Under the pieces are notes generated by a model, which did no database searches, had not been told where the DNA came from, and saw nothing but the letters and a program-made list of their open reading frames with translations. Shown one piece after another: positions 1-64,000 of a DNA stretch of 64,000 bases (the stretch's first letter is position 1; the number at the start of each line of letters is the position of its first letter). The stretch is taken from positions 124,001 to 188,000 of the forward strand of contig NZ_JAQFVF010000088.1 of assembly GCF_027789125.1 (NCBI RefSeq), in the 5' to 3' direction. Origin of the DNA: Paenibacillus aestuarii. Its GTDB lineage: Bacteria > Bacillota > Bacilli > Paenibacillales > NBRC-103111. The position numbers and the translations under genes were made by a program.

Positions 1-375
1 TATGGCTACACCAGATATGTGAACGGAAAATACGACAGTTCGCACATGGCTGTCGATCTGGCTGCAAAAGAAGGTACGCCAATCAAAGCAACGAACGATG
101 GAGTTGTCGCATTAGCCGAGCCTCTCTATTTGACTGGCAATTCCATTTATATCGATCACGGGATGGGACTTTTTTCGCAATATGCGCATTTGTCCAAATT
201 GAATGTGAAAGCAGGTGACAGGGTCAAGAAGGGGGATAACATCGGCTTGGTAGGGACAACAGGCTTTTCGACTGGGCCGCATCTGCATTTTACATTTTGG
301 GCGCATAATGTGCAGGTGAATCCGAACCTGTTTTTTAATACGACACCGTTTCACTGGTTAAAGGAGAAAGCTTGA
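1..375 (+). CDS. M23 family metallopeptidase, C-terminal part
   Basis: The reading frame is open from base 1, so only the C-terminal end of the protein is present. It is the LytM/M23 zinc endopeptidase domain that cuts peptide cross-links in peptidoglycan outside the membrane. The zinc-site motifs are visible: H-x3-D in SSHMAVD near the left end, the GLFSQYAHL strand, and the final HLH in GPHLHF. The frame carries GYTRY before the GTG at base 19, so that codon is internal and not the start. It ends with a TGA that overlaps the next gene's ribosome binding region, suggesting co-transcription with the helicase gene. The N-terminal region (often a signal peptide or SH3/LysM part) lies outside the window. 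Confidence 0.88.
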   Translation, partial: YGYTRYVNGKYDSSHMAVDLAAKEGTPIKATNDGVVALAEPLYLTGNSIYIDHGMGLFSQYAHLSKLNVKAGDRVKKGDNIGLVGTTGFSTGPHLHFTFWAHNVQVNPNLFFNTTPFHWLKEKA

Positions 376-2705
376 TAATGGATAACATTCATATTTCCGT
401 GCGATCGCTTGTGGAGTATATCTATCGCAGCGGCAGTATCGAATCGGGCTTTCGGACGAGCGCGAGTTTGACGGAAGGGACTAAGGCGCATCAGAAGGTG
501 CAGCAAACGTATAACGATCAGGATCAGCGTGAGGTTTATGTATCAGCGCAGGTTGAGCATCAAGGCCTCTTGTTTGTCATTGATGGCCGCTGCGACGGAC
601 TGCTTACTCTTGTCGAGGGACTGACGATCGATGAAATCAAATCGACTTCCTCCGACATTGCGCTGATCGAACGTGATTCTTATCCTGTCCATTGGGCGCA
701 AGCGAGGTGCTACGCCTATATGATAGCCAAGGACCGCAATCTCGATAAGATGCGCATTCAGCTGACCTATATGCAGGTGGATACAGAGGAGACAAAGCGT
801 TATGTCGAGGAGCTGTCATTCAGTGACTTGGAGCGTTTCGTCTATGAGGCGGTCGCCGGTTACTTCCCTTATGCGCAAGCTAGAAAGGAGCATGAAGAGC
901 GCCGTAACCGAAGCATCCGAGAGCTGCCGTTTCCGTTTGCAGCGTATCGGCAAGGGCAGCGGAAGTTGGCAGGCGCGGTGTATAAAACGATTGAAGGCGG
1001 GCATAGCTTGTTTGCCAAAGCGCCTACAGGTATCGGAAAAACGATGTCGACGTTGTTTCCGTCTATTAAGGCCATCGGTGAAGGGCTCCTGCAGCGAATC
1101 TTTTATTTGACAGCCAAAACAATTACGAGAACAGCGGCGGAGGATGCGCTGGCGATTTTACAAGGCAACGGCCTTCATTTGCAAAGCGTAACGATTACAG
1201 CTAAGGATAAAGTTTGTTTTCAGGAGGAAGTCCGCTGCACCAAGGAGCACTGTGAATTTGCGGACGGCTATTACGACCGGATTAACGAAGCGGTGCTTGA
1301 TCTCCTGCGCAGCGAAACAGCCATGACTCGTACGGTGATCGAATCGTATGCGCAGAAGCATCGCGTCTGTCCGTTTGAATTTTCACTGGACGTTGCTTAT
1401 GCGGCGGACGCGGTGATTTGCGATTACAATTATATCTTTGATCCGCGCGTCAATTTGAAGCGGCTCTTCGAGGAGCAGAAGCGGCAGACTGTGCTGCTTG
1501 TGGATGAGGCGCACAATTTGGTTGACCGGGCGCGGGAGATGTATTCAGCTGCCCTGAATAAATCGGACTATCTCGCGCTGCAACGAGACTTCAAAGGGCT
1601 TCGGCCCGAGCTGCATGAGGCGGCCAAGGCGGTGAATCAGCACCTGCTGTCGGTGCGCAAGCAGATCGGCGAACAGGGGCTGCATATCGGCAATGAGCTG
1701 CCGGAGGAGCTGATTGCTCGCCTTGAGGTGTTCATTGCGCAGGCGGAGCGGGAGCTTGTTATGGCGCGGTCGGGGGAGGAGAGTCCGTCCGGCACCTTGC
1801 TGCTGGACGCCTACTTCGGCGCACAGCATGTGGTCCGCATCGCGAAGCTGTACGATGAGCGTTATGTCACCTTCACCGCCTGCGACAAAAGCGAAGTTAC
1901 GGTGAAGCTGTTTTGTCTCGACCCTTCGCATTTGCTGCGGCAAATGGGGAAGGGGTACCGGTCACAGGTGTTCTTTTCAGCTACACTAACGCCATTATCT
2001 TACTTCATGGATATGTTAGGAGCGACGGAGGACGATTACTCCATTGCCGTACCTTCGCCGTTCTCGAGCGAGCAGTTGGAGGTGTTCGTCCAACCGATCT
2101 CCACTCGTTATCAGGATCGCGAGCGCAGCCGCATGCCGATTGCCAGGTCGCTACTTGAGTTGGTCTCAGGGCGGGAAACGGGCAATTACCTGGTGTTTTT
2201 TCCTTCTTACGCGTATATGAGTAGTGTGTATGAGGCTTTTACCGATTTGCTTTCAGAGAGTGGGGAGGGAGTGCGGAATATGCAGCTCCTTGTGCAGCAG
2301 GCGCAGATGACAGAAGAGGAGCGGGAGCGCTATCTGGATGCCTATCAGGCTAATCAGGGGCAAACGCTCATGGGATTCGCCGTGATGGGCGGCATTTTCT
2401 CGGAAGGCATCGACCTGGTCGGCGATCGTTTGACTGGCGTAGCGGTGATCGGCGTCGGCTTGCCGCAGCTGGGGCCGGAGCGTAACATCGTACGGACGTA
2501 CATGGAGCGCGCGGGGAAGAACGGATACGATTACGCCTACGTGTTCCCCGGCATGAACAAGGTCCAGCAGGCCGGCGGCCGCTTGATCCGATCCGAAACG
2601 GATCGCGGCGTGCTGCTGCTAATCGATGACCGCTACCTGCAGCCGCAATATCAGCGTCTGCTCCCGGAGGAGTGGCGTCATTACAAGGTCATAACGCGGG
2701 GGTAG
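372..2705 (+). CDS. PD-(D/E)XK nuclease fused to a DinG/XPD-type Fe-S DNA helicase
   Basis: About 777 residues. The N-terminal ~165 residues look like a RecB/Cas4-type nuclease: an Asp in DGRCDG near residue 72, EIK near 88-90, and a Q-x-x-x-Y helix (QARCYAY). A superfamily 2 helicase follows, with Walker A (TGIGKT, ~219-224), four cysteines typical of the XPD/DinG iron-sulfur cluster (three at ~281-293 and one at ~332), DEAH (~377-380) and a C-terminal QAGGRLIRSETDRG motif VI. Expected role is 5'-3' DNA unwinding, with cleavage, in repair. Start is either TTG at 372 (5 bases after AGGAG) or ATG at 378 (11 bases after). It follows the M23 gene with essentially no gap, an unusual partnership. 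Family assignment is firm; nuclease activity is inferred from motifs only. Confidence 0.9.
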   Translation: MIMDNIHISVRSLVEYIYRSGSIESGFRTSASLTEGTKAHQKVQQTYNDQDQREVYVSAQVEHQGLLFVIDGRCDGLLTLVEGLTIDEIKSTSSDIALIERDSYPVHWAQARCYAYMIAKDRNLDKMRIQLTYMQVDTEETKRYVEELSFSDLERFVYEAVAGYFPYAQARKEHEERRNRSIRELPFPFAAYRQGQRKLAGAVYKTIEGGHSLFAKAPTGIGKTMSTLFPSIKAIGEGLLQRIFYLTAKTITRTAAEDALAILQGNGLHLQSVTITAKDKVCFQEEVRCTKEHCEFADGYYDRINEAVLDLLRSETAMTRTVIESYAQKHRVCPFEFSLDVAYAADAVICDYNYIFDPRVNLKRLFEEQKRQTVLLVDEAHNLVDRAREMYSAALNKSDYLALQRDFKGLRPELHEAAKAVNQHLLSVRKQIGEQGLHIGNELPEELIARLEVFIAQAERELVMARSGEESPSGTLLLDAYFGAQHVVRIAKLYDERYVTFTACDKSEVTVKLFCLDPSHLLRQMGKGYRSQVFFSATLTPLSYFMDMLGATEDDYSIAVPSPFSSEQLEVFVQPISTRYQDRERSRMPIARSLLELVSGRETGNYLVFFPSYAYMSSVYEAFTDLLSESGEGVRNMQLLVQQAQMTEEERERYLDAYQANQGQTLMGFAVMGGIFSEGIDLVGDRLTGVAVIGVGLPQLGPERNIVRTYMERAGKNGYDYAYVFPGMNKVQQAGGRLIRSETDRGVLLLIDDRYLQPQYQRLLPEEWRHYKVITRG

Positions 2706-2724
2706 CTCGGGCGCTTCCAGACAA

Positions 2725-2750
2725 AAAAGGAGCGCAAACGCGCTCCTTTT
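2725..2750. terminator. Bidirectional intrinsic terminator
   Basis: An 11-bp perfect stem (AAAAGGAGCGC / GCGCTCCTTTT) with a 4-base loop lies between the convergent helicase and alcohol dehydrogenase genes. A and T runs on both flanks let it serve both strands. Confidence 0.85.
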
Positions 2751-2761
2751 AACCTTTAGAA

Positions 2762-3925
2762 TTACAGAGACATGCGATAAATCTCCACAACATCTTGACG
2801 AGTCAGCTTTTTAAAGTTGCCGAAATCTCCGTAGATCATCGCTTTATCCGCCATTAGCTCAATCGTCGAATCGTCGATGTCATAATCCGCTAACCGGCTC
2901 GGCGCGCCAATCGAGTTGAAGAATTGACGCAGTGCTGCGATACCTTCTTCCGCCACTTGGCGATCAGTTTTACCGGTGGCGTCGATGTTGAATACCCGCT
3001 GGGCGAACTGTTTGTAGCGCGCTACATTGGCCTCCAGTGTATGCGTCATCCAGTTCGGGAACAGGATGGCTAATCCGCCGCCATGAGGGATGTCATGAAC
3101 CGCGGACACGGCATGCTCCAGGTTATGGGTGGCCCAGTCGCCACGGATACCCATGCTCAGCACGCCGTTAAGCGCCATCGTCCCGCAGTAGAGAATCGTT
3201 CCGCGAGCATCGAGGTCCTGCAAATTGTTCACCAGACGAGGCGCTGTCTCGATTACGGTACGCAGGATTGTTTCACAGAAACCGTCCTGAACAGGCGTAT
3301 TAGCGACATGGTGAAAATATTGCTCAAACACGTGGGACATAATGTCGACCATGCCATACACCGTATGGTTGGCTGGCAAAGATACGGTATGCGCAGGATC
3401 GAGGATGGAGAACTTCGGATAAGCATGAGGGCTGCCCCAGCCAAGCTTTTCTTTGGTCTCCCAGTTCGTGATAACCGAGCCCGAGTTCATCTCGGAGCCT
3501 GTTGCTGCGATGGTCAGCACCGTTCCCAGCGGCAGTGCGCCGGTGCCTACGGCTTTTCTGGTGACGATATCCCAGAAGTCACCGTCATACTTCGCTCCGA
3601 CCGCAATAGCCTTAGCGCAGTCGATAACGCTGCCTCCGCCTACGGCAAGAATGAGGTCGATGTGCTCGCTGCGGCACAATTCAACGCCGCGGTGAACCGT
3701 TGTCAGCCGCGGATTCGGCTCAACGCCGCTCAGCTCAACGACACGAGCGTCAACCTGCTTGAGCAGCGTCAGCACGTTATCATACAGGCCGTTTTGCTTA
3801 ATGCTGCCTCCACCGTAAACGAGCAGCACGTTCTTTCCGTATTGAGGCACTTCGGTTGTAAGCTTCTCCAGTTGACCGCTCCCGAAATAAAGCGTAGTCG
3901 GATTATAAAAAGCAAAATTGTTCAT
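2762..3925 (-). CDS. Iron-containing alcohol dehydrogenase (butanol dehydrogenase type, YugJ-like)
   Basis: 387 residues from ATG at 3925, preceded by GAGGAGGGAATATCC, a strong ribosome binding site; the longer frame upstream has none. Group III iron-dependent alcohol dehydrogenase, cytoplasmic, interconverting aldehydes or ketones and alcohols with NAD(P)H. Visible: the nucleotide motif GGGSVID (96-102) and metal ligands matching the family at D194, H198, H267 and H281 (in [10 protein letters not shown] and [18 protein letters not shown]). Length and N-terminus ([10 protein letters not shown]) fit the YugJ/BdhA group. Monocistronic, with its own promoter and a shared terminator. The physiological substrate cannot be told from sequence. 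Confidence 0.93.
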
Positions 3926-3972
3926 GGATATTCCCTCCTCATGTACTAGGTTCATTCGTTCGTCCACTTATT

Positions 3973-4000
3973 ATTGTATCCCATAAAATGGTCAAAACAA
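3973..4000 (-). promoter_or_regulatory. Candidate sigmaA promoter of the alcohol dehydrogenase gene
   Basis: On the minus strand, TTGTTT (3995-4000) and TACAAT (3973-3978) are 16 bases apart, about 50 bases upstream of the start at 3925. The -35 box is weak. Confidence 0.4.
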
Positions 4001-4110
4001 AGTTTTCGCATAGCCTTTACAGGATCTTCACCACCGTGCTTTCAGTAAACAAAAGATGATATAGTATAACTGGTTGTTCGACTATATTCTTGTTGAGGAG
4101 GCTGCGGGGC

Positions 4111-4506
4111 ATGGCCATTCTAACCCCTTATATTTACAGCAGCAACGCTCGTGAGCAGGCAGATTTTTATGCTGCAGCATTCAACGGTGAAATCGTAAGT
4201 CTGCGTACTTTTGCCGATATGCCGAATGCGGATGAATCGATGAAAGATCGGGTGATGCATCTAGAAATGCATGCACTCGGTTTGAAATTTTTTATGGCCG
4301 ACGCGGGTACGGACACCATAGATCGAGGCTCAGGGATGGATCTTACCCTGGAATTCCCTACGGAGGACGAAGCGCGCCGTATCTTTGACGCACTTTCCGC
4401 CGGCGGCGATATCAAAATCCCGTTCCAACGTATGTTCTGGGGAACGATGTTCGGTCGCGTGGCTGATCGCTTCGGGGTCCGTTGGCAGATTACAACTGAA
4501 GCCTAA
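4111..4506 (+). CDS. VOC family (PhnB/glyoxalase-like) protein
   Basis: 131 residues from ATG at 4111, nine bases after AGGAGG; the frame extends to 4090 but without a matching ribosome binding site. The fold is PhnB-like VOC: it starts with MAILTPYIYS, has a hydrophobic LGLKFFMAD strand, and ends with the FGRVADRFGVRWQI signature typical of PhnB/3-demethylubiquinone-methyltransferase-like proteins. These are small cytoplasmic dimers, often of unknown substrate. A weak promoter-like TATAGTATAAC lies upstream near 4060. Single gene, closed by a hairpin. Specific activity is unknown. Confidence 0.85.
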   Translation: MAILTPYIYSSNAREQADFYAAAFNGEIVSLRTFADMPNADESMKDRVMHLEMHALGLKFFMADAGTDTIDRGSGMDLTLEFPTEDEARRIFDALSAGGDIKIPFQRMFWGTMFGRVADRFGVRWQITTEA

Positions 4507-4520
4507 AGCATCTTACAAAA

Positions 4521-4576
4521 AAAGAGGCTGTCACCTCTAGTAGACTCCATCTACTATTGGGACAGCCCTTTTTTAT
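4521..4576. terminator. Bidirectional terminator between VOC gene and repeat-protein gene
   Basis: GGCTGTC (4526-4532) pairs with GACAGCC (4561-4567), with a nested TAGTAGA/TCTACTA hairpin inside. It is flanked by AAAAAAAGA on the left and CCTTTTTT on the right, so it can stop the two convergent genes. Confidence 0.8.
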
Positions 4577-4580
4577 ATGT

Positions 4581-6281
4581 TTATTTGTTTGGTGTGTAGC
4601 CAGGTGTGTTGATAATGTCGACAAGCTTCGCAGATCCTTCAGCGTATGCTTTATCTGCATCTGCTTGCGTTGCGTGGTTCAAGGACACTTGGAAGTCCAG
4701 TTCTTGGCGGAGCACATTCAAAACTTTCTCTTTCAACTCACCGGAATCAAGCTTTGCAGCGGATTGCACAAGAGTTTTGCCTTGGCTTAGATCAGCGAGC
4801 ACGTCTTTCTCATCTTTGCTGCCGAACACAGCTGTGTCATTGATGACGCGGCTAATGCGATTATTAATGATACTTTCCAGATCGACTGTTTGGGTAGTAG
4901 ATGCTGGCGCGTATCCAGGTGTGTTGATAATATCTGTCAGCTTCGCAGCGCCATCGGCATAAGCCTTATCAGCCTCTTCTTGTGTTGCGCGGTTCAAGGA
5001 TACTTGGAAGTCCAGTTCTTGTCGAAGCACGTTCAGGATTTTCTCTTTCAGCTCTCCGGAATCGAGTTTTGCAGCGGACTCCACGAGTGTTTTGCCTTCG
5101 CGCAGGTCGTTAACTACGTCTTTTTCTTCTTTCTTTCCGAAGACGGCTGTGTCATTGATGACGCGACCGATGCGGGATTGAACGATCTGCTGGAGATCAG
5201 CATGAGATACGGATTTGACTGCTGGCGAGTAGCCTGGCGTGTTCAGGATCACCGAGAGTTTGGCTGCACCATTTGCATACGCTTTGTTCGCATCTTCTTG
5301 TGTTGTCAGTCCCATAGCGACTTCGAAGTCGAGGTCTTGGCGTAGGACAGCCGACATTTTATCTTTCAGTTCTCCAGGGTCCAGGTTCGCTGCAATCGCG
5401 ACAAGCGATTTACCTTGCTGCAAGCCATCCCATACGTCTTTCTCATCTTTTCTGGCAAAGAAAGCTGTGTCAATAACTACGTGGCTTAGGCGGTTGTCAA
5501 CAATCTTGCCTAAATCAGCAGCAGCCAGCTTCACACTATCAGGGTTGTAACCAGGAGTGTTCATGAAGTCGGCAAGCTTGCTGGCGCCCAGCGTGTAATA
5601 GCGGTTCGCATCGGCTTGCGAAGCGCCGTTCATGTTTACTTCAAATTGTAGATCTTGTTTGAGCAGGTTCAATAAATCGTCCTTCAATTCACCTGGATCC
5701 AGCCTCGCAGCGGATTGCACAAGTGATTTACCTTGGCGCAGATCTTCCTTCACATCGTTTTGATCTTTTCTTGCATAGTTAGCCGTATCACGCACAATAT
5801 TATCCAAACGACTCATGACGAGGTGCGCTAAGATCGCGTTGCTGTCAGCAGTTGGAAGCAAGTTGCCTTTTGCCGCCAATGCGGAGTTTAGTTGATCAGC
5901 AACAGCAGTTTCGCCTGCTTGAACCTCGTCAGAGGAGATCAAACCGTAGCTGAAGGCTTTATGTAAATCAAAAGTCAGAATCGGAGTCAAATCCGCGAGC
6001 ATATCAGCACTGCTAATTCCTGTTGCTTCCGGCAGCGTTTGGCCAGTAGCCAGTGCATCCCGGATATCGTCTTCGTCTTGGCCCGTTGCTTGTGCAGCGT
6101 CTTTAGCTAAGATGGACAAATGGTAGTTAATGAGTTGGTTAGCAAAAGAATCAGCTTGCAAGGAAGCCGTGGCAGTTACAGCCTCATCAGCGAAAGCTTT
6201 GCCTGAAGTAAGGGCAGATCCAGTAAATAGCAGAGCGGCAGCGAGTGTGCCGGTAGTTAACAGTTTAAATGGTTTTTTCAA
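4581..6281 (-). CDS. Secreted protein made of ~105-residue tandem repeats
   Basis: 566 residues. The start is most likely TTG at 6281: AAGGAG lies nine bases upstream, and the in-frame ATG at 6290 is embedded directly against that site. A Sec signal peptide (basic KKPFK, hydrophobic core, AFA before DEA) predicts export. After a diverged first unit come four repeats of ~105 residues, each with an R-K-D-E-K-D-V helix, GK-S/T-L, an AA-LD-GELK turn, L-R-Q-x-LDF-V, and ending in NTPGY. The last two are close at DNA level too (about 315 bases apart), suggesting recent duplication. No known domain is recognised. It lies divergent from a GbsR/MarR-like regulator and has a palindromic operator over its start point. 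Function unknown; a surface or matrix role is a guess. Confidence 0.82.
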   Translation of the reverse strand: MKKPFKLLTTGTLAAALLFTGSALTSGKAFADEAVTATASLQADSFANQLINYHLSILAKDAAQATGQDEDDIRDALATGQTLPEATGISSADMLADLTPILTFDLHKAFSYGLISSDEVQAGETAVADQLNSALAAKGNLLPTADSNAILAHLVMSRLDNIVRDTANYARKDQNDVKEDLRQGKSLVQSAARLDPGELKDDLLNLLKQDLQFEVNMNGASQADANRYYTLGASKLADFMNTPGYNPDSVKLAAADLGKIVDNRLSHVVIDTAFFARKDEKDVWDGLQQGKSLVAIAANLDPGELKDKMSAVLRQDLDFEVAMGLTTQEDANKAYANGAAKLSVILNTPGYSPAVKSVSHADLQQIVQSRIGRVINDTAVFGKKEEKDVVNDLREGKTLVESAAKLDSGELKEKILNVLRQELDFQVSLNRATQEEADKAYADGAAKLTDIINTPGYAPASTTQTVDLESIINNRISRVINDTAVFGSKDEKDVLADLSQGKTLVQSAAKLDSGELKEKVLNVLRQELDFQVSLNHATQADADKAYAEGSAKLVDIINTPGYTPNK

Positions 6282-6341
6282 GAGGAACATCTCCTTAGGA
6301 TATAAAAAGTTCAACTAAATTCATTGATTTAGTTGTTATCG

Positions 6342-6394
6342 TTAACAACGTTGTTAATGATAATAAATATAAAACCGTGCCCTATATTTGTCAA
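6342..6394 (-). promoter_or_regulatory. SigmaA promoter and palindromic operator of the repeat-protein gene
   Basis: On the minus strand a consensus TTGACA (6389-6394) and TATATT (6366-6371) are exactly 17 bases apart. Just downstream of the expected start point is a perfect 16-base palindrome TTAACAACGTTGTTAA (6342-6357), and a further GTTGTTA half-site at 6332-6338. This position suits a repressor. The neighbouring GbsR/MarR-like protein is the obvious candidate, by inference. Confidence 0.65.
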
Positions 6395-6460
6395 CTGTAT
6401 ACTTCAAGGTTTACATTTTGTTCACAATATCGAAAAATGTCAGTAATGTGACATAATAAG

Positions 6461-6500
6461 TTGACTGATAATTTATTTTTCACTATGATAATCATTGTCA
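6461..6500 (+). promoter_or_regulatory. Promoter with Fur box in front of the GbsR/MarR-like gene
   Basis: TTGACT (6461-6466) and TATGAT (6484-6489) are 17 bases apart. Overlapping the -10 box is TGATAATCATTGTCA (6486-6500), which matches the Bacillus 7-1-7 Fur consensus at 14 of 15 positions. Repression by iron-loaded Fur is expected. Confidence 0.68.
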
Positions 6501-6533
6501 CCAAATTATTTCACAGTGAAGGGAGAGTAAGGG

Positions 6534-7064
6534 ATGGAACAGGATGATCTGACTTTCTCTGAGTGGAAGCAAAATATTAGTGATTTCTTGTCATTAAACT
6601 ACGAAAAAAAGGGATATAGCCCACTGGTCGGCAAAATATTTGCACAACTTATGTTTGCTAGATGTCCCTTAAGCTTGCAAGACATTGTGGAGCAGTTAGG
6701 TGTGACAAAAGCTGCAGTCAGCATTCAAATACGGCACATGGAGCGATTAGGCATGTGCAAGAAGATGCCGTCTACCAGTGACCGCCGGGATTATTACTAT
6801 ATGTCCGAAAACTACAGTGTGAATCATTTCCGCCGAATCGTTCAAGATTTGGAAATGTTCCATTTATGGGCGGTAAAAACAGTCCAAGACATCTCCAAGA
6901 TCGAAACTTGCAGTGAAGAGCAGGAACAATCACTGGAGTACTTCTCACAAAGGTTCTCGATGCTGGCCGCGATGTACGATATGCTGCATCCGATGATCAA
7001 GGACGTTGAGAAGAAGTGGGAGCAAGTGGTCAAAGAGAGTAAAAAGGCGAGAGATAAGGAATAA
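6534..7064 (+). CDS. GbsR/MarR-family transcriptional regulator
   Basis: 176 residues from ATG at 6534, preceded by AGGGAGAG. The winged helix sits at about 35-90: LSLQDIVEQLGVTKAAVSIQIRHMERLG is the helix-turn-helix, followed by the wing KKMPSTSDRRDYYYM. A long C-terminal helical part (EEQEQSLEYFSQRF onward) is the dimer and sensing region seen in GbsR-type members. GbsR proteins act as repressors sensing small ligands. Here no glycine betaine gene is nearby; instead the gene is divergent from the secreted repeat-protein gene, with a palindrome at that promoter and a Fur box at its own. A role linking iron status to the repeat protein is inference. Confidence 0.86.
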   Translation: MEQDDLTFSEWKQNISDFLSLNYEKKGYSPLVGKIFAQLMFARCPLSLQDIVEQLGVTKAAVSIQIRHMERLGMCKKMPSTSDRRDYYYMSENYSVNHFRRIVQDLEMFHLWAVKTVQDISKIETCSEEQEQSLEYFSQRFSMLAAMYDMLHPMIKDVEKKWEQVVKESKKARDKE

Positions 7065-7070
7065 TTCTAA

Positions 7071-7113
7071 AGCCAGTCGTAACCGGTTTCAAGGTTGCGG
7101 CAGGCTTTTTTTT
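7071..7113 (+). terminator. Intrinsic terminator after the GbsR/MarR-like gene
   Basis: A 14-bp stem with two G-T wobbles and one mismatch (7071-7084 with 7093-7106) is followed by eight T residues. Confidence 0.82.
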
Positions 7114-7267
7114 ATGGCGTCCCAGGCTAAGCAGGCAGCTTTAGGTCGCTGAAAGTCCGGTCGCGGGAGGTGCTCGCCACCGCTAGGTGCAATGAGCTGT
7201 ATTGCGGTTAGGCCCATAAGAAGATGCCAAGCTTGCCGCACGCACTCCAGTTCGCTTTTTCCGCTTA

Positions 7268-7309
7268 TATGGAATTTTCATCATAGCCTGTGACCCGATC
7301 GAGGGTCAT
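7268..7309 (-). repeat. Dispersed 42-base repeat, copy 1
   Basis: The reverse complement of this segment matches bases 38518-38559 at 40 of 42 positions. Its core TGACCC-GATCGA-GGGTCA can fold as a hairpin. It lies in the 346-base gap (7065-7410) before the ABC exporter gene, which otherwise holds a terminator and GC-rich sequence in which nothing else was recognised. Confidence 0.75.
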
Positions 7310-7410
7310 TTTGTTTATATTCGGTTTAAAATTCCCGTGTATGATGCTGAAAGTAAGGTCATTCACAGCGAACGTACGACAAGTTCGCCTAGGTAAAGGA
7401 GAGAAATGAA

Positions 7411-9237
7411 ATGGCTAGATCAAATACACCGCCAACAGCCAAGGAGGGCAAAACGAATTGGAAAGCATTCCTCCAGCTGCTGATGCAGGCAAATCCGCCT
7501 AAGCTCATCTTGGGCATAGCGCTTGGGTTAAGTGTCATATCCACACTGGTTAGTCTGGTGATCCCGTTGTTCACCAAAAACGCCGTCGACAGTTTCTCAG
7601 TCAGTTCGATAAGCTGGGCGCAAATCAGCGGCATGGCAATTGCCTTTTTCGGCATGGCAATCGGTTCGGGCGTGTCGATTTATTTGCTCAATTACGCCGG
7701 CCAGCGCGTCGTTGCGGGCATCCGCGACCGTTTGTGGAAGAAACTGCTCGTGCTGCCAGTGAGCTATTACGATAACAATGAGACCGGGGACACGATTTCC
7801 CGGATGACGAACGATACGGCGGTCATCAAAGGCTTGATTACCGAGCATATGTCCGGCTTCATCACAGGTATCATCTCCATAATCGGCTCCATCGTCGTGT
7901 TGCTGTATATGGACTGGAGAATGACGCTGATCATGTTCAGCGTATTCCCATTAGCTTTCCTGATCCTGTTCCCTCTCGGCAGACAGATGTTTCTCGTATC
8001 CAAAGGCCTGCAAACTGAAACTGCTGGTTTTACCGCGATACTCAATCGCGTGCTGTCGGAAATCCGTTTGGTGAAGGCCGCGAATGCGGAGCCGGGGGAA
8101 TATGCAGAGGGCAGCAAAGGGATCGGCAAGTTATTCCAGTTTGGTTTAAAAGAAGGGCGTATTCAGGCCATGATGTCGCCGCTCGTCTCTTTTGTTATGC
8201 TGATGCTGTTCGTTGTGCTCTTCGGCTATGGCGGCATGCGCGTGTCATCGGGAGCCATTACGGCAGGCCAGTTAGTTGCTTTCATGCTTTATTTGTTCCA
8301 AATTGTCATGCCGATTACGCAAATTACACAGTTCTTCACGCAGATGCAAAAAGCGATGGGCGCCACCGACACGATTCTCAAAGTGTTGGATCATGTCGAA
8401 GAAAAGCCGCATGAGGGAGATTCAGTCAAAGACGCCTCCCAATCATTGCACTTGGAACAAGTCGCCTTCAGTTATAAAGAAGGCGAGCCTGTGCTCAAGA
8501 ATGTCAGCTTCACGATGGAAGCCGGCAAAGTGACGGCCATTGTTGGCCCGAGCGGCAGCGGCAAGACGACGATGTTCTCGCTGCTGGAGCGGTTCTACAC
8601 GCCGCAGAGCGGCTCGATTAAGCTTGGATCAGATTCGATAGAGAAGTTTTCACTTGTGTCCTGGCGCAGCCAAATCGGATATGTCTCTCAGGAAAGTCCG
8701 CTGATCGCCGGGACCATTCGTGACAACATCTGCTACGGCATGGAGCGCGAAGTGAGCTTGGAGGAACTGAAACAAGCGGCTCGAATGGCTTATGCCGACG
8801 CGTTTATTGAGGAGCTGCCGAATCAATATGAGACGGAAGTCGGCGAGCGGGGCATCAAGCTGTCCGGCGGGCAGCGGCAGCGGATTGCCATTGCGCGGGC
8901 ACTGCTGCGCAATCCGAAGATTTTGATGCTCGATGAAGCGACATCAAGTCTCGACAGCAAGTCTGAAGTCGTGGTGCAGCAAGCGCTGCAAAATTTGATG
9001 CAAGGACGCACGACGCTTGTCATTGCACATCGATTATCGACGGTCGTAGATGCAGATCAGATCGTGTTTCTCGACAAAGGCAAAGTAACCGGAATGGGCA
9101 CACACCAGGAGCTGCTGGCATCACATGAGATGTACCGCGAGTTTGCCGCTCAACAACTGCAGCTTCAGGATCAGCAGGCGGCAGCAGTCATTCCGCAGTT
9201 AGCAGAGATGGCTAAGCATGAGGAGCTGCGGGCGTAG
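7411..9237 (+). CDS. Multidrug ABC exporter half-transporter (BmrA-like)
   Basis: 608 residues from ATG at 7411, nine bases after AAAGGAG; an ATG at 7406 is in another frame. One polypeptide holds six transmembrane helices (about 30-320) followed by the ATPase: Walker A GPSGSGKTT near 379-387, the Q-loop region YVSQESPLI, signature LSGGQRQRIAIARALL near 485 and Walker B ILMLDEATSSLD near 505. This arrangement is that of Bacillus BmrA, which works as a homodimer to expel drugs or lipophilic compounds. Single gene with a good terminator; no adjacent regulator on this strand. The natural substrate is unknown. Confidence 0.93.
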   Translation: MARSNTPPTAKEGKTNWKAFLQLLMQANPPKLILGIALGLSVISTLVSLVIPLFTKNAVDSFSVSSISWAQISGMAIAFFGMAIGSGVSIYLLNYAGQRVVAGIRDRLWKKLLVLPVSYYDNNETGDTISRMTNDTAVIKGLITEHMSGFITGIISIIGSIVVLLYMDWRMTLIMFSVFPLAFLILFPLGRQMFLVSKGLQTETAGFTAILNRVLSEIRLVKAANAEPGEYAEGSKGIGKLFQFGLKEGRIQAMMSPLVSFVMLMLFVVLFGYGGMRVSSGAITAGQLVAFMLYLFQIVMPITQITQFFTQMQKAMGATDTILKVLDHVEEKPHEGDSVKDASQSLHLEQVAFSYKEGEPVLKNVSFTMEAGKVTAIVGPSGSGKTTMFSLLERFYTPQSGSIKLGSDSIEKFSLVSWRSQIGYVSQESPLIAGTIRDNICYGMEREVSLEELKQAARMAYADAFIEELPNQYETEVGERGIKLSGGQRQRIAIARALLRNPKILMLDEATSSLDSKSEVVVQQALQNLMQGRTTLVIAHRLSTVVDADQIVFLDKGKVTGMGTHQELLASHEMYREFAAQQLQLQDQQAAAVIPQLAEMAKHEELRA

Positions 9238-9255
9238 AGTCATAAGGCGTAACGA

Positions 9256-9307
9256 CAAGGTATTTCAACAAATCGGTTTTTCCCGGTTTGCTGAGATACC
9301 TTTTTTA
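9256..9307 (+). terminator. Intrinsic terminator after the ABC exporter
   Basis: A long imperfect stem (about 9257-9275 with 9284-9303) is followed by a T run. Confidence 0.8.
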
Positions 9308-9371
9308 TATAGAGGAAGAAATAGGAAGGGTGTCGAATATATAAGGCTAACAAAAGTGCGGAGGTGGGCGT

Positions 9372-10622
9372 CTGGTTCTTAAGAACAATCGTTGGATTTG
9401 GCCGGTGAGCATGGGATTGTCCATCGTGCTGACTTTGCTGACCGGTATGTTCTGGCCGCAGCTGGGACCCTTACTTGCAATAAGCCTCACTCTGGCGGCT
9501 TGGCTGCTGACATGCGGGCTGCTGTGGGGGACATACCGGCAAGCGGCAGACGAAGACCACATGGATCAGCGCCTGCGTCGGCTGCTGTCCGAGGCTGTCG
9601 AATACGCGAAAGATTTGCAGACACTGCTCAACTTCCTGCCGATTTCGGTCATCTCCATTGATCGGGACGATCACATTATTCAGATCAATGACATGACCCT
9701 GACGTATTTTCCCCAGCTCAAGCGGGACGAGGTGTTGGGCCAGAAGTTAAAAGACATGACAGAACGCTTAGGCATGGACTACGAGCAGTTTACGATGACC
9801 AAAGCGATCCGAGGCGTTCGTACCATCGGTAGCATTTTTCAACAGGGGGACAAGTCGTTTCTCAGCTATGCGTATCCGTTGGAGAAGAACGGCGAAATCT
9901 TTGGAGCGATCGGTATTTTCCAAGAAATCACAGAGATGGAGCAGCTGAAGCACGAGCTCAGCCAAGTGGAGCGGCTTAGCCTTGTGGGGCAAATGGCGGC
10001 CAGCATCACCCATGAAATCCGTAATCCGATGGCTGTGATCCAAGGGTTCATTCAGTTGATCAAAGAGCGGACAGGACCTGAGCTGCAGCAGTATTTTAAT
10101 CTGATTTTAGACGAGTTGAACCGGGCCAATGAAATTATCAGCGACTTTCTGTCACTGGCGCAGAACCGCAATGTCCCTATGGTAATCGGCGATTTGAACG
10201 CGATTGTGCAGTCGCTGCATCCCATTATGCAGGCTGATGCGAATATGCGCGGGGCGCAGGTGGAGTTGCTGCTGCAACCGGCGTTATCCCAGGTGCTGCT
10301 CAATGAGAAGGAGATGAAGCAGCTCATTTTGAACCTGGTTCGCAACGGTATGGAGGCGATGAATGGCAGCGGGATGATCCAGATCGAAACCAGGCAAGCA
10401 AGCGATCACGTGGAGCTCCACATCTCGGACAACGGATCTGGTATTTCGGAAGACAAGCTGGCGCGTATTTTTGAACCTTTTTATACGACAAAGGATAAGG
10501 GGACTGGTCTTGGATTACCCGTATGCCTAAGTATCGTTCAGAAGCATGGCGGTAGTATGGACGTCAAATCGGTTGAAGGTCACGGAACGAAATTCTCTAT
10601 GGTATTGCCTGTTCATGCTTAA
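9372..10622 (+). CDS. Orphan PAS-containing sensor histidine kinase (sporulation-kinase type)
   Basis: Two N-terminal membrane helices, a PAS domain (FLPISVISIDRDDHIIQINDM, LGQKLKDM), then HisKA with the phosphorylated histidine in ITHEIRNPMAVIQGF and an ATPase domain with NLVRNGMEA, DNGSGI and GTGLGL. No response regulator gene is next to it, as for KinA-type kinases that feed the Spo0A phosphorelay; that role is inferred. Start: the usual codons at 9405 (GTG) and 9411 (ATG) lack a ribosome binding site and would cut into the first membrane helix. GGAGG at 9360-9364 is seven bases before an in-frame CTG at 9372, which restores a KNNR-positive N-terminus. I take 9372, with 9405 as the conservative alternative. 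Confidence 0.88.
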   Translation: MVLKNNRWIWPVSMGLSIVLTLLTGMFWPQLGPLLAISLTLAAWLLTCGLLWGTYRQAADEDHMDQRLRRLLSEAVEYAKDLQTLLNFLPISVISIDRDDHIIQINDMTLTYFPQLKRDEVLGQKLKDMTERLGMDYEQFTMTKAIRGVRTIGSIFQQGDKSFLSYAYPLEKNGEIFGAIGIFQEITEMEQLKHELSQVERLSLVGQMAASITHEIRNPMAVIQGFIQLIKERTGPELQQYFNLILDELNRANEIISDFLSLAQNRNVPMVIGDLNAIVQSLHPIMQADANMRGAQVELLLQPALSQVLLNEKEMKQLILNLVRNGMEAMNGSGMIQIETRQASDHVELHISDNGSGISEDKLARIFEPFYTTKDKGTGLGLPVCLSIVQKHGGSMDVKSVEGHGTKFSMVLPVHA

Positions 10623-10644
10623 CTACGAAGCGGAGGGAAAAACG

Positions 10645-11619
10645 ATGACAGATACGATTCGATGGGGAATTATCGGCTGCGGCGATGTCACGGAGGTAAA
10701 AAGCGGGCCGGCGCTGCAAAAGGCGGAAGGCTCCGAGCTGGTTGCCGTTATGCGGCGAAACGGAGCGTTAGCCGAAGATTATGCGCGCAGGCACCAGGTG
10801 CCAAGGTGGTACGACCAGGCGGAAGCGTTGATTCATGATCCCGAAGTGAATGCCGTCTACGTAGCGACGCCGCCTGCGTTCCACCGGGAATATGCGTTGA
10901 TGGCCGCTCGCGCCGGCAAAGCGGTCTATGTAGAGAAACCGATGGCGATGAACCATGACGAATGCCTGGAGATGATCGAAGCCTGCGAAGCGGCGCACGT
11001 GCCGCTGTATGTAGCTTATTATCGCAGGGGCTTGCCGCGGTTCAACCAAATTAAGCAGCTGCTGGACAGCGGCGCTATTGGTGACGTTCGCCTTGTTCAG
11101 ACAACGCAGCTGCAGACGCTGCGCCCTGCGGACGGGCAAGCTGTGCCTTGGCGCCTGCAGCCGGAGTTGTCCGGCGGGGGGCTGTTTGTGGATCTGGCGA
11201 GCCATACGCTGGATATACTGGACTACTTACTGGGACCGCTTGGCCAGGTCAAAGGCTTCGCCGTGAATCAATCCCGCCAGTATCGGGTCGAGGATCTGGT
11301 GACGACGACTTATGCCTTTGAATCCGGCGTGATCGGGATGGGAGCATGGTGCTTTAACGCTTATAAGCGCCAAGACTTAAACGAAATTATCGGCAGCAAA
11401 GGAAAGCTCTCTTTCTCCACCTTCGGAGACGATCTGCGTATTGAACTTGCCGACGGCGGTGTTCAGCAGTTCACCGTTGCGAATCCCGCACACATCCAGC
11501 AGCCGCTGATTCAGCTGATGGTGAATGAGCTGAGGGGGGACGGAAAATGTCCAAGTACGGGGCGTACCGCGGCGCGAACAAGCCGGGTTATGGACGATTT
11601 AATCCGCGATTTTTATTAA
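10645..11619 (+). CDS. Gfo/Idh/MocA-family oxidoreductase
   Basis: 324 residues from ATG at 10645, seven bases after GGAGGG; the longer frame to 10546 overlaps the kinase. NAD(P)-binding Rossmann motif GIIGCGDV at 7-14, the EKP catalytic-lysine motif near 97-99 (YVEKPMAMN) and the substrate domain beginning around residue 120. Family enzymes oxidise or reduce sugars, inositols or biliverdin-like compounds. There is a 22-base gap to the kinase, so it may share its transcript, but no functional link is evident. Substrate unknown. Confidence 0.9.
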   Translation: MTDTIRWGIIGCGDVTEVKSGPALQKAEGSELVAVMRRNGALAEDYARRHQVPRWYDQAEALIHDPEVNAVYVATPPAFHREYALMAARAGKAVYVEKPMAMNHDECLEMIEACEAAHVPLYVAYYRRGLPRFNQIKQLLDSGAIGDVRLVQTTQLQTLRPADGQAVPWRLQPELSGGGLFVDLASHTLDILDYLLGPLGQVKGFAVNQSRQYRVEDLVTTTYAFESGVIGMGAWCFNAYKRQDLNEIIGSKGKLSFSTFGDDLRIELADGGVQQFTVANPAHIQQPLIQLMVNELRGDGKCPSTGRTAARTSRVMDDLIRDFY

Positions 11620-11633
11620 TATTCAGAAAACAA

Positions 11634-11662
11634 TTGACGTATTTGTGACAGCCAATTAAACT
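11634..11662 (+). promoter_or_regulatory. Candidate promoter of the TrpXYZ-type importer
   Basis: TTGACG (11634-11639) and TAAACT (11657-11662) are 17 bases apart. A roughly 130-base untranslated leader follows. It contains GGGGTGGGCGGGTGC but no convincing T-box. Confidence 0.45.
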
Positions 11663-11797
11663 ATGGTTAATTCAATTTTACTTGGACGCACGGCGTCCCG
11701 CAACTTGTCTGCTTTTGTCGATAAAAGCGTTAAAGGGGTGGGCGGGTGCTACGTTAAATCGTCCAAGCATATTATGGGGCTAAAGAGAGGGGTAAAC

Positions 11798-12856
11798 ATG
11801 TTGAAAAAGAAAACATTAATGACACTCGTTCTATCTGCTGCGTTGATCACAGTAGCAGGCTGCGGCCAAAAAGCCGACACCCAAGCTGCATCCGGCGGCG
11901 CAGCATCCGCTGCACCAGCGTCAGCTGCACCCGCATCCGGCAAAACTTACAAGGTTTCCATTTCGCAGATCGTGGAACACCCTTCTTTGGATGCTACACG
12001 TCAAGGGTTCATCGCCGCTCTGAAAGATGCAGGCATCGTCGAAGGCACCAACTTGAAAGTTGATTTCAATAATGCACAAGGCGATCAAGCCAACAATCTG
12101 TCCATCGCGCAAAAAATTGCCGCATCCGACAGCGATCTCGTACTCGGCATCGCAACACCATCGGCCCTGGCGCTGGCTCAACAAGTGAAGAAGGCTCCTG
12201 TCCTGTTCGCGGCAGTTACCGATCCGCTTGCGGCTAAAATCGTCAACAACCTGGATAAGCCGGGCGGCAACGTCTCCGGCGCATCCGATACGAATCCTCA
12301 AGCGGTCGCCCAGTTGATGGACTTCGTAGCGTCTAACATGCCAAAAGTAAAAACAGTCGGCCTGGTCATTAACGAAGGCGAGCCGAATGCGGTCATTATG
12401 GCTAAAAATGCAGAAGAGTCTTTGGCAAAGCATAACATCAAGCTGGTCAAAGCTCCTGTTACCAATACATCGGAAGTGAAGCAAGCTGCTCAATCCCTTG
12501 TCGGACGCGCAGACGCTTTCCTGATCACACTGGACAACACAGTCGTTAGCGGCGTTGACTCCATCATTCAAATCGCCAATGAGAAGCATATTCCATTCTT
12601 CTCCAGCGATCGCGATACCGTTGAAAAGGGCGCTTTTGCAACAGTCGGATTTAAATACTATGACCATGGCTACCAAGTAGGCCAAATGGCTGCGGATATT
12701 TTGAAGAACGGCAAAAAACCGGGAGATATGAAAGTTACTGTTCCTGATAAACTTGACCTGATCTTGAACCTGAAGGCTGCTAAAGCACAAGGTATCGAAG
12801 TGACGGATGCTATGAAGAACGCAGTTAAAGACAAAGAGAAGGATATCATTCAGTAA
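11798..12856 (+). CDS. ABC transporter substrate-binding lipoprotein (TrpX/PF04392 type)
   Basis: 352 residues from ATG at 11798 (AGAGAGGGG upstream). Lipobox VAGC places the lipidated cysteine at residue 22, followed by an Ala/Ser/Pro-rich linker to about residue 50. The binding domain starts at TYKVSISQIVEHPSLDATRQGF, the hallmark of the PF04392 family, with the characteristic ATPSALALAQ and FAAVTDPLAAKIV segments. It anchors on the outer face of the membrane and feeds the permease encoded next. In streptococci this family (TrpX) is linked to tryptophan uptake; ligand here is not certain. A hairpin separates it from the permease gene, which could raise its level relative to the membrane parts. 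Confidence 0.9.
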   Translation: MLKKKTLMTLVLSAALITVAGCGQKADTQAASGGAASAAPASAAPASGKTYKVSISQIVEHPSLDATRQGFIAALKDAGIVEGTNLKVDFNNAQGDQANNLSIAQKIAASDSDLVLGIATPSALALAQQVKKAPVLFAAVTDPLAAKIVNNLDKPGGNVSGASDTNPQAVAQLMDFVASNMPKVKTVGLVINEGEPNAVIMAKNAEESLAKHNIKLVKAPVTNTSEVKQAAQSLVGRADAFLITLDNTVVSGVDSIIQIANEKHIPFFSSDRDTVEKGAFATVGFKYYDHGYQVGQMAADILKNGKKPGDMKVTVPDKLDLILNLKAAKAQGIEVTDAMKNAVKDKEKDIIQ

Positions 12857-12874
12857 CCTGGGCTCTTCACTTAT

Positions 12875-12900
12875 GGAGTGAACGTTGTTCGTTCGCTCCT
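12875..12900 (+). terminator. Intra-operon hairpin between binding-protein and permease genes
   Basis: GGAGTGAACG (12875-12884) pairs with CGTTCGCTCC (12890-12899), one wobble, followed by a weak TTCTTTG tract. It may act as a leaky terminator or RNA-end stabiliser. Confidence 0.55.
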
Positions 12901-12954
12901 TCTTTGTTGGATGAGGGCTGATCGCTTTTATTTTGAAATTACGGAGGATTTTGC

Positions 12955-13869
12955 ATGATAGATTCGATGAGCGGAGCTGTCGAGCTAGGGCTTCTATATG
13001 CGCTAATGGCGCTTGGCGTATACATCACGTTCCGTATTCTCGACTTCCCGGACTTAACAGTGGACGGTAGTTTTACTACAGGCGGCGCAATCGCAGCGAT
13101 TATGGTGTCGCATGGCTTTTCACCTTGGCTGGCTTGCCTGGCTGCATTTGCCGGAGGTTTGGTTGCAGGAGCCTGCACAGGCTTATTGCATACGAAAGGC
13201 AAGATTAACGGGCTTCTTTCCGGTATTTTGATGATGATCGCCTTGTACTCCATTAATATGAGAATTATGGGCAGGCCGAACATTTCCCTGTTAGGTACCG
13301 ATACGATTTTTACATCGATCTCGCCGATATTGCTAGGGTTTATCATTGTTATTGTTGTCAAACTGCTGCTGGACGCTTTCCTGCACACCGATCTAGGTCT
13401 TGCCCTCCGTGCTACGGGGGATAACGCTCGGATGATCCGCAGCTTCGGTGCCAATACGGACACAACGACGATTCTAGGCGTGAGCTTGTCGAACGGACTT
13501 GTGGCCTTATCCGGCTCTCTTATTGCGCAGCAATCCGGGTTCGCTGATATTTCTATGGGTATCGGGATGATCGTGATCGGTCTGGCTTCCGTTATTATCG
13601 GTGAGGCGATTTTCGGCGCGCGCTCGGTATTCCAAGCGACATTAGCCGCTGTTCTGGGCTCCATTGTGTATCGAATCGTGGTGGCGTTGGCCCTGCGCGT
13701 CGAGTGGCTCAATGCTTCCGACTTGAAATTGATTACAGCAATTATCGTTATTATTGCGCTTGTACTGCCTTCCGTTCAGCGTGCGATTAAGCAAAAGGCG
13801 AATGCCAAACGGCGGGCTGCGGAGCTTATCTCCCGCGCGTTGCAGTCGAATCAGGGGGGTAGACCATAA
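12955..13869 (+). CDS. ABC transporter permease (TrpY-type)
   Basis: 304 residues from ATG at 12955, with GGAGG eight bases upstream. About eight hydrophobic helices; the opening AVELGLLYALMALGVYITFRILDFPDLTVDGSF and the ALRATGDNARMIRSFG cytoplasmic loop are typical of PF04392-associated permeases of the BPD_transp_2 superfamily. It forms the membrane channel of the importer together with the neighbouring ATPase. The stop overlaps the ATPase start by one base, which implies translational coupling. A basic C-terminal tail (KQKANAKRRA) is cytoplasmic. Confidence 0.92.
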   Translation: MIDSMSGAVELGLLYALMALGVYITFRILDFPDLTVDGSFTTGGAIAAIMVSHGFSPWLACLAAFAGGLVAGACTGLLHTKGKINGLLSGILMMIALYSINMRIMGRPNISLLGTDTIFTSISPILLGFIIVIVVKLLLDAFLHTDLGLALRATGDNARMIRSFGANTDTTTILGVSLSNGLVALSGSLIAQQSGFADISMGIGMIVIGLASVIIGEAIFGARSVFQATLAAVLGSIVYRIVVALALRVEWLNASDLKLITAIIVIIALVLPSVQRAIKQKANAKRRAAELISRALQSNQGGRP

Positions 13870-14663
13870 TGCTTCAGCTCTCTAACGTTTCCAAACTATT
13901 TAACCCGGGATCGGCAGATGAAAAAGTCGCGCTGGTCGGCATTAACCTGAACTTAAAACCGGGCGATTTTGTCACGGTTATCGGCAGTAACGGTGCCGGG
14001 AAGTCGACGCTAATGAACGTTATTTCCGGCGTGATGACGCCGGATGCCGGTGAAGTACGGATCGGCGGCGAAGTCATTCACCACCTGCCGGAATATGCGC
14101 GCAGCCGTTGGATCGGCCGGGTCTTCCAAGACCCCATGGCAGGGACGGCTCCGCGGATGACGATCGAGGAGAATCTGGCCATGGCATATGCCCGTGGCAA
14201 GCAGCGCGGCCTCAGCTTTGGCGTCAACGCGGGCAAGCGCACGCTGTTCCTGGAGCAGCTGCAGCGCCTGGGCATTGGCCTTGAAGGCCGTCTGCGCGCC
14301 AAGGTCGGCCTGCTCTCCGGCGGTGAGCGGCAGGCGCTCAGCCTGCTGATGGCGACCTTCACCAAGCCGCAAATCCTGCTGCTTGATGAGCACACCGCAG
14401 CGCTGGACCCGGCACGCGCGGAGCTAATCACACGATTGACTGAGGAGATCGTGCGCGAGATGAAGCTGACCACCTTGATGGTCACGCACAATATGGATCA
14501 GGCGATCCGTCTTGGGAACCGCCTGATTATGATGGATAAGGGCCGCATCATCCTCGATGTGAGCGAAGAGCGGAAAAAAGATCTCACCGTGGAGCAACTG
14601 CTCGGCGAATTTGAACGCATTAGCGGAAGCAAGCTGTCCGACGACCGCGTCGTGCTGGGCTAA
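13869..14663 (+). CDS. ABC transporter ATP-binding protein (TrpZ-type)
   Basis: 264 residues; ATG at 13869 shares one base with the permease stop. Walker A GSNGAGKST at 39-47, Q-loop in GRVFQDPM, signature LSGGERQALSLLMA, Walker B ILLLDEHTAALDP and the switch histidine in LMVTHN. The DEH in place of the usual DEA/DEP after Walker B is common in this importer group. It powers uptake by the two preceding gene products. It is the last gene of the operon and is followed by a hairpin. Confidence 0.93.
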   Translation: MLQLSNVSKLFNPGSADEKVALVGINLNLKPGDFVTVIGSNGAGKSTLMNVISGVMTPDAGEVRIGGEVIHHLPEYARSRWIGRVFQDPMAGTAPRMTIEENLAMAYARGKQRGLSFGVNAGKRTLFLEQLQRLGIGLEGRLRAKVGLLSGGERQALSLLMATFTKPQILLLDEHTAALDPARAELITRLTEEIVREMKLTTLMVTHNMDQAIRLGNRLIMMDKGRIILDVSEERKKDLTVEQLLGEFERISGSKLSDDRVVLG

Positions 14664-14669
14664 TGCAGA

Positions 14670-14715
14670 GAAGAGGCTGTCTCGAGGTCATCGTTGATGA
14701 CGGAGGGCAGCCTCT
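14670..14715 (+). terminator. Probable terminator of the TrpXYZ-type operon
   Basis: AGAGGCTGTCTC (14672-14683) pairs with GAGGGCAGCCTCT (14703-14715), with a nested GTCATC/GATGAC helix. The T tract is only CTCTTT. Confidence 0.6.
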
Positions 14716-14819
14716 TTGGCTATCCTGCAAAAGTGGCAGGATTATCTGATGTATGTGCAATTTCGCAGGCTATCCTGTCGGGCGACCAAGGCGACGTAGC
14801 AGCCTAGCAACAGTCATCG

Positions 14820-15296
14820 TTATGAAGTCGCGACGGCTGCCGTTCGGCGTTTTCTCTGGATGCTTTGGGCACGCAGCGTTTTCATCGACAGCACAATGCC
14901 TGTCACTGTAAGCACGATCATCCCGAGCGCGCCGAGGTCAACCAGCCATCGTACATCCGTTTGGCCGATTTTCCCCTCATGGAGGCCCTTGATCAACCCG
15001 ATCATGCCTTGCTGACCACCTTGCCCTCCTCTACCCATGCCGCTGTCCTGGGTATCGCCCATCGGCTGGCGGCTGCCGGAAGCAGCCTGGTCAGATCCAG
15101 TTTGCTTGGACGGCATGTCGGCAGCTGCGGCGCTGGTGCCGCCTCCATTCATTTCCTGCGGCGGACCGCCTCCCATCCCGCCGGCTAAGCCGAAAAGCTG
15201 CTTTTCAGACAGCAGCAACCCGGTCACAGACTGCAGCAAAATAAAAATGGAACAAATCAAGCCGATCCATAAATGCAATTGTCGTGTTCTTTTCAT
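14820..15296 (-). CDS. Small PepSY-associated membrane protein with Gly/Ser/Gln-rich loop
   Basis: 158 residues with two membrane helices: HLWIGLICSIFILLQSVTGLLL (near 8-29) and WLVDLGALGMIVLTVTGIVLSMKTL near 117-141. The first helix and the H-x-G-x-I-G...L-x-D-L-x-A pattern before the second match PepSY-associated TM proteins, which are usually longer and can take part in electron or metal handling. Between the helices is a low-complexity stretch rich in G, S, Q, M and D (about 36-95), outside the membrane by topology. Start at 15296 has AGAGG eight bases upstream. It stands alone between the importer and a hypothetical gene. Function unknown. Confidence 0.75.
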   Translation of the reverse strand: MKRTRQLHLWIGLICSIFILLQSVTGLLLSEKQLFGLAGGMGGGPPQEMNGGGTSAAAADMPSKQTGSDQAASGSRQPMGDTQDSGMGRGGQGGQQGMIGLIKGLHEGKIGQTDVRWLVDLGALGMIVLTVTGIVLSMKTLRAQSIQRKRRTAAVATS

Positions 15297-15393
15297 GTGA
15301 TAACCTCTTTTTCTTGTTCAAATTTAATAATTGCCAATATATAGGCTTGATCTGAATTTGAACTGAGGGAGGGCTGAGCATCTCCTGAAAAAG

Positions 15394-15412
15394 AAAAAAA
15401 GCCGCACTCGGC
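15394..15412 (-). terminator. Terminator downstream of the hypothetical gene 15447-15932
   Basis: On the minus strand GCCG-AGTG-CGGC is followed directly by seven T residues. A second perfect repeat ATTCAAGAG/CTCTTGAAT (15445-15467) lies across the stop codon of the gene. Confidence 0.7.
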
Positions 15413-15446
15413 GCACACGCGGGAGGTCAGCTTGGAGAACTACAAT

Positions 15447-15932
15447 TCAAGAGCCTGTCTCTTGAATAAGCGTCTTAATCTTTTGCAGCCGAATATATTC
15501 GGCTTTTTCCAGTTGGGGGCGAAAATAAGCAAACAAATAAGCCGCTTCCTGAAATTGCAGCCCCGGATAGCATACAACCTCCTGCAAAGCGCCGGGATTG
15601 TCCATAATGACCTGCCATTCGCCTGTCCGGTCGTTGACGGGCACCGTCTGGAGCACGCTCTTTTTCGCGGCGATTGTGTCGCCTAGCTCCTGCCAGATTT
15701 TCTCCCAGGAAGGGCTGAAAACTACCGGATCGGGAAACATCCGGCTAGCCGCACGAACGGCTTGTTCAAGCCTTTCGATATCCGCATCCATGGCAGCCTT
15801 CACAGCCTCCGTGAAGCCGTCCAGCAGGCGGCGGAAGCCTGCATATCCTTCCTGATGAATGGCAGCTTGAAACGCCTCTGCGGCGCTCTCGTTTTGAATC
15901 TTTTCAAATGCACCAAATGGGTTGTTCAGCAT
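15447..15932 (-). CDS. Hypothetical protein, acidic and helical
   Basis: About 161 residues from ATG at 15932, which follows AAGGTGG; the frame is open to 15968 with other ATG codons but no better ribosome binding site. No signal peptide or membrane helix. It appears mostly alpha-helical (SAAEAFQAAIHQEGYAGFRRLLDGFTEAV, ADIERLEQAVRAA) with a later segment containing VCYPGLQFQEAAYLFAYFRPQLEKAEYIRL. I do not recognise a family. It is a single gene with its own terminator, divergent from the following two-component system; whether it belongs with that system is unknown. Confidence 0.6.
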   Translation of the reverse strand: MLNNPFGAFEKIQNESAAEAFQAAIHQEGYAGFRRLLDGFTEAVKAAMDADIERLEQAVRAASRMFPDPVVFSPSWEKIWQELGDTIAAKKSVLQTVPVNDRTGEWQVIMDNPGALQEVVCYPGLQFQEAAYLFAYFRPQLEKAEYIRLQKIKTLIQETGS

Positions 15933-16165
15933 CGCGTCATAGACCACCTTGATCATGATGAAAAGCAAAATGGGGAATGCCTACCTTTGCTTTCTACCTT
16001 GTGTCTTTCCTTGCATCCCACTTCCAAAATGTAACATAATTAGGTGCTGAAAAAAAGCGTGACAGTCATTCTGCAGTTTATATTGAGTTTATAAAAAATG
16101 CTTATGCTTAAAACGCAGCAAGTGAAGACTAAGGCAATTAACGGAAAGAAATGAGGGTGAGGCCG

Positions 16166-16840
16166 ATGGCGACAATTATGATCGTGGATGACGATCCTTA
16201 TATTCGCGAGCTCGTCCGTGTTTTTATGATAAACGAAGGCTTCGAAGTCGTCGAAGCTGAGGACGGCGCAGAAGCGTTAACGAAGCTGGAAAGCGTCCAG
16301 GTCGATATGGTCATCATGGACGTCATGATGCCAAATATGGACGGCTGGGAGCTATGTAAGGAGCTGAGGGAGCACTATGACTTCCCGCTGCTCATGCTGA
16401 CCGCCAAAGGCGAGACCTCGCAGAAGGTCAAGGGCTTTGAACTGGGCACCGACGATTACCTCGTCAAGCCGTTCGAGCCGGTTGAGCTGGCGGTGCGCGT
16501 GCGTGCGCTGCTGAAGCGCTACAAAATCGCTTCTTCCCAGACGGTACAGGTCGGTCACTTGACCATGAACCGTAAAACCTATGAAGTAACGGTCGGTGCC
16601 GACAGCGTCACCTTGCCGCTCAAAGAGTTCGAGCTGCTCTACAAGCTGGCGAGCTATCCGGGAAAAACGTTTTCCCGCGATCAGTTGATCGAGCAGATCT
16701 GGGGCTTCGACTATGAGGGCAATGAGCGCACAGTCGACGTCCATATCAACAGGCTGCGCGAGCGGTTTCCGGAAGAGCAGACGGCTTTTCGGATCAGCAC
16801 CATCCGCGGGTTAGGCTACCGCATGGAGGTCACGCGGTGA
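16166..16840 (+). CDS. OmpR-family response regulator
   Basis: 224 residues from ATG at 16166 (GGTGAGG upstream); an earlier in-frame ATG at 16151 is less well placed. Receiver domain with acidic pocket DDD at 8-10, phospho-acceptor D52 in VIMDVMMPNMDG and the conserved lysine in DYLVKPF. A winged-helix DNA-binding domain follows (LPLKEFELLYKLASYPGKTFSRDQLIEQIWG, RTVDVHINRLRERF). It works with the histidine kinase encoded immediately after, with a four-base overlap at most. Target genes are not evident. Confidence 0.93.
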   Translation: MATIMIVDDDPYIRELVRVFMINEGFEVVEAEDGAEALTKLESVQVDMVIMDVMMPNMDGWELCKELREHYDFPLLMLTAKGETSQKVKGFELGTDDYLVKPFEPVELAVRVRALLKRYKIASSQTVQVGHLTMNRKTYEVTVGADSVTLPLKEFELLYKLASYPGKTFSRDQLIEQIWGFDYEGNERTVDVHINRLRERFPEEQTAFRISTIRGLGYRMEVTR

Positions 16841-17940
16841 TGAACAGACAGGCGCTTAAGGAACAGCCCGGCGCGCCAGAGAAGGCAAAGAAAGGCCGCA
16901 AGGAGCGGATCTTCGAGTATCTTTTTGGCGCAGGACTTTTTACGCTCATTATTGTATACTTGCTGCTGTGTTTCTTTGTGACGGACTGGCTCTATACCCG
17001 CATAGGGAAACGGCCGGATGAGGTTTATGTACAGCTGATCAACTCTGTAGGCTCGATGTTTCTCTGGGGCTTTACGATGGCGCTTCTCGGGAAATATTAT
17101 TTCCGCAACAAGCAGATGGAGTTTTTTCGCACAATGGTTGATGCTGTGCGCCGCATGTCCCGAGGGGATTTCAACGTGTCCGTAGAGCGGGATCCGCGTA
17201 ACGGTCCGTTTGTTGAGCTTGTGGACAGCATTAATGACATGGCGGTCGAGCTGGGACAGCTGGAGCAGATGCGGCAGGAGTTCATCTCGAACGTGTCGCA
17301 CGAGATCCAATCGCCGCTCACGTCGATCAGCGGTTTTTCCCGTGCGTTAAAGAATGACAATCTCGGGGAGGAAGAGCGCAAGCATTACCTCGATATCATT
17401 GAAGCCGAGAGCAAGCGTTTGTCGAAACTAAGCGATAACTTGCTGAAGCTGTCTTCGCTGGAGTCGCAGCACCATCCCTTTGAGTTGAAAAGCGTACGGC
17501 TGGATAAACAGCTGCGCAACCACATTCTAGCCTGTGAGCCGCAATGGGTGGACAAAGATATCGAAATGGATATCGACATGGTTCCCATCACGATTATGGC
17601 GGATGAGGAATTGTTGAGCCAGGTATGGACCAATATCATCCATAACGCAATTAAGTTTACGCCTGTCGGCGGCACGATTGGTGTCTACGTAACGGGCGGC
17701 ACCGGAGAAGCGGTCGTCCGCATCACGGATAATGGCATCGGAATTTCCGCGGACGATCAGGCGCATATTTTTGAACGCTTCTACAAAGCGGATAAATCGA
17801 GAAACCGGGCGTTGGGCGGTAGCGGGCTGGGACTCTCCATTGTCAAAAAAATCATCGACATGCATCAGGGATCCGTCTCCGTCTCCAGCCAAATTGGCGA
17901 AGGCACGACCTTTACGGTTCGCCTGCCTGCTGCTGAATAA
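16840..17940 (+). CDS. Sensor histidine kinase partner of the OmpR-type regulator
   Basis: About 366 residues. Start is GTG 16837 or ATG 16840, both overlapping the regulator's stop. Two membrane helices (about 28-50 and 70-88) flank a very short external loop (RIGKRPDEVYVQ), so it probably senses within or near the membrane. HAMP-like linker RMSRGDFNVSVE, HisKA with H154 in SNVSHEIQSPLTSI, then N, G1 and G2 boxes (NIIHNAIKFTP, DNGIGIS, GSGLGLSIV). The Q in SHEIQSP replaces the more usual R. Signal unknown. Confidence 0.93.
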   Translation: MNRQALKEQPGAPEKAKKGRKERIFEYLFGAGLFTLIIVYLLLCFFVTDWLYTRIGKRPDEVYVQLINSVGSMFLWGFTMALLGKYYFRNKQMEFFRTMVDAVRRMSRGDFNVSVERDPRNGPFVELVDSINDMAVELGQLEQMRQEFISNVSHEIQSPLTSISGFSRALKNDNLGEEERKHYLDIIEAESKRLSKLSDNLLKLSSLESQHHPFELKSVRLDKQLRNHILACEPQWVDKDIEMDIDMVPITIMADEELLSQVWTNIIHNAIKFTPVGGTIGVYVTGGTGEAVVRITDNGIGISADDQAHIFERFYKADKSRNRALGGSGLGLSIVKKIIDMHQGSVSVSSQIGEGTTFTVRLPAAE

Positions 17941-17944
17941 TGTC

Positions 17945-17973
17945 TGCGCGCATCGCGTCGCGGGCATTTTTTT
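17945..17973 (+). terminator. Terminator of the two-component operon
   Basis: TGCGCGC (17945-17951) pairs with GCGGGCA (17960-17966) with one mismatch, followed by seven T residues. Confidence 0.6.
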
Positions 17974-17974
17974 A

Positions 17975-18020
17975 TAATAAAATAGGGACCCCGCTTATCC
18001 AAGATAACCGGAATCCCTAT
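17975..18020 (-). terminator. Minus-strand terminator of the mini-ORF unit
   Basis: ATAGGGA (17982-17988) pairs with TCCCTAT (18014-18020) with further inner pairing GCTTATC/GATAA. Read on the minus strand it is followed by TTTTATTAT, while the plus-strand side is A-rich, so it serves a minus-strand transcript. Confidence 0.72.
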
Positions 18021-18036
18021 AAAAATCGGATTTTAT

Positions 18037-18099
18037 TCAATTGTGACCAAACACACTCCCATCAACACAACTTCCGTTGCAAAATAGTGGCCTTTCCAT
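18037..18099 (-). CDS. Mini-ORF d, 20 residues
   Basis: ATG at 18099 with GAAAGG four bases upstream; stop TGA at 18037-18039, just before the terminator. The peptide begins MERPLFCNGSC and has two cysteines. It is the last of four short frames in one apparent transcript. No family is recognised. Coding status rests only on start, ribosome binding site and arrangement. Confidence 0.42.
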   Translation of the reverse strand: MERPLFCNGSCVDGSVFGHN

Positions 18100-18110
18100 G
18101 TGTCCTTTCT

Positions 18111-18173
18111 TCAGAGTAGGTCATGACGTCTGCTGTTACCTATGATCCCGCATGCCCGTAATCGTGAATTCAT
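18111..18173 (-). CDS. Mini-ORF c, 20 residues
   Basis: ATG at 18173 is preceded by GAGGAGAGAGG with five bases of spacing, the best ribosome binding site of the four. The peptide begins MNSRLRACGIIG, is basic (four Arg) and ends in a double leucine. Stop at 18111-18113 is 11 bases before mini-ORF d. No family recognised. Confidence 0.48.
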   Translation of the reverse strand: MNSRLRACGIIGNSRRHDLL

Positions 18174-18187
18174 GAACACCTCTCTCC

Positions 18188-18232
18188 TCAAGTATTAGGG
18201 TATAGAGGGCATGCTTCGCTAACGTGCTTCAT
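18188..18232 (-). CDS. Mini-ORF b, 14 residues
   Basis: ATG at 18232, eight bases after GAGGGG; begins MKHVSEACPL. The TGA at 18188-18190 abuts the ribosome binding site of mini-ORF c, so coupling is possible. Confidence 0.38.
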   Translation of the reverse strand: MKHVSEACPLYPNT

Positions 18233-18249
18233 TGGACTATCCCCTCTCC

Positions 18250-18285
18250 TTATGCTCGAAAGATCGTGGCTCCCGGACGCCTCAT
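18250..18285 (-). CDS. Mini-ORF a, 11 residues
   Basis: ATG at 18285 directly abuts AGGAGGG, so spacing is too short for a standard site; begins MRRPGATIF. Its TAA overlaps the purine-rich site of mini-ORF b. It is the weakest of the four. Confidence 0.25.
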   Translation of the reverse strand: MRRPGATIFRA

Positions 18286-18325
18286 CCCTCCTGGTCAGTA
18301 GGTTCGGCAGGGGAGCTTGTGATTA

Positions 18326-18354
18326 AATATATACCATTATTAAAATATTGTAAA
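18326..18354 (-). promoter_or_regulatory. Minus-strand sigmaA promoter of the mini-ORF unit
   Basis: TTTACA (18349-18354) and TATATT (18326-18331) on the minus strand are exactly 17 bases apart. The predicted start near 18319 gives a transcript of about 340 nt to the terminator. No longer gene lies on that strand here. Confidence 0.62.
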
Positions 18355-18449
18355 TATTCAGATTATTTAATTTTTAACCGATAATAACCTCATTATGAGC
18401 CTATTCTTCGATTTGCTCTCTCTTTCATATTTTACAAGTTTTCGAGCTA

Positions 18450-18477
18450 TCGACAAATAGCGGGACTATTATATAAT
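18450..18477 (+). promoter_or_regulatory. SigmaA promoter of the MHYT-GGDEF-EAL gene
   Basis: TCGACA (18450-18455) and a consensus TATAAT (18472-18477) are 16 bases apart, about 45 bases before the GTG start. Confidence 0.62.
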
Positions 18478-18522
18478 AAAGCACATATCAAATATGCATC
18501 CAGAAAGCAGGGGGCGCTCCAA

Positions 18523-20544
18523 GTGCAAATGCAAGGTCATTTCAACGGGTGGATCGTTCTATTATCTTTCGTCATTGCCGTGCTAGCTTCATATTCGGCA
18601 TTAAACCTGGTCAGCAAAATTGCCCGAACCAAAGGACGAAACCGCACGGTTTGGCTTCTGTCAGGTTCTATGGTCATGGGCGTTGGCGTATGGTCCATGC
18701 ATTTTGTCGGGATGATGGCCTATCATATGGATGTCGAGATAAACTACGATGTTCCCATCACTATTTTATCCTCTCTGGGCAGCATATTAGCTTCATACGT
18801 CGCTTTTCGAATTACGGCAAGAAGCCAATCCAGTGCCTGGAGGTATGGCTTCGGCGGCTTTATTATGGGCTGCGGTATTGTTGCCATGCACTACACGGGC
18901 ATGTATGCGATGCACGAATCGGTTGTGGTAAACTATGACATTCCCATCTGGCTAGCATCGGCGGGCGTCGCTTTGATCGCTTCATATGCCGCTCTATACT
19001 TGTTCCATAGATTCCGTCATACGCCGGATTTCAGTATTTGGAAGCTCGGCTGCGCCGTTGTTATGGCCATCGCCATCTGCGGCATGCATTATACGGGAAT
19101 GGCTGCAGCGCAATTTAGCCACCTGAGTAGTATGCAGCATACGATGCCAGGCGGTCAGGCGCCTCAGATCTTCCTATTGACAGGCGTCGCCTTGTCGACC
19201 TTCTTTATCTTGGCTGTTTCATGGGGAGCGATCTTCTTCGACCGGCACGTGCTGGAGAAAATGGCCTATTACGATCAGTTGACCGGCCTTCCCAACCGTC
19301 ACGATCTGCAGCGCTATTTCAGCGAACATTTCGATCCTGTGAAAGGTGGAGCGCTGATGTTCATCGATTTGGACAGGTTCAAAACGATTAACGATACGCT
19401 CGGACACGACTTTGGGGACATGCTGCTGCAGCAGGTAGCCGAACGGCTCCGTACGTGCCTCAAAGGCAAGGATACGCTCTTCCGATTGGGCGGTGACGAG
19501 TTCCTTATCATCACCAAACTGACCGATTTGGAGCAGATTGAACTACTGGCGCAAAACGTTTTAAACGAAATTAAGCAGGCGTATTTCATAGAGGTTCACG
19601 AGCTATATGTGACAGGCAGCGTCGGCATCAGCTTGGCGCCGCTGCACGGGGATATCCGCTCGGATTTGCTCAAAGCTGCAGACACGGCTATGTATAATGC
19701 CAAGAGTGCAGGCAAGAATCGTTACCTGATCTTTGATGAGGAAATGAATCGCGCCCAATTGCGGAAGCTTGTATTAGAGAAGGATCTGCGCAAAGCGATG
19801 GTTCACGATGAATTCAAAATCATGTACCAGCCGAAGTGGGATACCGGCTCTAACCAACTTGTCGGCATGGAGGCTTTGCTCCGGTGGCATCATCCGCAGC
19901 TCGGACCGGTGTCTCCAGCAGAGTTCATTCCGATCGCCGAGGAGACAGGGATCATTGTACCGATGACCCGGTGGATGGTCAAAGAGGTCTGTATCCAAAA
20001 CAAGAAATGGCAGGATCGCAATGAAATGCAAGTGTGCATTTCGGTGAATATGTCCGTTCGCGTTTTCGAAAGTGAGACTTTGTTTGAAATGGTCTTTGAA
20101 GCTCTGCGAGACTCAGGCTTGAATGGAACTTACCTCGAGCTTGAGATTACAGAGTCAATCGCAATGAGCGATGTTCAAGGCACAATTGAGCAATTGCAAA
20201 CGATTCGTGAACTTGGCGTCAGAGTGTCGCTCGACGATTTTGGAACGGGCTATTCCTCGCTGGGCAGCTTGGATGAGCTGCCGGTGGATACGTTAAAGAT
20301 CGATCAGATTTTCATTCATAAAAGCGAGCAGATCTCGAAGCAAGCGATCATCAGCAACATCATCGCCATTGCCAAGAACTTGAACCTTGGCGTTGTGGCG
20401 GAGGGCGTAGAGACTTCGGACCAGATCGAATTTCTCCAGTCACGCGGTTGTCATGTGATGCAAGGCTTCTATTACGGCAAGCCGATGTCGGCGTTTGACG
20501 TCAGCTACTGGCTGGAGCATAAGCAGAAGGATGCGCTGGCGTAA
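18523..20544 (+). CDS. MHYT-GGDEF-EAL cyclic-di-GMP enzyme
   Basis: 673 residues from GTG at 18523 (CAGGGGGCG upstream). The N-terminal ~235 residues form the MHYT membrane sensor: seven helices with repeated metal-binding motifs MHFVGMMAY, MHYTGMYAMH and MHYTGMAAAQ. Next is GGDEF (near 322-326 in RLGGDEFLII), intact for diguanylate cyclase activity, and an EAL domain (EALLRWHHP near 449, with ITES, DDFGTGYSSL and GVVAEGVET), intact for phosphodiesterase. It probably adjusts cyclic-di-GMP in response to a gas or redox ligand, affecting motility or biofilm. Domain order resembles Bacillus YkoW. It is a single gene, divergent from the mini-ORF unit. Confidence 0.95.
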   Translation: MQMQGHFNGWIVLLSFVIAVLASYSALNLVSKIARTKGRNRTVWLLSGSMVMGVGVWSMHFVGMMAYHMDVEINYDVPITILSSLGSILASYVAFRITARSQSSAWRYGFGGFIMGCGIVAMHYTGMYAMHESVVVNYDIPIWLASAGVALIASYAALYLFHRFRHTPDFSIWKLGCAVVMAIAICGMHYTGMAAAQFSHLSSMQHTMPGGQAPQIFLLTGVALSTFFILAVSWGAIFFDRHVLEKMAYYDQLTGLPNRHDLQRYFSEHFDPVKGGALMFIDLDRFKTINDTLGHDFGDMLLQQVAERLRTCLKGKDTLFRLGGDEFLIITKLTDLEQIELLAQNVLNEIKQAYFIEVHELYVTGSVGISLAPLHGDIRSDLLKAADTAMYNAKSAGKNRYLIFDEEMNRAQLRKLVLEKDLRKAMVHDEFKIMYQPKWDTGSNQLVGMEALLRWHHPQLGPVSPAEFIPIAEETGIIVPMTRWMVKEVCIQNKKWQDRNEMQVCISVNMSVRVFESETLFEMVFEALRDSGLNGTYLELEITESIAMSDVQGTIEQLQTIRELGVRVSLDDFGTGYSSLGSLDELPVDTLKIDQIFIHKSEQISKQAIISNIIAIAKNLNLGVVAEGVETSDQIEFLQSRGCHVMQGFYYGKPMSAFDVSYWLEHKQKDALA

Positions 20545-20640
20545 GGTGCAAATCGGATAAGGCGGGCCAAAGGGCCGCTCCAAGCGGCAGGCGAGGTGTG
20601 ATGCCCTACGGGTGCCAGCCCTAGTGTAGTTTGTGAGCGT

Positions 20641-20671
20641 ATAGCGGAAGCGTTGCTTCCGCTATTTGCTT
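20641..20671 (+). terminator. Terminator after the GGDEF-EAL gene
   Basis: Perfect 11-bp stem ATAGCGGAAGC/GCTTCCGCTAT (20641-20651, 20655-20665) followed by TTGCTTTG. Confidence 0.75.
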
Positions 20672-20683
20672 TGTGTCAGGCCG

Positions 20684-21121
20684 CTACAGATAGCGCTTGA
20701 TTAGCCGGTACCCACTTTCTTGGCGGTAGAGCGACTGGCTCAAGCTATACGTGCCATTCATGGTTTCCTGTTCGTCAGCCACCCACCACAACCCCGTGCA
20801 TGCATGCTGGCTGGCTAATTGTTCAGCGAACGCTCGAAGCCGGCCTCCGACCAATTCATGCTGATCCGCCTCGGTGGACGAAATCATGGCAGCTTCGCTC
20901 AGCTTAAGCGTACTATCGGCGTATTCGCGGATGCGAAATGACAGGGTGCCCAGAATCTGGCCTTGTTGTTCATACAAATATAAGTTATATGGATGGTCAT
21001 GCATGAAGTGCAGTCGGTTCTCGATGTAAAGCGGTGAAATCGTGCGGCCGGTAAGATTGGAAAACAACAGGCTAATCGAGTGGGAATCATGCGAGGTTGC
21101 TAAGCGAATGCAATAGTCCAT
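20684..21121 (-). CDS. Probable GNAT-type acetyltransferase or related small protein
   Basis: About 145 residues from ATG at 21121, with AGGAAGTGG upstream; GTG at 21133 is the alternative start. The pattern of an N-terminal IRLATSHDSHSISLLFSNLTGR helix region, a central strand NLYLYEQQGQILGTLSFRI and later GLWWVADEQ resembles GNAT acetyltransferases, but the acetyl-CoA-binding R/Q-x-x-G-x-G/A loop is not clearly seen. So the family call is tentative. Single gene, no membrane segment. Confidence 0.6.
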   Translation of the reverse strand: MDYCIRLATSHDSHSISLLFSNLTGRTISPLYIENRLHFMHDHPYNLYLYEQQGQILGTLSFRIREYADSTLKLSEAAMISSTEADQHELVGGRLRAFAEQLASQHACTGLWWVADEQETMNGTYSLSQSLYRQESGYRLIKRYL

Positions 21122-21190
21122 AAAGGAATCCACTTCCTATTCATTAGTATTATGGCAATTATACCATAAAAAGGAACATTAGTTCTATAA

Positions 21191-21253
21191 AAAGCGCATC
21201 TCCGTCCTGTCGGCTTAAGTTCCCCTAAGTCTGATAGAACAGTGATGCGCTTT
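21191..21253 (-). terminator. Terminator after the M42 peptidase gene
   Basis: AAAGCGCATC (21191-21200) pairs with GATGCGCTTT (21244-21253). The interior pairs again over about 16 positions with wobbles. On the minus strand it ends in TTTTTAT. Confidence 0.78.
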
Positions 21254-21285
21254 GTGCTTATCTTATAGAAGCTCAGTATGAATCG

Positions 21286-22359
21286 TTATGCCCGCTCATG
21301 AATCGTATTTAACGTTGTCCGGTCAGTCGCTTGCACGAGCTTGATCAGCAGCTCTTTCGCCGCCGCATAATCGTCGACGTGAAGAATCGACGCGGACGTA
21401 TGGATGTAGCGCGCGCAAACGCCAATGACGGCAGACGGTATGCCCTTGCCTTGCAGATGCACCTGACCGGCATCCGTGCCGCCGGCCGAGATAAAGTACT
21501 GATACGGGATCTTGTGGGTTTCCGCCGTATCAAGAATGAACTCGACCATGCCCCTGTGGGTGAACATGCCCGGATCATAAATGCGCAGCAGCGCGCCGCG
21601 CCCCAGCTGCCCAAAAGCGTTGCGGTCGCCGGTCATGTCGCCGGCGGCACTAGCATCCAGCGCGTAGAACAAGTCCGGCTGGATGAGGTTCGCCGCGGTA
21701 ATCCCGCCGCGCGCGCCGAGCTCTTCCTGTACAGTCGCACCGCTGTACAGGATATTCGGGAGCTTCGTGCCGTGAAGCTCCTTCAACAGTTCAATCGCCA
21801 GGCCGACACCGTAGCGATTGTCCCAAGCCTTAGCCATAATCCGCTTCGGATTGGCTAAGGGAGTGAACGGGCAGACCGGCACGATCTGCTGCCCGACTCG
21901 CACGCCGATGGCCAGCGCATCGGCCTTATCCTCAGCGCCGATATCCACGTACATCGACTTGATATCTGCGGGCTTCCCGCGCGAGGCTTCGTCCAGCAAG
22001 TGCACCGGCGTCGAGCCGATGACGCCCATGACCGGGCCGTTGTCGGTCATGATCTGCACACGCTGCGCAGGCAGCACTTGGCTGAACCAGCCGCCGAGCG
22101 GCTGGAACTTGATCGTCCCATGCTCGGTGATGCCGTTGACGAGAAAGCCGACTTCGTCGAAGTGGCCCGCGACCATTACTTTCGGGCCGTTTTCGTCGCC
22201 GCGCATAATGCCGAAGAGGCTGCCGAGCCCGTCCTGAATGAACTCGTCGGTATATTTGGCCATCTCGGTCCGCGCGAATTGTCGAATTTCGCGTTCAAAG
22301 CCGGATACGGCCTGCATTTCCGTTAATGTGCGAAAAAGCTCCAATGTTTCTGTATTCAT
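21286..22359 (-). CDS. M42 family metallopeptidase (glutamyl aminopeptidase/YsdC type)
   Basis: 357 residues from ATG at 22359 with GAGGGA upstream. M42 aminopeptidases are large cytosolic tetrahedral complexes with two metal ions that trim peptides. Motifs seen: the first metal histidine in [10 protein letters not shown], the aspartate in AKAWDNRYG, the catalytic and metal glutamates in [18 protein letters not shown] and a late histidine in [13 protein letters not shown]. Length is normal for the family. Monocistronic. Specificity within M42 cannot be read from sequence. Confidence 0.93.
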
Positions 22360-22475
22360 GAAGTTGTTCCCTCACTTTATCAAATGGATATGTTGTCTCG
22401 GTTCACATAAGCTCTATTGTATCATAAGTATTTGTGACAACGCTTGTTAGCGGCGGGCGGTGTGCTTCTTTATGA

Positions 22476-22510
22476 TTGACAAAACTAATTGTATTAGTTA
22501 TTATACTAAT
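22476..22510 (+). promoter_or_regulatory. Promoter with overlapping palindromic operator, MBL-fold gene
   Basis: Consensus TTGACA (22476-22481) and TATTAT (22499-22504) are 17 bases apart. The spacer holds the perfect palindrome ACTAATTGTATTAGT (22484-22498). A third half-site ACTAAT (22505-22510) follows the -10. This is the layout of a TetR- or MarR-type operator. Confidence 0.65.
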
Positions 22511-22536
22511 AAGGGTAGAAAAGAGGAGGCGTTTTT

Positions 22537-23268
22537 ATGGAAATGACTCAAAACGGCGCTATATATCAGCTGGCTTTTATGCCGAAATGGTTTCCGGTGA
22601 ACTGTTATCTGGTGGAAGAAGAGAACGAATTGACCCTCGTGGATGCAGCAATGCCTTTTGCTGTGCAGGCTATTTTGCAGGCGGCGGAGAAGATCGGCAA
22701 GCCGCTTACCCGCATCGTGCTTACGCATGCGCATGGGGATCACATTGGCGCATTGGACGGCCTGAAGCAGGCGCTGCCGCAAGCGAAGGTGTATATCTCG
22801 CAGAGAGATGCCAAGCTCCTTGCCGGCAGCAAGGAATTAGAGCCAGGAGAGCCTAATACGCCGATTAAGGGTGGCGTACCGAAGCCTGGCGCCATTCGGA
22901 CCAAGCCGGACGTACTGCTGCAAGACGGCGACCGAATCGGCTCCCTGCAGGCGATCGCCGCACCCGGACATACGCCGGGCATGATGGCGTTCCTAGACGT
23001 GCGAAGCCACGCGCTGATTGCCGGCGACGCCCTGCAAGTTCGCGGCGGCGTTGCGGTGTCGGGCGTCGTGAGGTGGCGGTTTCCTTTTCCAGCCCTGGCG
23101 ACATGGAACAAGCAGGCTTCGCTGGAGAGCGTGCGCAAGCTGCGCAATTTACAACCGAGCCTGCTGGCTGTCGGCCACGGGCAGATGATTGAGAACCCGC
23201 TGGCGGTGCTGGATCAAGCCTTGGACGAAGCAAGCAAAAAGATTAAAATGGAGACGGCGAGCATTTAG
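22537..23268 (+). CDS. MBL-fold metallo-hydrolase
   Basis: 243 residues from ATG at 22537, with GAGGAGG eight bases upstream. The metallo-beta-lactamase zinc motif THAHGDHIGALDGL is at about 65-78, with a later HTPGMMAFLD and D/H ligands in IAGDAL and GHGQMIENP. Such proteins hydrolyse thioesters, lactones or phosphoesters; the exact reaction is unknown. Its promoter carries a clear palindromic operator, yet no repressor gene is adjacent, so the regulator is elsewhere. Convergent with the glycosylase gene. Confidence 0.9.
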   Translation: MEMTQNGAIYQLAFMPKWFPVNCYLVEEENELTLVDAAMPFAVQAILQAAEKIGKPLTRIVLTHAHGDHIGALDGLKQALPQAKVYISQRDAKLLAGSKELEPGEPNTPIKGGVPKPGAIRTKPDVLLQDGDRIGSLQAIAAPGHTPGMMAFLDVRSHALIAGDALQVRGGVAVSGVVRWRFPFPALATWNKQASLESVRKLRNLQPSLLAVGHGQMIENPLAVLDQALDEASKKIKMETASI

Positions 23269-23282
23269 CGGATTCGCGGATT

Positions 23283-23945
23283 CTAAAGAACGAGCCCTTT
23301 GTCCACATAGCCATTATCAACGGCCCGCCATAAATACAGGGAGGCATAGCTCCGATAAGGGCTCCATGCAGGCGCGACAGCGCCCAGGTAGTTCCCGTCT
23401 TTCCGCTCTTCAAGCTGATGCAGCCACCTCGCTGCCCGCTGTAGGCCGGCGTCACCGACTGACATGACATCCGGACGGCCGAGGCTGAAGATCATGAACA
23501 TTTCGGCCGTCCACTTGCCGATGCCTTTGACACTCGTCAGCTGCTTCATCAAAGTCTCATCGTCGAGCGCATGCAGGTCATCCAGCGTCACCTCGCCGCC
23601 CAGCACTTTGCTGCTCAGGTCGCGGATGTAGCGGATTTTGGGATAGGAGACACCGCACTGGCGGATGGTTTCTTCGTCTGCGGCCAGCACAAGCTCAGGG
23701 GTCACCTGCGGCACGATAAGCCGCACTCGCGCTTGAATGGTACCTGCCGCTTTGGCGGAGAGCTGCTGGGCCATAATGGACATGACAAGCGACTCGTACG
23801 GATTGGCACTCGGTTTCAAAGCCATGTCGCCGACAAGGCGGATTAAAGCAGCCAGCTTGCTGTCCACTTGGCATAAAGCGATCACTGCCGGGTGTTCTTT
23901 GTTTAAATGAACGATATGCGGTTCGGTTGGAGGATAAATTTCCAT
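23283..23945 (-). CDS. DNA-3-methyladenine glycosylase II (AlkA-like, HhH-GPD)
   Basis: 220 residues from ATG at 23945, nine bases after GGAAGG; the ATG at 23954 abuts that site. Helix-hairpin-helix motif LTSVKGIGKWTAEMFMIFSLGRPDVMSVGDAGLQRA around 140-175 contains the catalytic aspartate in SVGDAG. It removes alkylated purines from DNA, opening base excision repair. The N-terminal region is short compared with E. coli AlkA, as in Bacillus YfjP/AlkA relatives that lack the extra domain. Single gene. Confidence 0.92.
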   Translation of the reverse strand: MEIYPPTEPHIVHLNKEHPAVIALCQVDSKLAALIRLVGDMALKPSANPYESLVMSIMAQQLSAKAAGTIQARVRLIVPQVTPELVLAADEETIRQCGVSYPKIRYIRDLSSKVLGGEVTLDDLHALDDETLMKQLTSVKGIGKWTAEMFMIFSLGRPDVMSVGDAGLQRAARWLHQLEERKDGNYLGAVAPAWSPYRSYASLYLWRAVDNGYVDKGLVL

Positions 23946-24088
23946 GCGGGACATCCTTCCGTCTTGAGATTATATTTATTTTTAATTGTAAATGATTAAC
24001 AAATGGAGATACAATAACAGTATTGCGTGATGGATACGCAAACGCAACCTATAAGTACAGCAGGAATTCGACCGGAGGAGGCGATGGG

Positions 24089-24664
24089 ATGTCCCTGCAA
24101 GATCAGCGCATTATACCGGCGATTCATAAAATCAAGGATTTAGAAAAGCTATTAAGGACAAACTATACGTATATGGTTCTGCTTGAAAGCCATATCGGCC
24201 AGCTGAAGCATGTTGTCGATCTGGCAAAATCAGGAGGGAAGAAGCTGCTCCTGCATGCTGATCTCATTGAAGGGCTGAAAAATGACGAATATGCGGCAGA
24301 GTTTCTATGCCAAAATATTCGGCCGGCCGGCTTGATTTCGACGCGGGCCAACGTTGTCGCCAAAACGAAGCAGAACGGGCTGCTAGCCATCCAGCGGATA
24401 TTTTTGATTGACAGCAGCGCTTTACAGAAAAGCTACGCGCTCCTGGAGCGGACGCAGCCAGATTATTTAGAAGTCATGCCAGGTGTTATCCCGCATATGA
24501 TTACAGAAGTAAAGGAGCAAACCGGCATTCCGATTTTTGCCGGCGGCTTGATTCGTTCCGCAAGTGATGTGGAGCTTGCCTTACAAGCTGGCGCTACCGC
24601 AGTCACGACCTCGAATGCAGAGCTCTGGCGGCATTATGCCAGTTTAACTGGAGGAGAAGCATGA
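24089..24664 (+). CDS. glpP: Glycerol-3-phosphate-responsive antiterminator GlpP
   Basis: 191 residues from ATG at 24089, seven bases after AGGAGG; Bacillus GlpP is of the same length. GlpP binds glycerol-3-phosphate and the leader RNA of glpD to prevent early termination. Visible are the TIM-barrel-like segments MVLLESHIGQLKHVV, KLLLHADLIEGL, DYLEVMPGVIPHMI and IFAGGLIRSASDVELALQAGA that define the family. The very next transcription signal is a terminator-type hairpin in front of glpD, its expected target. The gene's own promoter may be TTGTAA/TACAAT near 23988-24018. Confidence 0.95.
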   Translation: MSLQDQRIIPAIHKIKDLEKLLRTNYTYMVLLESHIGQLKHVVDLAKSGGKKLLLHADLIEGLKNDEYAAEFLCQNIRPAGLISTRANVVAKTKQNGLLAIQRIFLIDSSALQKSYALLERTQPDYLEVMPGVIPHMITEVKEQTGIPIFAGGLIRSASDVELALQAGATAVTTSNAELWRHYASLTGGEA

Positions 24665-24742
24665 TAGCCGATTTGGGCTTTCAAAATGAAGCGGACAGTG
24701 GTATACTCATTTCAAGTTCATATTTGGTTGGAGACTAGGAGA

Positions 24743-24791
24743 AACCGCAGCGGCTTGTACGAATAACGTGCAGGCATGTTGGGGTTTTTTT
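24743..24791 (+). terminator. Leader terminator of glpD, target of GlpP
   Basis: AACC...CTTGTACG (24743-24761) pairs with CGTGCAGG...GGTT (24767-24786), with wobbles, followed by seven T residues. It lies between a probable promoter (TATACT at 24702-24707) and the glpD start, which is the layout of the Bacillus glpD antitermination leader. Confidence 0.8.
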
Positions 24792-24814
24792 GCATACCCA
24801 GGAGGGAAAAAGAG

Positions 24815-26494
24815 ATGATTACCGCTGTTAAAGGATTTTCCGGTTTAAATCGTAAAGAGATGCTGCAGGACATGGCAGGACAAAAATTTGATGTATTAGT
24901 AATTGGCGGAGGCATCACCGGAGCGGGGATCGCTTTGGACGCACAAAGCCGCGGGCTTCGTACCGCCTTGGTGGAAATGCAGGATTTCGCATCGGGCACT
25001 TCGAGCCGTTCGACGAAGCTGGTGCATGGCGGGCTGCGCTATTTGAAACAGCTGGACGTCAAGGTTGTCGCTGAAGTAGGCAAAGAGCGCGCAATCGTGT
25101 ATGAGAACGGACCGCATGTCACGACGCCGGAATGGATGCTGCTGCCTTTTTATAAGGGTGGTACGTTCGGTAAAATGTCTACATCGCTCGGACTCCGGGT
25201 GTACGACTACCTGGCAGGCGTTAAGCGCTCGGAGCGTCGTAAAATGTTTGATCCGTCAGAAACGCTGAGCCATGAGCCGCTGCTGAAAAAGGATGAGCTA
25301 AGAGGCGGCGGTTATTACGTGGAATACCGTACAGATGATGCGCGTCTGACAATTGAAGTAATGAAAAAAGCGGTTGAGCTGGGCGCGAAGGCCGTGAATT
25401 ATACGAAGGTTGAGGAGCTGCTGGTCGAGAACGGCAAGCTGAAGGGCGTGGCGGTAACGGATCAGATTAGCGGTGAAAGCTACTCGCTGTACGCCAGCAA
25501 GGTGGTCAATGCGGCTGGTCCTTGGGTAGACACGCTTCGCGAGATGGATCGCTCGAAACAAGGCAAAACGCTGCACTTGACCAAAGGGGTTCATCTGGTG
25601 TTCGACCAGAGCCGCTTCCCGCTGCGGCAGGCGATTTATTTTGATACGCCGGATGGCCGGATGGTGTTTGCCATTCCGCGCGATGGCAAAACGTATGTCG
25701 GTACCACGGATACGAACTACAAAGGGGATATCGTGAACCCGCGCATCACCATCGCAGACCGTACGTATTTGCTGCGCGCGGCGAACGAGATGTTCCCGTC
25801 CCTCGGGTTGACGGAGGCTGACGTCGAGTCGAGCTGGACCGGTCTGCGCCCGCTGATCCATCAGGAGGGCAAGGACCCTTCGGAGATTTCGCGCCGCGAT
25901 GAAATCTTCGTATCGGCGTCCGGCCTCATCTCGATGGCCGGAGGCAAGCTGACCGGCTACCGCAAGATGGCGGAGACGGTCGTGGATCGCATCGCCGCTA
26001 TGCTGGCGGAAGAGGGCACTGCGCCGGCGGGACTTGCGCCGAGCAGCACCAAGACGCTGCCGATTTCCGGCGGCGATGTCGGCGGCTCCGCGCAGCTGGA
26101 GCCGTTCTTGCGCAGCAAGGTCAGCCAAGGGCAGCGCCTGGGGCTGACCGAGAGCGAGGCTGCGCAGCTGGCGCGGCGGTACGGCTCCAATGTGGATGCC
26201 GTCTACGAGCTGCTGGCGCAGCTTAAGGGCGAAGCGGCGAAGCGTGGCTTGCCCGCGGCTGTACTCGCTTCGCTCGTCTACGCGATCGAGCAGGAGATGG
26301 TGGTGAAGCCGGCGGATTTCTTCATCCGCCGCACCGGCGCCCTCTTCTTCGACATCGCGTGGGCAAGACAATGGAAAGCGCCAGCGACCGCCTTCCTGGC
26401 AGAGCGCTTCGGCTGGGATGAAGCGCAGACGGCCAGATATTCCGCCGAGCTGGAGCAGCTGCTCCATGAGGCTGTGACGCCGCTGCAAGCTTAA
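24815..26494 (+). CDS. glpD: Aerobic glycerol-3-phosphate dehydrogenase
   Basis: 559 residues from ATG at 24815, nine bases after AGGAGG. FAD-dependent enzyme that oxidises glycerol-3-phosphate to dihydroxyacetone phosphate at the membrane, passing electrons to quinone. FAD-binding GGGITGAGIALDA at about 27-39, the TSSRSTKLVHGGLRYLK segment, and AAGPWVD and GLISMAGGKLTGYRKMAE signatures, with a C-terminal helical cap domain. Synthesis is expected to depend on GlpP and glycerol-3-phosphate through the leader hairpin. No glpF or glpK is in the window. Confidence 0.96.
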   Translation: MITAVKGFSGLNRKEMLQDMAGQKFDVLVIGGGITGAGIALDAQSRGLRTALVEMQDFASGTSSRSTKLVHGGLRYLKQLDVKVVAEVGKERAIVYENGPHVTTPEWMLLPFYKGGTFGKMSTSLGLRVYDYLAGVKRSERRKMFDPSETLSHEPLLKKDELRGGGYYVEYRTDDARLTIEVMKKAVELGAKAVNYTKVEELLVENGKLKGVAVTDQISGESYSLYASKVVNAAGPWVDTLREMDRSKQGKTLHLTKGVHLVFDQSRFPLRQAIYFDTPDGRMVFAIPRDGKTYVGTTDTNYKGDIVNPRITIADRTYLLRAANEMFPSLGLTEADVESSWTGLRPLIHQEGKDPSEISRRDEIFVSASGLISMAGGKLTGYRKMAETVVDRIAAMLAEEGTAPAGLAPSSTKTLPISGGDVGGSAQLEPFLRSKVSQGQRLGLTESEAAQLARRYGSNVDAVYELLAQLKGEAAKRGLPAAVLASLVYAIEQEMVVKPADFFIRRTGALFFDIAWARQWKAPATAFLAERFGWDEAQTARYSAELEQLLHEAVTPLQA

Positions 26495-26506
26495 TCGCTT
26501 GCCGGC

Positions 26507-26563
26507 AAAGCGTTAACTTTCGGACGACCGGTTTGGTGGGGTCCGAGGGTTAACGCTTTTTTC
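26507..26563 (+). terminator. Terminator after glpD
   Basis: AAAGCGTTAAC (26507-26517) pairs with GTTAACGCTTT (26549-26559), with an inner CGGAC/GTCCG helix, then T residues. Confidence 0.85.
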
Positions 26564-26588
26564 ATTTCAACTGCTGGGGGAATAGGGC

Positions 26589-26638
26589 TTGCTTCTACGA
26601 ACTTCGTGATGTATACTCTTAATTGATAACGATTATCA
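26589..26638 (+). promoter_or_regulatory. Promoter with Fur box, now in front of a gene remnant
   Basis: TTGCTT (26589-26594) and TATACT (26612-26617) are 17 bases apart. Just downstream is TGATAACGATTATCA (26624-26638), 14 of 15 matches to the 7-1-7 Fur consensus. Confidence 0.62.
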
Positions 26639-26782
26639 TTATCGATTAGCATCTGGAAGTCCCTTCCGGCTGTGAAGAACAATAAAGTGTTCCAGATTGA
26701 TCCGAAAGGTTTCCCTTACAACGATCCGGTGTCTTTGGAAGCGGAGCTTGCATTCATCGTGGAGAAGTTGACTCAACAATAA
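26630..26782 (+). pseudogene. Remnant of an iron-siderophore ABC substrate-binding protein (C-terminal end)
   Basis: From 26654 to the TAA at 26780-26782 the frame reads IWKSLPAVKNNKVFQID, then FPYNDPVSLEAEL and FIVEKLTQQ. This is the conserved C-terminal end of FhuD/YfiY/FeuA-like siderophore-binding proteins. No start codon or signal peptide remains: upstream the frame runs straight into the Fur box. A deletion has apparently joined the promoter region to the last ~45 codons. A perfect terminator still follows. It is not a copy of the intact binding protein at 39.9 kb, whose C-terminus differs. Confidence 0.72.
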
Positions 26783-26788
26783 AATACG

Positions 26789-26836
26789 AAATCCTCCTAT
26801 GTGCACAATGCTTGTGCCTGCGGGAGGATTTTTTTA
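26789..26836. terminator. Terminator after the remnant, shared with the DUF421 gene
   Basis: AAATCCTCC (26789-26797) pairs with GGAGGATTT (26823-26831), with inner GCACAA/TTGTGC, and a seven-T tail. The convergent DUF421 gene ends inside it. Confidence 0.82.
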
Positions 26837-27565
26837 GGATAGTATTTGTTTATTGTGCTTGTCTTGTGTCAGCTTATAGATGCGAATCTGCTCTGAGGTG
26901 TCGATGGTGGCCAATGCAATCTGCTTCATATCCTGGTTTTGGGCACGGATTTTGCTTTCCAGCCACGCGTCATTTTTTCCGAGTTTGTGCAGCAATTTGT
27001 TGTTCACAACGCCTTCAATGATGATCGGCTCAACCAATGCAAACGGCGAAGTGTGCACGTTCAGATCGACCGCTGCCGGCGGCTGGTGCTGTGTTTCCAG
27101 GAACATCGAGATGGTGCCGCCTGGTTCCCAGAGAGCGAGCGCCACTTTTTGAACATCTTCAATTTGCTGCTTTCGCAGTTCGGAAAATAAATGGTCTAAG
27201 GAAATTCTGGCTTTGGACAGATTATGCATGTGAATTTGACCATGTTGGATGAGGAGGAGCGGAGGCGGGTCGAGAAAATGTTTCAGACCGTTCCATTTCA
27301 GGCTGAGCCATGATGTGCCCAAGTACAGCACGACTAGCACGATTGTCGTCGTCATGGAGCCTGCTAGACCCAGCCGTTCGTCGGAGAGTGGGTGTGCCAG
27401 GATGTTGCCTAACAGCAGGGCGATGACGAAATCGATAAAACGCAGCTGGGAGATGGAGCGCTGTCCTAAGGATTTGGCTGTAATCAATAAAAATAAATAA
27501 GCGACGACCGCTCTGAGTATCCATTGCATTGTTGTCAGCGATTCTTGGCTGCGAAAGAAGTCCAA
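26834..27565 (-). CDS. DUF421 membrane protein (YetF/YrbG-like)
   Basis: About 243 residues if started at TTG 27565, or 231 from ATG 27529; neither has a strong ribosome binding site (GGAG lies 12 bases before the TTG). Three membrane helices in the first ~90 residues (ILRAVVAYLFLLITAKSLG, FIDFVIALLLGNI, TTTIVLVVLYLGTSWL) are followed by the DUF421 cytoplasmic part with LLLIQHGQIHMHNLSKARISLDHLFSELRKQQ. Members appear in sporulating Bacillales and are of uncertain function. The 296 bases upstream (27566-27861) hold no gene I can support. Confidence 0.85.
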   Translation of the reverse strand: MDFFRSQESLTTMQWILRAVVAYLFLLITAKSLGQRSISQLRFIDFVIALLLGNILAHPLSDERLGLAGSMTTTIVLVVLYLGTSWLSLKWNGLKHFLDPPPLLLIQHGQIHMHNLSKARISLDHLFSELRKQQIEDVQKVALALWEPGGTISMFLETQHQPPAAVDLNVHTSPFALVEPIIIEGVVNNKLLHKLGKNDAWLESKIRAQNQDMKQIALATIDTSEQIRIYKLTQDKHNKQILS

Positions 27566-27811
27566 CGGGGGTTCACACTCCGAAAGTCATATATTCCGTA
27601 TAGAATTTCCCTTGATGCTGGGGAATTATCCATTTTAGTGGGGAAATGGGAAGTTGTTGCCCGCAGCGGCTGTATCCTGTTTTGGCCTGCGGATCGGATA
27701 TTTGGTTTGTGTGCTGTTTGTGCAAGGGAGCTTGCAGCCAAAGGGGCATCTCATCGCTGTCAGCATGGACTAGGCGCCACAGGCGATGCTGCTGGGAATC
27801 GCGGCGCGTGC

Positions 27812-27850
27812 AAAAAAAGAAGCTAGGGCCCTATCGGACCTCGGAGCTCC
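27812..27850 (-). terminator. Terminator after the DinB-like gene
   Basis: On the minus strand AGCT...GGTCC pairs with GGGCC...AGCT (one wobble, a bulge), followed by TTCTTTTTTT. Confidence 0.65.
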
Positions 27851-27861
27851 TTTTAACGTCT

Positions 27862-28362
27862 CTACACTAACGGCTGCATGCCGCGTTCCATCCAATCGTC
27901 ACGCGTCGGACCGTACATACCTGGCACGCGCAGGCCAGCTTGACGCATAAGAACGATCATTTCTCCACGATGATGGATTTCATGGGAGATCAGCATGCGC
28001 AAGGTCAGATGGTTAGGCCACGTTTGGCCGTACATCTCATGAACCTCTCCGAGTGTGGCATCGGTCCACTGGGACTCTATGGCTGCTGTCAGCCCTGCGG
28101 CAGCAGCGCGGTATGTCACAGCGATCGTTTTGGCCGAGTCCGGCGCAATCTCTTCACCTTCAGGAGCTTCGAATTGGAGACCGGTGCGGGACAGCATTTC
28201 ATGAATGGTTGTGGCGATATGCCAGCCCAATTGTCCCAATGTCCGGAAGTCGGGCGCGATACGCTGGGATAGCGATGCATCCGTCAAGGTGTCCAGCACA
28301 CGCAGCGTTGCTGCGGATTCATGGTTCCATTCATTGATAAAAGCTTGGATTGTTGTAAACAT
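27862..28362 (-). CDS. DinB-family protein
   Basis: 166 residues from ATG at 28362, after TAGGAGGAATCAATC. Four-helix DinB/YfiT-like fold with a probable metal site: H48 in LGWHIATTIHEM and the pair in ISHEIHHRGEMIVLMRQAG, followed by the typical VPGMYGP end. Related enzymes use bacillithiol or other thiols. It follows the WYL regulator gene on the same strand, separated by a consensus TATAAT and a palindrome, so it is a likely target of that regulator. Confidence 0.88.
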   Translation of the reverse strand: MFTTIQAFINEWNHESAATLRVLDTLTDASLSQRIAPDFRTLGQLGWHIATTIHEMLSRTGLQFEAPEGEEIAPDSAKTIAVTYRAAAAGLTAAIESQWTDATLGEVHEMYGQTWPNHLTLRMLISHEIHHRGEMIVLMRQAGLRVPGMYGPTRDDWMERGMQPLV

Positions 28363-28393
28363 GATTGATTCCTCCTTAGGACGATATGACCTT

Positions 28394-28429
28394 ATTATAG
28401 CCGTGCTATACTGACAACATATTGTCAGT
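28394..28429 (-). promoter_or_regulatory. Promoter and operator of the DinB-like gene
   Basis: The perfect inverted repeat ACTGACAA-CATA-TTGTCAGT (28410-28429) overlaps the stop codon of the WYL regulator. A consensus -10 TATAAT on the minus strand lies at 28394-28399 with no good -35, so the palindrome occupies the place of the -35 box. Confidence 0.6.
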
Positions 28430-29369
28430 GTTCATTATCATAGAGTTGAACAATTTGTTTTGCCTTGTTTTTGATGATCGCCGCCAAGTGTGGCGGCTCC
28501 AAAACGCGAAGAGAAGGTCCATAGCTAAGCAGCATCCCGTGCAGCCAAGGCTCATCGGGCTGATAAGCGGTGATTCGTGTTGAGCCGTCAGGCAGCTCTT
28601 CGATCTGCTCGGACTGAAAATAGTCTTCAACTTGGGCGCGTACGTTAGGCTGCGCATGCAGAATGAGTTGAATACAGGCGGGCGGCTCTTTCTTGCCCCA
28701 CCCGTAGCTCAGCTTTTCGAGTGTTTCTTCTTTGCGGATGAAGGTACGGTTTAGTACTTCAACAGCTTTCATGCGTGACAACCGAAATACGCGGAAATCG
28801 TTGCGGAGCAAGCAGTAGCCGTATAAGTACCAATTGAACCCTTTGACGACAATACCCATGGGTTCAACGGTGCGTTCCGTATATTCACTCTGAGAGGACA
28901 TATATTGAAAAGAAACCAGGCGAGTTTCGCGAATGGCGGTGCGAAGGTCATTCAACTTTTCTTTGCCGAATTTCTCGCCACGCCAAGGGTTCATGTCAAT
29001 GATCAGTTGATTGTTCAGTGCGGCGATAGGGTCCTGCTCGGATTTGGCAACAAGCGCTCCAACCTTGTCGAGCAGGGCGCCGATCTCCTGATCGCCTACC
29101 GTAGCACGAATCCCTCTTAGACCAGCGATGATGGACTGCAGTTCCTCCAGCGAGAGAAACTGGCGGTCCAGTCGGTATTGGTCCATAATCTCATAGCCGC
29201 CTGTGTTGCCGGCATAAGAAACAATAGGAACACCGGCTTGATTAATCGTCTCGACATCGCGGTATATCGTCCGCTGCGAGACCTCGAATCGCTCGGACAG
29301 CTCCTTCGCGCTTATTCTTTTCCGATTCAGCAAGAGCATCGTTATGGCTAGCAGCCGATCTAGTTTCAA
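28425..29369 (-). CDS. YafY-type regulator with HTH and WYL domains
   Basis: 314 residues from TTG at 29369, six bases after GAGGTG; this gives MKLDRLLAITMLLLNRKRIS, the standard beginning of the family, whereas the ATG at 29390 adds seven atypical residues. N-terminal helix-turn-helix (ISAKELSERFEVSQRTIYRDVETI), then a WYL domain (VSFQYMSSQSEYTERTVEPMGIVVKGFNWYLYGYCLLRNDFRVFRLSRM) and a C-terminal extension. WYL regulators sense nucleotides or other ligands. The adjacent DinB gene and palindrome suggest a small self-contained unit. Confidence 0.9.
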   Translation of the reverse strand: MKLDRLLAITMLLLNRKRISAKELSERFEVSQRTIYRDVETINQAGVPIVSYAGNTGGYEIMDQYRLDRQFLSLEELQSIIAGLRGIRATVGDQEIGALLDKVGALVAKSEQDPIAALNNQLIIDMNPWRGEKFGKEKLNDLRTAIRETRLVSFQYMSSQSEYTERTVEPMGIVVKGFNWYLYGYCLLRNDFRVFRLSRMKAVEVLNRTFIRKEETLEKLSYGWGKKEPPACIQLILHAQPNVRAQVEDYFQSEQIEELPDGSTRITAYQPDEPWLHGMLLSYGPSLRVLEPPHLAAIIKNKAKQIVQLYDNEH

Positions 29370-29556
29370 GCGGATCACCTCTTCGTTCATCTTCCTTCAT
29401 ACATACCTTACCACTTCGTGCAGCAGGAGATGTTCTCCTCTCTGGAAGAAGATAACTGTTTTTGACAAACAACTGGGTGTAGTTGGAAGTTAAGAGGAAA
29501 AATCTCTATTCGAGTGGAATTATTGAACAAAGGATTGAAAAAGGAGCGTATGCCAA

Positions 29557-30993
29557 GTGGTGATTAAGTTGCACGAATGGATCATTGAGGCAGATATTCA
29601 AAGCATGCAGCAGGCGATGGAGACGGGGGCAACCAGCTCTGTGGAGCTCGTGAAGCACTATTTGTCACGGATTGAGCAGTATGACGGGCGGATTCGCGCC
29701 GTGCTGGAGATCAATCCGGACGCGTTAGCAATCGCAACAGCCTTAGACCGCGAGCGTCAGGAGAGCGGATTGCGCGGGCCGCTTCATGGTATCCCAATCC
29801 TGATCAAAGATAATATCGATACAGCGGACCAGATGCATACCAGCGCAGGCTCGATTGCTTTGGCGAATTCTCGTGCGGCTGCGGACGCCTTTGTTGCCGC
29901 CAAGCTTCGTGAAGCCGGAGCTGTGCTGCTGGGGAAGACGAATATGACCGAATGGGCCAATTTCATGTCTTCTGGTATGCCGTCCGGCTATAGCTCCAGA
30001 GGGGGCCAAACCGCCAACCCGTACGGACCCTTCGAAGTCGGCGGCTCCAGCGCAGGCTCAGGAGCAGCGGTTGCGGCCGGGTTCGCTGCAGCGGCTATCG
30101 GCACGGAGACGTCGGGTTCGATCGTCAACCCGGCGCACCATAACAGCCTGGTCGGCTTGAAGCCGACGGTCGGTCTTTTGAGCCGCTCAGGCATCATCCC
30201 GATTTCGCACAGCCAAGATACGCCGGGGCCGATGACACGAAATGTAGCCGATGCGGCCATACTGCTGGGGGCCCTGACTGGCATGGATGAGCGGGATGCT
30301 TTTACTTTGGCAAGCGAGGGGCGCGGTTATCGGGATTATACCCCTTTTCTCAAGGCTGACGGCCTTAAGGGTGCGAGAGTCGGGGTTGTGCGCGGTTATT
30401 TTGCAGGTTTGCCTGAGGAGGTTCGGCAGGCTGCGGAGCGGGCTCTTGCGGTACTGCGTGAACAAGGGGCTGAGCTCATTGATCCGGTCGTGCTTCCTTG
30501 CGAGGGGACGGAGTGGAATTATGAAGTTCTGAGGCACGAGTTCAAAAAAGATCTGAACGATTACTTGGGAAACTTGGATCATGCGGTTCCGATCCATTCC
30601 CTGCATGATCTCATTCTGTATAATAACGAGCATCGAGAGGCTGCGCTCAAATACGGACAAAGCATTCTGGCTTGGTCGGAGGAAACGAGCGGCACATTGA
30701 CGGAAGCGCTCTATCTGGATAGCTTTCACCGTTATCGTGAGCTAACACGCGCGCAAGGGATTGACTATGCGCTTCGCGAGCATCAGCTCGACGCGTTGTT
30801 CTTCCCGGGCGATGAGGGTTACGATCTTGCCGCTAGAGCGGGCTATCCGCTCATCAATATACCCGCAGGATACACCTCGCAGGGGCCAACGGGGATTACC
30901 TTTGCTGCGGGCGCGTTCAGTGAGCCGCTACTACTCCAACTCGCTTACAGTTTCGAGCAAGCGACCCGCTATCGTGTGCCCCCGAAGCTGTAA
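29557..30993 (+). CDS. Amidase-signature family enzyme
   Basis: 478 residues from GTG at 29557, ten bases after AAGGAG. Amidase-signature hydrolase with the Ser-cisSer-Lys triad: K in ILIKDNIDT near 86, GGSSAGSGAAVAAGFAAAAIGTETSGS near 160-185 holding both serines. It cleaves a C-N bond of an amide. It could be mistaken for GatA, but there is no gatC or gatB beside it and the C-terminal region is unlike GatA, so a stand-alone amidase is preferred. Substrate unknown. Confidence 0.92.
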   Translation: MVIKLHEWIIEADIQSMQQAMETGATSSVELVKHYLSRIEQYDGRIRAVLEINPDALAIATALDRERQESGLRGPLHGIPILIKDNIDTADQMHTSAGSIALANSRAAADAFVAAKLREAGAVLLGKTNMTEWANFMSSGMPSGYSSRGGQTANPYGPFEVGGSSAGSGAAVAAGFAAAAIGTETSGSIVNPAHHNSLVGLKPTVGLLSRSGIIPISHSQDTPGPMTRNVADAAILLGALTGMDERDAFTLASEGRGYRDYTPFLKADGLKGARVGVVRGYFAGLPEEVRQAAERALAVLREQGAELIDPVVLPCEGTEWNYEVLRHEFKKDLNDYLGNLDHAVPIHSLHDLILYNNEHREAALKYGQSILAWSEETSGTLTEALYLDSFHRYRELTRAQGIDYALREHQLDALFFPGDEGYDLAARAGYPLINIPAGYTSQGPTGITFAAGAFSEPLLLQLAYSFEQATRYRVPPKL

Positions 30994-31068
30994 GCGAGCC
31001 CCGTTTCCTGCATAGGTCATGGAATAAATTGAAATAATAAGCCGATTTCAAATCCATGACAAAGCGAG

Positions 31069-31920
31069 ATGAGCACATTGTTAAAAAACAAGGCCAGAGC
31101 TGCGCTGCACATCGCCGTCATCAGCTTGCTCTTAAGCGGGCTGTCCCTTTCAGGAACGGGCTGGGCTGCGGCCGGAATGAAGGAGGAGGCACCGCCTTCA
31201 GGATCCAATACGGCTAATCCTACGGAGTTAATACAGGCGCGGGAGATCGATGTTACCGGCGACGGCAAACTGGATAGCGTAGGCTTGGTCGGAATGAAAT
31301 TGGACGCCGCCAGCCCCTATTACGCCAAGCTTTTTATTGTCGTATTAGGTCAAGGCCAGAATCAGGTTGTCGTCCCGCTAGAGGGCGGATATAACCCCAA
31401 GATGTCCTTCTGCGATTTTAATGGCGACAAGCTGCCTGAAATTTTTGTGTCTGCCGAAACGGGAGGCAGCGGAGGGCTATCCAATTACTACCTCTACTCG
31501 CTCAAAGGGAACGTTCCTACAGCACTTCCTTTGCCGGATCCCCTGCATGTGACATCGATGTTTAAGAGCAATTATGCGGTGAAGCTGAAGGTGAAGGAAA
31601 CAGGGAAGTCTTTTAAAGTCGATCTGAAGGATAAGAAGGCGGATTACGACCAGTTCGGTGTTTACAATAACGGCAAGCTGATTAAACCGGTGATTGTGGA
31701 TGTCCATGGTTACGGGCTGCTTCAGCCGATGGACATAGACCGGGACGGCGTATGTGAATTGAGAGGCGTGCAGCGGATCACCGGTATCTCGAATGCGGAT
31801 ACGATTGGTTACGTCAACTCGCTTTGGAAGTGGAAAGACGGCAAATGGGTGCTGAAGAACGCTACGATCAAAAAAACTTTCGAGCCGCATGGCCCTAGTG
31901 GTCATTCGGAAGGGCACTAA
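31069..31920 (+). CDS. Secreted FG-GAP/VCBS-like protein with calcium-loop motifs
   Basis: 283 residues. An N-terminal signal peptide (KNKARAALHIAVISLLLSGL, WAAAG) predicts export. Three D-x-[ND]-x-D-G loops resemble calcium-binding or FG-GAP repeats: DVTGDGKLDSVGL, DFNGDKLPEIFV and DIDRDGVCELRGV. The tail is His/Gly/Ser-rich. ATG at 31069 has only a weak GAG site upstream. Similar proteins in Bacillales are secreted or spore-associated with unknown role. It stands alone between the amidase and the M29 peptidase. Confidence 0.75.
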   Translation: MSTLLKNKARAALHIAVISLLLSGLSLSGTGWAAAGMKEEAPPSGSNTANPTELIQAREIDVTGDGKLDSVGLVGMKLDAASPYYAKLFIVVLGQGQNQVVVPLEGGYNPKMSFCDFNGDKLPEIFVSAETGGSGGLSNYYLYSLKGNVPTALPLPDPLHVTSMFKSNYAVKLKVKETGKSFKVDLKDKKADYDQFGVYNNGKLIKPVIVDVHGYGLLQPMDIDRDGVCELRGVQRITGISNADTIGYVNSLWKWKDGKWVLKNATIKKTFEPHGPSGHSEGH

Positions 31921-31929
31921 TAAGCGCAG

Positions 31930-31992
31930 AAAAACCGCAGCTTCCGCAGGCGGCTCAAGATGAGCTGATTCCTGTGGAGCTGCGGTTTTTTT
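31930..31992. terminator. Bidirectional terminator between secreted protein and M29 peptidase
   Basis: AAACCGCAGCT...CCGCAGG (31932-31950) pairs with CCTGTGG..AGCTGCGGTTT (31971-31987), with A and T runs on either side. Confidence 0.85.
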
Positions 31993-33220
31993 ATACCCAG
32001 TTGCCTCGACGGAACAAAGGTTCGCGTGTCCCATCCTCAGTAATGCCGTCAATCTCCATCTCGGCGGAGCCGATCATGAAGTCAACGTGGATCAAGCTTT
32101 TATTGTAGCCGTTGGCATCCAGCTCTTCCGGCGACATAGCGGTCCCGCCTTCGATCGTGAACGGATAGGAATTTCCTAACGCGACGTGGCAGGAAGCGTT
32201 CTCGTCGAATAAAGTGTTGTAATAAATGAGGCCTGATTGCGAAATCGGCGAGTCGTACGGCACGAGAGCGACCTCACCCAAGTAACGTGCGCCTTCATCC
32301 ATATCGAGCATTTTGTTCAGCACTTCTTGCCCGACTTCGGCGATGGCGCTGACTACTTTGCCGTTCTCGAACGTCAAGCTGAAGCCATCGATGAGCGATC
32401 CTTGATAACTCAAAGGAAGCGTGCTGCGCACAGTGCCGTTGGTGCCATTGCGGGCAGGCATCGTAAACACTTCTTCCGTCGGCATATTCGGAATGAAGAA
32501 GATGCCGCTGTCTGTCGTGCTTCCAGCCGCCACCCACAGATGTTTAGGGGCAAGTTCGATATACAGATCGGTTCCCGGGCCTTTAAAATGCAGCTGCTTG
32601 TAACGCTTGTCATTCAGCATGTTTTGCTTGCTTGTCAACTGCTCGACATGCGTTTGCCAAGCGGCTACCGGATCTTCGCTGTCGACGCGAGTTAGCTTGA
32701 AGATTTGCTCCCACAGCTTCAGAGCGCGTTCATCTGCGCTCAAGTTCGGGAATACTTTGGCGGACCATTCGGCCGTCGGATACGACACCAGCAGCCAGTT
32801 GACTTGATTGCTGCGCAAATACTGCAAGAAGCCGTTGCGCGCTTGCGCTGCTGTTTTGCTGGATACGGCGACTCTCTCCGGATCGATATCCTTCATCAAA
32901 TCGGAGTTAGGCGCGTGGATCTGCAGAAAAGCGGCACCGTTCTTAGCCAGCTCTTCCAGTCCGTTCGCCCGCCACATCGGGTAATCACGCAGCGCCGACT
33001 CTGGCGCATACTTCAGGCGCAGAGCTTTCACTTCATCGTCGTCCCAATCGACCACGACGTCTTTGGCGCCTGCTTCGTACGCTTTCTTCGCAACTTTGCG
33101 CACAAAATCCGCGCAGGCAATCGGCGTCATAATGACGACCGTCTGATCCTTCTGTACGTTCAATCCGACTTTCACAGCTAGCTCGGCATACTGGTCTAGA
33201 TAATGTTCAAATGTCTTCAT
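31991..33220 (-). CDS. M29 family aminopeptidase (AmpS/PepS type)
   Basis: 409 residues from ATG at 33220 after AAAGGAGCTAGCAAA. Family motifs: NMPTEEVFTMP, LGEVALVPYDSPI, FYNTLFDENASCHVALG-like segment (YYNTLFDENASCHVALG) and HVDFMIGSAEMEIDG, which supply the glutamate, histidine and aspartate ligands of the two metal ions. A cytosolic enzyme that removes N-terminal residues from peptides, as AmpS/AmpT. Single gene; the convergent neighbour shares its terminator. Confidence 0.94.
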   Translation of the reverse strand: MKTFEHYLDQYAELAVKVGLNVQKDQTVVIMTPIACADFVRKVAKKAYEAGAKDVVVDWDDDEVKALRLKYAPESALRDYPMWRANGLEELAKNGAAFLQIHAPNSDLMKDIDPERVAVSSKTAAQARNGFLQYLRSNQVNWLLVSYPTAEWSAKVFPNLSADERALKLWEQIFKLTRVDSEDPVAAWQTHVEQLTSKQNMLNDKRYKQLHFKGPGTDLYIELAPKHLWVAAGSTTDSGIFFIPNMPTEEVFTMPARNGTNGTVRSTLPLSYQGSLIDGFSLTFENGKVVSAIAEVGQEVLNKMLDMDEGARYLGEVALVPYDSPISQSGLIYYNTLFDENASCHVALGNSYPFTIEGGTAMSPEELDANGYNKSLIHVDFMIGSAEMEIDGITEDGTREPLFRRGNWV

Positions 33221-33305
33221 TTTGCTAGCTCCTTTATATTTCAGTTAGATTTAGTGTATGATAGAAAATAAAACTTTAACCTGCGGGAGAAAGGCTGGCC
33301 AAACA

Positions 33306-34976
33306 ATGGAAACGAAAACAACCACTGCACCGACAAGCACTCCATCGAACTTCATTAAGAACATTGTAAACGAAGACTTAAAATCAGGCAAAGTGAGCCA
33401 GATCATCACCCGCTTTCCCCCAGAGCCGAACGGATACCTTCATATTGGGCATGCGAAGTCGATTTGCCTCAACTTCGATCTTGCTGATGAGTTTAACGGA
33501 TTAACCAACCTTCGCTTTGACGATACGAATCCGGCCAAAGAAGATATCGAGTACGTAGAGTCCATTAAAGAGGACGTTGCATGGCTGGGCTATACATGGG
33601 ACGGCTTGTTCTTTGCTTCGAACTATTTTGAAGAAATGTACAGCCGCGCCGTGCTGCTGATCCGCAAAGGATTAGCCTATGTGGACGAGCAAACGGCTGA
33701 GCAAATCCGCGAGACGCGCGGTACGTTGACAGAGCCGGGTAAAGAAAGCCCGTATCGCAACCGTTCTGCGGAAGAGAATCTCGCCTTGTTCGAGCGTATG
33801 CGCGCCGGCGAGTTTAAAGACGGCGAGCGCGTGCTTCGCGCCAAAATTGACATGTCATCGCCGAATATTAATTTCCGCGATCCGGTCATTTACCGCGTCG
33901 TGCATGCCCATCACCACAACACAGGCGATCAATGGTGCATCTACCCGATGTACGCCTTCGCTCATCCGCTGGAAGATGCGATTGAAGGTGTGACGCATTC
34001 GATCTGTACGCTGGAGTTCGAAGACCAACGTCCGTTCTACGACTGGGTCGTGCGCGAATGCGAGATGCCGAGTGTGCCGAGACAATATGAGTTTGCCCGC
34101 CTGAACTTGACGAATACGGTGATGAGCAAAAGAAAGCTGAAGCAGCTCGTCGACGAGAAAGCGGTAGACGGCTGGGACGATCCGCGGATGCCGACCATCT
34201 CCGGTTTGCGCCGACGCGGGTTTACGCCGGAGTCGATCCGCACTTTTGCCCGTGAGATCGGCGTCGCTAAGAGCAACAGCACAGTTGATGCGAAGATGCT
34301 GGATCACTTCATCCGCGAGGATTTGAAGCTGAAGGCGCTGCGCACGATGGGCATTCTTAATCCGCTGAAAGTCGTCATCACCAACTATCCGGAGGATCAA
34401 GTGGAGATGCTGGTAGCGGAGAATAACACCGAGAATCCGGAGATGGGCACCCGCGAAATTCCGTTCTCCCGCGAGATTTACATCGAGCAGGACGATTTCA
34501 TGGAAAACCCGCCGAACAAATATTTCCGGTTATTTCCTGGCAATGAAGTGCGCTTGAAGAACGCGTACTTCATCAAGTGCAACGACTTCATCAAAGACGA
34601 GAATGGCAAAGTTATTGAGCTGCATTGCACATACGATCCGGAGACGAAGAGCGGCAGCGGCTTCACCGGACGTAAAGTCAAAGGCACGATCCATTGGGTC
34701 GATGCCAAAAGCGCCGTACCTGCGGAATTCCGCCTGTACGAGCCGCTGATTTTGGACGATGAAGAGAACGAGGGTGCGTCCTTCCTTGAAAATCTCAACC
34801 CGAACTCCTTGCAAATCGTGCAAGGCTTCGTAGAAGAGAATATGAAGCAGGCGAAGCCGCATGATAAGTTCCAATTTTTCCGTCACGGTTATTTCAACGT
34901 TGACCCGAAATATACAACAGCGGACCATCTCGTGTTCAACTTGGTCGTTTCCTTGAAGAGCTCGTTCGAGGTCTAA
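33306..34976 (+). CDS. glnS: Glutaminyl-tRNA synthetase
   Basis: 556 residues from ATG at 33306 (AGAAAGG upstream); ATG 33258 is in frame but has no ribosome binding site. Class Ic synthetase: HIGH at 46-49 in [15 protein letters not shown], the KMSKS-equivalent VMSKR near 272-276, GlnRS-type [22 protein letters not shown] and a full C-terminal beta-barrel anticodon domain. Most Bacillota lack GlnRS and make Gln-tRNA through GatCAB; Paenibacillus-type genomes are known exceptions. It stands alone with a strong terminator. Confidence 0.97.
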
Positions 34977-34980
34977 ATAA

Positions 34981-35017
34981 AAAAGTACAGCTTCTCCATG
35001 GGGGGAGCTGTACTTTT
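34981..35017. terminator. Terminator after glnS
   Basis: Perfect 12-bp stem AAAAGTACAGCT/AGCTGTACTTTT (34981-34992, 35006-35017) with A and T tracts on both sides. Confidence 0.9.
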
Positions 35018-35036
35018 TTGCTATGCCCTTGCGAGA

Positions 35037-35627
35037 TCAAGCATCTCGCCGGTACGTCTTCGTGCGGGCATCCTCAATAATGCCGTTCCAATTGAGTCCA
35101 AAAGCAAAATCGTAGACGTGGCCATCCGCATCCACATGGCACTGCATATCATGCGCGACATCTTCCAATTGTTCTTCGACGGTCTGCATGCCCGCCGGCA
35201 TTTGCATGGGCAGCAAGCCTGACGGCTCGCAGGCTCCCGTGAGCACATCCACAATCGCTTCGTCCTGCACGCCAAAGTTGGCGATAATGGCGTCAACTTC
35301 AGCTTCGAACTCGGCGACAATCGACGAATTGGATAACAGCATGGATACGATGACAGGTTTGCCGTTCATTCGTCGTTTGGTCTCCAGCACCAGGTCCAGG
35401 TCGCCTGCATTGCGCACGGTAACGGTTTATCCTTGATACGATCGGTTTAGAACATCATTTGGTCTTGGGTCGCCAGCCATGCTGCATGCACGGGCATGTT
35501 CGGCCGTATAAGGCCTGTACTGGAGGCTGATCGGCACATAGCCGTTGCCGCCTCTGTTCGCATCTTCCTCGCTGTATCCCAGCCCTGTCAGGGGACCCGG
35601 AACAATACAGTTGAAGAATAAGAACAA
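35037..35627 (-). pseudogene. Glycoside hydrolase family 3 C-terminal fragment with in-frame stop
   Basis: The minus-strand frame reads GYSEEDANRGGNGYVPISLQ, RPYTAEHARACSMAGDPRPN and VLNRSYQG, then TAA at 35427-35429, then TVTVRNAGDLDLVLETKR through to the stop at 35037. Both halves are in the same frame, so a single nonsense change (probably AAA to TAA) splits a GH3 C-terminal domain. The catalytic N-terminal domain is absent: the frame begins near 35627 in unrelated sequence beside the next promoter region. It ends normally, just before the glnS terminator. Confidence 0.75.
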
Positions 35628-35680
35628 TTTTTGTTATGTTCTATTTGTATGAGGCGAAGCCCACCCGAAGGAGTGATCCC

Positions 35681-36385
35681 ATGACAACGATACTCGTCGT
35701 AGACGATGACCACAATATTTGCAGAATTACAAAGCTGTATTTAGTGAAAAATGGATTTGCTGTATTGACTGCACATGATGGCGAGCAAGCGCTGGAGCAG
35801 TTCGAGGCACATCTGCCTGATTTTATCGTGCTGGATCTCATGCTGCCGAAGCGGGACGGATGGTCCGTCTGCCAGCGGATTCGTGCTTCGAGCGATGTGC
35901 CGATCTTGATGCTGACGGCGCGCGGAGAAGTGGACGAGCGGATCGGGGGACTGAACATGGGGGCTGATGACTATATGGTCAAGCCGTTTGATCCCAATGA
36001 GCTGGTCGCGCGAATTACCACCATTTTGCGCAGATCTTCTCAGCGGCAGGTTTCACCGTTCAATTCCAATATCTATGAAGTTGGTAGCTTGCGGGTGGAT
36101 GCGGTCTCGCACGAAGTAACCGTTGAAGGCCAGCTGGTGGCTTTGCCCCGTAAGGAATATGAGTTGCTGCTGTTCCTGGTGCGTAATCCGAACCAGGTGT
36201 TCACGCGGGAAGATTTAATATCCAAAATATGGGGTTGGGACTTCGAGGGAGAGGACCGGGTCGTCGATCTGTATATCAAAAGGCTGCGGCAAAAGCTGAG
36301 CGCTTTAACCGAGCGCCAAATTGACTGGAACATCCGCACGGTGTGGGGTGTCGGTTATAAGTTTGAGGGGCCAGGCGCATGCTGA
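35681..36385 (+). CDS. OmpR-family response regulator (second system)
   Basis: 234 residues from ATG at 35681 with AAGGAGTGA upstream; the frame is open to 35636. Receiver with DDDHN, phospho-acceptor aspartate in FIVLDLMLPKRDGW and DYMVKPFDP; winged helix with LPRKEYELLLFLVRNPNQVFTREDLISKIWGWDFEGEDRVVDLYIKRLRQKL. It overlaps the kinase gene by seven bases. A secreted repeat protein is encoded just downstream and may be a target. Confidence 0.93.
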   Translation: MTTILVVDDDHNICRITKLYLVKNGFAVLTAHDGEQALEQFEAHLPDFIVLDLMLPKRDGWSVCQRIRASSDVPILMLTARGEVDERIGGLNMGADDYMVKPFDPNELVARITTILRRSSQRQVSPFNSNIYEVGSLRVDAVSHEVTVEGQLVALPRKEYELLLFLVRNPNQVFTREDLISKIWGWDFEGEDRVVDLYIKRLRQKLSALTERQIDWNIRTVWGVGYKFEGPGAC

Positions 36386-37782
36386 ATTCTTTTTACCGCA
36401 AGCTATTATTCATTTATGTCACTATTACAATCGTTTCGATCATTGCGATTTCTGGCACAATCGGTTACACAATGCGGCAAAATACATACGACCGCAGTGA
36501 GCAAATTTTGCTTGAAAAGGTGACGCAAGTAGACGAGCTGGCGAAGGATCTGCTCGATAACTCAATGCTGCCCAAAGATTTTCGCAAGCAAATTGCTGCC
36601 ATTGAAAAATCGTCCAACGTTCGCGTATCGGTCATTAAGCATCCGAAGCTGAACTCGGATAAATTGAATTCTGTCGGTGAACCGCCAGCCCGCAAAGAAT
36701 GGGCCGACAAGCTGCTAAGCGGCGAGCCTGTGACGGCTAAGGGCAGCTTCAGCACGAGCGACAGCACGAAAATGCTGATTGTAGGGCGGCCGGTATGGCT
36801 GGACAACCGCGTGGTTGGCGGCATTTTTCTGTACACGCCGATTCAGGATATTCAAGGCACGATTAACGAGATTAACCGGGCCATTGTCATCTCGGCCGTG
36901 CTCATTGCGGCGCTAGCCGTAGCGGTGCTGTACTTTGTCTCCCGCCATTTCGTGAAGCCGATTCAGTCGATGAGCCGAACGGCGGAAGCGCTGGCTCTGG
37001 GAGATTTCAGCGGCCGAGTGGCGGTGCGGGGACAGGATGAGATCGCCTCGCTGGCTGCCTCGCTGAACCGTATGGCCGGCAAGCTCGAGAAGGTCGAGGA
37101 CAGCCGCAAGCGGTTCCTCTCGGAAATCTCGCATGAGCTGCGGACACCGCTGACGACGATCCGGGCGTCATTGCAAGGGCTTGTCGATGGGGTCGTCGAG
37201 CCGCAAGACGCGCAAGAATTTATTCGGGTTTCACTCGGTGAAACCATCCGTTTGAGCAAGCTGGTGGATGATTTGCTGCAGCTTTCTTCTTTTGAGGAAA
37301 AGCAGGTGAAGCTGCATCTGCAGCAGGTCGATGCGGGCGAATTGAGCGTATATGTCGTGACGCAGTTGAAAATGAAGGCAAAAGCGAAGCGTATTGAGCT
37401 ATTTGCAGATGAAGGCATCCCCTTGTTCGTCCAGGCTGACGCTGACCGGCTGAGGCAGGTGCTGATTAATCTGCTCGATAACGCCATCAACCATATCCCG
37501 GAAGGCTCGCAGGCCGGCATTCGCATCAAATCAGTCAAACACGAGCGGTGGATCGAGGTCTGGGATAACGGTCCAGGCATCCCGCCGGACAAGCTGCCTC
37601 ACTTGTTCGACCGCTTCTACAAGGCAGACGAAAGCCGCAATCGCTCAGGTGCAGGCTTAGGATTGACCATTTGCAAGATGATCGTAGAAGCGCACGGTGG
37701 TTCGATGCGCGTTCACTCGCAAACAGGGCAAGGGACGGTTTTTCAGATATTTTTGCCGCATTCGCCTATGACAAACTTATGA
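36379..37782 (+). CDS. Sensor histidine kinase (second system)
   Basis: 467 residues from ATG at 36379. Membrane helix at ~7-30, an external domain of ~130 residues, second helix near 170-192, HAMP (RHFVKPIQSMSRTAEALALGDFSGRVAV), HisKA with the phosphorylated histidine in LSEISHELRTPLTTIRASLQG, and an ATPase domain (NLLDNAINHIP, DNGPGIPPDKL, GAGLGLTICKMI). Overall design is that of PhoR/ResE-type kinases. Probably senses an envelope signal with the regulator encoded upstream. Confidence 0.93.
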   Translation: MLNSFYRKLLFIYVTITIVSIIAISGTIGYTMRQNTYDRSEQILLEKVTQVDELAKDLLDNSMLPKDFRKQIAAIEKSSNVRVSVIKHPKLNSDKLNSVGEPPARKEWADKLLSGEPVTAKGSFSTSDSTKMLIVGRPVWLDNRVVGGIFLYTPIQDIQGTINEINRAIVISAVLIAALAVAVLYFVSRHFVKPIQSMSRTAEALALGDFSGRVAVRGQDEIASLAASLNRMAGKLEKVEDSRKRFLSEISHELRTPLTTIRASLQGLVDGVVEPQDAQEFIRVSLGETIRLSKLVDDLLQLSSFEEKQVKLHLQQVDAGELSVYVVTQLKMKAKAKRIELFADEGIPLFVQADADRLRQVLINLLDNAINHIPEGSQAGIRIKSVKHERWIEVWDNGPGIPPDKLPHLFDRFYKADESRNRSGAGLGLTICKMIVEAHGGSMRVHSQTGQGTVFQIFLPHSPMTNL

Positions 37783-37860
37783 CATATTTATCCGCTAGTA
37801 TAGAACGCGTAGGGTAAAGAGCAAGCTGTTTACCGAATACGATTCCAAGGAGAAGTGACC

Positions 37861-38481
37861 ATGATGATGAAAAAGTTAGTCGGACTGGCTTTGGCAGGCG
37901 CAATTGTAGTATCTGTACCTTTCGCTGCATTTGCGGCGGATGCACCTCTTCAGCCAGGCAAACAGTTGTTGCAGGATAAAGCGCAAGTACTCGGCATTTC
38001 CACAGATGGCAAGACGAACGAGCAGATCAAAGCGGAAGTGAAAGCCGCAATCGCAGCGAAGCATCTGGACCGTCTGAAGGCGGCGGCAGGAAAGCTGGGC
38101 ATCAGCACGGACGGCAAATCTGCGGATCAGTTGAAAGCAGATATTCAAGCGGCTGTGCTGGCCAAGCGTCAGGCCAAAGCGGCGAAGCTCGGCATTGCTA
38201 CGGATGGCAAGACGAGCAAAGATTTGAAAACCGCGATTCAGGCAGCGGAGCTGGCAAAGCTCAAGGAGCAGGCGGCTAAAGCGGGCATCTCAACAGATGG
38301 CCTGACAGCAAAGCAAATTCGCGCTGCATTGAAGCAAGCGAAGGAAAGCAAAAGAGCGGAAGCGCTGAATAAGCGTGCGGCTAAATTAGGTATCAGCACG
38401 GATGGCAAGACGACGGAGCAAATCTTCGCTGAGGTGGAAAGTGCGCTGAAAGCGAAATGGGAGAAGCAAGCGGCGAAGTAA
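37861..38481 (+). CDS. Secreted lysine/alanine-rich protein with five GISTDGKT repeats
   Basis: 206 residues from ATG at 37861, eight bases after AAGGAG; the GTG at 37855 is less well spaced. Signal peptide MMMKKLVGLALAGAIVVSV with cleavage after AFA. The rest is five tandem units of 31-35 residues, each opening L-G-I-S/A-T-D-G-K-T/S and continuing as a charged helix such as EQIKAEVKAAIAAKHL. The protein is strongly basic. No known family recognised; coiled, possibly wall- or DNA-binding (guess). It lies 78 bases after the two-component kinase with its own possible promoter (TTATGA/TATAGA), so it may be that system's output. Confidence 0.8.
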   Translation: MMMKKLVGLALAGAIVVSVPFAAFAADAPLQPGKQLLQDKAQVLGISTDGKTNEQIKAEVKAAIAAKHLDRLKAAAGKLGISTDGKSADQLKADIQAAVLAKRQAKAAKLGIATDGKTSKDLKTAIQAAELAKLKEQAAKAGISTDGLTAKQIRAALKQAKESKRAEALNKRAAKLGISTDGKTTEQIFAEVESALKAKWEKQAAK

Positions 38482-38517
38482 TTTTGCTTGCTACAAACAG
38501 CTCAAGCGGAAACTTCC

Positions 38518-38559
38518 ATGACCCTCGATCGGGTCACAGGCTACGATGAGAATTCCATA
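38518..38559 (+). repeat. Dispersed 42-base repeat, copy 2
   Basis: Matches the reverse complement of 7268-7309 at 40 of 42 bases. It lies between the stop of the lysine-rich repeat protein and its terminator, so it would be transcribed as part of the 3' untranslated region. Confidence 0.75.
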
Positions 38560-38599
38560 GCCTCCAGCCCCACTTGCAAGAGTGGAGTTGGAGGCATTT
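38560..38599 (+). terminator. Terminator after the lysine-rich repeat protein
   Basis: GCCTCCA and CCACT pair with AGTGG and TGGAGGC around a 6-base loop, followed by ATTTTTG. Confidence 0.85.
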
Positions 38600-38606
38600 T
38601 TGCATC

Positions 38607-39461
38607 CTACTCGTCTTCAAACATATCCATCTGCTCGGGAGGAAGCGCTGCAGCTTCCAGGCCTAGAAGCTCCATAAGCTGCAAAGCATTCTCCGCAGCA
38701 TCTCCGCCCGAATTATTATTGAAAATGACGCACACCTCGGCCGTATCCTCCGTCAGCTGCAGCAAATACTCCTTCCATACCAGCAGTTCCTCACGATTAT
38801 AGCGGTAAAGGTACCGCACGTCCCGCCAATTTGCATTGCCGCTGGATGTCCAGCCGCTGTGATTTCTGCCGTGGAAACGGACGACGGTGAGCTCCCTGTG
38901 GGTCACCTCCAGAACAGTAGGCACAGAGCCCGGGAAGACTTGCGGCTCATCACAAATGCTGTGCATCCAGCCTTCATCGCGCATGAACTGCAGCGTCCTG
39001 TCACGCATGCCCGGCGCAAACCAGCTCTGATGGCGGAACTCAAGCGCTATAGGGAGTCCGCTCATTCGCTCCTTGGCGGCCCGGACGATATTTACATTTT
39101 TTCTGTTGCAATCGAACCAGGGCGGGTACTGAAAAAGGACAGCCTTCAGCTTATTCGCTTCGATAACAGGAAGAATAGACTCCCTGAAGCTGGCAAACAT
39201 CTGGTCTGTATCCGCTTCGGACATTTCTTGCCGTGTATGTCCCGTCATCCCTTGATAGGCTTTAATCAAGAAAGAGAAATGGCCAGGCGTGTCCTTTACC
39301 CATCGGCGATAGACAACGTCCTTGTGGATCGCATAATAAGAGCTGTCGAGTTCAACGACGGAAAAATATCGGCTATATACGTTCAGCTTATCCGGCGACT
39401 TCACCCCAGCCGGGTAAAGCTTATCGTGGTCTCCCCATCCTGCAAGCCCAATTGAGATCAT
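38607..39461 (-). CDS. DUF72 family protein (YecE/YunF-like)
   Basis: 284 residues from ATG at 39461 with GGTGGA upstream. TIM-barrel protein of the DUF72 family: ISIGLAGWGDHDKLYP at the start, YFSVVELDSSYYAIH, FLIKAYQGMTGH, VLFQYPPWF, LPIALEFRHQSWF, VVRFHGRNHSGW and CVIFNNNSGGDAAENALQL. The function of DUF72 is not established. Convergent with the preceding gene. The 400 bases upstream (39462-39862) are AT-rich and hold only the Fur-controlled promoter described separately. Confidence 0.93.
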   Translation of the reverse strand: MISIGLAGWGDHDKLYPAGVKSPDKLNVYSRYFSVVELDSSYYAIHKDVVYRRWVKDTPGHFSFLIKAYQGMTGHTRQEMSEADTDQMFASFRESILPVIEANKLKAVLFQYPPWFDCNRKNVNIVRAAKERMSGLPIALEFRHQSWFAPGMRDRTLQFMRDEGWMHSICDEPQVFPGSVPTVLEVTHRELTVVRFHGRNHSGWTSSGNANWRDVRYLYRYNREELLVWKEYLLQLTEDTAEVCVIFNNNSGGDAAENALQLMELLGLEAAALPPEQMDMFEDE

Positions 39462-39786
39462 GTTTTCCACCATCTTTATAAAGTTAACGGCTTATTCGGT
39501 TTCAACAAGCCATTTTCGTATTTTAGGATAAAATCGGGAATCGTCAGTGCATTGTAGGTCTTTTATCATTATTCGCAATGGCCAGGAACAATTTTACAAT
39601 ATAGTATAAATTATAATATAACATGATCTATTTTTACAGAATCAGACGAATTAAATAGGAACTAGGGAATGGTGGGAATACGTCCGTTAAGCAATGATAA
39701 TGCAATGAACAAAATTGTAGATATCACAGAAAACAGCATAGGCCAAATGCATACAAGAATTAGCTTGCTTTCGGTGTCACGAAGAC

Positions 39787-39840
39787 TTGACATATGAAAA
39801 ATATGGAATTACTATGTAATGGATAATGATAATCATTCTC
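39787..39840 (+). promoter_or_regulatory. Fur-controlled promoter of the siderophore-binding protein
   Basis: Consensus TTGACA (39787-39792) and TACTAT (39810-39815) are 17 bases apart. GATAATGATAATCATTCTC (39822-39840) matches the classical 19-base Fur box at 18 positions, just downstream of the start point. Confidence 0.82.
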
Positions 39841-39862
39841 ATACATGGTAGGGGGGTCGAAA

Positions 39863-40900
39863 TTGGTTAGTAAAGGGGTTTTAAAAGCGAGCCGAAGCTG
39901 GAGCGGACGACTGTCCATCTTTTTAACAGTTTGCATGCTTGTCCTAGCAGGCTGCGGGCAGAAGGCGGAGACGACACAGGCGGATGCCAAACAGACAACA
40001 GAGGCGAAGCAATTAGGTGCGGCAGCATCCCAAAAACCTGAAGCAGCACCAAGCCAGGCTGAATATGTGGTTAAGCACGCAATGGGTGAAACGAAAATTA
40101 CCGGCACGCCGAAAAAGGTAGTGGTGCTGACGAACGAAGGAACCGAGGCTGTACTGGCCCTCGGAGTAAAGCCTGTCGGGGCTGTAAAATCTTTTACCTT
40201 ATCGGGCGATTGGTATGATCATATTCAAGCGGACATGGAAGGCGTCAAAGTCGTAGGTGACGAGAACCAGCCGAACCTGGAACTGATCGCTTCGTTGAAG
40301 CCGGACCTTATTATCGGCAACAAGCTGCGCCAAGAAAAGGTGTACCAGCAGCTATCCGCTATTGCGCCAACGGTGTTTTCCGAGAAGCTGATGGGCGATT
40401 GGCAAGTGAATTTTAAGCTGTATGCGGAAGCATTGAATAAAAAATCGGAAGGCGATCAACTGATCGGCAATTTCGAGAAGCGAATTGCGGACTTCAAGCA
40501 AAAAGCCGGCGACAAGCTGAATACGAAAGTATCTATCGTAAGGTTTATGCCTGGCAAGGTGCGTATTTACATGAAAGATACATTTTCTGGCGTTGTCTTG
40601 AAGAAACTAGGCTTCCAGCGCCCGGCGCCGCAGGATCAAGAGAAGTTCGCGGATGACGTTCAGAAGGAACGTATTCCGGATATGAACGGCGATGTGCTGT
40701 TCTATTTCAACTATGAGAATGACAAAGGGGAAGCGGGCAAGACCGAACAGGATTGGGCGAACGATCCTTTGTGGAAAAATCTTGACGTAGTGAAAAAAGG
40801 CAACGTCCATAAAGTAAGCGATGCCGTATGGAACACGGCCGGCGGGATTATAGCCGCGAACCTGCTGCTGGATGATTTGGAGAAATACTTTTTGAAATAA
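39863..40900 (+). CDS. Iron-siderophore ABC transporter substrate-binding lipoprotein
   Basis: 345 residues from TTG at 39863, seven bases after GGGGGG; an upstream in-frame ATG at 39845 precedes that site. Lipobox LAGC (near residue 33) after a hydrophobic segment, then a T/A/Q-rich linker and the periplasmic-binding fold of PF01497: KVVVLTNEGTEAVLALGVKPVGAV, LELIASLKPDLIIGN, VSIVRFMPGKVRIY and a C-terminal NVHKVSDAVWNT. It captures a ferric siderophore outside the membrane. No permease or ATPase is adjacent, so it must use a system encoded elsewhere. Regulated by Fur. Confidence 0.93.
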   Translation: MVSKGVLKASRSWSGRLSIFLTVCMLVLAGCGQKAETTQADAKQTTEAKQLGAAASQKPEAAPSQAEYVVKHAMGETKITGTPKKVVVLTNEGTEAVLALGVKPVGAVKSFTLSGDWYDHIQADMEGVKVVGDENQPNLELIASLKPDLIIGNKLRQEKVYQQLSAIAPTVFSEKLMGDWQVNFKLYAEALNKKSEGDQLIGNFEKRIADFKQKAGDKLNTKVSIVRFMPGKVRIYMKDTFSGVVLKKLGFQRPAPQDQEKFADDVQKERIPDMNGDVLFYFNYENDKGEAGKTEQDWANDPLWKNLDVVKKGNVHKVSDAVWNTAGGIIAANLLLDDLEKYFLK

Positions 40901-40921
40901 ACAGCACAGAGCTGCTGAATT

Positions 40922-40955
40922 GCCCTGAGCGAGGATGAATCGCTTGGGGCTTTTT
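40922..40955 (+). terminator. Terminator after the siderophore-binding protein
   Basis: GCCCTGAGCG pairs with CGCTTGGGGC (wobbles), followed by five T residues. Confidence 0.8.
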
Positions 40956-41018
40956 AGTTGTCAGGTATACGCTTTCTTGCTAAGATAAAAGCAGATTATG
41001 TAAAAGGTGGCTTAGCCG

Positions 41019-41378
41019 ATGAATCGAGTCGAGGCCGAATTCAGCAATTTGGTGAAGGCGTACCGCAAGCGCCATATGGGCAAGGGCCCCGAGCGCGTCA
41101 CGACAACCTTTTCTAAGCACTGGGCGATTTGTGAGATGGAGGGCAATCTGTCTCCTGTGGAGAAATTTATCGCGAAAACCGACGATGGCAAAAGTATGCT
41201 CCGTACGGCTCGCACCGAGATGGTCAAAGAAATTTACCGCAATCACCCTCCGATTGAGATGGAGGAGCTGCTCGGCGCCAAATTTGTCCGGCTGTTTGTG
41301 GATATCGATATCCAGCAGGATATTGGCATGTCGGTCTTCGTTTTTGACCAGGATTTAGAGAAGAAATTTTGCAAATAA
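41019..41378 (+). CDS. DUF2294 family protein
   Basis: 119 residues from ATG at 41019 (AAAAGGTGG upstream). Matches the DUF2294 pattern: AYRKRHMGKGPERVTTTFSKHWAICEMEGNLSPVEKFIAK, then TARTEMVKEIYR, and FVRLFVDIDIQQDIGMSVFVFD. Members are small and cytoplasmic, often near formate dehydrogenase-like genes in Bacillus (inference from remembered context). Here it precedes an FdhF/YdeP molybdoenzyme gene but is separated from it by a structured leader. Confidence 0.85.
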   Translation: MNRVEAEFSNLVKAYRKRHMGKGPERVTTTFSKHWAICEMEGNLSPVEKFIAKTDDGKSMLRTARTEMVKEIYRNHPPIEMEELLGAKFVRLFVDIDIQQDIGMSVFVFDQDLEKKFCK

Positions 41379-41404
41379 GATACATTCAGTACGTGCAGAT
41401 ACAT

Positions 41405-41520
41405 AAGTAAGGTGCTGTTGGCACTTGGTAGCGACCCTGCCGGAGACTAACCACTGTAAGACATTCCATGAGGATTCTTGACGTAAGAATCGAAAGGGCT
41501 GTTTTGCGGTGGTTTTTTAT
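41405..41520 (+). promoter_or_regulatory. Structured leader with intrinsic terminator before the molybdoenzyme gene
   Basis: A chain of hairpins: GTGC-TGTTG-GCAC (41412-41424), GGTAG/CTGCC (41427-41441), a perfect GATTCTT/AAGAATC stem (41473-41479 with 41485-41491) and a closing AACCAC/GTGGTT pair (41449-41454 with 41509-41514) that ends in TTTTTT. The ribosome binding site follows about 30 bases later. This is the layout of a riboswitch or protein-controlled attenuator. It does not match any class I could recall with confidence. Confidence 0.55.
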
Positions 41521-41564
41521 TTCAGGTCAAATTAACGAGAATCGTTTAAGGAGTGTTATTGAAT

Positions 41565-43919
41565 ATGGGAACAACCAAACATACCGGCCCCATTAAACTG
41601 CCGGCCAAGCCGGATCCGAAGCTGTGGGTGAGCAAAGTGCCTTTTGGGCTTGGAAAAATCAAACCGCACCATATCCGAGAAACGGCGAAAATCGCCTGGC
41701 AAAACCGGGATAATTTGCCGTACGCGTACCGCATCTTGACGCAAGGGGTTTGCGATGGCTGCGCCTTAGGCGTCTCTGGGTTGTACGACCAGACGCTGGC
41801 GGGGCCGCATCTGTGCACGACGCGGCTGAATGTGCTGCGGCTTAACACAATGCCGGCGATTCATGAAGATGTTCTTCATGCCGACATCGACGAGCTGCGC
41901 CGCATGAACAGCACCGAGCTCAGAGGGCTCGGGCGCATTCCTTATCCGCTCATCCGCAGGCATGGGGAGCGCAGGTTCAGCAGAGCCAGCTGGGACGAGG
42001 CGCTGGACACGATTGCGGCTAAGATACGGGCGATTAACCCGAAGCAGATGGCTTTTTATTTGACGGCGCGGGGCATTACGAATGAGTCGTATTATACGGC
42101 TGCGAAAGTGGCGAGGCTGTTGGGCACGAGCAACATTGACAACGCCTCGCGCATCTGCCATTCGCCGTCGAAGACAGCGCTCAAGCGCTCCGTCGGCGTC
42201 GGCGCCTCGACCTGCAACTATAAGGATTGGATCGGCACGGATGTCCTCGTGTTCTGGGGAAGCGTGGCGGCGAACAATCAGCCGGTCTCGACCAAATACA
42301 TGTACGCGGCTAAGCGCAAGGGGACGAAGATCATTGTCATTAATCCGTACTTCGAGCCATCGATGGCGCAGTACTGGATTCCTTCTATAGCCGAATCGGC
42401 GTTATTCGGCACCAAGCTGGCGGACGATGTGTACCAGGTTAACATCGGCGGCGACATCGCCTTCATGAACGGCGTCATGAAGGTATGGTTCGAGATGGAG
42501 GAGGTCCAGCCGGGCTCCGCCATCGATCACGCGTTCGTGCAGGCGCACACGAACGGCTACAAGGAGCTGCGCGCTCACGTCACGCAGCAGGACTGGACGA
42601 CGCTGGAGCAGTCGTCCGGGATGAGCCGCGAACGCATGCGCGAGTTCGCGGAGCTGTTGGCGCGTGCCAAGAGTGCGGTGTTTGTGTGGAGCATGGGGCT
42701 CACACAGCACCGCTTTGGCACGGACAACATCTCGCAGGTGGCGAATCTCGCCCTCCTGCGGGGGTTCCTCGGCCGCGAGCATTGCGGGCTGATGCCCATC
42801 CGCGGCCACAGCGGCGTGCAGGGATCCGGCGAAATGGGCGCCGATCCCTTCAGCTTGCCCGGCGGCGAATGGAGCAATGCCGCCGACCGCAAACGCATCG
42901 AGCAGCTCTGGGGCTTCGAGCTGCCGCAGTGGCAAGGTGACATCGTCGGTGTCACCTTAGAGAACGCGCTCCTGCCAGAGGAACAGGAGCGCAAGCTCCG
43001 GCTGTTCTACACGTCCGGCGGCAACTTCCTCGAGACGATGCCGGACCCTGAGTTCATCCGGCAGGCTTTAGAGGCAGTTGAAATCCGCGTCCATCAGGAC
43101 ATCATACTGAACACCTCCACGCTGCTCGATGCGCGGGAGGCAGTCGTGGTGCTGCCGGCGATGACGCGCTACGAGCAGCCTGGTGGCGGGACGTCCACCT
43201 CGACGGAGCGCATGGTGTACTTCTCGCCGGAGATCGCCGGCCCCCGCATCGGTGAAGCCCGCGCGGAATGGGCGATCTATACCGATCTTGCCCGCCGCGT
43301 GAAGCCCGAAGCCGCAGACCTGATCGGCTGCGGCAGTGCCGAAGCGATCCGCGCGGAGATCGCCCAGGCCGCGCCTGCCTATGACGGCGTCCAGCATCTG
43401 CGCGAGCGCGGCGATGTGTTCCAATGGGGCGGCGCTTGGCTGTGCGAAGACGGCGTCTGCCCGACGCCGGATAGCCGCGGCGCGCTGCTGCCGATTGAGC
43501 TGCCGGAGCTGCGCAAACCGGAGGGGCATTTTGCCGTCACGACGCGGCGGGGCAAGCAGTTCAACTCGATGATCTACAGCGATGTTGATCCGTTCAACGC
43601 CGCGGACCGGTACGATGTGCTGATGCACGTCGATGACGCGAATGCGTTGTCGCTGCGGGAGGGCGAGGCCATTGTGGTTTATAATCGTTTCGGCAGCATG
43701 CACGGCAGAGTGAAATGGGCCGCCGTGAAGGCTGGCAATATTGAGGTGCACTGGCCGGAGGGGAATCCGTTGATTCCGAAGGGCGTGTATGAGGCTTATG
43801 CGGGCATCCCGGAATATAACACGGCTGTAATCGTGGAGAAGGCGGAGACGTATCACGCGCATAAAGATACGCGTTATGTGGAAAGAAGAATTCAGGAATT
43901 GGAAGTTGAAGTGGGGTGA
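41565..43919 (+). CDS. FdhF/YdeP-family molybdopterin oxidoreductase
   Basis: About 784 residues from ATG at 41565 (AAGGAG 11 bases upstream; TTG 41559 and GTG 41553 are in-frame alternatives). Cysteines C63 and C66 (CDGCALG) and C84 (HLCTT) suggest an N-terminal Fe-S site. RICHSPS around C198 is the position of the molybdenum ligand, here Cys. Further motifs: VFWGSVAANNQPVSTKYMYAAKRKG, GHSGVQGSGEMG and the C-terminal dinucleotide-binding barrel FNSMIYSDVDPFN. YdeP-type enzymes are soluble formate-dehydrogenase relatives with poorly defined substrates. fdhD follows directly, as its maturase. Confidence 0.92.
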   Translation: MGTTKHTGPIKLPAKPDPKLWVSKVPFGLGKIKPHHIRETAKIAWQNRDNLPYAYRILTQGVCDGCALGVSGLYDQTLAGPHLCTTRLNVLRLNTMPAIHEDVLHADIDELRRMNSTELRGLGRIPYPLIRRHGERRFSRASWDEALDTIAAKIRAINPKQMAFYLTARGITNESYYTAAKVARLLGTSNIDNASRICHSPSKTALKRSVGVGASTCNYKDWIGTDVLVFWGSVAANNQPVSTKYMYAAKRKGTKIIVINPYFEPSMAQYWIPSIAESALFGTKLADDVYQVNIGGDIAFMNGVMKVWFEMEEVQPGSAIDHAFVQAHTNGYKELRAHVTQQDWTTLEQSSGMSRERMREFAELLARAKSAVFVWSMGLTQHRFGTDNISQVANLALLRGFLGREHCGLMPIRGHSGVQGSGEMGADPFSLPGGEWSNAADRKRIEQLWGFELPQWQGDIVGVTLENALLPEEQERKLRLFYTSGGNFLETMPDPEFIRQALEAVEIRVHQDIILNTSTLLDAREAVVVLPAMTRYEQPGGGTSTSTERMVYFSPEIAGPRIGEARAEWAIYTDLARRVKPEAADLIGCGSAEAIRAEIAQAAPAYDGVQHLRERGDVFQWGGAWLCEDGVCPTPDSRGALLPIELPELRKPEGHFAVTTRRGKQFNSMIYSDVDPFNAADRYDVLMHVDDANALSLREGEAIVVYNRFGSMHGRVKWAAVKAGNIEVHWPEGNPLIPKGVYEAYAGIPEYNTAVIVEKAETYHAHKDTRYVERRIQELEVEVG

Positions 43920-43927
43920 GGCAAAGC

Positions 43928-44725
43928 GTGAATGAACGACAGTCCACCACCACTTGGCAGATTCACCGGTTTACCGGGGCGGAGATGGTGGGGCAGGAGG
44001 ATACAATTGCTGTAGAATCGCCGCTCACCATTAAAATCAACGGCGAGGAGTTTGCCACCATGGTCTGCACACCGACAGCTGTTGAGGACCTGGTGACAGG
44101 CTTCCTGGCCGCAGAGGGGCTCATCCGGTTCGCCGATCAAATCGAGGCGCTCAGCCTCGACATGGAGCGCGGCTATGCGCAAGTGAAGCTGCACCATCTT
44201 CATCAGTTCAATCAGGCGATGGTATCCAAGCGGTTCATCGGTTCCTGCTGCGGCAAGAGCCGCCAGTTTTATTTTCATAACGATGCGCAGACGGCGCGAA
44301 CGGTTCGCACCTCCTTGCAGGTGTCCGTTCAGCAATGTTTCGAGTTGATGCGCGAGCTGCAGGAGCAATCGGAGGACTTCCGGGCGACAGGGGGGCTGCA
44401 TAACGCTGCTTTGTGTACGCCAAACGAGGTGCTGCTGACGAGAGCGGATATCGGCCGCCACAATGCGCTTGATAAAATCTACGGCCATATGCTGAGGCAG
44501 CGCATCGCGCCGCGAAATAAACTGATTGCCTTCAGCGGACGCGTCTCTTCGGAGGTCGCGCTGAAGGCGGCGAAGATGGGGGTCGGCATTTTGCTGTCCA
44601 AATCGGCGCCGACAGACCTGGCGCTTCAGCTTGCCAATGATTTGGGAATTACGGTAGTCGGCTTTATTCGCCGCGACCAATTAACGGTCTACACGCACCC
44701 CGAGCGCATCACCGAATGTATATGA
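43928..44725 (+). CDS. fdhD: Formate dehydrogenase accessory sulfurtransferase FdhD
   Basis: 265 residues from GTG at 43928, six bases after GAGG; GTG 43916, overlapping the previous stop, is the alternative. FdhD carries sulfur from a cysteine desulfurase to the molybdenum cofactor so that formate dehydrogenase-like enzymes become active. Seen: ESPLTIKINGEEFATMVCTP, the conserved cysteine pair in GSCCGKS, and TRADIGRHNALDKIYG plus FSGRVSSEVALKAAKMG. It is co-transcribed with the FdhF/YdeP gene and presumably serves it. Confidence 0.95.
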   Translation: MNERQSTTTWQIHRFTGAEMVGQEDTIAVESPLTIKINGEEFATMVCTPTAVEDLVTGFLAAEGLIRFADQIEALSLDMERGYAQVKLHHLHQFNQAMVSKRFIGSCCGKSRQFYFHNDAQTARTVRTSLQVSVQQCFELMRELQEQSEDFRATGGLHNAALCTPNEVLLTRADIGRHNALDKIYGHMLRQRIAPRNKLIAFSGRVSSEVALKAAKMGVGILLSKSAPTDLALQLANDLGITVVGFIRRDQLTVYTHPERITECI

Positions 44726-44737
44726 AATGACCAATCT

Positions 44738-44784
44738 GAGAACCCTCATCTCCGCGTGGACGCGGGTGGGGGTTCTCTTTTTGT
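44738..44784 (+). terminator. Terminator after fdhD
   Basis: GAGAACCC (44738-44745) pairs with GGGTTCTC (44770-44777), with an inner CCGCGT/ACGCGG helix, then seven T residues. Confidence 0.88.
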
Positions 44785-44827
44785 TACATTCCTTTACGTG
44801 TAGTTATGCATGTTTAATCTTAGTTAT

Positions 44828-44876
44828 TTCAAGATAACCTAGAAATCAACTATTCTTAGTAATGTAAGCACATTCA
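44828..44876 (+). promoter_or_regulatory. Candidate promoter and cre site of the sugar ABC operon
   Basis: TTCAAG (44828-44833) and TATTCT (44851-44856) are 17 bases apart. TGTAAGCACATTCA (44863-44876) fits the CcpA cre consensus at 12 of 14 positions and lies where a repressor would block transcription. The -35 box is poor. Confidence 0.42.
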
Positions 44877-44908
44877 TTTATCGCATTCTTGGGGAGGTCA
44901 TAGATCAG

Positions 44909-46264
44909 ATGAAAAAATCTTTAAAACCATGGATTGGCGCTGGTACGACACTTATGATGGCGGCAACATTCCTTGCGGGCTGCGGCAGTGCCGCCAATAC
45001 GGCACAAGAAACAGGCAAGCCGGCTGCTACTGCGGCAGCGACTGCAGCAGCGGGAGCCAAGCCGTTCGCAGGCAAAACGATCTCGCTCGTTACTGCCAAC
45101 CATCCTTGGGCGGATGCCATTAAGCCGCTGCTGCCGGATTTCGAGAAAGAGACGGGCATCAAAGTAAACGTGGAGAGCTTCTTCGAGGATCAACTGACGC
45201 AAAAGCTGACCGTGCAATTCACTTCAGGCTCGGCTACGCCGGACGTATTCATGTATCGCCCGCTGCAGGAAGGCAAGCTGTTCTTCAAGAACGGCTGGGT
45301 TCAACCGCTGGATGACTACGCCAAAAAAGACGCTAATTACGACTTTAACGATTTTACCAAATCGGCTATTGGCTCAACGACGGTAGATTCGAAGCTGGCC
45401 GGCATCCCGATCATTACTGAGCAGGAAATTTTGTACTACCGCAAGGACTTGCTGGAGAAAGCGGGCATCGCGGTGCCAAAAACGATGGATGAGCTTCAGG
45501 CTGCAGTGAAAAAGCTGCACGATCCGAAGAACGAAATGTACGGATTCGTAGCCAGAGGCCAGCGTTCGCCGCTCGTAACGCAAGTGTCCTCGTTCTTGTA
45601 TTCGGAAGGCGCTGACTTCACGAATGGTGACAAGGCGACGATTAACACGCCTGAAGCGGTAAAAGCTTTTACCACTTACGGCACCCTGCTTAAGGATTAT
45701 GCACCTCCGGGCGTATTGAATATGTCTTGGCCGCAAGCTTTCGCTATTTTTGCCCAAGGTAAAGTCGCTTTCTTGACGGATGCCAACTCCCTTTACAACA
45801 ACGCCATCGATCCTGCGAAATCTCAGGTGGCCGATAAAGTCGGATTTGCTGTCTTCCCTGGTGGCAAAGGAGGCTCCAAGCCTTACAGCATCACCTCTTG
45901 GGGGCTGGCGATGAATGCCAAGTCCGGCAATAAAGATGCGACTTGGGCGTTCATTCAATGGGCGACTAGCAAGGATATCGTGCTGAAAACGCAGCAAAAA
46001 GGCAACCCTGGCGCGCGCACATCGGTATGGGATAAACCGGAAGGCACAACAGGCTTCCCTGCAGCGCTCGTTCCGGTTATTAAAGAAAGCGCCAAATCCG
46101 GCGTTGACCATGACCGTCCGACTGTTATCAGCGTAGGCGAAGCTCGCGATGCAGTGGGTGAGATCGTGCAGAAGCTCATGACAGGCGAAACGAACATTCA
46201 GCCGGTCGCGGATAAAGCAAATCAAGCGCTGCAAACGATCATGGACAAAGACAAGTCGAAGTAA
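44909..46264 (+). CDS. Carbohydrate ABC transporter substrate-binding lipoprotein
   Basis: 451 residues from ATG at 44909 with GGGGAGG upstream. Lipobox LAGC places the lipidated cysteine at residue 25, followed by an Ala/Thr-rich linker. The binding domain is of the MalE/UgpB type: TISLVTANHPWADAIKPLLPDFEKETGIKVNVESF, IPIITEQEILYYRKDLLEKAGI, FPGGKGGSKPYSITSWGLAMNAKS. It delivers a sugar or sugar acid to the two permeases encoded next. Given the dgo genes in this locus, galactonate or a galacturonate-like compound is a reasonable guess, not proven. Confidence 0.93.
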   Translation: MKKSLKPWIGAGTTLMMAATFLAGCGSAANTAQETGKPAATAAATAAAGAKPFAGKTISLVTANHPWADAIKPLLPDFEKETGIKVNVESFFEDQLTQKLTVQFTSGSATPDVFMYRPLQEGKLFFKNGWVQPLDDYAKKDANYDFNDFTKSAIGSTTVDSKLAGIPIITEQEILYYRKDLLEKAGIAVPKTMDELQAAVKKLHDPKNEMYGFVARGQRSPLVTQVSSFLYSEGADFTNGDKATINTPEAVKAFTTYGTLLKDYAPPGVLNMSWPQAFAIFAQGKVAFLTDANSLYNNAIDPAKSQVADKVGFAVFPGGKGGSKPYSITSWGLAMNAKSGNKDATWAFIQWATSKDIVLKTQQKGNPGARTSVWDKPEGTTGFPAALVPVIKESAKSGVDHDRPTVISVGEARDAVGEIVQKLMTGETNIQPVADKANQALQTIMDKDKSK

Positions 46265-46362
46265 TGGAATGATCTAGAGAGATAGATAGGTCAAAGGGGC
46301 CAGCTCATGGCCCTTTTGATCACTTATAAGCATGTGAATGGACTAGGAAGGGGGAATGCAGT

Positions 46363-47244
46363 GTGCAATACAGTTGGTTTAACCGTAACTTAAAATGGAT
46401 TTATACGCTCCCGGCTGTGTTCTTCGTCCTCCTCATGATGCTGTTTCCCATTATTTATACCGTGCGGATCAGCTTCTATGAATGGAGCATGTCGGCAACG
46501 ACACCTCCGATGTGGGTCGGGTTAGGCAACTATGTCGCTTTATTCAAGGATGAGCGCTTCTGGCACGCGGTAGGGTCTACGTTTTATTTCACCGTTGCGG
46601 CGTTGGCCCTGGAAGTGATACTGGGTGTTGCGATCGCCTTGCTGCTTTCTAGAGAATTTAAAGGAAAAAATCTAGTAAAAACCGTGTTCCTGCTGCCCAT
46701 GGTAGCGACGCCAGTGGCTATGGGTTTGGTTTGGATGCTGATTTATGAGCCTACGATCGGCGTGGCGAATATGATGCTCAAATCGATGGGCCTGGAGCCG
46801 CTCTTATGGCTGGCATCGCCCAATCAGGTCATTCCCTCTCTCGTCATTGTTGACGTCTGGGAATGGACACCAATGATTGCGTTGATTATTATGGCTGGTC
46901 TGGCTACATTGCCATCAGATCCTTATGAGGCTGCGGATGTGGACGGTGCAAGCGCCTGGACGAAATTCGTGTCGATTACCCTGCCCCTGCTGAGACCGAC
47001 GATTATTGTCGCTGCGATGCTTCGTCTGATCGATGTGCTCAAGACGTTCGATATTATTTATGCGACCACGCAAGGCGGACCTAACTTTTCGTCCGAGACG
47101 TTGAATTTGTACGGCTATGTACAAGGCTTCCAGTACTTTAAGCTGGGCTCGGCTTCTTCTCTGCTCGTCGTCTTCTTTATGCTGGTTATGGGCTTAACGC
47201 TGTTTATGATTTGGATGCGCAAACGATTGGAGGGAGCGTCATAA
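46363..47244 (+). CDS. Sugar ABC transporter permease (MalF/UgpA type)
   Basis: 293 residues from GTG at 46363 (AAGGGGG upstream). Six membrane helices, with TLPAVFFVLLMMLFPIIYTVRISF first and the EAA loop DPYEAADVDGASAWTKFVSITLPLLRPTI near 186-214, which docks the ATPase. It forms a heterodimer with the next permease. The ATP-binding subunit is not in the locus; such importers commonly share a central MsmX-type ATPase (known of the family). Confidence 0.93.
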   Translation: MQYSWFNRNLKWIYTLPAVFFVLLMMLFPIIYTVRISFYEWSMSATTPPMWVGLGNYVALFKDERFWHAVGSTFYFTVAALALEVILGVAIALLLSREFKGKNLVKTVFLLPMVATPVAMGLVWMLIYEPTIGVANMMLKSMGLEPLLWLASPNQVIPSLVIVDVWEWTPMIALIIMAGLATLPSDPYEAADVDGASAWTKFVSITLPLLRPTIIVAAMLRLIDVLKTFDIIYATTQGGPNFSSETLNLYGYVQGFQYFKLGSASSLLVVFFMLVMGLTLFMIWMRKRLEGAS

Positions 47245-48062
47245 TGAAAAAGCAAGGCAAAGGCAAACGCTTCCTGCAAACGCTGCTCACGTTCCTGGTT
47301 CTTATCGTGTTTGCTTTCCCGTTCGTTTGGATGCTGCTCGCCTCCTTTAAGACGCAGGCACAGATTTTATCCACTGGTCAATTATTTGTATTCAAACCGA
47401 CATTCCACAATTATGTGGCCGTATTCAAGGAATATGACTTCCTGAAGTTTATTTGGAACAGTTTTGTCGTCGCTTTCGGTTCGACACTGCTCAGCCTAAT
47501 CCTGGGCTTGCCGGCCGCTTATGCCATCGCTAGGCATCACCTGCAAAAATTAGGGCTGCTCATCCTGGTTGCGAGAATTATCCCGGGGATCACGTTCCTG
47601 ATTCCCTGGTTTATCCTGTTCTCCAAAATCCATTTGGTGGACACGTATACAGCACTTATTTTGAGTCATATGCTCGTCGGTCTTCCCTTCATTATCTGGA
47701 TTATGATTTCGTTCTTCGAGGCGCTGCCGACGGAAATCGAGGAGTCTGCACTGATCGACGGATGCACGCACCATCAAGTGTTTTTGCGGATCATTATGCC
47801 GATCTCGGGCCCTGGTGTCATTACTTCCTCACTCTTATCGTTCATCTTCTCGTGGAACAATTTCATGTTCTCGATTATTTTGGCAGGGGACAAAACGAAA
47901 ACGTTGCCGATTGCGGTATTTAATTTTATGTCTTACTCCGAAATCAATTGGGGTGCGCTAATGGCTGCTGCTTGTATCATCACCCTGCCGGTGCTGCTCA
48001 TTGCTCTGGTTTCACAGCGCTATGTCGTCAGCGGGCTTGCCGCCGGGGCTGTAAAAGGCTAA
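47244..48062 (+). CDS. Sugar ABC transporter permease (MalG/UgpE type)
   Basis: 272 residues from ATG at 47244, which shares one base with the preceding stop; GGAGGGAG upstream. Six helices and the EAA loop PTEIEESALIDGCTHHQVFLRIIMPISGPG near 178-207. Partner of the preceding permease. A 110-base gap without an obvious terminator separates it from the kinase gene, so read-through into the YesM/YesN genes is possible. Confidence 0.93.
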   Translation: MKKQGKGKRFLQTLLTFLVLIVFAFPFVWMLLASFKTQAQILSTGQLFVFKPTFHNYVAVFKEYDFLKFIWNSFVVAFGSTLLSLILGLPAAYAIARHHLQKLGLLILVARIIPGITFLIPWFILFSKIHLVDTYTALILSHMLVGLPFIIWIMISFFEALPTEIEESALIDGCTHHQVFLRIIMPISGPGVITSSLLSFIFSWNNFMFSIILAGDKTKTLPIAVFNFMSYSEINWGALMAAACIITLPVLLIALVSQRYVVSGLAAGAVKG

Positions 48063-48175
48063 TCTTGGTGATTCTAAATATGACAGAGTGGATGCCTTTC
48101 TTTTGAAAGGCTTCTCTCGTATAGTTAGATTCTATGATTAGCAAGCTCAGCGGAAGCATGGAAGGTGATTGGCAC

Positions 48176-49939
48176 GTGCAGTATAAATTGAACATTTTCA
48201 GCAAAATTGTTATTTTGCTGGTGCTTTTGTTAATTCCCATCGTCGTGCTGTACGGCTTCACGAATCGCATTACGAATCAGGTTGTGCAGGATCAAGTGCA
48301 GTCATCGAACTTAAATCAGCTTTCTTTTTTCATGCATCAACTGGACTCCAACGTGGAGCGGTTGGCGATGTCACCGGTCATTCTCGGCAGCGATCCGTAC
48401 ATCCGCGAGTTCATCGACCGCAGCGGTGATCCCAACTATGACATGCTGCGGGAACAGTCGCGCATTATTGAGAAGCTCAGCCTGCAAAGCGTAGCGAGCG
48501 GTTGGGTCAACGAGCTGACCATCGTCGTTCCCAAGGAGAAGAAAGTGCTGTCTTCCAGCATTTTCGTAAACGGCACAGACCGATGGCCGTGGAATGACGT
48601 TGTGCACCGGACATGGTCGTACCAGGCACCGCTGGGAAGCGATAAGAACAACACGGGTGGCTCCTTCTACCGGGAGATCAGCGAGCCGGTGCGCGCCGAG
48701 GTGCTGAATCAGGCGAGAGTACTGTTTCAAGTTCGGTTCAGCGCGCAAAATCTGATTCAGCTTCTTGACGTCTATAAGCTGGATAAACGGAGCGATCCGT
48801 TTCTATATGACGGGCAATCCGCCTCCATCGTGAACAGCACGTCAGATGCGCAGCTCCCGGCAGCCATTCGCGGGCAATTAGCAGGCACCAGCCTGGCGGC
48901 GTCGGGTCAAGTCCAAATGGACATTGCCGGGCAGCAATATTTGATCAGCTATGTGAAATCGGATCAACTCGGTTGGTATTTAATGGATTACGTGCCGGTG
49001 GAAAAAATATTGTCGCCGATCACGATGTCCCGCAACTTGTTTTATGTCTCCATCGGCCTTTTGCTCGGCATGAGCGTGTTGGCATCTTTCCTGCTATACC
49101 GCAATGTGCAGATTCCGCTCGTCAAAATGATTCAGAGCGTGCAGAAAGTGAAGCGAGGGGATTTGTCCGCCCGCATCGAATATAAAGCTAAAAATGAATT
49201 TGATTTTCTGATTCAACGCTTTAACGAAATGGCGCAGCAAATTCAAGTGCTGGTCGAGGATGTGTATGCCGAGAAAATACGGTCGCGCGAAGCGACATTG
49301 AAGCAGCTGCAGTCGCAAATCCATCCCCATTTTCTATATAACTCCTTGTTCTTTATTATCAATTCGGCTGAGATGGAAGATAAGGAGTCGGTGGTAGCTA
49401 TGGCGCAAAACTTGGCCGAGTATTACCGGTACACGACCCGCGTGGAGAACCAGATGGTCAGACTGCAAGAGGAATTGGACATGGCGCGCCATTATTTGAG
49501 TATCCAGACTTTGCGCATTCACAGGCTCACTTATCAGATTGACGTGCCGAATGCGATGATGGAGGAACGAGTCCCAAGGCTCATCCTGCAGCCGCTTGTG
49601 GAGAATGCCATTATCCACGGTATTGAGCGCAGTCTCCAAGGCGATCGGATTACGATCACGGGGGAGCAGGATGCGGAGTTTAACAGACTCGTTGTCGAGG
49701 ATAACGGCGAGGGGCTCACCGATGGGGAGCTGGAGAGGCTGCATAAGCAGCTGCAAACGGCGATGTCAGATGACATCGGCTGCGGCACCTGGAACGTTCA
49801 CCATCGCTTGGTGTACCAATTTGGCCGAGGCTCCGGCCTTGCTTTTGAGCGGGGAGGCGCCCGAGGCGTCAGGGCTGTGCTGACGTGGAGACGCGATGCG
49901 CAGACAATCGGGCCGAAGACGGAGGTGCCGGAAACATGA
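48176..49939 (+). CDS. YesM-type sensor histidine kinase
   Basis: 587 residues from GTG at 48176, seven bases after AAGGTGA; the open frame begins at 48134. First membrane helix at ~8-30 (IFSKIVILLVLLLIPIVVLYGF), a large external sensor domain of ~255 residues, second helix near 285-310, HAMP (SVQKVKRGDLSARIEY) and a His_kinase domain with the phosphorylated H383 in QSQIHPHFLYNSL, then LQPLVENAIIHGI and EDNGEGL. YesM kinases sense sugars or their binding proteins and act with a YesN AraC-type regulator, encoded next with a four-base overlap. Confidence 0.94.
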   Translation: MQYKLNIFSKIVILLVLLLIPIVVLYGFTNRITNQVVQDQVQSSNLNQLSFFMHQLDSNVERLAMSPVILGSDPYIREFIDRSGDPNYDMLREQSRIIEKLSLQSVASGWVNELTIVVPKEKKVLSSSIFVNGTDRWPWNDVVHRTWSYQAPLGSDKNNTGGSFYREISEPVRAEVLNQARVLFQVRFSAQNLIQLLDVYKLDKRSDPFLYDGQSASIVNSTSDAQLPAAIRGQLAGTSLAASGQVQMDIAGQQYLISYVKSDQLGWYLMDYVPVEKILSPITMSRNLFYVSIGLLLGMSVLASFLLYRNVQIPLVKMIQSVQKVKRGDLSARIEYKAKNEFDFLIQRFNEMAQQIQVLVEDVYAEKIRSREATLKQLQSQIHPHFLYNSLFFIINSAEMEDKESVVAMAQNLAEYYRYTTRVENQMVRLQEELDMARHYLSIQTLRIHRLTYQIDVPNAMMEERVPRLILQPLVENAIIHGIERSLQGDRITITGEQDAEFNRLVVEDNGEGLTDGELERLHKQLQTAMSDDIGCGTWNVHHRLVYQFGRGSGLAFERGGARGVRAVLTWRRDAQTIGPKTEVPET

Positions 49940-51558
49940 CAGAGCTCTTGATTGTCGATGACGAGGTTCATGTGGTGGATCGCCTGTATGCAACCATAAA
50001 CTGGGAGTCTATCGGTGTGGAGCAGGTGTATAAAGCGTATTCCGGCACAGAGGCTTTGGAGCTGCTTGAACAGACCTCCATCGATATCGTACTCACGGAC
50101 ATACAGATGCCCGGTATTACGGGTTTGCAATTGATCAATGAGATCAACCTCAGATGGCCGAAGACGAAGTGCATCCTTTTGTCAGGGTACTCGGATTTCA
50201 ATTATGCCAAAGAGGCGATTCTTCAAGGGACGGAAGACTATTTGTTGAAGCCCGTTACGGAGACCGAACTGCTCGCGACGGTAAGCCGTGTGAAGGACAA
50301 GCTGCAGCGCGAGTGGGAGGAAGTTGTCTCCAGACAGCGGTTAAGCTACACATTGAAGGAGAATCTCCCGCTTCTGCGGGGCAATCTTCTTAACGACCTG
50401 CTGCAAGGGCGCAAAATGTCGGAGGCGTCGCTCCGTGACAAAATGCACATGCTGGACTTGTCGGATTACCATGAGCATGCTTTTGCCATTATGATGATTC
50501 GCTTGGAATCTGAGTTTCTGGAATATGACATCAGCCGGCTGTCCTTGATGGAATATGCGATTGGCAACATGGTGGAGGAGCTGTTCGGAGAGCGGTTTGA
50601 CAGCTGGCATACGAAGGATGCGCATGATTATCTGGTCTTCGTGATGAAAAAGAAAGGCGAGCCGGAAGCGCCGGATAAGGAAGGGACCGCATGGCTGGAG
50701 AGGACGGCATCTGTGCTGCAGTCCGCGGTGAACAACTACCTGAAAGGCAAAATCTCCATTCTGGTCAGCACCTGGGGAACCTTCCCGGATGAGATGAACG
50801 CGCTTTATAACCGCTCCCTGAGCGCTTTCCGCAAACGCATCGGCAATGAGCATGAACTGTTCATGCGTCTGGGCGACGAGCCTGTGCAGGCGGAGCTGTC
50901 AGCTTTGCAGCGGCTGTACGAGCCGCCGACGCTGAACCACCTGCTCGAGGCCGCGCGTTGGGACGATGTTGAGGAGAAGTTGGGCGTTATTTTTGATGAG
51001 ATGGAAGCTAAGTATACCGAATCGCAGGAGCATCTCTTGGAGGTATACTTCTCCATCGCCTCCGCTTATGCCTATATTGCCCATAAGAATGGTCGGCAAT
51101 TGCATCAGCTGATGGGCAAGGACTATGACAGGATGACGGACGGCATCCCGTTCCGCTCGGTAAATCAACTCAGGGACTGGTCGACGCGGGCATTGCGGCG
51201 GATGAAGGAAGATATGGATCAGGAGCGGAAGGACAGCAGAATGTCGCTGATCAATGAAATCCGGCATTTTATCGAGCAAAACCTGGCCAGCGACGTTTCC
51301 TTGCAATCCATTGCTGAGCATGTCTATTTGCATCCTGTCTATGTATCGAAAATTTATAAGCTGGAGACCGGTGATAATCTAAGTGATTATGTCAATCGTC
51401 TAAGGATGGACAAGGCGGCGTATTTATTAAAACATAGCTCGGTTAAAATCTATGAAATCGCTACTCAGCTCGGCTATCAGCGTCCCCATTCATTCAATCA
51501 TGCGTTTAAGAAACACTACGGCATGACGCCGCAGGAATATCGCGATCAGTATACCTGA
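49936..51558 (+). CDS. YesN-type response regulator with AraC DNA-binding domain
   Basis: 540 residues from ATG at 49936, overlapping the kinase stop (ATGA). Receiver with DDE at 8-10, phospho-acceptor D55 in IVLTDIQMPGITG and lysine in DYLLKPVTET; a long middle region of about 300 residues; and two AraC helix-turn-helix motifs at the C-terminus (SLQSIAEHVYLHPVYVSKIYKLETGDNLSDYVNRLRM and YEIATQLGYQRPHSFNHAFKKHYGMTPQEYRDQ). It likely activates the adjacent transporter and dgo genes. Confidence 0.94.
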   Translation: MTELLIVDDEVHVVDRLYATINWESIGVEQVYKAYSGTEALELLEQTSIDIVLTDIQMPGITGLQLINEINLRWPKTKCILLSGYSDFNYAKEAILQGTEDYLLKPVTETELLATVSRVKDKLQREWEEVVSRQRLSYTLKENLPLLRGNLLNDLLQGRKMSEASLRDKMHMLDLSDYHEHAFAIMMIRLESEFLEYDISRLSLMEYAIGNMVEELFGERFDSWHTKDAHDYLVFVMKKKGEPEAPDKEGTAWLERTASVLQSAVNNYLKGKISILVSTWGTFPDEMNALYNRSLSAFRKRIGNEHELFMRLGDEPVQAELSALQRLYEPPTLNHLLEAARWDDVEEKLGVIFDEMEAKYTESQEHLLEVYFSIASAYAYIAHKNGRQLHQLMGKDYDRMTDGIPFRSVNQLRDWSTRALRRMKEDMDQERKDSRMSLINEIRHFIEQNLASDVSLQSIAEHVYLHPVYVSKIYKLETGDNLSDYVNRLRMDKAAYLLKHSSVKIYEIATQLGYQRPHSFNHAFKKHYGMTPQEYRDQYT

Positions 51559-51577
51559 CAACGGGGGAGGAGATCCG

Positions 51578-52210
51578 GTGCAAGAGATTATTCAACAGGT
51601 GAAACAGTCGAAGGTGATTGTCATTATTCGCGGCATCGAGCGGCCGCAGGCGGAGCCGCTCTTCGAGGCGCTGTACGCCGGCGGCATCCGCTTGGCTGAA
51701 GTGACGCTCAACACCCCTGGCGCGCTGGATATCATTCAGGAGATGCGCGGCAAGTATGAAGGGCGTATGAGCGTGGGTGCAGGCACGGTGCTGGATGCGC
51801 GGATGGCGGAGGAGGCTGCCGCTGCCGGTGCGCAGTTCCTCATCTCGCCGAACACGGACCAAGGGATGATCCGCTGTGCGCTGAAGCATCAAGTCATGCC
51901 GCTGCCGGGCGCCATGACGCCATCGGAAATTGTCCAAGCCGTGTCGTGGGGCGCGCCGTTGGTGAAGTTATTTCCGTGCGCCAGCTTCGGCCCGGGCTAT
52001 GTGAAGGAGCTTCGCGGCCCTTTGCACGATGTGGAGCTTGTGGCCGTTGGCGGCATCACCAAAGACAACGCCGCTTCGTATTTGGAAGCGGGAGCTGTGG
52101 GTGTCGGCGTCGGCGGCAGCGTTGTGTCGCTGCAGGAGATCCGCCAAAACAACTATACGGCAATAACGGCGTACGCTAAGCAGCTTTTAGCAGCCGTCAA
52201 CCATAATTAG
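51578..52210 (+). CDS. 2-keto-3-deoxy-6-phospho-sugar-acid aldolase (DgoA/Eda type)
   Basis: 210 residues from GTG at 51578 after GGGGAGGAG. Class I KDPG/KDPGal aldolase: general acid/base E41 in [11 protein letters not shown] and Schiff-base lysine K130 in PLVKLFPC, followed by [11 protein letters not shown]. It splits 2-keto-3-deoxy-6-phospho(galacto)gluconate into pyruvate and glyceraldehyde-3-phosphate. Next to galactonate dehydratase, so the DgoA role is more likely than Entner-Doudoroff Eda. It sits 19 bases after the regulator gene. Confidence 0.92.
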
Positions 52211-52235
52211 AACAAGGACGAGAGGGGAAATTGGG

Positions 52236-53384
52236 ATGAAAATTACCAAAATGGAATTGTTCAAAGTACCGCCAAGATGGCTATTTCTGAAAGTGGAGAC
52301 AGACGAAGGCATTACGGGTTGGGGCGAGCCGGTCGTAGAAGGAAAGGCGGATACGGTTGCTGCTGCCGTGATGGAAATGAGCGAGCATATTATCGGTGCA
52401 GATCCGATGCGGATTGAGGATCTATTTCAAGTGCTGTACCGCGGCGGTTTCTATCGCGGGGGGCCGATTCTGTCGAGCGCCATCTCCGGGATTGAGCAGG
52501 CTCTCTGGGACATCAAGGGCAAGTTCTATAACGCGCCTGTGTATGATTTGTTAGGCGGCGCGTGCCGGGAGCGGACGCGCGTGTATTCGTGGATCGGCGG
52601 GGACCGGCCGAGCGATGTCGGTCAGGCCGCCTTGCAGCAGGTGGCGGCTGGGTTTACCGCGGTGAAGATGAACGCCACCGAGGAAATGCATTACATCGAC
52701 TCGATCAGCAAGGTCGATGAGGCGATTGCCCGCATCGCAGCCGTGCGCGAGGCGGTTGGCAAAGAAGTCGGCATCGGCATTGACTTCCATGGCCGCGTGC
52801 ACAAATCCATGGCGAAGATTATCGCCAAGGAATTAGAACCGTTCCGCCCGATGTTCATCGAGGAGCCGGTACTGCCGGAAAACAACGAAGCGCTGCGCGA
52901 GATCGCGCGCTACACGTCCTGCCCGATCGCTACCGGCGAGCGGATGTATACGCGTTGGGGCTTCAAGGAGCTGCTCGCCCAGGGCGTCGTCGATATCATT
53001 CAGCCGGATTTATCCCACGCCGGTGGCATTCTGGAGACGCGCAAAATCGCGGCGATGGCGGAAGCCTACGATGTGGCAGTTGCTCCGCACTGTCCTCTGG
53101 GGCCGATTGCGCTGGCTGCGTGCCTGCAGCTTGACACGTGTTCCCCGAATGCGTTCATTCAGGAGCAAAGCTTGGGTATTCATTACAATCAAGGCAGCGA
53201 TTTGCTTGATTATCTCGTGGATCCGTCCGTGTTCAAGTACGAAGACGGATTTGTCCGCAATTTGACCGCGCCGGGACTGGGTATCGAGGTCAACGAGGCG
53301 AAGGTGCGTGAGATGGCCAAGATTGGCCACAACTGGAAGAATCCGATCTGGCGTCAGGCGGATGGAACTGTGGCGGAGTGGTAG
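52236..53384 (+). CDS. dgoD: Galactonate dehydratase
   Basis: 382 residues from ATG at 52236 (AGAGGGG upstream), the length of E. coli DgoD. Enolase-superfamily enzyme turning D-galactonate into 2-keto-3-deoxygalactonate. The magnesium ligands fall on the same numbers as in E. coli: D183 (DFHG), E209 (EEPV) and E235 (GER), with H185 and the catalytic histidine near 285 in VAPHCPLGP. The opening [20 protein letters not shown] and [25 protein letters not shown] are typical. The kinase DgoK of the pathway is not in the window. Confidence 0.96.
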
Positions 53385-53490
53385 AAGGAAAGTAGCAGGT
53401 GGCGGCTATGAGGGTGGCAGGCTTGGCGGATGGTAGATGATATGGCAAGTAGCCAGTGGCTAGAGCAGGGCTCTCGTCGCTGTAGTTGGG

Positions 53491-53665
53491 TTTTGCCCAA
53501 TTAGAGAGGGTGAGAAAGGAGGCGGCGCTGCTGCAGTCCGAATTAGCCCAGTTGGAGAGGGGTTAGAGCGGGGTGAGTGCAGAAAACCGTGCTGCAATTG
53601 GGCGAAATCGGACTGGAAGCAGCAAGCTTACGCCCCTGCTCCCTGCAGCTGGGCAAAATCGGACT
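53491..53665. repeat. Cluster of ~22-base intergenic repeat copies
   Basis: TGCAATTGGGCGAAATCGGACT (split here as TGCAATTGGGCG + AAATCGGACT, 53593-53614) recurs as TGCAGCTGGGCA + AAATCGGACT (53644-53665). It appears inverted at 53531-53554, with one partial inverted copy at 53491-53504. The inverted and direct copies could form a large hairpin. They fill most of the 425-base gap after dgoD (53385-53809), in which I see no gene. Confidence 0.6.
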
Positions 53666-53739
53666 AACGCCTAGCACCAGACTGAGGCTGGAGCCCCGTC
53701 GGCGTTCGTTCGGGCCACCAATGCCAAGCATTCTTTCAG

Positions 53740-53780
53740 AAAAGAGCTATGCGCTTGAAAGCGCGTAGCTCTTTTGTTTT
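53740..53780 (+). terminator. Terminator of the dgo operon
   Basis: AAAAGAGCTATGCGC (53740-53754) pairs with GCGCGTAGCTCTTTT (53761-53775), then TTTT after one G. Confidence 0.85.
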
Positions 53781-53809
53781 ACTAGTATTAGGAAAGGTGC
53801 TGATGCCGG

Positions 53810-54277
53810 ATGGCCGCTAAATCGTTTCGTAAATGGATATGGCTGTTGTTTGCGGGCTACACGGCCTGTTTGCTGTATTGGATGTTTTTGGGTTTTGGCC
53901 GGCATCATCAGGCTAATGGTCCGTTCATGTATAATTTAATTCCTCTTAAAACACTGGGAATTTACATATTTCATATCCACACGTTTTCCTGGCGGACATG
54001 GGTAATTAATATATTTGGCAATATTGGCGTCTTCATGCCATATGGTTGGCTGCTGCCCTGCCTATTTTGCGGTGCCGGCCGCTACTGGCGGTTTGCATTA
54101 TATTTTGGCTGTCCGCTCGTGCTCCTGGAAATGCTGCAAATGCTGCTGCGCGTAGGCAGCATGGACATTGACGATGTGATTCTGAACGGGCTTGGCGCCA
54201 GTATAAGCTACGGAGTCTATCGCTTCTACATTTCCCACAAGAAACAAAATATAACCGCGCAGGATCGCGGGGTATAA
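53810..54277 (+). CDS. VanZ-like membrane protein
   Basis: 155 residues from ATG at 53810. Four membrane helices with the VanZ signatures YNLIPLKTL, NIFGNIGVFMPYGWLLPCLF and SMDIDDVILNGLGASISYGVYRF. VanZ gives low-level teicoplanin resistance in enterococci; chromosomal relatives in Bacillales are of unknown function and are not linked here to vanA-type genes. The ribosome binding site is modest (AAAGGTGC). Followed within 75 bases by a small helical protein gene. Confidence 0.88.
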   Translation: MAAKSFRKWIWLLFAGYTACLLYWMFLGFGRHHQANGPFMYNLIPLKTLGIYIFHIHTFSWRTWVINIFGNIGVFMPYGWLLPCLFCGAGRYWRFALYFGCPLVLLEMLQMLLRVGSMDIDDVILNGLGASISYGVYRFYISHKKQNITAQDRGV

Positions 54278-54349
54278 AAGTGCCGGATTTTCCTCAACCT
54301 AGATAAGCGTTGTTCTGATTTTCATTCTAGGGTAGGAGGCAACGAACAC

Positions 54350-54604
54350 ATGACGCATCAAGACTCGAGTCTGCAATCGCAAAATCCGGTTTCGTCGGCG
54401 CAAAACTCCGTAGATAATGTGCACAGAGCCGTTTCCCACGCCATGACGCATCCGACGGATCAGACGATTCAAGAAGCGCAGAATGCGATTACGCAGGCGG
54501 AAAGAGCGATAGCGCAGGCTAGGGCTCATCATGACCAGCCGGCTGTGCAGCAAGCGGATGAATCGCTTCAAGAGGAGAAGTCCAGACTCAACAACATTCA
54601 ATAA
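54350..54604 (+). CDS. Small glutamine/alanine-rich helical protein
   Basis: 84 residues from ATG at 54350, ten bases after AGGAGG. The sequence is polar and predicted to be almost fully helical, with heptad-like stretches (DQTIQEAQNAITQAERAIAQARAHHDQ) and many Q, A, H and S. No cysteine, membrane helix or signal peptide. No family recognised; size and composition recall small spore-associated or stress proteins of Bacillales (guess). Possibly co-transcribed with VanZ, and closed by a strong terminator. Confidence 0.72.
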   Translation: MTHQDSSLQSQNPVSSAQNSVDNVHRAVSHAMTHPTDQTIQEAQNAITQAERAIAQARAHHDQPAVQQADESLQEEKSRLNNIQ

Positions 54605-54609
54605 AAGCA

Positions 54610-54648
54610 AAAACCAGCCCTTCCTTGCAGCAGGAGGTGGCTGGTTTT
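54610..54648. terminator. Bidirectional terminator between helical protein and pirin
   Basis: Perfect 10-bp stem AAAACCAGCC/GGCTGGTTTT (54610-54619, 54639-54648) with flanking A and T runs. Confidence 0.85.
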
Positions 54649-54654
54649 GTTCTA

Positions 54655-55428
54655 TTAGGACTTGCGATAAAGTGGATATCCGGGATCCTTAGGCACCTCG
54701 ATGGCTATGATCCGCGAGCCTTGCGCGCTATCGGCGTGCAGAACTAGCGCTTCGCCTTCTGCAGCAGTCTCGACGACGGCGAAGTCCTTATGCGCAAGCG
54801 GCTGCGCAGGTGCCGATCCTGCCGACGCCTCGGCTTGGCCGCGAATGACCAGCAAGGCGAGGTTGCGGCCGGGAGTCAACGCGTACCGGAACTCGGCGCC
54901 AGGCTGCAGCGTCCAATCATACATCAGCGCTTCGGCATCCAGCTTAATCGGCGACTCGCTGCCAATAACGGTTTTGACCGTCGTATGTTCAATCGTTTGA
55001 ACAGGAAACTGTTCATGCTCGTATTGATGATATGTGGCGGGTTTCTTCCCGGTGACACTGAGATGCGGCTCGAACCAAATTTGCAGCCCCTCGCTGCCTG
55101 CTTCGCGGAAAGCTTCAGAATGGTACACGCCAGACCCAGCTTGAATGACTTGTGTACCGCCATTCGTTACGGTTTCCAGCGATCCCAGTGAGTCGCGATG
55201 CTCGACAAGCCCTTCAATGACGTAGGTGACGATCTCGAACGCTTTATGGGGATGCATGGGAATTTCCGCTACGTCGGACGCTTTGCCCCAAGCCCAGTAG
55301 AACAAGGATCCTACGCGATCGACGGCTGTTTGTTCACCTGGAAAGCTGATTGGCCGCTGCTCGATGAATTTGCCGCCATCGAAAGCGCCGACACCCTGTT
55401 GTTGAGTAGAAAAGATACGAATACTCAT
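54655..55428 (-). CDS. Pirin-family protein
   Basis: 257 residues from ATG at 55428 with AAAAGGGG upstream. Bicupin of the pirin type: iron ligands in MHPHKAFEIVTYVIEG and a conserved GSGVYHSEAF segment in the N-terminal cupin, then IWFEPH. Bacterial pirins can act as quercetin dioxygenases or as redox-responsive cofactors. The length and split cupin fit. It stands alone; upstream is AT-rich with no clear operator. Confidence 0.9.
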   Translation of the reverse strand: MSIRIFSTQQQGVGAFDGGKFIEQRPISFPGEQTAVDRVGSLFYWAWGKASDVAEIPMHPHKAFEIVTYVIEGLVEHRDSLGSLETVTNGGTQVIQAGSGVYHSEAFREAGSEGLQIWFEPHLSVTGKKPATYHQYEHEQFPVQTIEHTTVKTVIGSESPIKLDAEALMYDWTLQPGAEFRYALTPGRNLALLVIRGQAEASAGSAPAQPLAHKDFAVVETAAEGEALVLHADSAQGSRIIAIEVPKDPGYPLYRKS

Positions 55429-55522
55429 CGTGAATTCGCCCCTTTTACTTTAATTATTTTAACAACTAACTTTATGTAAGTAATTATAAATCACTGCAGC
55501 ATGGATGTCAATGGAGCAGAAC

Positions 55523-55559
55523 TTGACGGATACTTCCCTTTATTACTACAATATGTAGT
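55523..55559 (+). promoter_or_regulatory. Promoter and BlaI-type operator, copy 1
   Basis: TTGACG (55523-55528) and TACAAT (55547-55552) are 18 bases apart. The palindrome ACTACAATATGTAGT (55545-55559) overlaps the -10. It fits the TACA-N-TGTA core bound by BlaI/MecI repressors. Confidence 0.72.
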
Positions 55560-55575
55560 GTAGAGGTGTTTACTA

Positions 55576-55992
55576 ATGAAAATGCAAAACTTTAAGTTTC
55601 AAAGCAGCGGTTTAGGCCGTTTTTTTGGCCCGCTTGAAGCTAAGATCATGGAAATATTGTGGAGCACGGAGCAAGAGATGACGATCAAGGACGTCCACCA
55701 TCGGCTAGACCAAGAGAAGGCCCTCTCCTTCAATACCGTCATGACAGTCATGAACCGGCTCGTGGAGAAGGGTGTCCTGCATAAGAGGTCGCAAATTCGC
55801 TCCTCTGTCTATCGTCCCGTTATGACACGCGAAGCGTTCATGGAAGCACAGTCCAAGGAGCTGACCTTGGATCTGATTGAGGAATTCGGCTCGCAAGCCG
55901 TCGTGCACATGGTAGATGCGCTCGATCAGGTTGATCCTGATCTGCTGGATCGGTTGGAACAGAAAATTAAAGAATTGAAAAAGGACAGATAA
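55576..55992 (+). CDS. BlaI/MecI/CopY-family repressor
   Basis: 138 residues from ATG at 55576 (GAGGTG upstream). Winged helix LGPLEAKIMEILWSTEQ-like start (FFGPLEAKIMEILWSTEQEMTIKDVHHRL), recognition region ALSFNTVMTVMNRLVEKGVLHKRS, and a C-terminal dimerisation helix region. Such repressors are cleaved or inactivated through a membrane M56 protease. It overlaps its own operator's transcript and lies directly before an M56 gene. A second copy of the operator lies before the DUF2231 gene. Confidence 0.92.
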   Translation: MKMQNFKFQSSGLGRFFGPLEAKIMEILWSTEQEMTIKDVHHRLDQEKALSFNTVMTVMNRLVEKGVLHKRSQIRSSVYRPVMTREAFMEAQSKELTLDLIEEFGSQAVVHMVDALDQVDPDLLDRLEQKIKELKKDR

Positions 55993-55995
55993 CTC

Positions 55996-56832
55996 ATGTG
56001 GGAAACTCGGTTCAAATGGATGCTATATGCGTCTTTCGCGACTGCGAGCTTCATTTTTCTGCAAATGGCCTTCTTTTCCTTGCACGTGCTGTTCGGTATC
56101 CGGCTTTCTTTCAATGTGTTCAAAATCTGCTTTGAACTCTTTCATATGCTGCGGGCGCCGTGGGTCTTCTATACCATTCACCTGCTCGTGATCTACACGT
56201 TTGGGTCGTGCCTATGGGTCATCGTCAGGCAAATGTTGGTTTCTGTCCGCTCGGCGAAGCGGCTCGTTCGTTTTCAAGACAAGCAGCTTACGCGGCTGTA
56301 TACGGGCAAATATCACTTGCGCGGGCATGAGCTGATTGTGATCCGGGAGCGTACGCCGGTTGCCTTGACGCTTGGCGTCTTGCGGCCGCAGATCGTGCTC
56401 TCTACAGGGCTTATCGATATGCTCGATCCCAGTGAGCTGGAAGCGGTGATGGAGCATGAAAGGTTCCACTTAATGCAGCGGGATCCTTTGGCTATCTTTT
56501 TGTTATCTATGTTGTCGATATCCATGTGGTACATTCCAATGTTCCGGTGGGTGAGAGATAAATATAAAATTATTATCGAGATTATGGCTGATCGCTTTGC
56601 GATGAGCATAACCTGCAGTGCCCAAGATTTGGGGAGCGCGCTGCTCAAAATGCTGAAACAGCAAGGTCGAGCCCCGGGGCCTAACGTATCCTATGCATCT
56701 TTTGCGGAAACTTCGATCAATTTGCGCATCCTGCACATCCTGGAGCCGGCAACTCCGCTGACGCTGGGGATTCCGCTCATGAGGACGCTGGTTTCCGTTG
56801 TTACGCTGTTGATTCTGGTGACACTCACCTGA
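55996..56832 (+). CDS. M56 family membrane metalloprotease (BlaR1-like, no sensor domain)
   Basis: 278 residues from ATG at 55996, three bases after the BlaI-type stop. Several membrane helices; zinc protease motif HERFH at 154-158 in VMEHERFHLMQRDP and the downstream E-x-x-A-D in IIEIMADRFAMSI. BlaR1/MecR1 proteins have a C-terminal penicillin-binding sensor; this one ends after the last helix, so the signal must come another way. It is expected to relieve repression by the preceding BlaI-type protein. Confidence 0.88.
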   Translation: MWETRFKWMLYASFATASFIFLQMAFFSLHVLFGIRLSFNVFKICFELFHMLRAPWVFYTIHLLVIYTFGSCLWVIVRQMLVSVRSAKRLVRFQDKQLTRLYTGKYHLRGHELIVIRERTPVALTLGVLRPQIVLSTGLIDMLDPSELEAVMEHERFHLMQRDPLAIFLLSMLSISMWYIPMFRWVRDKYKIIIEIMADRFAMSITCSAQDLGSALLKMLKQQGRAPGPNVSYASFAETSINLRILHILEPATPLTLGIPLMRTLVSVVTLLILVTLT

Positions 56833-56852
56833 ATCTTTTTTTGGAGAGTTAC

Positions 56853-56867
56853 ACTACAATATGTAGT
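56853..56867 (+). promoter_or_regulatory. BlaI-type operator, copy 2
   Basis: ACTACAATATGTAGT, identical in all 15 bases to 55545-55559, including a TACAAT that can serve as -10. It lies 34 bases before the DUF2231 start, so that gene can be transcribed separately under the same repressor. Confidence 0.72.
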
Positions 56868-56900
56868 TTTAAATTTGAATTGGAAAAAGGAGACGAAACC

Positions 56901-57452
56901 ATGGACTATTTATTGAAAAACGCGCACTTTATTTTCACCCATTTTCCCATTGCTTTGCTGATTTTTAGCCTTGTATTCGATTTGTTGGCGCTGATCTTTA
57001 AGAAACGGGAGTGGCATGCGGCCGGTTGGCTCAGCTTGACGGTGGGTACGCTTGGGGCGATCGCATCGGTGATTACAGGGCCTGAGGGGATGAGAAATCC
57101 GATGGTCCATACGCATGAACTGTATGCAAAGCTGACGATGTTCGCTGCAATCTTGCTGACGGTCATCCGCATCGGCTTACTGGTTTGGAAAAAGCGGGAG
57201 ATCGGCGGCAACCCGATCTATTTGACAGGCGCGCTTATCGCAGTCATTCTCGTCTCTTACACGGGGCATCTTGGCGGACAAATGGTACATAGGCCGTTTA
57301 ATCCGAACGGTGGTCCGATGATGCAGAATCCGGCTGGCGGACCGGGCCAAGGCGGTCAAGGAGCGCCGGGTCAGGGTCAGCGGCAAGGCGGCCAAGGCCA
57401 AGGTCAGGGTCAGAGCGGCGGTTCCGGTCAGAACACACCTGCTGCCAAGTAA
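56901..57452 (+). CDS. DUF2231 membrane protein with Gly/Gln-rich tail
   Basis: 183 residues from ATG at 56901 after AAAAAGGAGACGAAACC. Four membrane helices typical of DUF2231 (HFIFTHFPIALLIFSLVFDLLALIF, WLSLTVGTLGAIASVITGPEGM, HELYAKLTMFAAILLTVIRIGLLVW, YLTGALIAVILVSYTGHLGGQMV), with histidines in H-x-x-F-T-H and VHTHELYAK that could bind heme or metal. The last ~45 residues are low-complexity G/Q/P/N. The gene lies behind a BlaI-type operator identical to that of the regulator gene, so it is the likely effector of this small regulon. Confidence 0.85.
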   Translation: MDYLLKNAHFIFTHFPIALLIFSLVFDLLALIFKKREWHAAGWLSLTVGTLGAIASVITGPEGMRNPMVHTHELYAKLTMFAAILLTVIRIGLLVWKKREIGGNPIYLTGALIAVILVSYTGHLGGQMVHRPFNPNGGPMMQNPAGGPGQGGQGAPGQGQRQGGQGQGQGQSGGSGQNTPAAK

Positions 57453-57471
57453 GGCTGCAGATATCATAAGT

Positions 57472-57500
57472 AAAGGACAGCCTTGTGGCTGTCCTTTTTT
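57472..57500 (+). terminator. Terminator after the DUF2231 gene
   Basis: Perfect 11-bp stem AAAGGACAGCC/GGCTGTCCTTT with a 4-base loop, followed by T residues. Confidence 0.88.
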
Positions 57501-57559
57501 GCACATGAAAATGTTGATATGGGAACACATGTTTGATATAGTGGAAATACATAGTAAAG

Positions 57560-57727
57560 CTATTCCAGCTCCAATTCCTCCCGCGTAAAGCGATTATCCC
57601 ATAGAAATTCCATGTCATAACTCGTCGAGTCATGACTGACGAAATACGCTAAGGCATATACCGTTACTCCTAGAATCACAGCGAATACAAAAAGTGAGCC
57701 CATCAAAGCGAAGACCTGATCCACCAT
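57560..57727 (-). CDS. Small single-pass membrane protein
   Basis: 55 residues from ATG at 57727, with AAGGGATGGG upstream; the frame continues to 57850 but without a ribosome binding site. One membrane helix (QVFALMGSLFVFAVILGVTVYALAYFV) then a short acidic cytoplasmic or external tail ending in REELELE. No family recognised. It is convergent with DUF2231, and divergent from a small ORF at 57924. Confidence 0.55.
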   Translation of the reverse strand: MVDQVFALMGSLFVFAVILGVTVYALAYFVSHDSTSYDMEFLWDNRFTREELELE

Positions 57728-57923
57728 AGGAACCCATCCCTTCCCGTTACGAATGCCTTTACTCCAACATATGTCGACCGTTTGTGAATTATGTGTGACA
57801 ATGACAGGGTCAAGCTGACAGTTGGTTATAGTCGTTCTCTCGGTTGACACATTCCGCTGCGGGGTGTTAAGATCACCTCTGTAAGTGAAAAAAATACAAC
57901 TTTTGGAAATGGGGGGTTATGAA

Positions 57924-58031
57924 ATGAAAGGAATTGTAATGGTTTTGGATCGTCGTTTGAACCGGTTGATGAACCGTTTAGACCATACAATTTCATATTG
58001 CGTAACCCATGTGTCAGCCGTAAGCGAGTGA
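57924..58031 (+). CDS. Small 35-residue protein
   Basis: ATG at 57924, seven bases after GGGGGG; stop TGA at 58029-58031. The peptide begins MKGIVMVLDRRLNRLMNRL and forms an amphipathic, basic N-terminal helix followed by a part with one cysteine (HTISYCVTHVSA). A well-formed terminator 55 bases downstream on the same strand supports real transcription of this frame. Otherwise the 500-base gap (57728-58228) holds nothing. No family recognised. Confidence 0.5.
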   Translation: MKGIVMVLDRRLNRLMNRLDHTISYCVTHVSAVSE

Positions 58032-58085
58032 TCGTTATCTTTGGCGGCTGCTGCTGCCGCAACTCAATGATGAACGTTTTAGATA

Positions 58086-58123
58086 GCGCGGGTTACGATG
58101 AATGTTCGTAACGTGCGCTTTTA
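58086..58123 (+). terminator. Terminator after the 35-residue ORF
   Basis: GCGC and GTTACG (58086-58097) pair with CGTAAC and GCGC (58107-58118), with a symmetric 2-base internal loop, then TTTTATTG. Confidence 0.7.
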
Positions 58124-58228
58124 TTGTATAAGAGGCATATCGCTGCGTGCGGTGTGCCTTTTTGCGTGTATAAGGATCATTAGGCTGTCATGCAACCAGT
58201 GTACGAGATGAGAGGAGTGAAAGTTGGC

Positions 58229-59974
58229 ATGTTTACAGTACTGAAGAAATTAAGCTGGTTTTTCCGCATGAACTGGAAGCGGTACACCTTGGCGGTGGGG
58301 CTTCTGATTGTGGTCGGATTTATTGATGTCATTCCGCCGAAGCTGATCGGCTATGCCATTGACGGCATCCACATGGGAACGCTCACCGGCACGAAGCTGA
58401 TGCAGCTGCTTGTTTTTTGGGGCGTACTCATTGTGCTAGGTTATACCATGTCTTACGTGTGGCTGTATCAGCTGTTCGGGGGCGCTTTTGTTTTGGAGCG
58501 CATATTGCGTTCCAGGTTGATGAGGCATTTGCTGCGCATGACACCGACGTTCTATGAGCGGAACCGGACGGGAGATTTGATGGCTCGGGCGACGAATGAC
58601 TTGCAGGCGGTCTCGACGACGGCGGGATTTGGCATTCTGACCTTCGTGGATTCAACGCTGTTCATGATGACCATTCTTGGCATGATGGGCTTCCTGATCA
58701 GTTGGAAACTGACGATTGCGGCTATTTTACCGCTGCCCATTATGGCTGTAGCGATCACACTGTACGGGAGAAGAATTCATGAGCGCTTCATGCGTGCGCA
58801 GGACGCTTTTGGCGAGATGAACGATCGCGTGCTGGAGACAATCGCCGGCGTCCGCGTCATCCGGGCCTATGTCCAGGAAAAAGCCAGCGAGCACAATTTT
58901 AAAGAGATGACGGACGATGTATACCGCAAAAATCTCGCCGTCGCGGTGATTGACTCGCTGTTTGAACCAACTGTGAAAATACTTGTCGGCATTTCCTATT
59001 TGATCGGTCTTTGCTACGGTGGGTACATGGTGTTCCGCAGCGAGCTGACACTGGGCGAACTTATATCGTTTAACACGTTCCTCGGGATGCTGATCTGGCC
59101 GATGTTTGCCATCGGCGAGCTGATGAACATTATGCAGCGGGGCAATGCGTCGCTGGACCGTGTGAACGAGACGCTCGGCTATAAGCCGGACGTTGCGGAT
59201 GCGCCGGAGGCGGTCACATTGCTGCTGCCGAACTCGATTGACTTTCGGAACGTTACATTCCGTTACCCGTCTTCCGCCATCGATAACCTCGTCAATGTGA
59301 CCTTCCGCTTGCAGCGCGGTCAGACGCTAGGCATCGTCGGCAGAACAGGCAGCGGCAAGACGACGCTGCTCAAGCAGCTGCTGCGGGAATATCCGCTGGG
59401 CGAAGGAGCTATCACCGTGTCCGATATGCCTATCGAGCAGATTACGGTCGATACGCTGCACGGGTGGATCGGTTACGTGCCGCAGCAGCCGATTCTATTC
59501 TCGAAGACCGTGAAGGAGAATATTATGTTCGGTCACAGCGAAGGCACGGAAGAGGAGCTTATGCAGGCGCTGGAGCTGGCGGCTTTCCGCAAAGACGTGC
59601 AGTTTCTGCCCGAAGGGCTGAATACACTCGTCGGCGAGAAAGGTGTCGCCTTATCCGGCGGCCAGAAGCAGCGCGTCTCCATTGCCCGGGCGCTCTATGT
59701 GAACCCGGAGATTCTGATGCTCGACGATGCACTCTCGGCGGTTGACGCCAAGACGGAAGCGGAAATTATCCGCGGAATCCGCACGGAGCGGGCCGGCAAA
59801 ACAACCCTTATCACGACGCATCGTCTGTCGGCTGTACAGCATGCCGATTGGATTCTAGTGATGGATGAAGGATACATCGTCGAGGAAGGCACACACGAGC
59901 AGCTGCTGAAACGAGGCGGCTGGTACAAGGAACAATACGACCGTCAACAGCTGGAAGCGCATGTTGAGGCTTAA
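58229..59974 (+). CDS. Heterodimeric multidrug ABC exporter subunit (YheI-like)
   Basis: 581 residues from ATG at 58229; AGGAG lies 12 bases upstream, and the in-frame GTG at 58217 is too close to it. Six helices then the ATPase: Walker A GRTGSGKTT near 371, signature LSGGQKQRVSIARAL, Walker B ILMLDDALSAVD. In the last motif an Asp replaces the usual catalytic Glu after Walker B, the mark of the degenerate site in heterodimeric exporters such as YheI/YheH (BmrC/BmrD). The partner gene follows after 40 bases. Confidence 0.94.
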   Translation: MFTVLKKLSWFFRMNWKRYTLAVGLLIVVGFIDVIPPKLIGYAIDGIHMGTLTGTKLMQLLVFWGVLIVLGYTMSYVWLYQLFGGAFVLERILRSRLMRHLLRMTPTFYERNRTGDLMARATNDLQAVSTTAGFGILTFVDSTLFMMTILGMMGFLISWKLTIAAILPLPIMAVAITLYGRRIHERFMRAQDAFGEMNDRVLETIAGVRVIRAYVQEKASEHNFKEMTDDVYRKNLAVAVIDSLFEPTVKILVGISYLIGLCYGGYMVFRSELTLGELISFNTFLGMLIWPMFAIGELMNIMQRGNASLDRVNETLGYKPDVADAPEAVTLLLPNSIDFRNVTFRYPSSAIDNLVNVTFRLQRGQTLGIVGRTGSGKTTLLKQLLREYPLGEGAITVSDMPIEQITVDTLHGWIGYVPQQPILFSKTVKENIMFGHSEGTEEELMQALELAAFRKDVQFLPEGLNTLVGEKGVALSGGQKQRVSIARALYVNPEILMLDDALSAVDAKTEAEIIRGIRTERAGKTTLITTHRLSAVQHADWILVMDEGYIVEEGTHEQLLKRGGWYKEQYDRQQLEAHVEA

Positions 59975-60014
59975 TATGAAACAAAGATTTTAAGAAAAGA
60001 AGGTGATCAAGTTC

Positions 60015-62087
60015 ATGAGACAAACCGGAAAGCGTCTCTTTCAATATGCCTTGTTATTCAAAAAGCCGTTGCTGATTGCGCTGGCGTTCTTGGCTGTCGC
60101 AATTGCTGCGGAGCTTGCAGGGCCATTTATTGCGAAGCAGATGATTGACCGTCATATTCTCGGCATTGAGAAGCCGTGGTATGAGACGGTATCTGCGACG
60201 AAGACCGATCATGCCGTAGCCTATGGCGGTGTATTTTACAAGCGCAGCGACTACTTTTCAGAGGGCGAGGCGCGTGGCAAGGAAGTCCGGATTTTGCAGG
60301 TGGGCAGCGACTTTGTGATGGTCGATCAGGCCGTTGCATTTGACGGAAGACGCCAGTTTACGGGTGGCAAGCTCACGATCACGCAGGGCCAGGACCATGC
60401 GGAATATGCAGCGAAAAAGCTTAGCAACACGGAGCTCTTTTCGTTCTACGCCCCTGAATTTGGCAACTTGATGAAGCTGGCCGGCTTGTACGTCATTCTG
60501 ATTGTCATTGGCGCTGTTTTTACGTATGGTCAGCGTTATTTGCTTCAATCGGCAGCGAACCGCATCATTCAGCGCATGCGCAACGACGTTTTTGCGCAAA
60601 CCTCGCGCTTGCCGATCAATTATTTTGACAATTTGCCTGCGGGCAAAGTGGTCTCGCGGATTACGAACGATACAGAATCTGTACGGGATTTATATGTTCA
60701 GGTACTCGCCAACTTTTTTACAGGCGCGATTTACATTGTTGGCATTATTGCTGCGCTCTTCTTTTTAGATTATCACTTGGCGTTGATTACACTTCCTATT
60801 ATTCCGATGCTTTATATATGGATTATCGTATACCGTAAATTTGCTTCCCGCTATAATTACGAAATTCGTGAACGTATCAGCTTGATTAATGCGATGATCA
60901 ATGAGTCCATTCAAGGGATGGCCATCATCCAGGCCTTCCGCCGTCAGAAGGAAACGGTCAAGGAGTTTGAGCAGCTGAACGACGAGTATACGAGGTATCA
61001 GAACAAAATGCTCAGCCTGAACTCGATGACGTCCCACAACTTGATGAACGTGATTCGGAACCTGTTCTTTTTCGGTTTGATCTGGTATGTGGGCGGGAGC
61101 ACTCTGAATAACGTCATCACTGTCGGCGTGCTCTACGCTTTCGTGGATTATCTCAACCGGATGTTCCATCCGATGGTCGGTATCGTCAACCAACTGCCGA
61201 ATTTGGAGCGGGCGCTGGTCTCTGCGGACCGTGTGTTCGAGCTCCTCGACGAGCAGGGTACCGATGTGGCGGAAGGGACTGCTGAGCGCTATAGCGGTCA
61301 CGTGGAATTCGAGCATGTGCGCTTTGCTTATAAAGATGGAGAGTATGTGCTGAAGGATATTTCCTTCGAGGCGAAGCAGGGGCAGACGGTGGCATTAGTC
61401 GGACACACGGGCTCGGGCAAAAGTTCTATCTTGAACTTATTGTTCCGGTTCTACGACGTAAAGGAAGGCCGGATTACGATCGACGGCACCGATGTGCGCG
61501 ATATGCCCAAGCAGCTGCTGCGCCAGCATATGGGCATCGTGCTGCAAGACCCGTTCCTGTTCACCGGGACGATTGCGTCCAACGTCAGTTTGGACGATCC
61601 GGCCATCACCCGGGAACGGGTGGAGCAAGCGCTCCGCGACGTCGGGGCTGCGGAGATGTTCACAAGCTTGCCGCACGGCATCGACGAGCCCGTGATCGAG
61701 AAGGGCAGCACGCTGTCAGCCGGTCAGCGGCAGCTCATTTCCTTCGCCAGGGCGCTGGCCTTCGACCCGGCGATTCTTATTCTCGATGAGGCGACGGCCA
61801 GCATCGATACGGAAACCGAGGCCGTCATTCAGGCCGCGCTCGATGTGTTGAAGAAGGGGCGTACCACCTTCATCATTGCCCACCGCTTATCGACGATCAA
61901 GAACGCCGATCAGATTCTTGTGCTCGACCATGGCGAAATCGTCGAGCGCGGCAATCACGACGAGCTGATGAGCCAGCTCGGGCGGTACTACCAGATGTAC
62001 CAGCTGCAGCAGCAGGGTCATCTGGAACCCGCGAAAGCCGCTGAGCCTGCGGCAGCCGCGGATAGTGAGATCGAGAGCCGCGTTTAA
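60015..62087 (+). CDS. Heterodimeric multidrug ABC exporter subunit (YheH-like)
   Basis: 690 residues from ATG at 60015, eight bases after AAGGTGA. It has the ~100-residue extracellular insert between helices 1 and 2 (about residues 45-145) that marks YheH/BmrD. Walker A GHTGSGKSS near 463, signature LSAGQRQLISFARAL, and Walker B ILILDEATASID with the catalytic Glu, so it contributes the competent ATP site. Ala replaces the first Gly in the signature LSAGQ, as is common in this subunit. In Bacillus subtilis the pair is induced by translation-inhibiting drugs; no leader peptide attenuator is evident here. Confidence 0.94.
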   Translation: MRQTGKRLFQYALLFKKPLLIALAFLAVAIAAELAGPFIAKQMIDRHILGIEKPWYETVSATKTDHAVAYGGVFYKRSDYFSEGEARGKEVRILQVGSDFVMVDQAVAFDGRRQFTGGKLTITQGQDHAEYAAKKLSNTELFSFYAPEFGNLMKLAGLYVILIVIGAVFTYGQRYLLQSAANRIIQRMRNDVFAQTSRLPINYFDNLPAGKVVSRITNDTESVRDLYVQVLANFFTGAIYIVGIIAALFFLDYHLALITLPIIPMLYIWIIVYRKFASRYNYEIRERISLINAMINESIQGMAIIQAFRRQKETVKEFEQLNDEYTRYQNKMLSLNSMTSHNLMNVIRNLFFFGLIWYVGGSTLNNVITVGVLYAFVDYLNRMFHPMVGIVNQLPNLERALVSADRVFELLDEQGTDVAEGTAERYSGHVEFEHVRFAYKDGEYVLKDISFEAKQGQTVALVGHTGSGKSSILNLLFRFYDVKEGRITIDGTDVRDMPKQLLRQHMGIVLQDPFLFTGTIASNVSLDDPAITRERVEQALRDVGAAEMFTSLPHGIDEPVIEKGSTLSAGQRQLISFARALAFDPAILILDEATASIDTETEAVIQAALDVLKKGRTTFIIAHRLSTIKNADQILVLDHGEIVERGNHDELMSQLGRYYQMYQLQQQGHLEPAKAAEPAAAADSEIESRV

Positions 62088-62174
62088 AGCTCATTAACCT
62101 GGCTAAAGACTATTACAAACGGCTATGCTACAATGGAAGAGATAGCGCAATAATGAATGGAACGGAGGAGCTTC

Positions 62175-62492
62175 ATGCGGCCAGATACGCTTCGCATTCT
62201 GAATTTGCTGCAGCTACTTTCAGAGGTTGGCATTGGCATCGGTTATTTGCTGGGTCTGATTCCGTTTGTGTATTTGTGGTCGAGTGCCTGGGTGATACCG
62301 CTCGTCTTCGTCTCCCTCGTGCTTGCTCTGCTGAATCGCAACGATACACTCAACATGACGATTGCCAACGTTGTGTTGTCGTTCCTGAGCTATATCCCCG
62401 TCATCGGCTATTTGTTCCGCGCGGCGGGAATTGTGATCTCATGGATCAACATTCGTGTTATTTTGAATGGACGAAATAGAGGCTATTCTTGA
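62175..62492 (+). CDS. Small integral membrane protein
   Basis: 105 residues from ATG at 62175, five bases after GGAGGAG. Three hydrophobic segments (LLSEVGIGIGYLLGLIPFVYLW, WVIPLVFVSLVLALLN, VVLSFLSYIPVIGYLFRAAGIVISWINI). No catalytic or ligand motif seen; no family recognised. It lies 87 bases after the exporter and ends at a strong terminator, so it could be a late gene of that operon or a single unit. Confidence 0.75.
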   Translation: MRPDTLRILNLLQLLSEVGIGIGYLLGLIPFVYLWSSAWVIPLVFVSLVLALLNRNDTLNMTIANVVLSFLSYIPVIGYLFRAAGIVISWINIRVILNGRNRGYS

Positions 62493-62497
62493 ATTGT

Positions 62498-62540
62498 AAA
62501 GAGACCTGGCGGTCGCACTGTTTCCGCCAGGTCTCTTTTT
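62498..62540. terminator. Bidirectional terminator
   Basis: Perfect 15-bp stem (AAAGAGACCTGGCGG with its complement, 62498-62512 and 62524-62538), then T residues. It serves the membrane-protein gene and the convergent NAD(P)-binding gene. Confidence 0.9.
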
Positions 62541-62544
62541 GGGT

Positions 62545-63168
62545 TTAATAAGCCAGTCCAACCCGGCAGTTCACATAGTCCTGCTGAAGGGCTTCCGCAT
62601 AGGTGAACGCTGCGGTGTCGCCTACGGAAATGGACATGCCCCCGTCGGGCAAATAATCTTTTTCCGCGCGGTACCCGCCTTGCGGCTCTCCGTCCGGCAA
62701 ATAAGTCGGACAGATGACCGTCCAAGCCAAGCCGGATGCGGCAAGCAGCTCCCAAGCCTTCCGGTGTTCTTCCGCTGCTCGCGTTGATGAGCGCCTAGTG
62801 TCCGGCGTTTCATAGCGCAGCAGCCCCGGGTATTCGCGGCTCTGCAAAATTCCCGCGGTGCCAATGGTAATGATGCGCGGGACGCCGGTTTCCTTCATGC
62901 CGTCGATAATTAGGGGCATGCTCTCGGTGAGCACGGTGCCGCCATCTGTGCTCAGGCAGCTGATGAGAAGCTCAGCCTGTTGCAGCGAGCGGCGAATATC
63001 TTCTGGTCGGCGAACATCGCCGTGCAGCACGGTGAGCCGTTCGGGGCGCAGCTCGACCAGTTTGTCAGGGTTGCGAACGAGGACGGTAACGTCGTGCCCA
63101 TCCCGTAGTGCTTTATGTAGAACTCTTTTGCCTACTCGACCTGTAGCTCCTAAAATAGCAATGCGCAT
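62545..63168 (-). CDS. NAD(P)H-binding atypical SDR (YwnB-like)
   Basis: 207 residues from ATG at 63168 after AGGAGGCTGCC. Rossmann motif GATGRVGKRV at 7-16, TVLVRNPDKL, HGDVRRPEDI and a C-terminal TVICPTYLPDG segment place it among NAD(P)H-binding proteins related to biliverdin reductase B and YwnB. Cytoplasmic; substrate unknown. Single gene. Confidence 0.9.
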   Translation of the reverse strand: MRIAILGATGRVGKRVLHKALRDGHDVTVLVRNPDKLVELRPERLTVLHGDVRRPEDIRRSLQQAELLISCLSTDGGTVLTESMPLIIDGMKETGVPRIITIGTAGILQSREYPGLLRYETPDTRRSSTRAAEEHRKAWELLAASGLAWTVICPTYLPDGEPQGGYRAEKDYLPDGGMSISVGDTAAFTYAEALQQDYVNCRVGLAY

Positions 63169-63331
63169 GGCAGCCTCCTGTAAAATGGATAGCTTGATTA
63201 TACCCTTTCACGGGAGTAAGCGGTAACTCAATGGAATGTGCAGCATGCCGGTTCGCTATGCTGCCGCATAAAAGAACAACAGCGCCCAACTCTAGGATTG
63301 CACGGCATATGACAGCCATCAGAGACAATCC

Positions 63332-63475
63332 ATGGTTGGGCTGAGCAATAACGATGCCGTCACCGAAGCGAACCGGTTAGCTGCCAATATTCTACGGCTG
63401 GACCCGATGACGCGGTCAGACGGTCAAGCTGCAGATCGAATGGATCGACAGGTAGATGTATTCTCTACATATTAG
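63332..63475 (+). CDS. Possible 47-residue protein
   Basis: ATG at 63332 opens a frame starting MVGLSNNDAVTEANRLAANI, acidic and helical, to TAG at 63473-63475. The ribosome binding site is poor (AGAGAC). Supporting evidence is a plus-strand terminator 11 bases after the stop, which nothing else in the 478-base gap (63169-63646) would need. A perfect GCAGCAT/ATGCTGC inverted repeat lies upstream at 63240-63264. No family recognised. Confidence 0.32.
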   Translation: MVGLSNNDAVTEANRLAANILRLDPMTRSDGQAADRMDRQVDVFSTY

Positions 63476-63486
63476 TAAATGCCAAT

Positions 63487-63531
63487 TGGCTGCGGATCGT
63501 GAACCTAGTTTTGCAGGGGGCAGCCATTTTT
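63487..63531 (+). terminator. Terminator in the gap before rluF
   Basis: TGGCTGC (63487-63493) pairs with GCAGCCA (63520-63526), followed by five T residues. Confidence 0.6.
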
Positions 63532-63646
63532 GTATATCCTAAGCCTCATCCACTCCCCGCACACTTGAACCTGCTGAGCGAATCCAGCATAATAGACCTG
63601 TGAATAAGCAGCGGATTATGTTGGCAGAGAAGGGATCTTTCGAGTC

Positions 63647-64000
63647 ATGAGAATTAATAAATTTATTAGCGAAACCGGCGTGTGCTCCAGGCGCGAGGCC
63701 GATAAATGGGTGGAAGCGGGACGTGTTTCGATCAACGGCGTGAGAGCAACGCTGGGCAGCGTCGTCGACCCCGGCGATGACGTCCGTATCGATGGCAGGA
63801 AGATCGGCGAGAAGAAAGAGCACGTCTACATCGCGTTGAACAAGCCGGTGGGAATTACCAGTACGACGGAAGCGCATGTGAAGGGCAACATTGTTGACTT
63901 TGTCGGGCACGAGGAGCGCATTTTTCCTATCGGGCGGTTGGACAAAGATTCCGAAGGGCTGATTTTGCTGACTAACAACGGCGATATCGTCAACCAGATT
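63647..64000 (+). CDS. rluF: 23S rRNA pseudouridine synthase RluF, N-terminal part
   Basis: Open to the window's end; 118 residues are visible from ATG at 63647. An S4 RNA-binding domain ([31 protein letters not shown], residues 1-60) is followed by the RsuA-type catalytic domain with [13 protein letters not shown] and the active-site aspartate in [21 protein letters not shown]. The wording of the S4 domain fits RluF, which modifies U2604 of 23S rRNA, better than RluB or RsuA. The rest lies outside. Confidence 0.9.

Follow-up and report, generated by a model that had tools for sequence, protein, structure and literature searches.

The window analysed here, a stretch of 64,000 nucleotides from Paenibacillus aestuarii, holds a small minus-strand transcription unit divergent from a gene named by eye as MHYT-GGDEF-EAL (18523-20544). 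An earlier note on this DNA described the unit as a promoter, four successive ATG frames of 11, 14, 20 and 20 codons and a terminator, and offered three readings: very small peptides, a leader-type regulatory RNA, or a structured RNA whose frames are incidental. The question raised by the locus is which of its parts are conserved and what kind of product they point to.

The minus strand of positions 17850-18450 was used as a BLAST query. Every other same-genus genome searched (24/24) gave a match to the RNA locus; among other members of the order 1/15 did, and that match was short and weak. Four blocks, TCTGAATATTTACAA, GGGGATAGYCCA, AATTGAATA and CCGGTTATC, occur in the same order and at similar spacing in 25/25 genomes, window included. 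The promoter described earlier is present: the -35 element TTTACA (18354-18349, minus) lies inside TCTGAATATTTACAA, which is identical in 25/25 aligned same-genus genomes, and the -10 element TATATT (18331-18326, minus) lies 17 nt from it. Both the -35 block and the 3' hairpin were found in 24/24 relatives. The predicted RNA is about 340 nt long (17983..18319, minus), with its 5' end placed from the -10 element and its 3' end from the terminal hairpin TAGGGATTCCGGTTATC-TTG-GATAAGCGGGGTCCCTA (17983..18019, minus), a conserved, covarying structure at the place of the proposed terminator. By its sequence this appears to be an independent transcription unit, as had been proposed.

Alignment of the relatives, a check suggested with the original description, returned a conserved unit, three lost starts and one kept frame that had been overlooked. 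All four ATG frames are present in the window, with gaps of 17, 14 and 11 nt, but only the start of the 14-codon frame is conserved. In the column of the alignment that holds its start codon, the 11-codon frame (18285-18250, minus) has lost the start in 23 of the 24 relatives, and the first and second 20-codon frames (18173-18111 and 18099-18037, minus) have each lost theirs in all 24; the clue once seen in cysteine residues rested on these non-conserved frames. The 14-codon frame (ATG, MKHVSEACPLYPNT, 18188..18232, minus) begins at the same place in 24/24 relatives (ATG 16, TTG 8); its length ranges from 11 to 67 codons, so that start is kept while length and peptide are not. The overlooked frame is TTG-AAT-x5-TAG (18040-18017, minus), with TTG and exactly seven codons in 24/24 relatives. 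In the window this 3' mini-ORF is TTGAATAAAATCCGATTTTTATAG (MNKIRFL), and its stop lies at the base of the terminal hairpin. Its residues vary among relatives (LNTIIDP, LNTMNEP, LNRQNDS, LNMYSEM and others), which argues against a peptide product, since residues drift while start, length and stop hold. With its anchors conserved and the starts of three frames lost, the locus is an RNA gene kept across the genus, and of the four frames first named all but the 14-codon one are incidental. Sequence comparison thus confirms the transcription unit but not these three frames. Of what had been offered, conserved RNA structure and conserved very small frames are supported, and the particular set of four frames is not.

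To follow the RNA beyond the genus, covariance models were built from 20 sequences for a module around the 14-codon start (R1) and from 25 sequences for the 3' part (R2), together with a wider model (R3), and searched with strict filters. R1 matches 74/104 genomes of the window's family and, in an order-wide sample that includes the window's own genome, 142/296. In 37/40 further loci R2 follows R1 downstream on its strand at E <=0.5, and in 28/40 it does so at E <=0.01. In a sample of the class, R1 matches 18/398 genomes and R3 matches 22/398, three of the 22 weakly. Five of 299 genomes match in a sample of the phylum: three from the window's order, one from other Bacilli and one weak. Genomes G520 and G527 of the class sample and G843 of the phylum sample are among the weak matches. 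A pattern scan of named genomes gave, among the matches listed, records of Paenibacillus, Cohnella, Saccharibacillus, Fictibacillus, Rossellomorea, Metabacillus, Peribacillus and Aneurinibacillus. The module model matches the named Cohnella, Saccharibacillus, Fictibacillus and Rossellomorea loci; it does not match two records of unrelated phyla among the matches listed from the pattern scan. At least 80 named loci were tabulated and 60 used; 18 of the 20 left out appear to be genomes already sampled, the others being L109 and L175, and some of the 60 are also genomes of other sets. Throughout, rows represent related species and counts are not independent events. Sequence duplicates were left out of the module, terminal-frame and promoter counts. 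That the RNA family is real is virtually certain.

The family has no counterpart in the collections searched. Rfam 15 gave 0 matches for the window at the gathering cut-off, and for the RNA region at E <=5 the one match was unrelated, weak and on the plus strand. Twelve related loci searched at E <=0.1 returned only a SAM riboswitch elsewhere in L065 (3942-4087, plus), near the RNA in a relative's 2.5-Mb genome. A known Rfam family was rejected for want of a covariance-model match to the RNA or the 12 related loci. The core pattern has no exact match in viral contigs, and L054, taken to represent a different family within the order, has no match in plasmids; a mobile-element origin was rejected on these two negatives. 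Resemblances to kink-turns and to tmRNA were considered and dropped. No description of the RNA was found among the matches listed from open-licence full texts, and Paenibacillus is absent from the main text of four surveys of noncoding RNA (PMC11109978, PMC8632094, PMC2864571, PMC6429828). The earlier statement that no described system has this design stands as far as Rfam and this literature go. RNA-seq of P. riograndensis gave 27 small RNAs among intergenic transcripts, of which three are named in the part of the report consulted (PMC5670726); the present RNA could be among the remainder.

Each module joins a strong predicted ribosome-binding site to a core, a covarying stem and, almost always, an ATG, TTG or GTG start. 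In the window, the Shine-Dalgarno-like AAGGAGAGGGG (18241..18251, minus) is predicted to form the anti-SD duplex, the conserved core GTTAGCGAAGCAT (18211..18223, minus) was recognized by sequence comparison, and stem P1 with the region it encloses spans 18150..18214 (minus), GCATGCC (18214-18208) pairing with GGCATGC (18156-18150). Modules are often tandem. Among 155 non-redundant loci, 97 have one copy, 41 two, five three and 12 four, giving tandem copies in 58/155. The first module has a 2-codon frame in 45/58 of the non-redundant multi-copy loci. Some arrays show recurring orders of frame length, such as 2-9-8-2 and 2-8-2-8 (L054-L058, L251 and similar loci). The same-genus locus L022 (2322-2573, minus) carries a tandem duplication of the module with a period of 138 nt, both copies starting with TTG. 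In L241 and L150, CCACCA or CCACAA replaces CCANTG, so that the second module of the tandem pair has no start; these are possibly decaying copies.

Covariation supports the structure of both the module stem and the terminal hairpin. In P1, 98.6% of 805 cells are paired (116 sequences), the pairing is destroyed by shifting the partner by one column, and double changes number 111 vs 35.2 +/- 8.8 in shuffles; the alignment was fitted to a model that already held P1. The number of P1 pairs with a double change and the number of pair types do not go beyond shuffles (136 and 138 of 500). Within the genus, 81.7% and 88.0% of the cells of the inner stems are paired. The three stems together have 29 double changes vs 11.0 +/- 3.8 when shuffled, with no excess of further pair types over shuffles. 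In the terminal hairpin, 98.1% of 419 cells are paired (25 sequences) and there are 14 double changes vs 4.4 +/- 3.0. The whole predicted RNA of the window folds no better than shuffles (z -0.82), so the case for structure rests on covariation rather than energy.

The module start was taken as the codon that lies 12 or 13 bases upstream of the core, in modules from BLAST and model matches; one match without an anchor was left out. The pattern-found set was kept out of these counts because the pattern fixes the start letter to A, G or T; it was included in the terminal-ORF and promoter counts. ATG is present in 122 of the 169 non-redundant modules, TTG in 44, GTG in one and CTG in none. A change of T to C is commonly a frequent one, yet CTG is absent. 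Two of the 169 lack NTG at this position, and one of these two has an ATG at a different spacing; a third start-less module lies in the biased, pattern-found set. The predicted anti-SD duplex reaches -8 kcal/mol or better at 167/167 module starts, and at 48% in shuffles. Codon 3 is a stop in 66/167 modules (TAG 54, TAA 9, TGA 3). Frames end within nine codons in 114/167, but the same is true of frame 2 (114/167; frame 1, 37), because the core often holds a TAG out of frame. Module stops were therefore set aside as proof of translation. As a candidate translated frame, the module mini-ORF has a conserved start and Shine-Dalgarno, and a stop no more frequent than in frame 2. AGCGAA in the core is kept with or without a preceding stop, which suggests an element of the RNA rather than a motif of a peptide.

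The 3' frame also points to translation. Automatic detection missed the hairpin altogether in 9 loci and picked a wrong one in some others, window included; the window's terminal ORF was established from the same-genus alignment. NTGAAY lies 12-36 nt upstream of 117/149 automatically found hairpins, and its first letter is T in 97, G in 15, A in 5 and C in 0. The first in-frame stop falls near the hairpin base in 102/117 of these anchors, compared with 40/117 for frame 2; frame 1 is closed by construction. The remaining 15 frames end short of the hairpin, with a stop after 2 codons in 14. The frame is exactly seven codons long in 68/117 and eight in 23. Under a broader start rule 123/149 hairpins carry a terminal frame, compared with 7.1% when the preceding 33 nt are shuffled, and at least some of the 26/149 without one are wrongly chosen hairpins. 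Three further families, with MTEEEII, MEDEIV and MLEELIR, have unrelated residues, and in each the frame ends where a strong hairpin begins. The terminal ORF thus appears, by comparison, to have a conserved start codon, Shine-Dalgarno and in-frame stop. Positions 3-7 are not conserved across lineages, and pN/pS over these codons is 0.55 (114 dependent pairs), which suggests peptide constraint that is weak at most; neither a conserved peptide nor the clear purifying selection expected of a small-peptide gene was found. The placement of the stop implies no special mechanism by itself, since work on Bacillus subtilis, as far as the source was consulted, describes stops close to intrinsic terminators as ordinary where RNA polymerase outruns ribosomes (PMC7858274). 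A stop near the terminator fits the ordinary last ORF of a messenger.

The promoter suggests how the RNA may be controlled. The block at -35 is a near-palindrome, and AATAATCTGAATATT (18353..18367, minus), which overlaps the -35 region, has 3 mismatches to the 15-bp CodY consensus AATTTTCWGAAAATT; in the part of the source consulted, motifs with 3-5 mismatches lie under measured CodY binding sites (PMC4608796). A CodY box at <=3 mismatches was found in 102/154 upstream regions, where dinucleotide shuffles gave an expectation of 7.4. Thirty-two of the 154 promoters have >=5 mismatches, including 13/14 loci of one genus group. The best match has >=4 mismatches in 22/23 loci of genus group g10 and in 14/14 of g37, and these groups (23 and 14 loci) seem to carry another promoter block in place of the CodY-like box. 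The CodY helix-turn-helix domain scored above cut-off in 20/20 genomes searched. The window's own genome has 52 sites at <=2 mismatches vs 13 for the reversed pattern. Fifteen of its CodY-like sites were inspected: four lie inside ORFs, two precede ORFs named by eye as an amino-acid-binding lipoprotein-like protein and an M20-like hydrolase, and the rest lie before unrelated ORFs or none. TCTGAATATTTACAATATTTTAATAA has a single place in this genome at <=3 mismatches. Both sequence marks of a CodY regulon member, the 15-bp motif at the promoter and CodY itself, are present, and control of the RNA by CodY is rather probable on this basis.

The RNA has no constant partner gene. A response-regulator/histidine-kinase pair is convergent to the RNA in 24/24 same-genus relatives. 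Among 40 further loci it is found at high identity in one, L077, which is itself of the same genus and also has the MHYT gene. The MHYT-GGDEF-EAL gene, divergent in the window as first described, is beside the RNA in just 1/24 relatives; among the loci compared, the window, L029 and L077 are the only ones with this neighbour, and a link to the cyclic-di-GMP gene was rejected for this reason. Of the 148 loci with a downstream ORF of >=90 aa, 99 have the closest such ORF on the opposite strand, which speaks against the leader-type RNA envisaged before. The locus has the Shine-Dalgarno and short ORF of a cis-acting minigene leader, with no constant downstream gene. It likewise lacks the marks of a ribosome-mediated uORF attenuator, as codons 3-7 are variable and neighbours vary.

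Comparison of the loci establishes an RNA with its own putative promoter and terminator, often with tandem modules, with covarying stems and with conserved starts, ribosome-binding sites and terminal stop, but no conserved peptide. Selection seems to hold the starts, the ribosome-binding sites, the terminal stop and the stems but not the peptides, and this is best explained if ribosomes land on the RNA and their presence there is its function. We tentatively favor a nutrient-controlled, ribosome-loaded, free-standing structured messenger-like RNA, possibly a ribosome sink. Initiation by ribosomes at the conserved starts is very probable on the comparative evidence; that ribosome loading is the point of the RNA is possible, and is put forward with reserve. 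In this mechanism CodY would repress the unit in rich medium, and a drop in branched-chain amino acids or GTP would allow the RNA to be made. Each module would present a strong ribosome-binding site and a start codon, usually with a frame of 2-9 codons, just before the conserved core and stem, and the last frame, of about seven codons, would end on the terminator. Ribosomes would initiate at the module and terminal starts, so that several initiating or quickly terminating ribosomes may sit on one RNA. The loaded ribosome and its position would matter, and the peptide would not. Loaded ribosomes might keep the structured core active and protected from nucleases, or the ribosomes themselves might be held, making the RNA a sink for ribosomes or initiation during starvation.

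The main rival, which we consider unlikely, is that this structured RNA regulates through base pairing, for instance as a RosA-like sponge, in which GGGGAUAG and GYGGGAA bind C-rich small RNAs and the Shine-Dalgarno and starts mimic an mRNA and are untranslated. RosA of Bacillus subtilis is a precedent: in the part of the source consulted it is described as a stand-alone RNA, under repression by CcpA, that has G-rich regions and binds both RoxS and FsrA (PMC8216469). The present modules offer G-runs as well, with GGGAA after P1 in 129/167 non-redundant modules and GGG in 163/167. However, the module GGGG becomes GGAG or GGCG outside part of the family while Shine-Dalgarno strength holds, and starts that are A, T or G but never C, with the in-frame stop of the seven-codon terminal frame, point to translation. 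A search for the RoxS homologue RsaE gave 0/30 relatives above cut-off (sub-threshold, E <=1, in 12/30), and a RoxS/RsaE sponge is unsupported for that reason.

The stop at the hairpin base in most loci with a terminator found also invites a ribosome-gated terminator, in which translation of the seven codons would bring a ribosome onto the terminator arm and set the proportion of full-length to read-through RNA. This is improbable: the codons to be sensed are not conserved, no downstream gene is constant, and such spacing is usual where transcription outruns ribosomes, according to the part of the Bacillus subtilis work consulted (PMC7858274). Nearly constant length of the terminal frame and a pN/pS that hints at weak constraint would suit a peptide gene whose products are species-specific heptapeptides (MN-x5), MxxVSEA[CY] peptides or both, but codons 3-7 differ across lineages and the VSEA codons are alike even in the 66/167 modules in which codon 3 is a stop and they cannot be translated. 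Seven residues are also too short for an export signal, and we regard a peptide gene as more doubtful still. A leader or attenuator of a neighbouring gene, already disfavored, is very improbable; uORF leaders of similar style are known, as described in the parts of the sources consulted (PMC11109978, PMC8632094), but the next ORF is usually on the opposite strand and the regulator-kinase neighbour is kept in 24/24 same-genus loci and in 1/40 others, itself same-genus.

A ribosome-loaded RNA of this kind shares features with several known systems. SR1/SR1P is a dual-function RNA, and SR1 encodes a defined small protein. The present RNA would likewise be both regulatory and translated, but its frames have no conserved product. 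Two-codon minigenes lie in the mRNA leaders of axe-txe and EHEC LEE1, where a translating ribosome was proposed to protect the RNA, and for a six-codon mini-ORF elsewhere ribosome binding alone sufficed, in the part of the source consulted (PMC8708949). These leaders share the Shine-Dalgarno and ATG-NNN-stop with the present RNA, but as described there (PMC8708949) they act in cis on a downstream gene, whereas the present RNA is free-standing, structured and often tandem and has no main gene. RosA and RsaI are also stand-alone RNAs of a few hundred nucleotides with a metabolic repressor at the promoter and purine-rich segments. Module repeats and conserved start/stop frames are not described for them in the part of the source consulted (PMC8216469), and in the present family the module G-runs are not conserved and RsaE is not over cut-off in the 30 relatives searched. 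The ilvB and fthC motif uORF attenuators combine a Shine-Dalgarno, a short frame and a terminator hairpin in one RNA, as far as the source was consulted (PMC11109978). They precede a fixed gene, and ilvB uses regulatory codons; neither is true here.

The present RNA may represent a new kind, though we offer this as speculation: a starvation-induced messenger without a gene, whose tandem initiation modules capture several ribosomes per molecule, which serves as a sink or as a sensor of ribosome or initiation supply, and in which the length and position of mini-ORFs, not their peptides, are selected. The RNA gene itself is conserved in about half of the order genomes sampled (142/296) and has no match in the Rfam copy searched. 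If ribosomes load on it as its anatomy suggests, its translation would be the way this free-standing RNA acts, with no conserved product, and it would form a direct link between starvation signalling by CodY and translation initiation. The locus also cautions that frames from start to stop which pass for noise can be what is conserved.

Two smaller features were seen along the RNA. In the same-genus loci L016, L020, L022 and L030 an extra Shine-Dalgarno-like AGGAAAGGA is followed by a GTG frame in mid-RNA, with seven codons (V-R-D-L-S-Y-G) in L016, L020 and L022 and five in L030. In the window, the GC-rich hairpin and T run of the histidine-kinase gene (17944-17974, plus, -10.6 kcal/mol) lie back to back with the terminal hairpin of the RNA.
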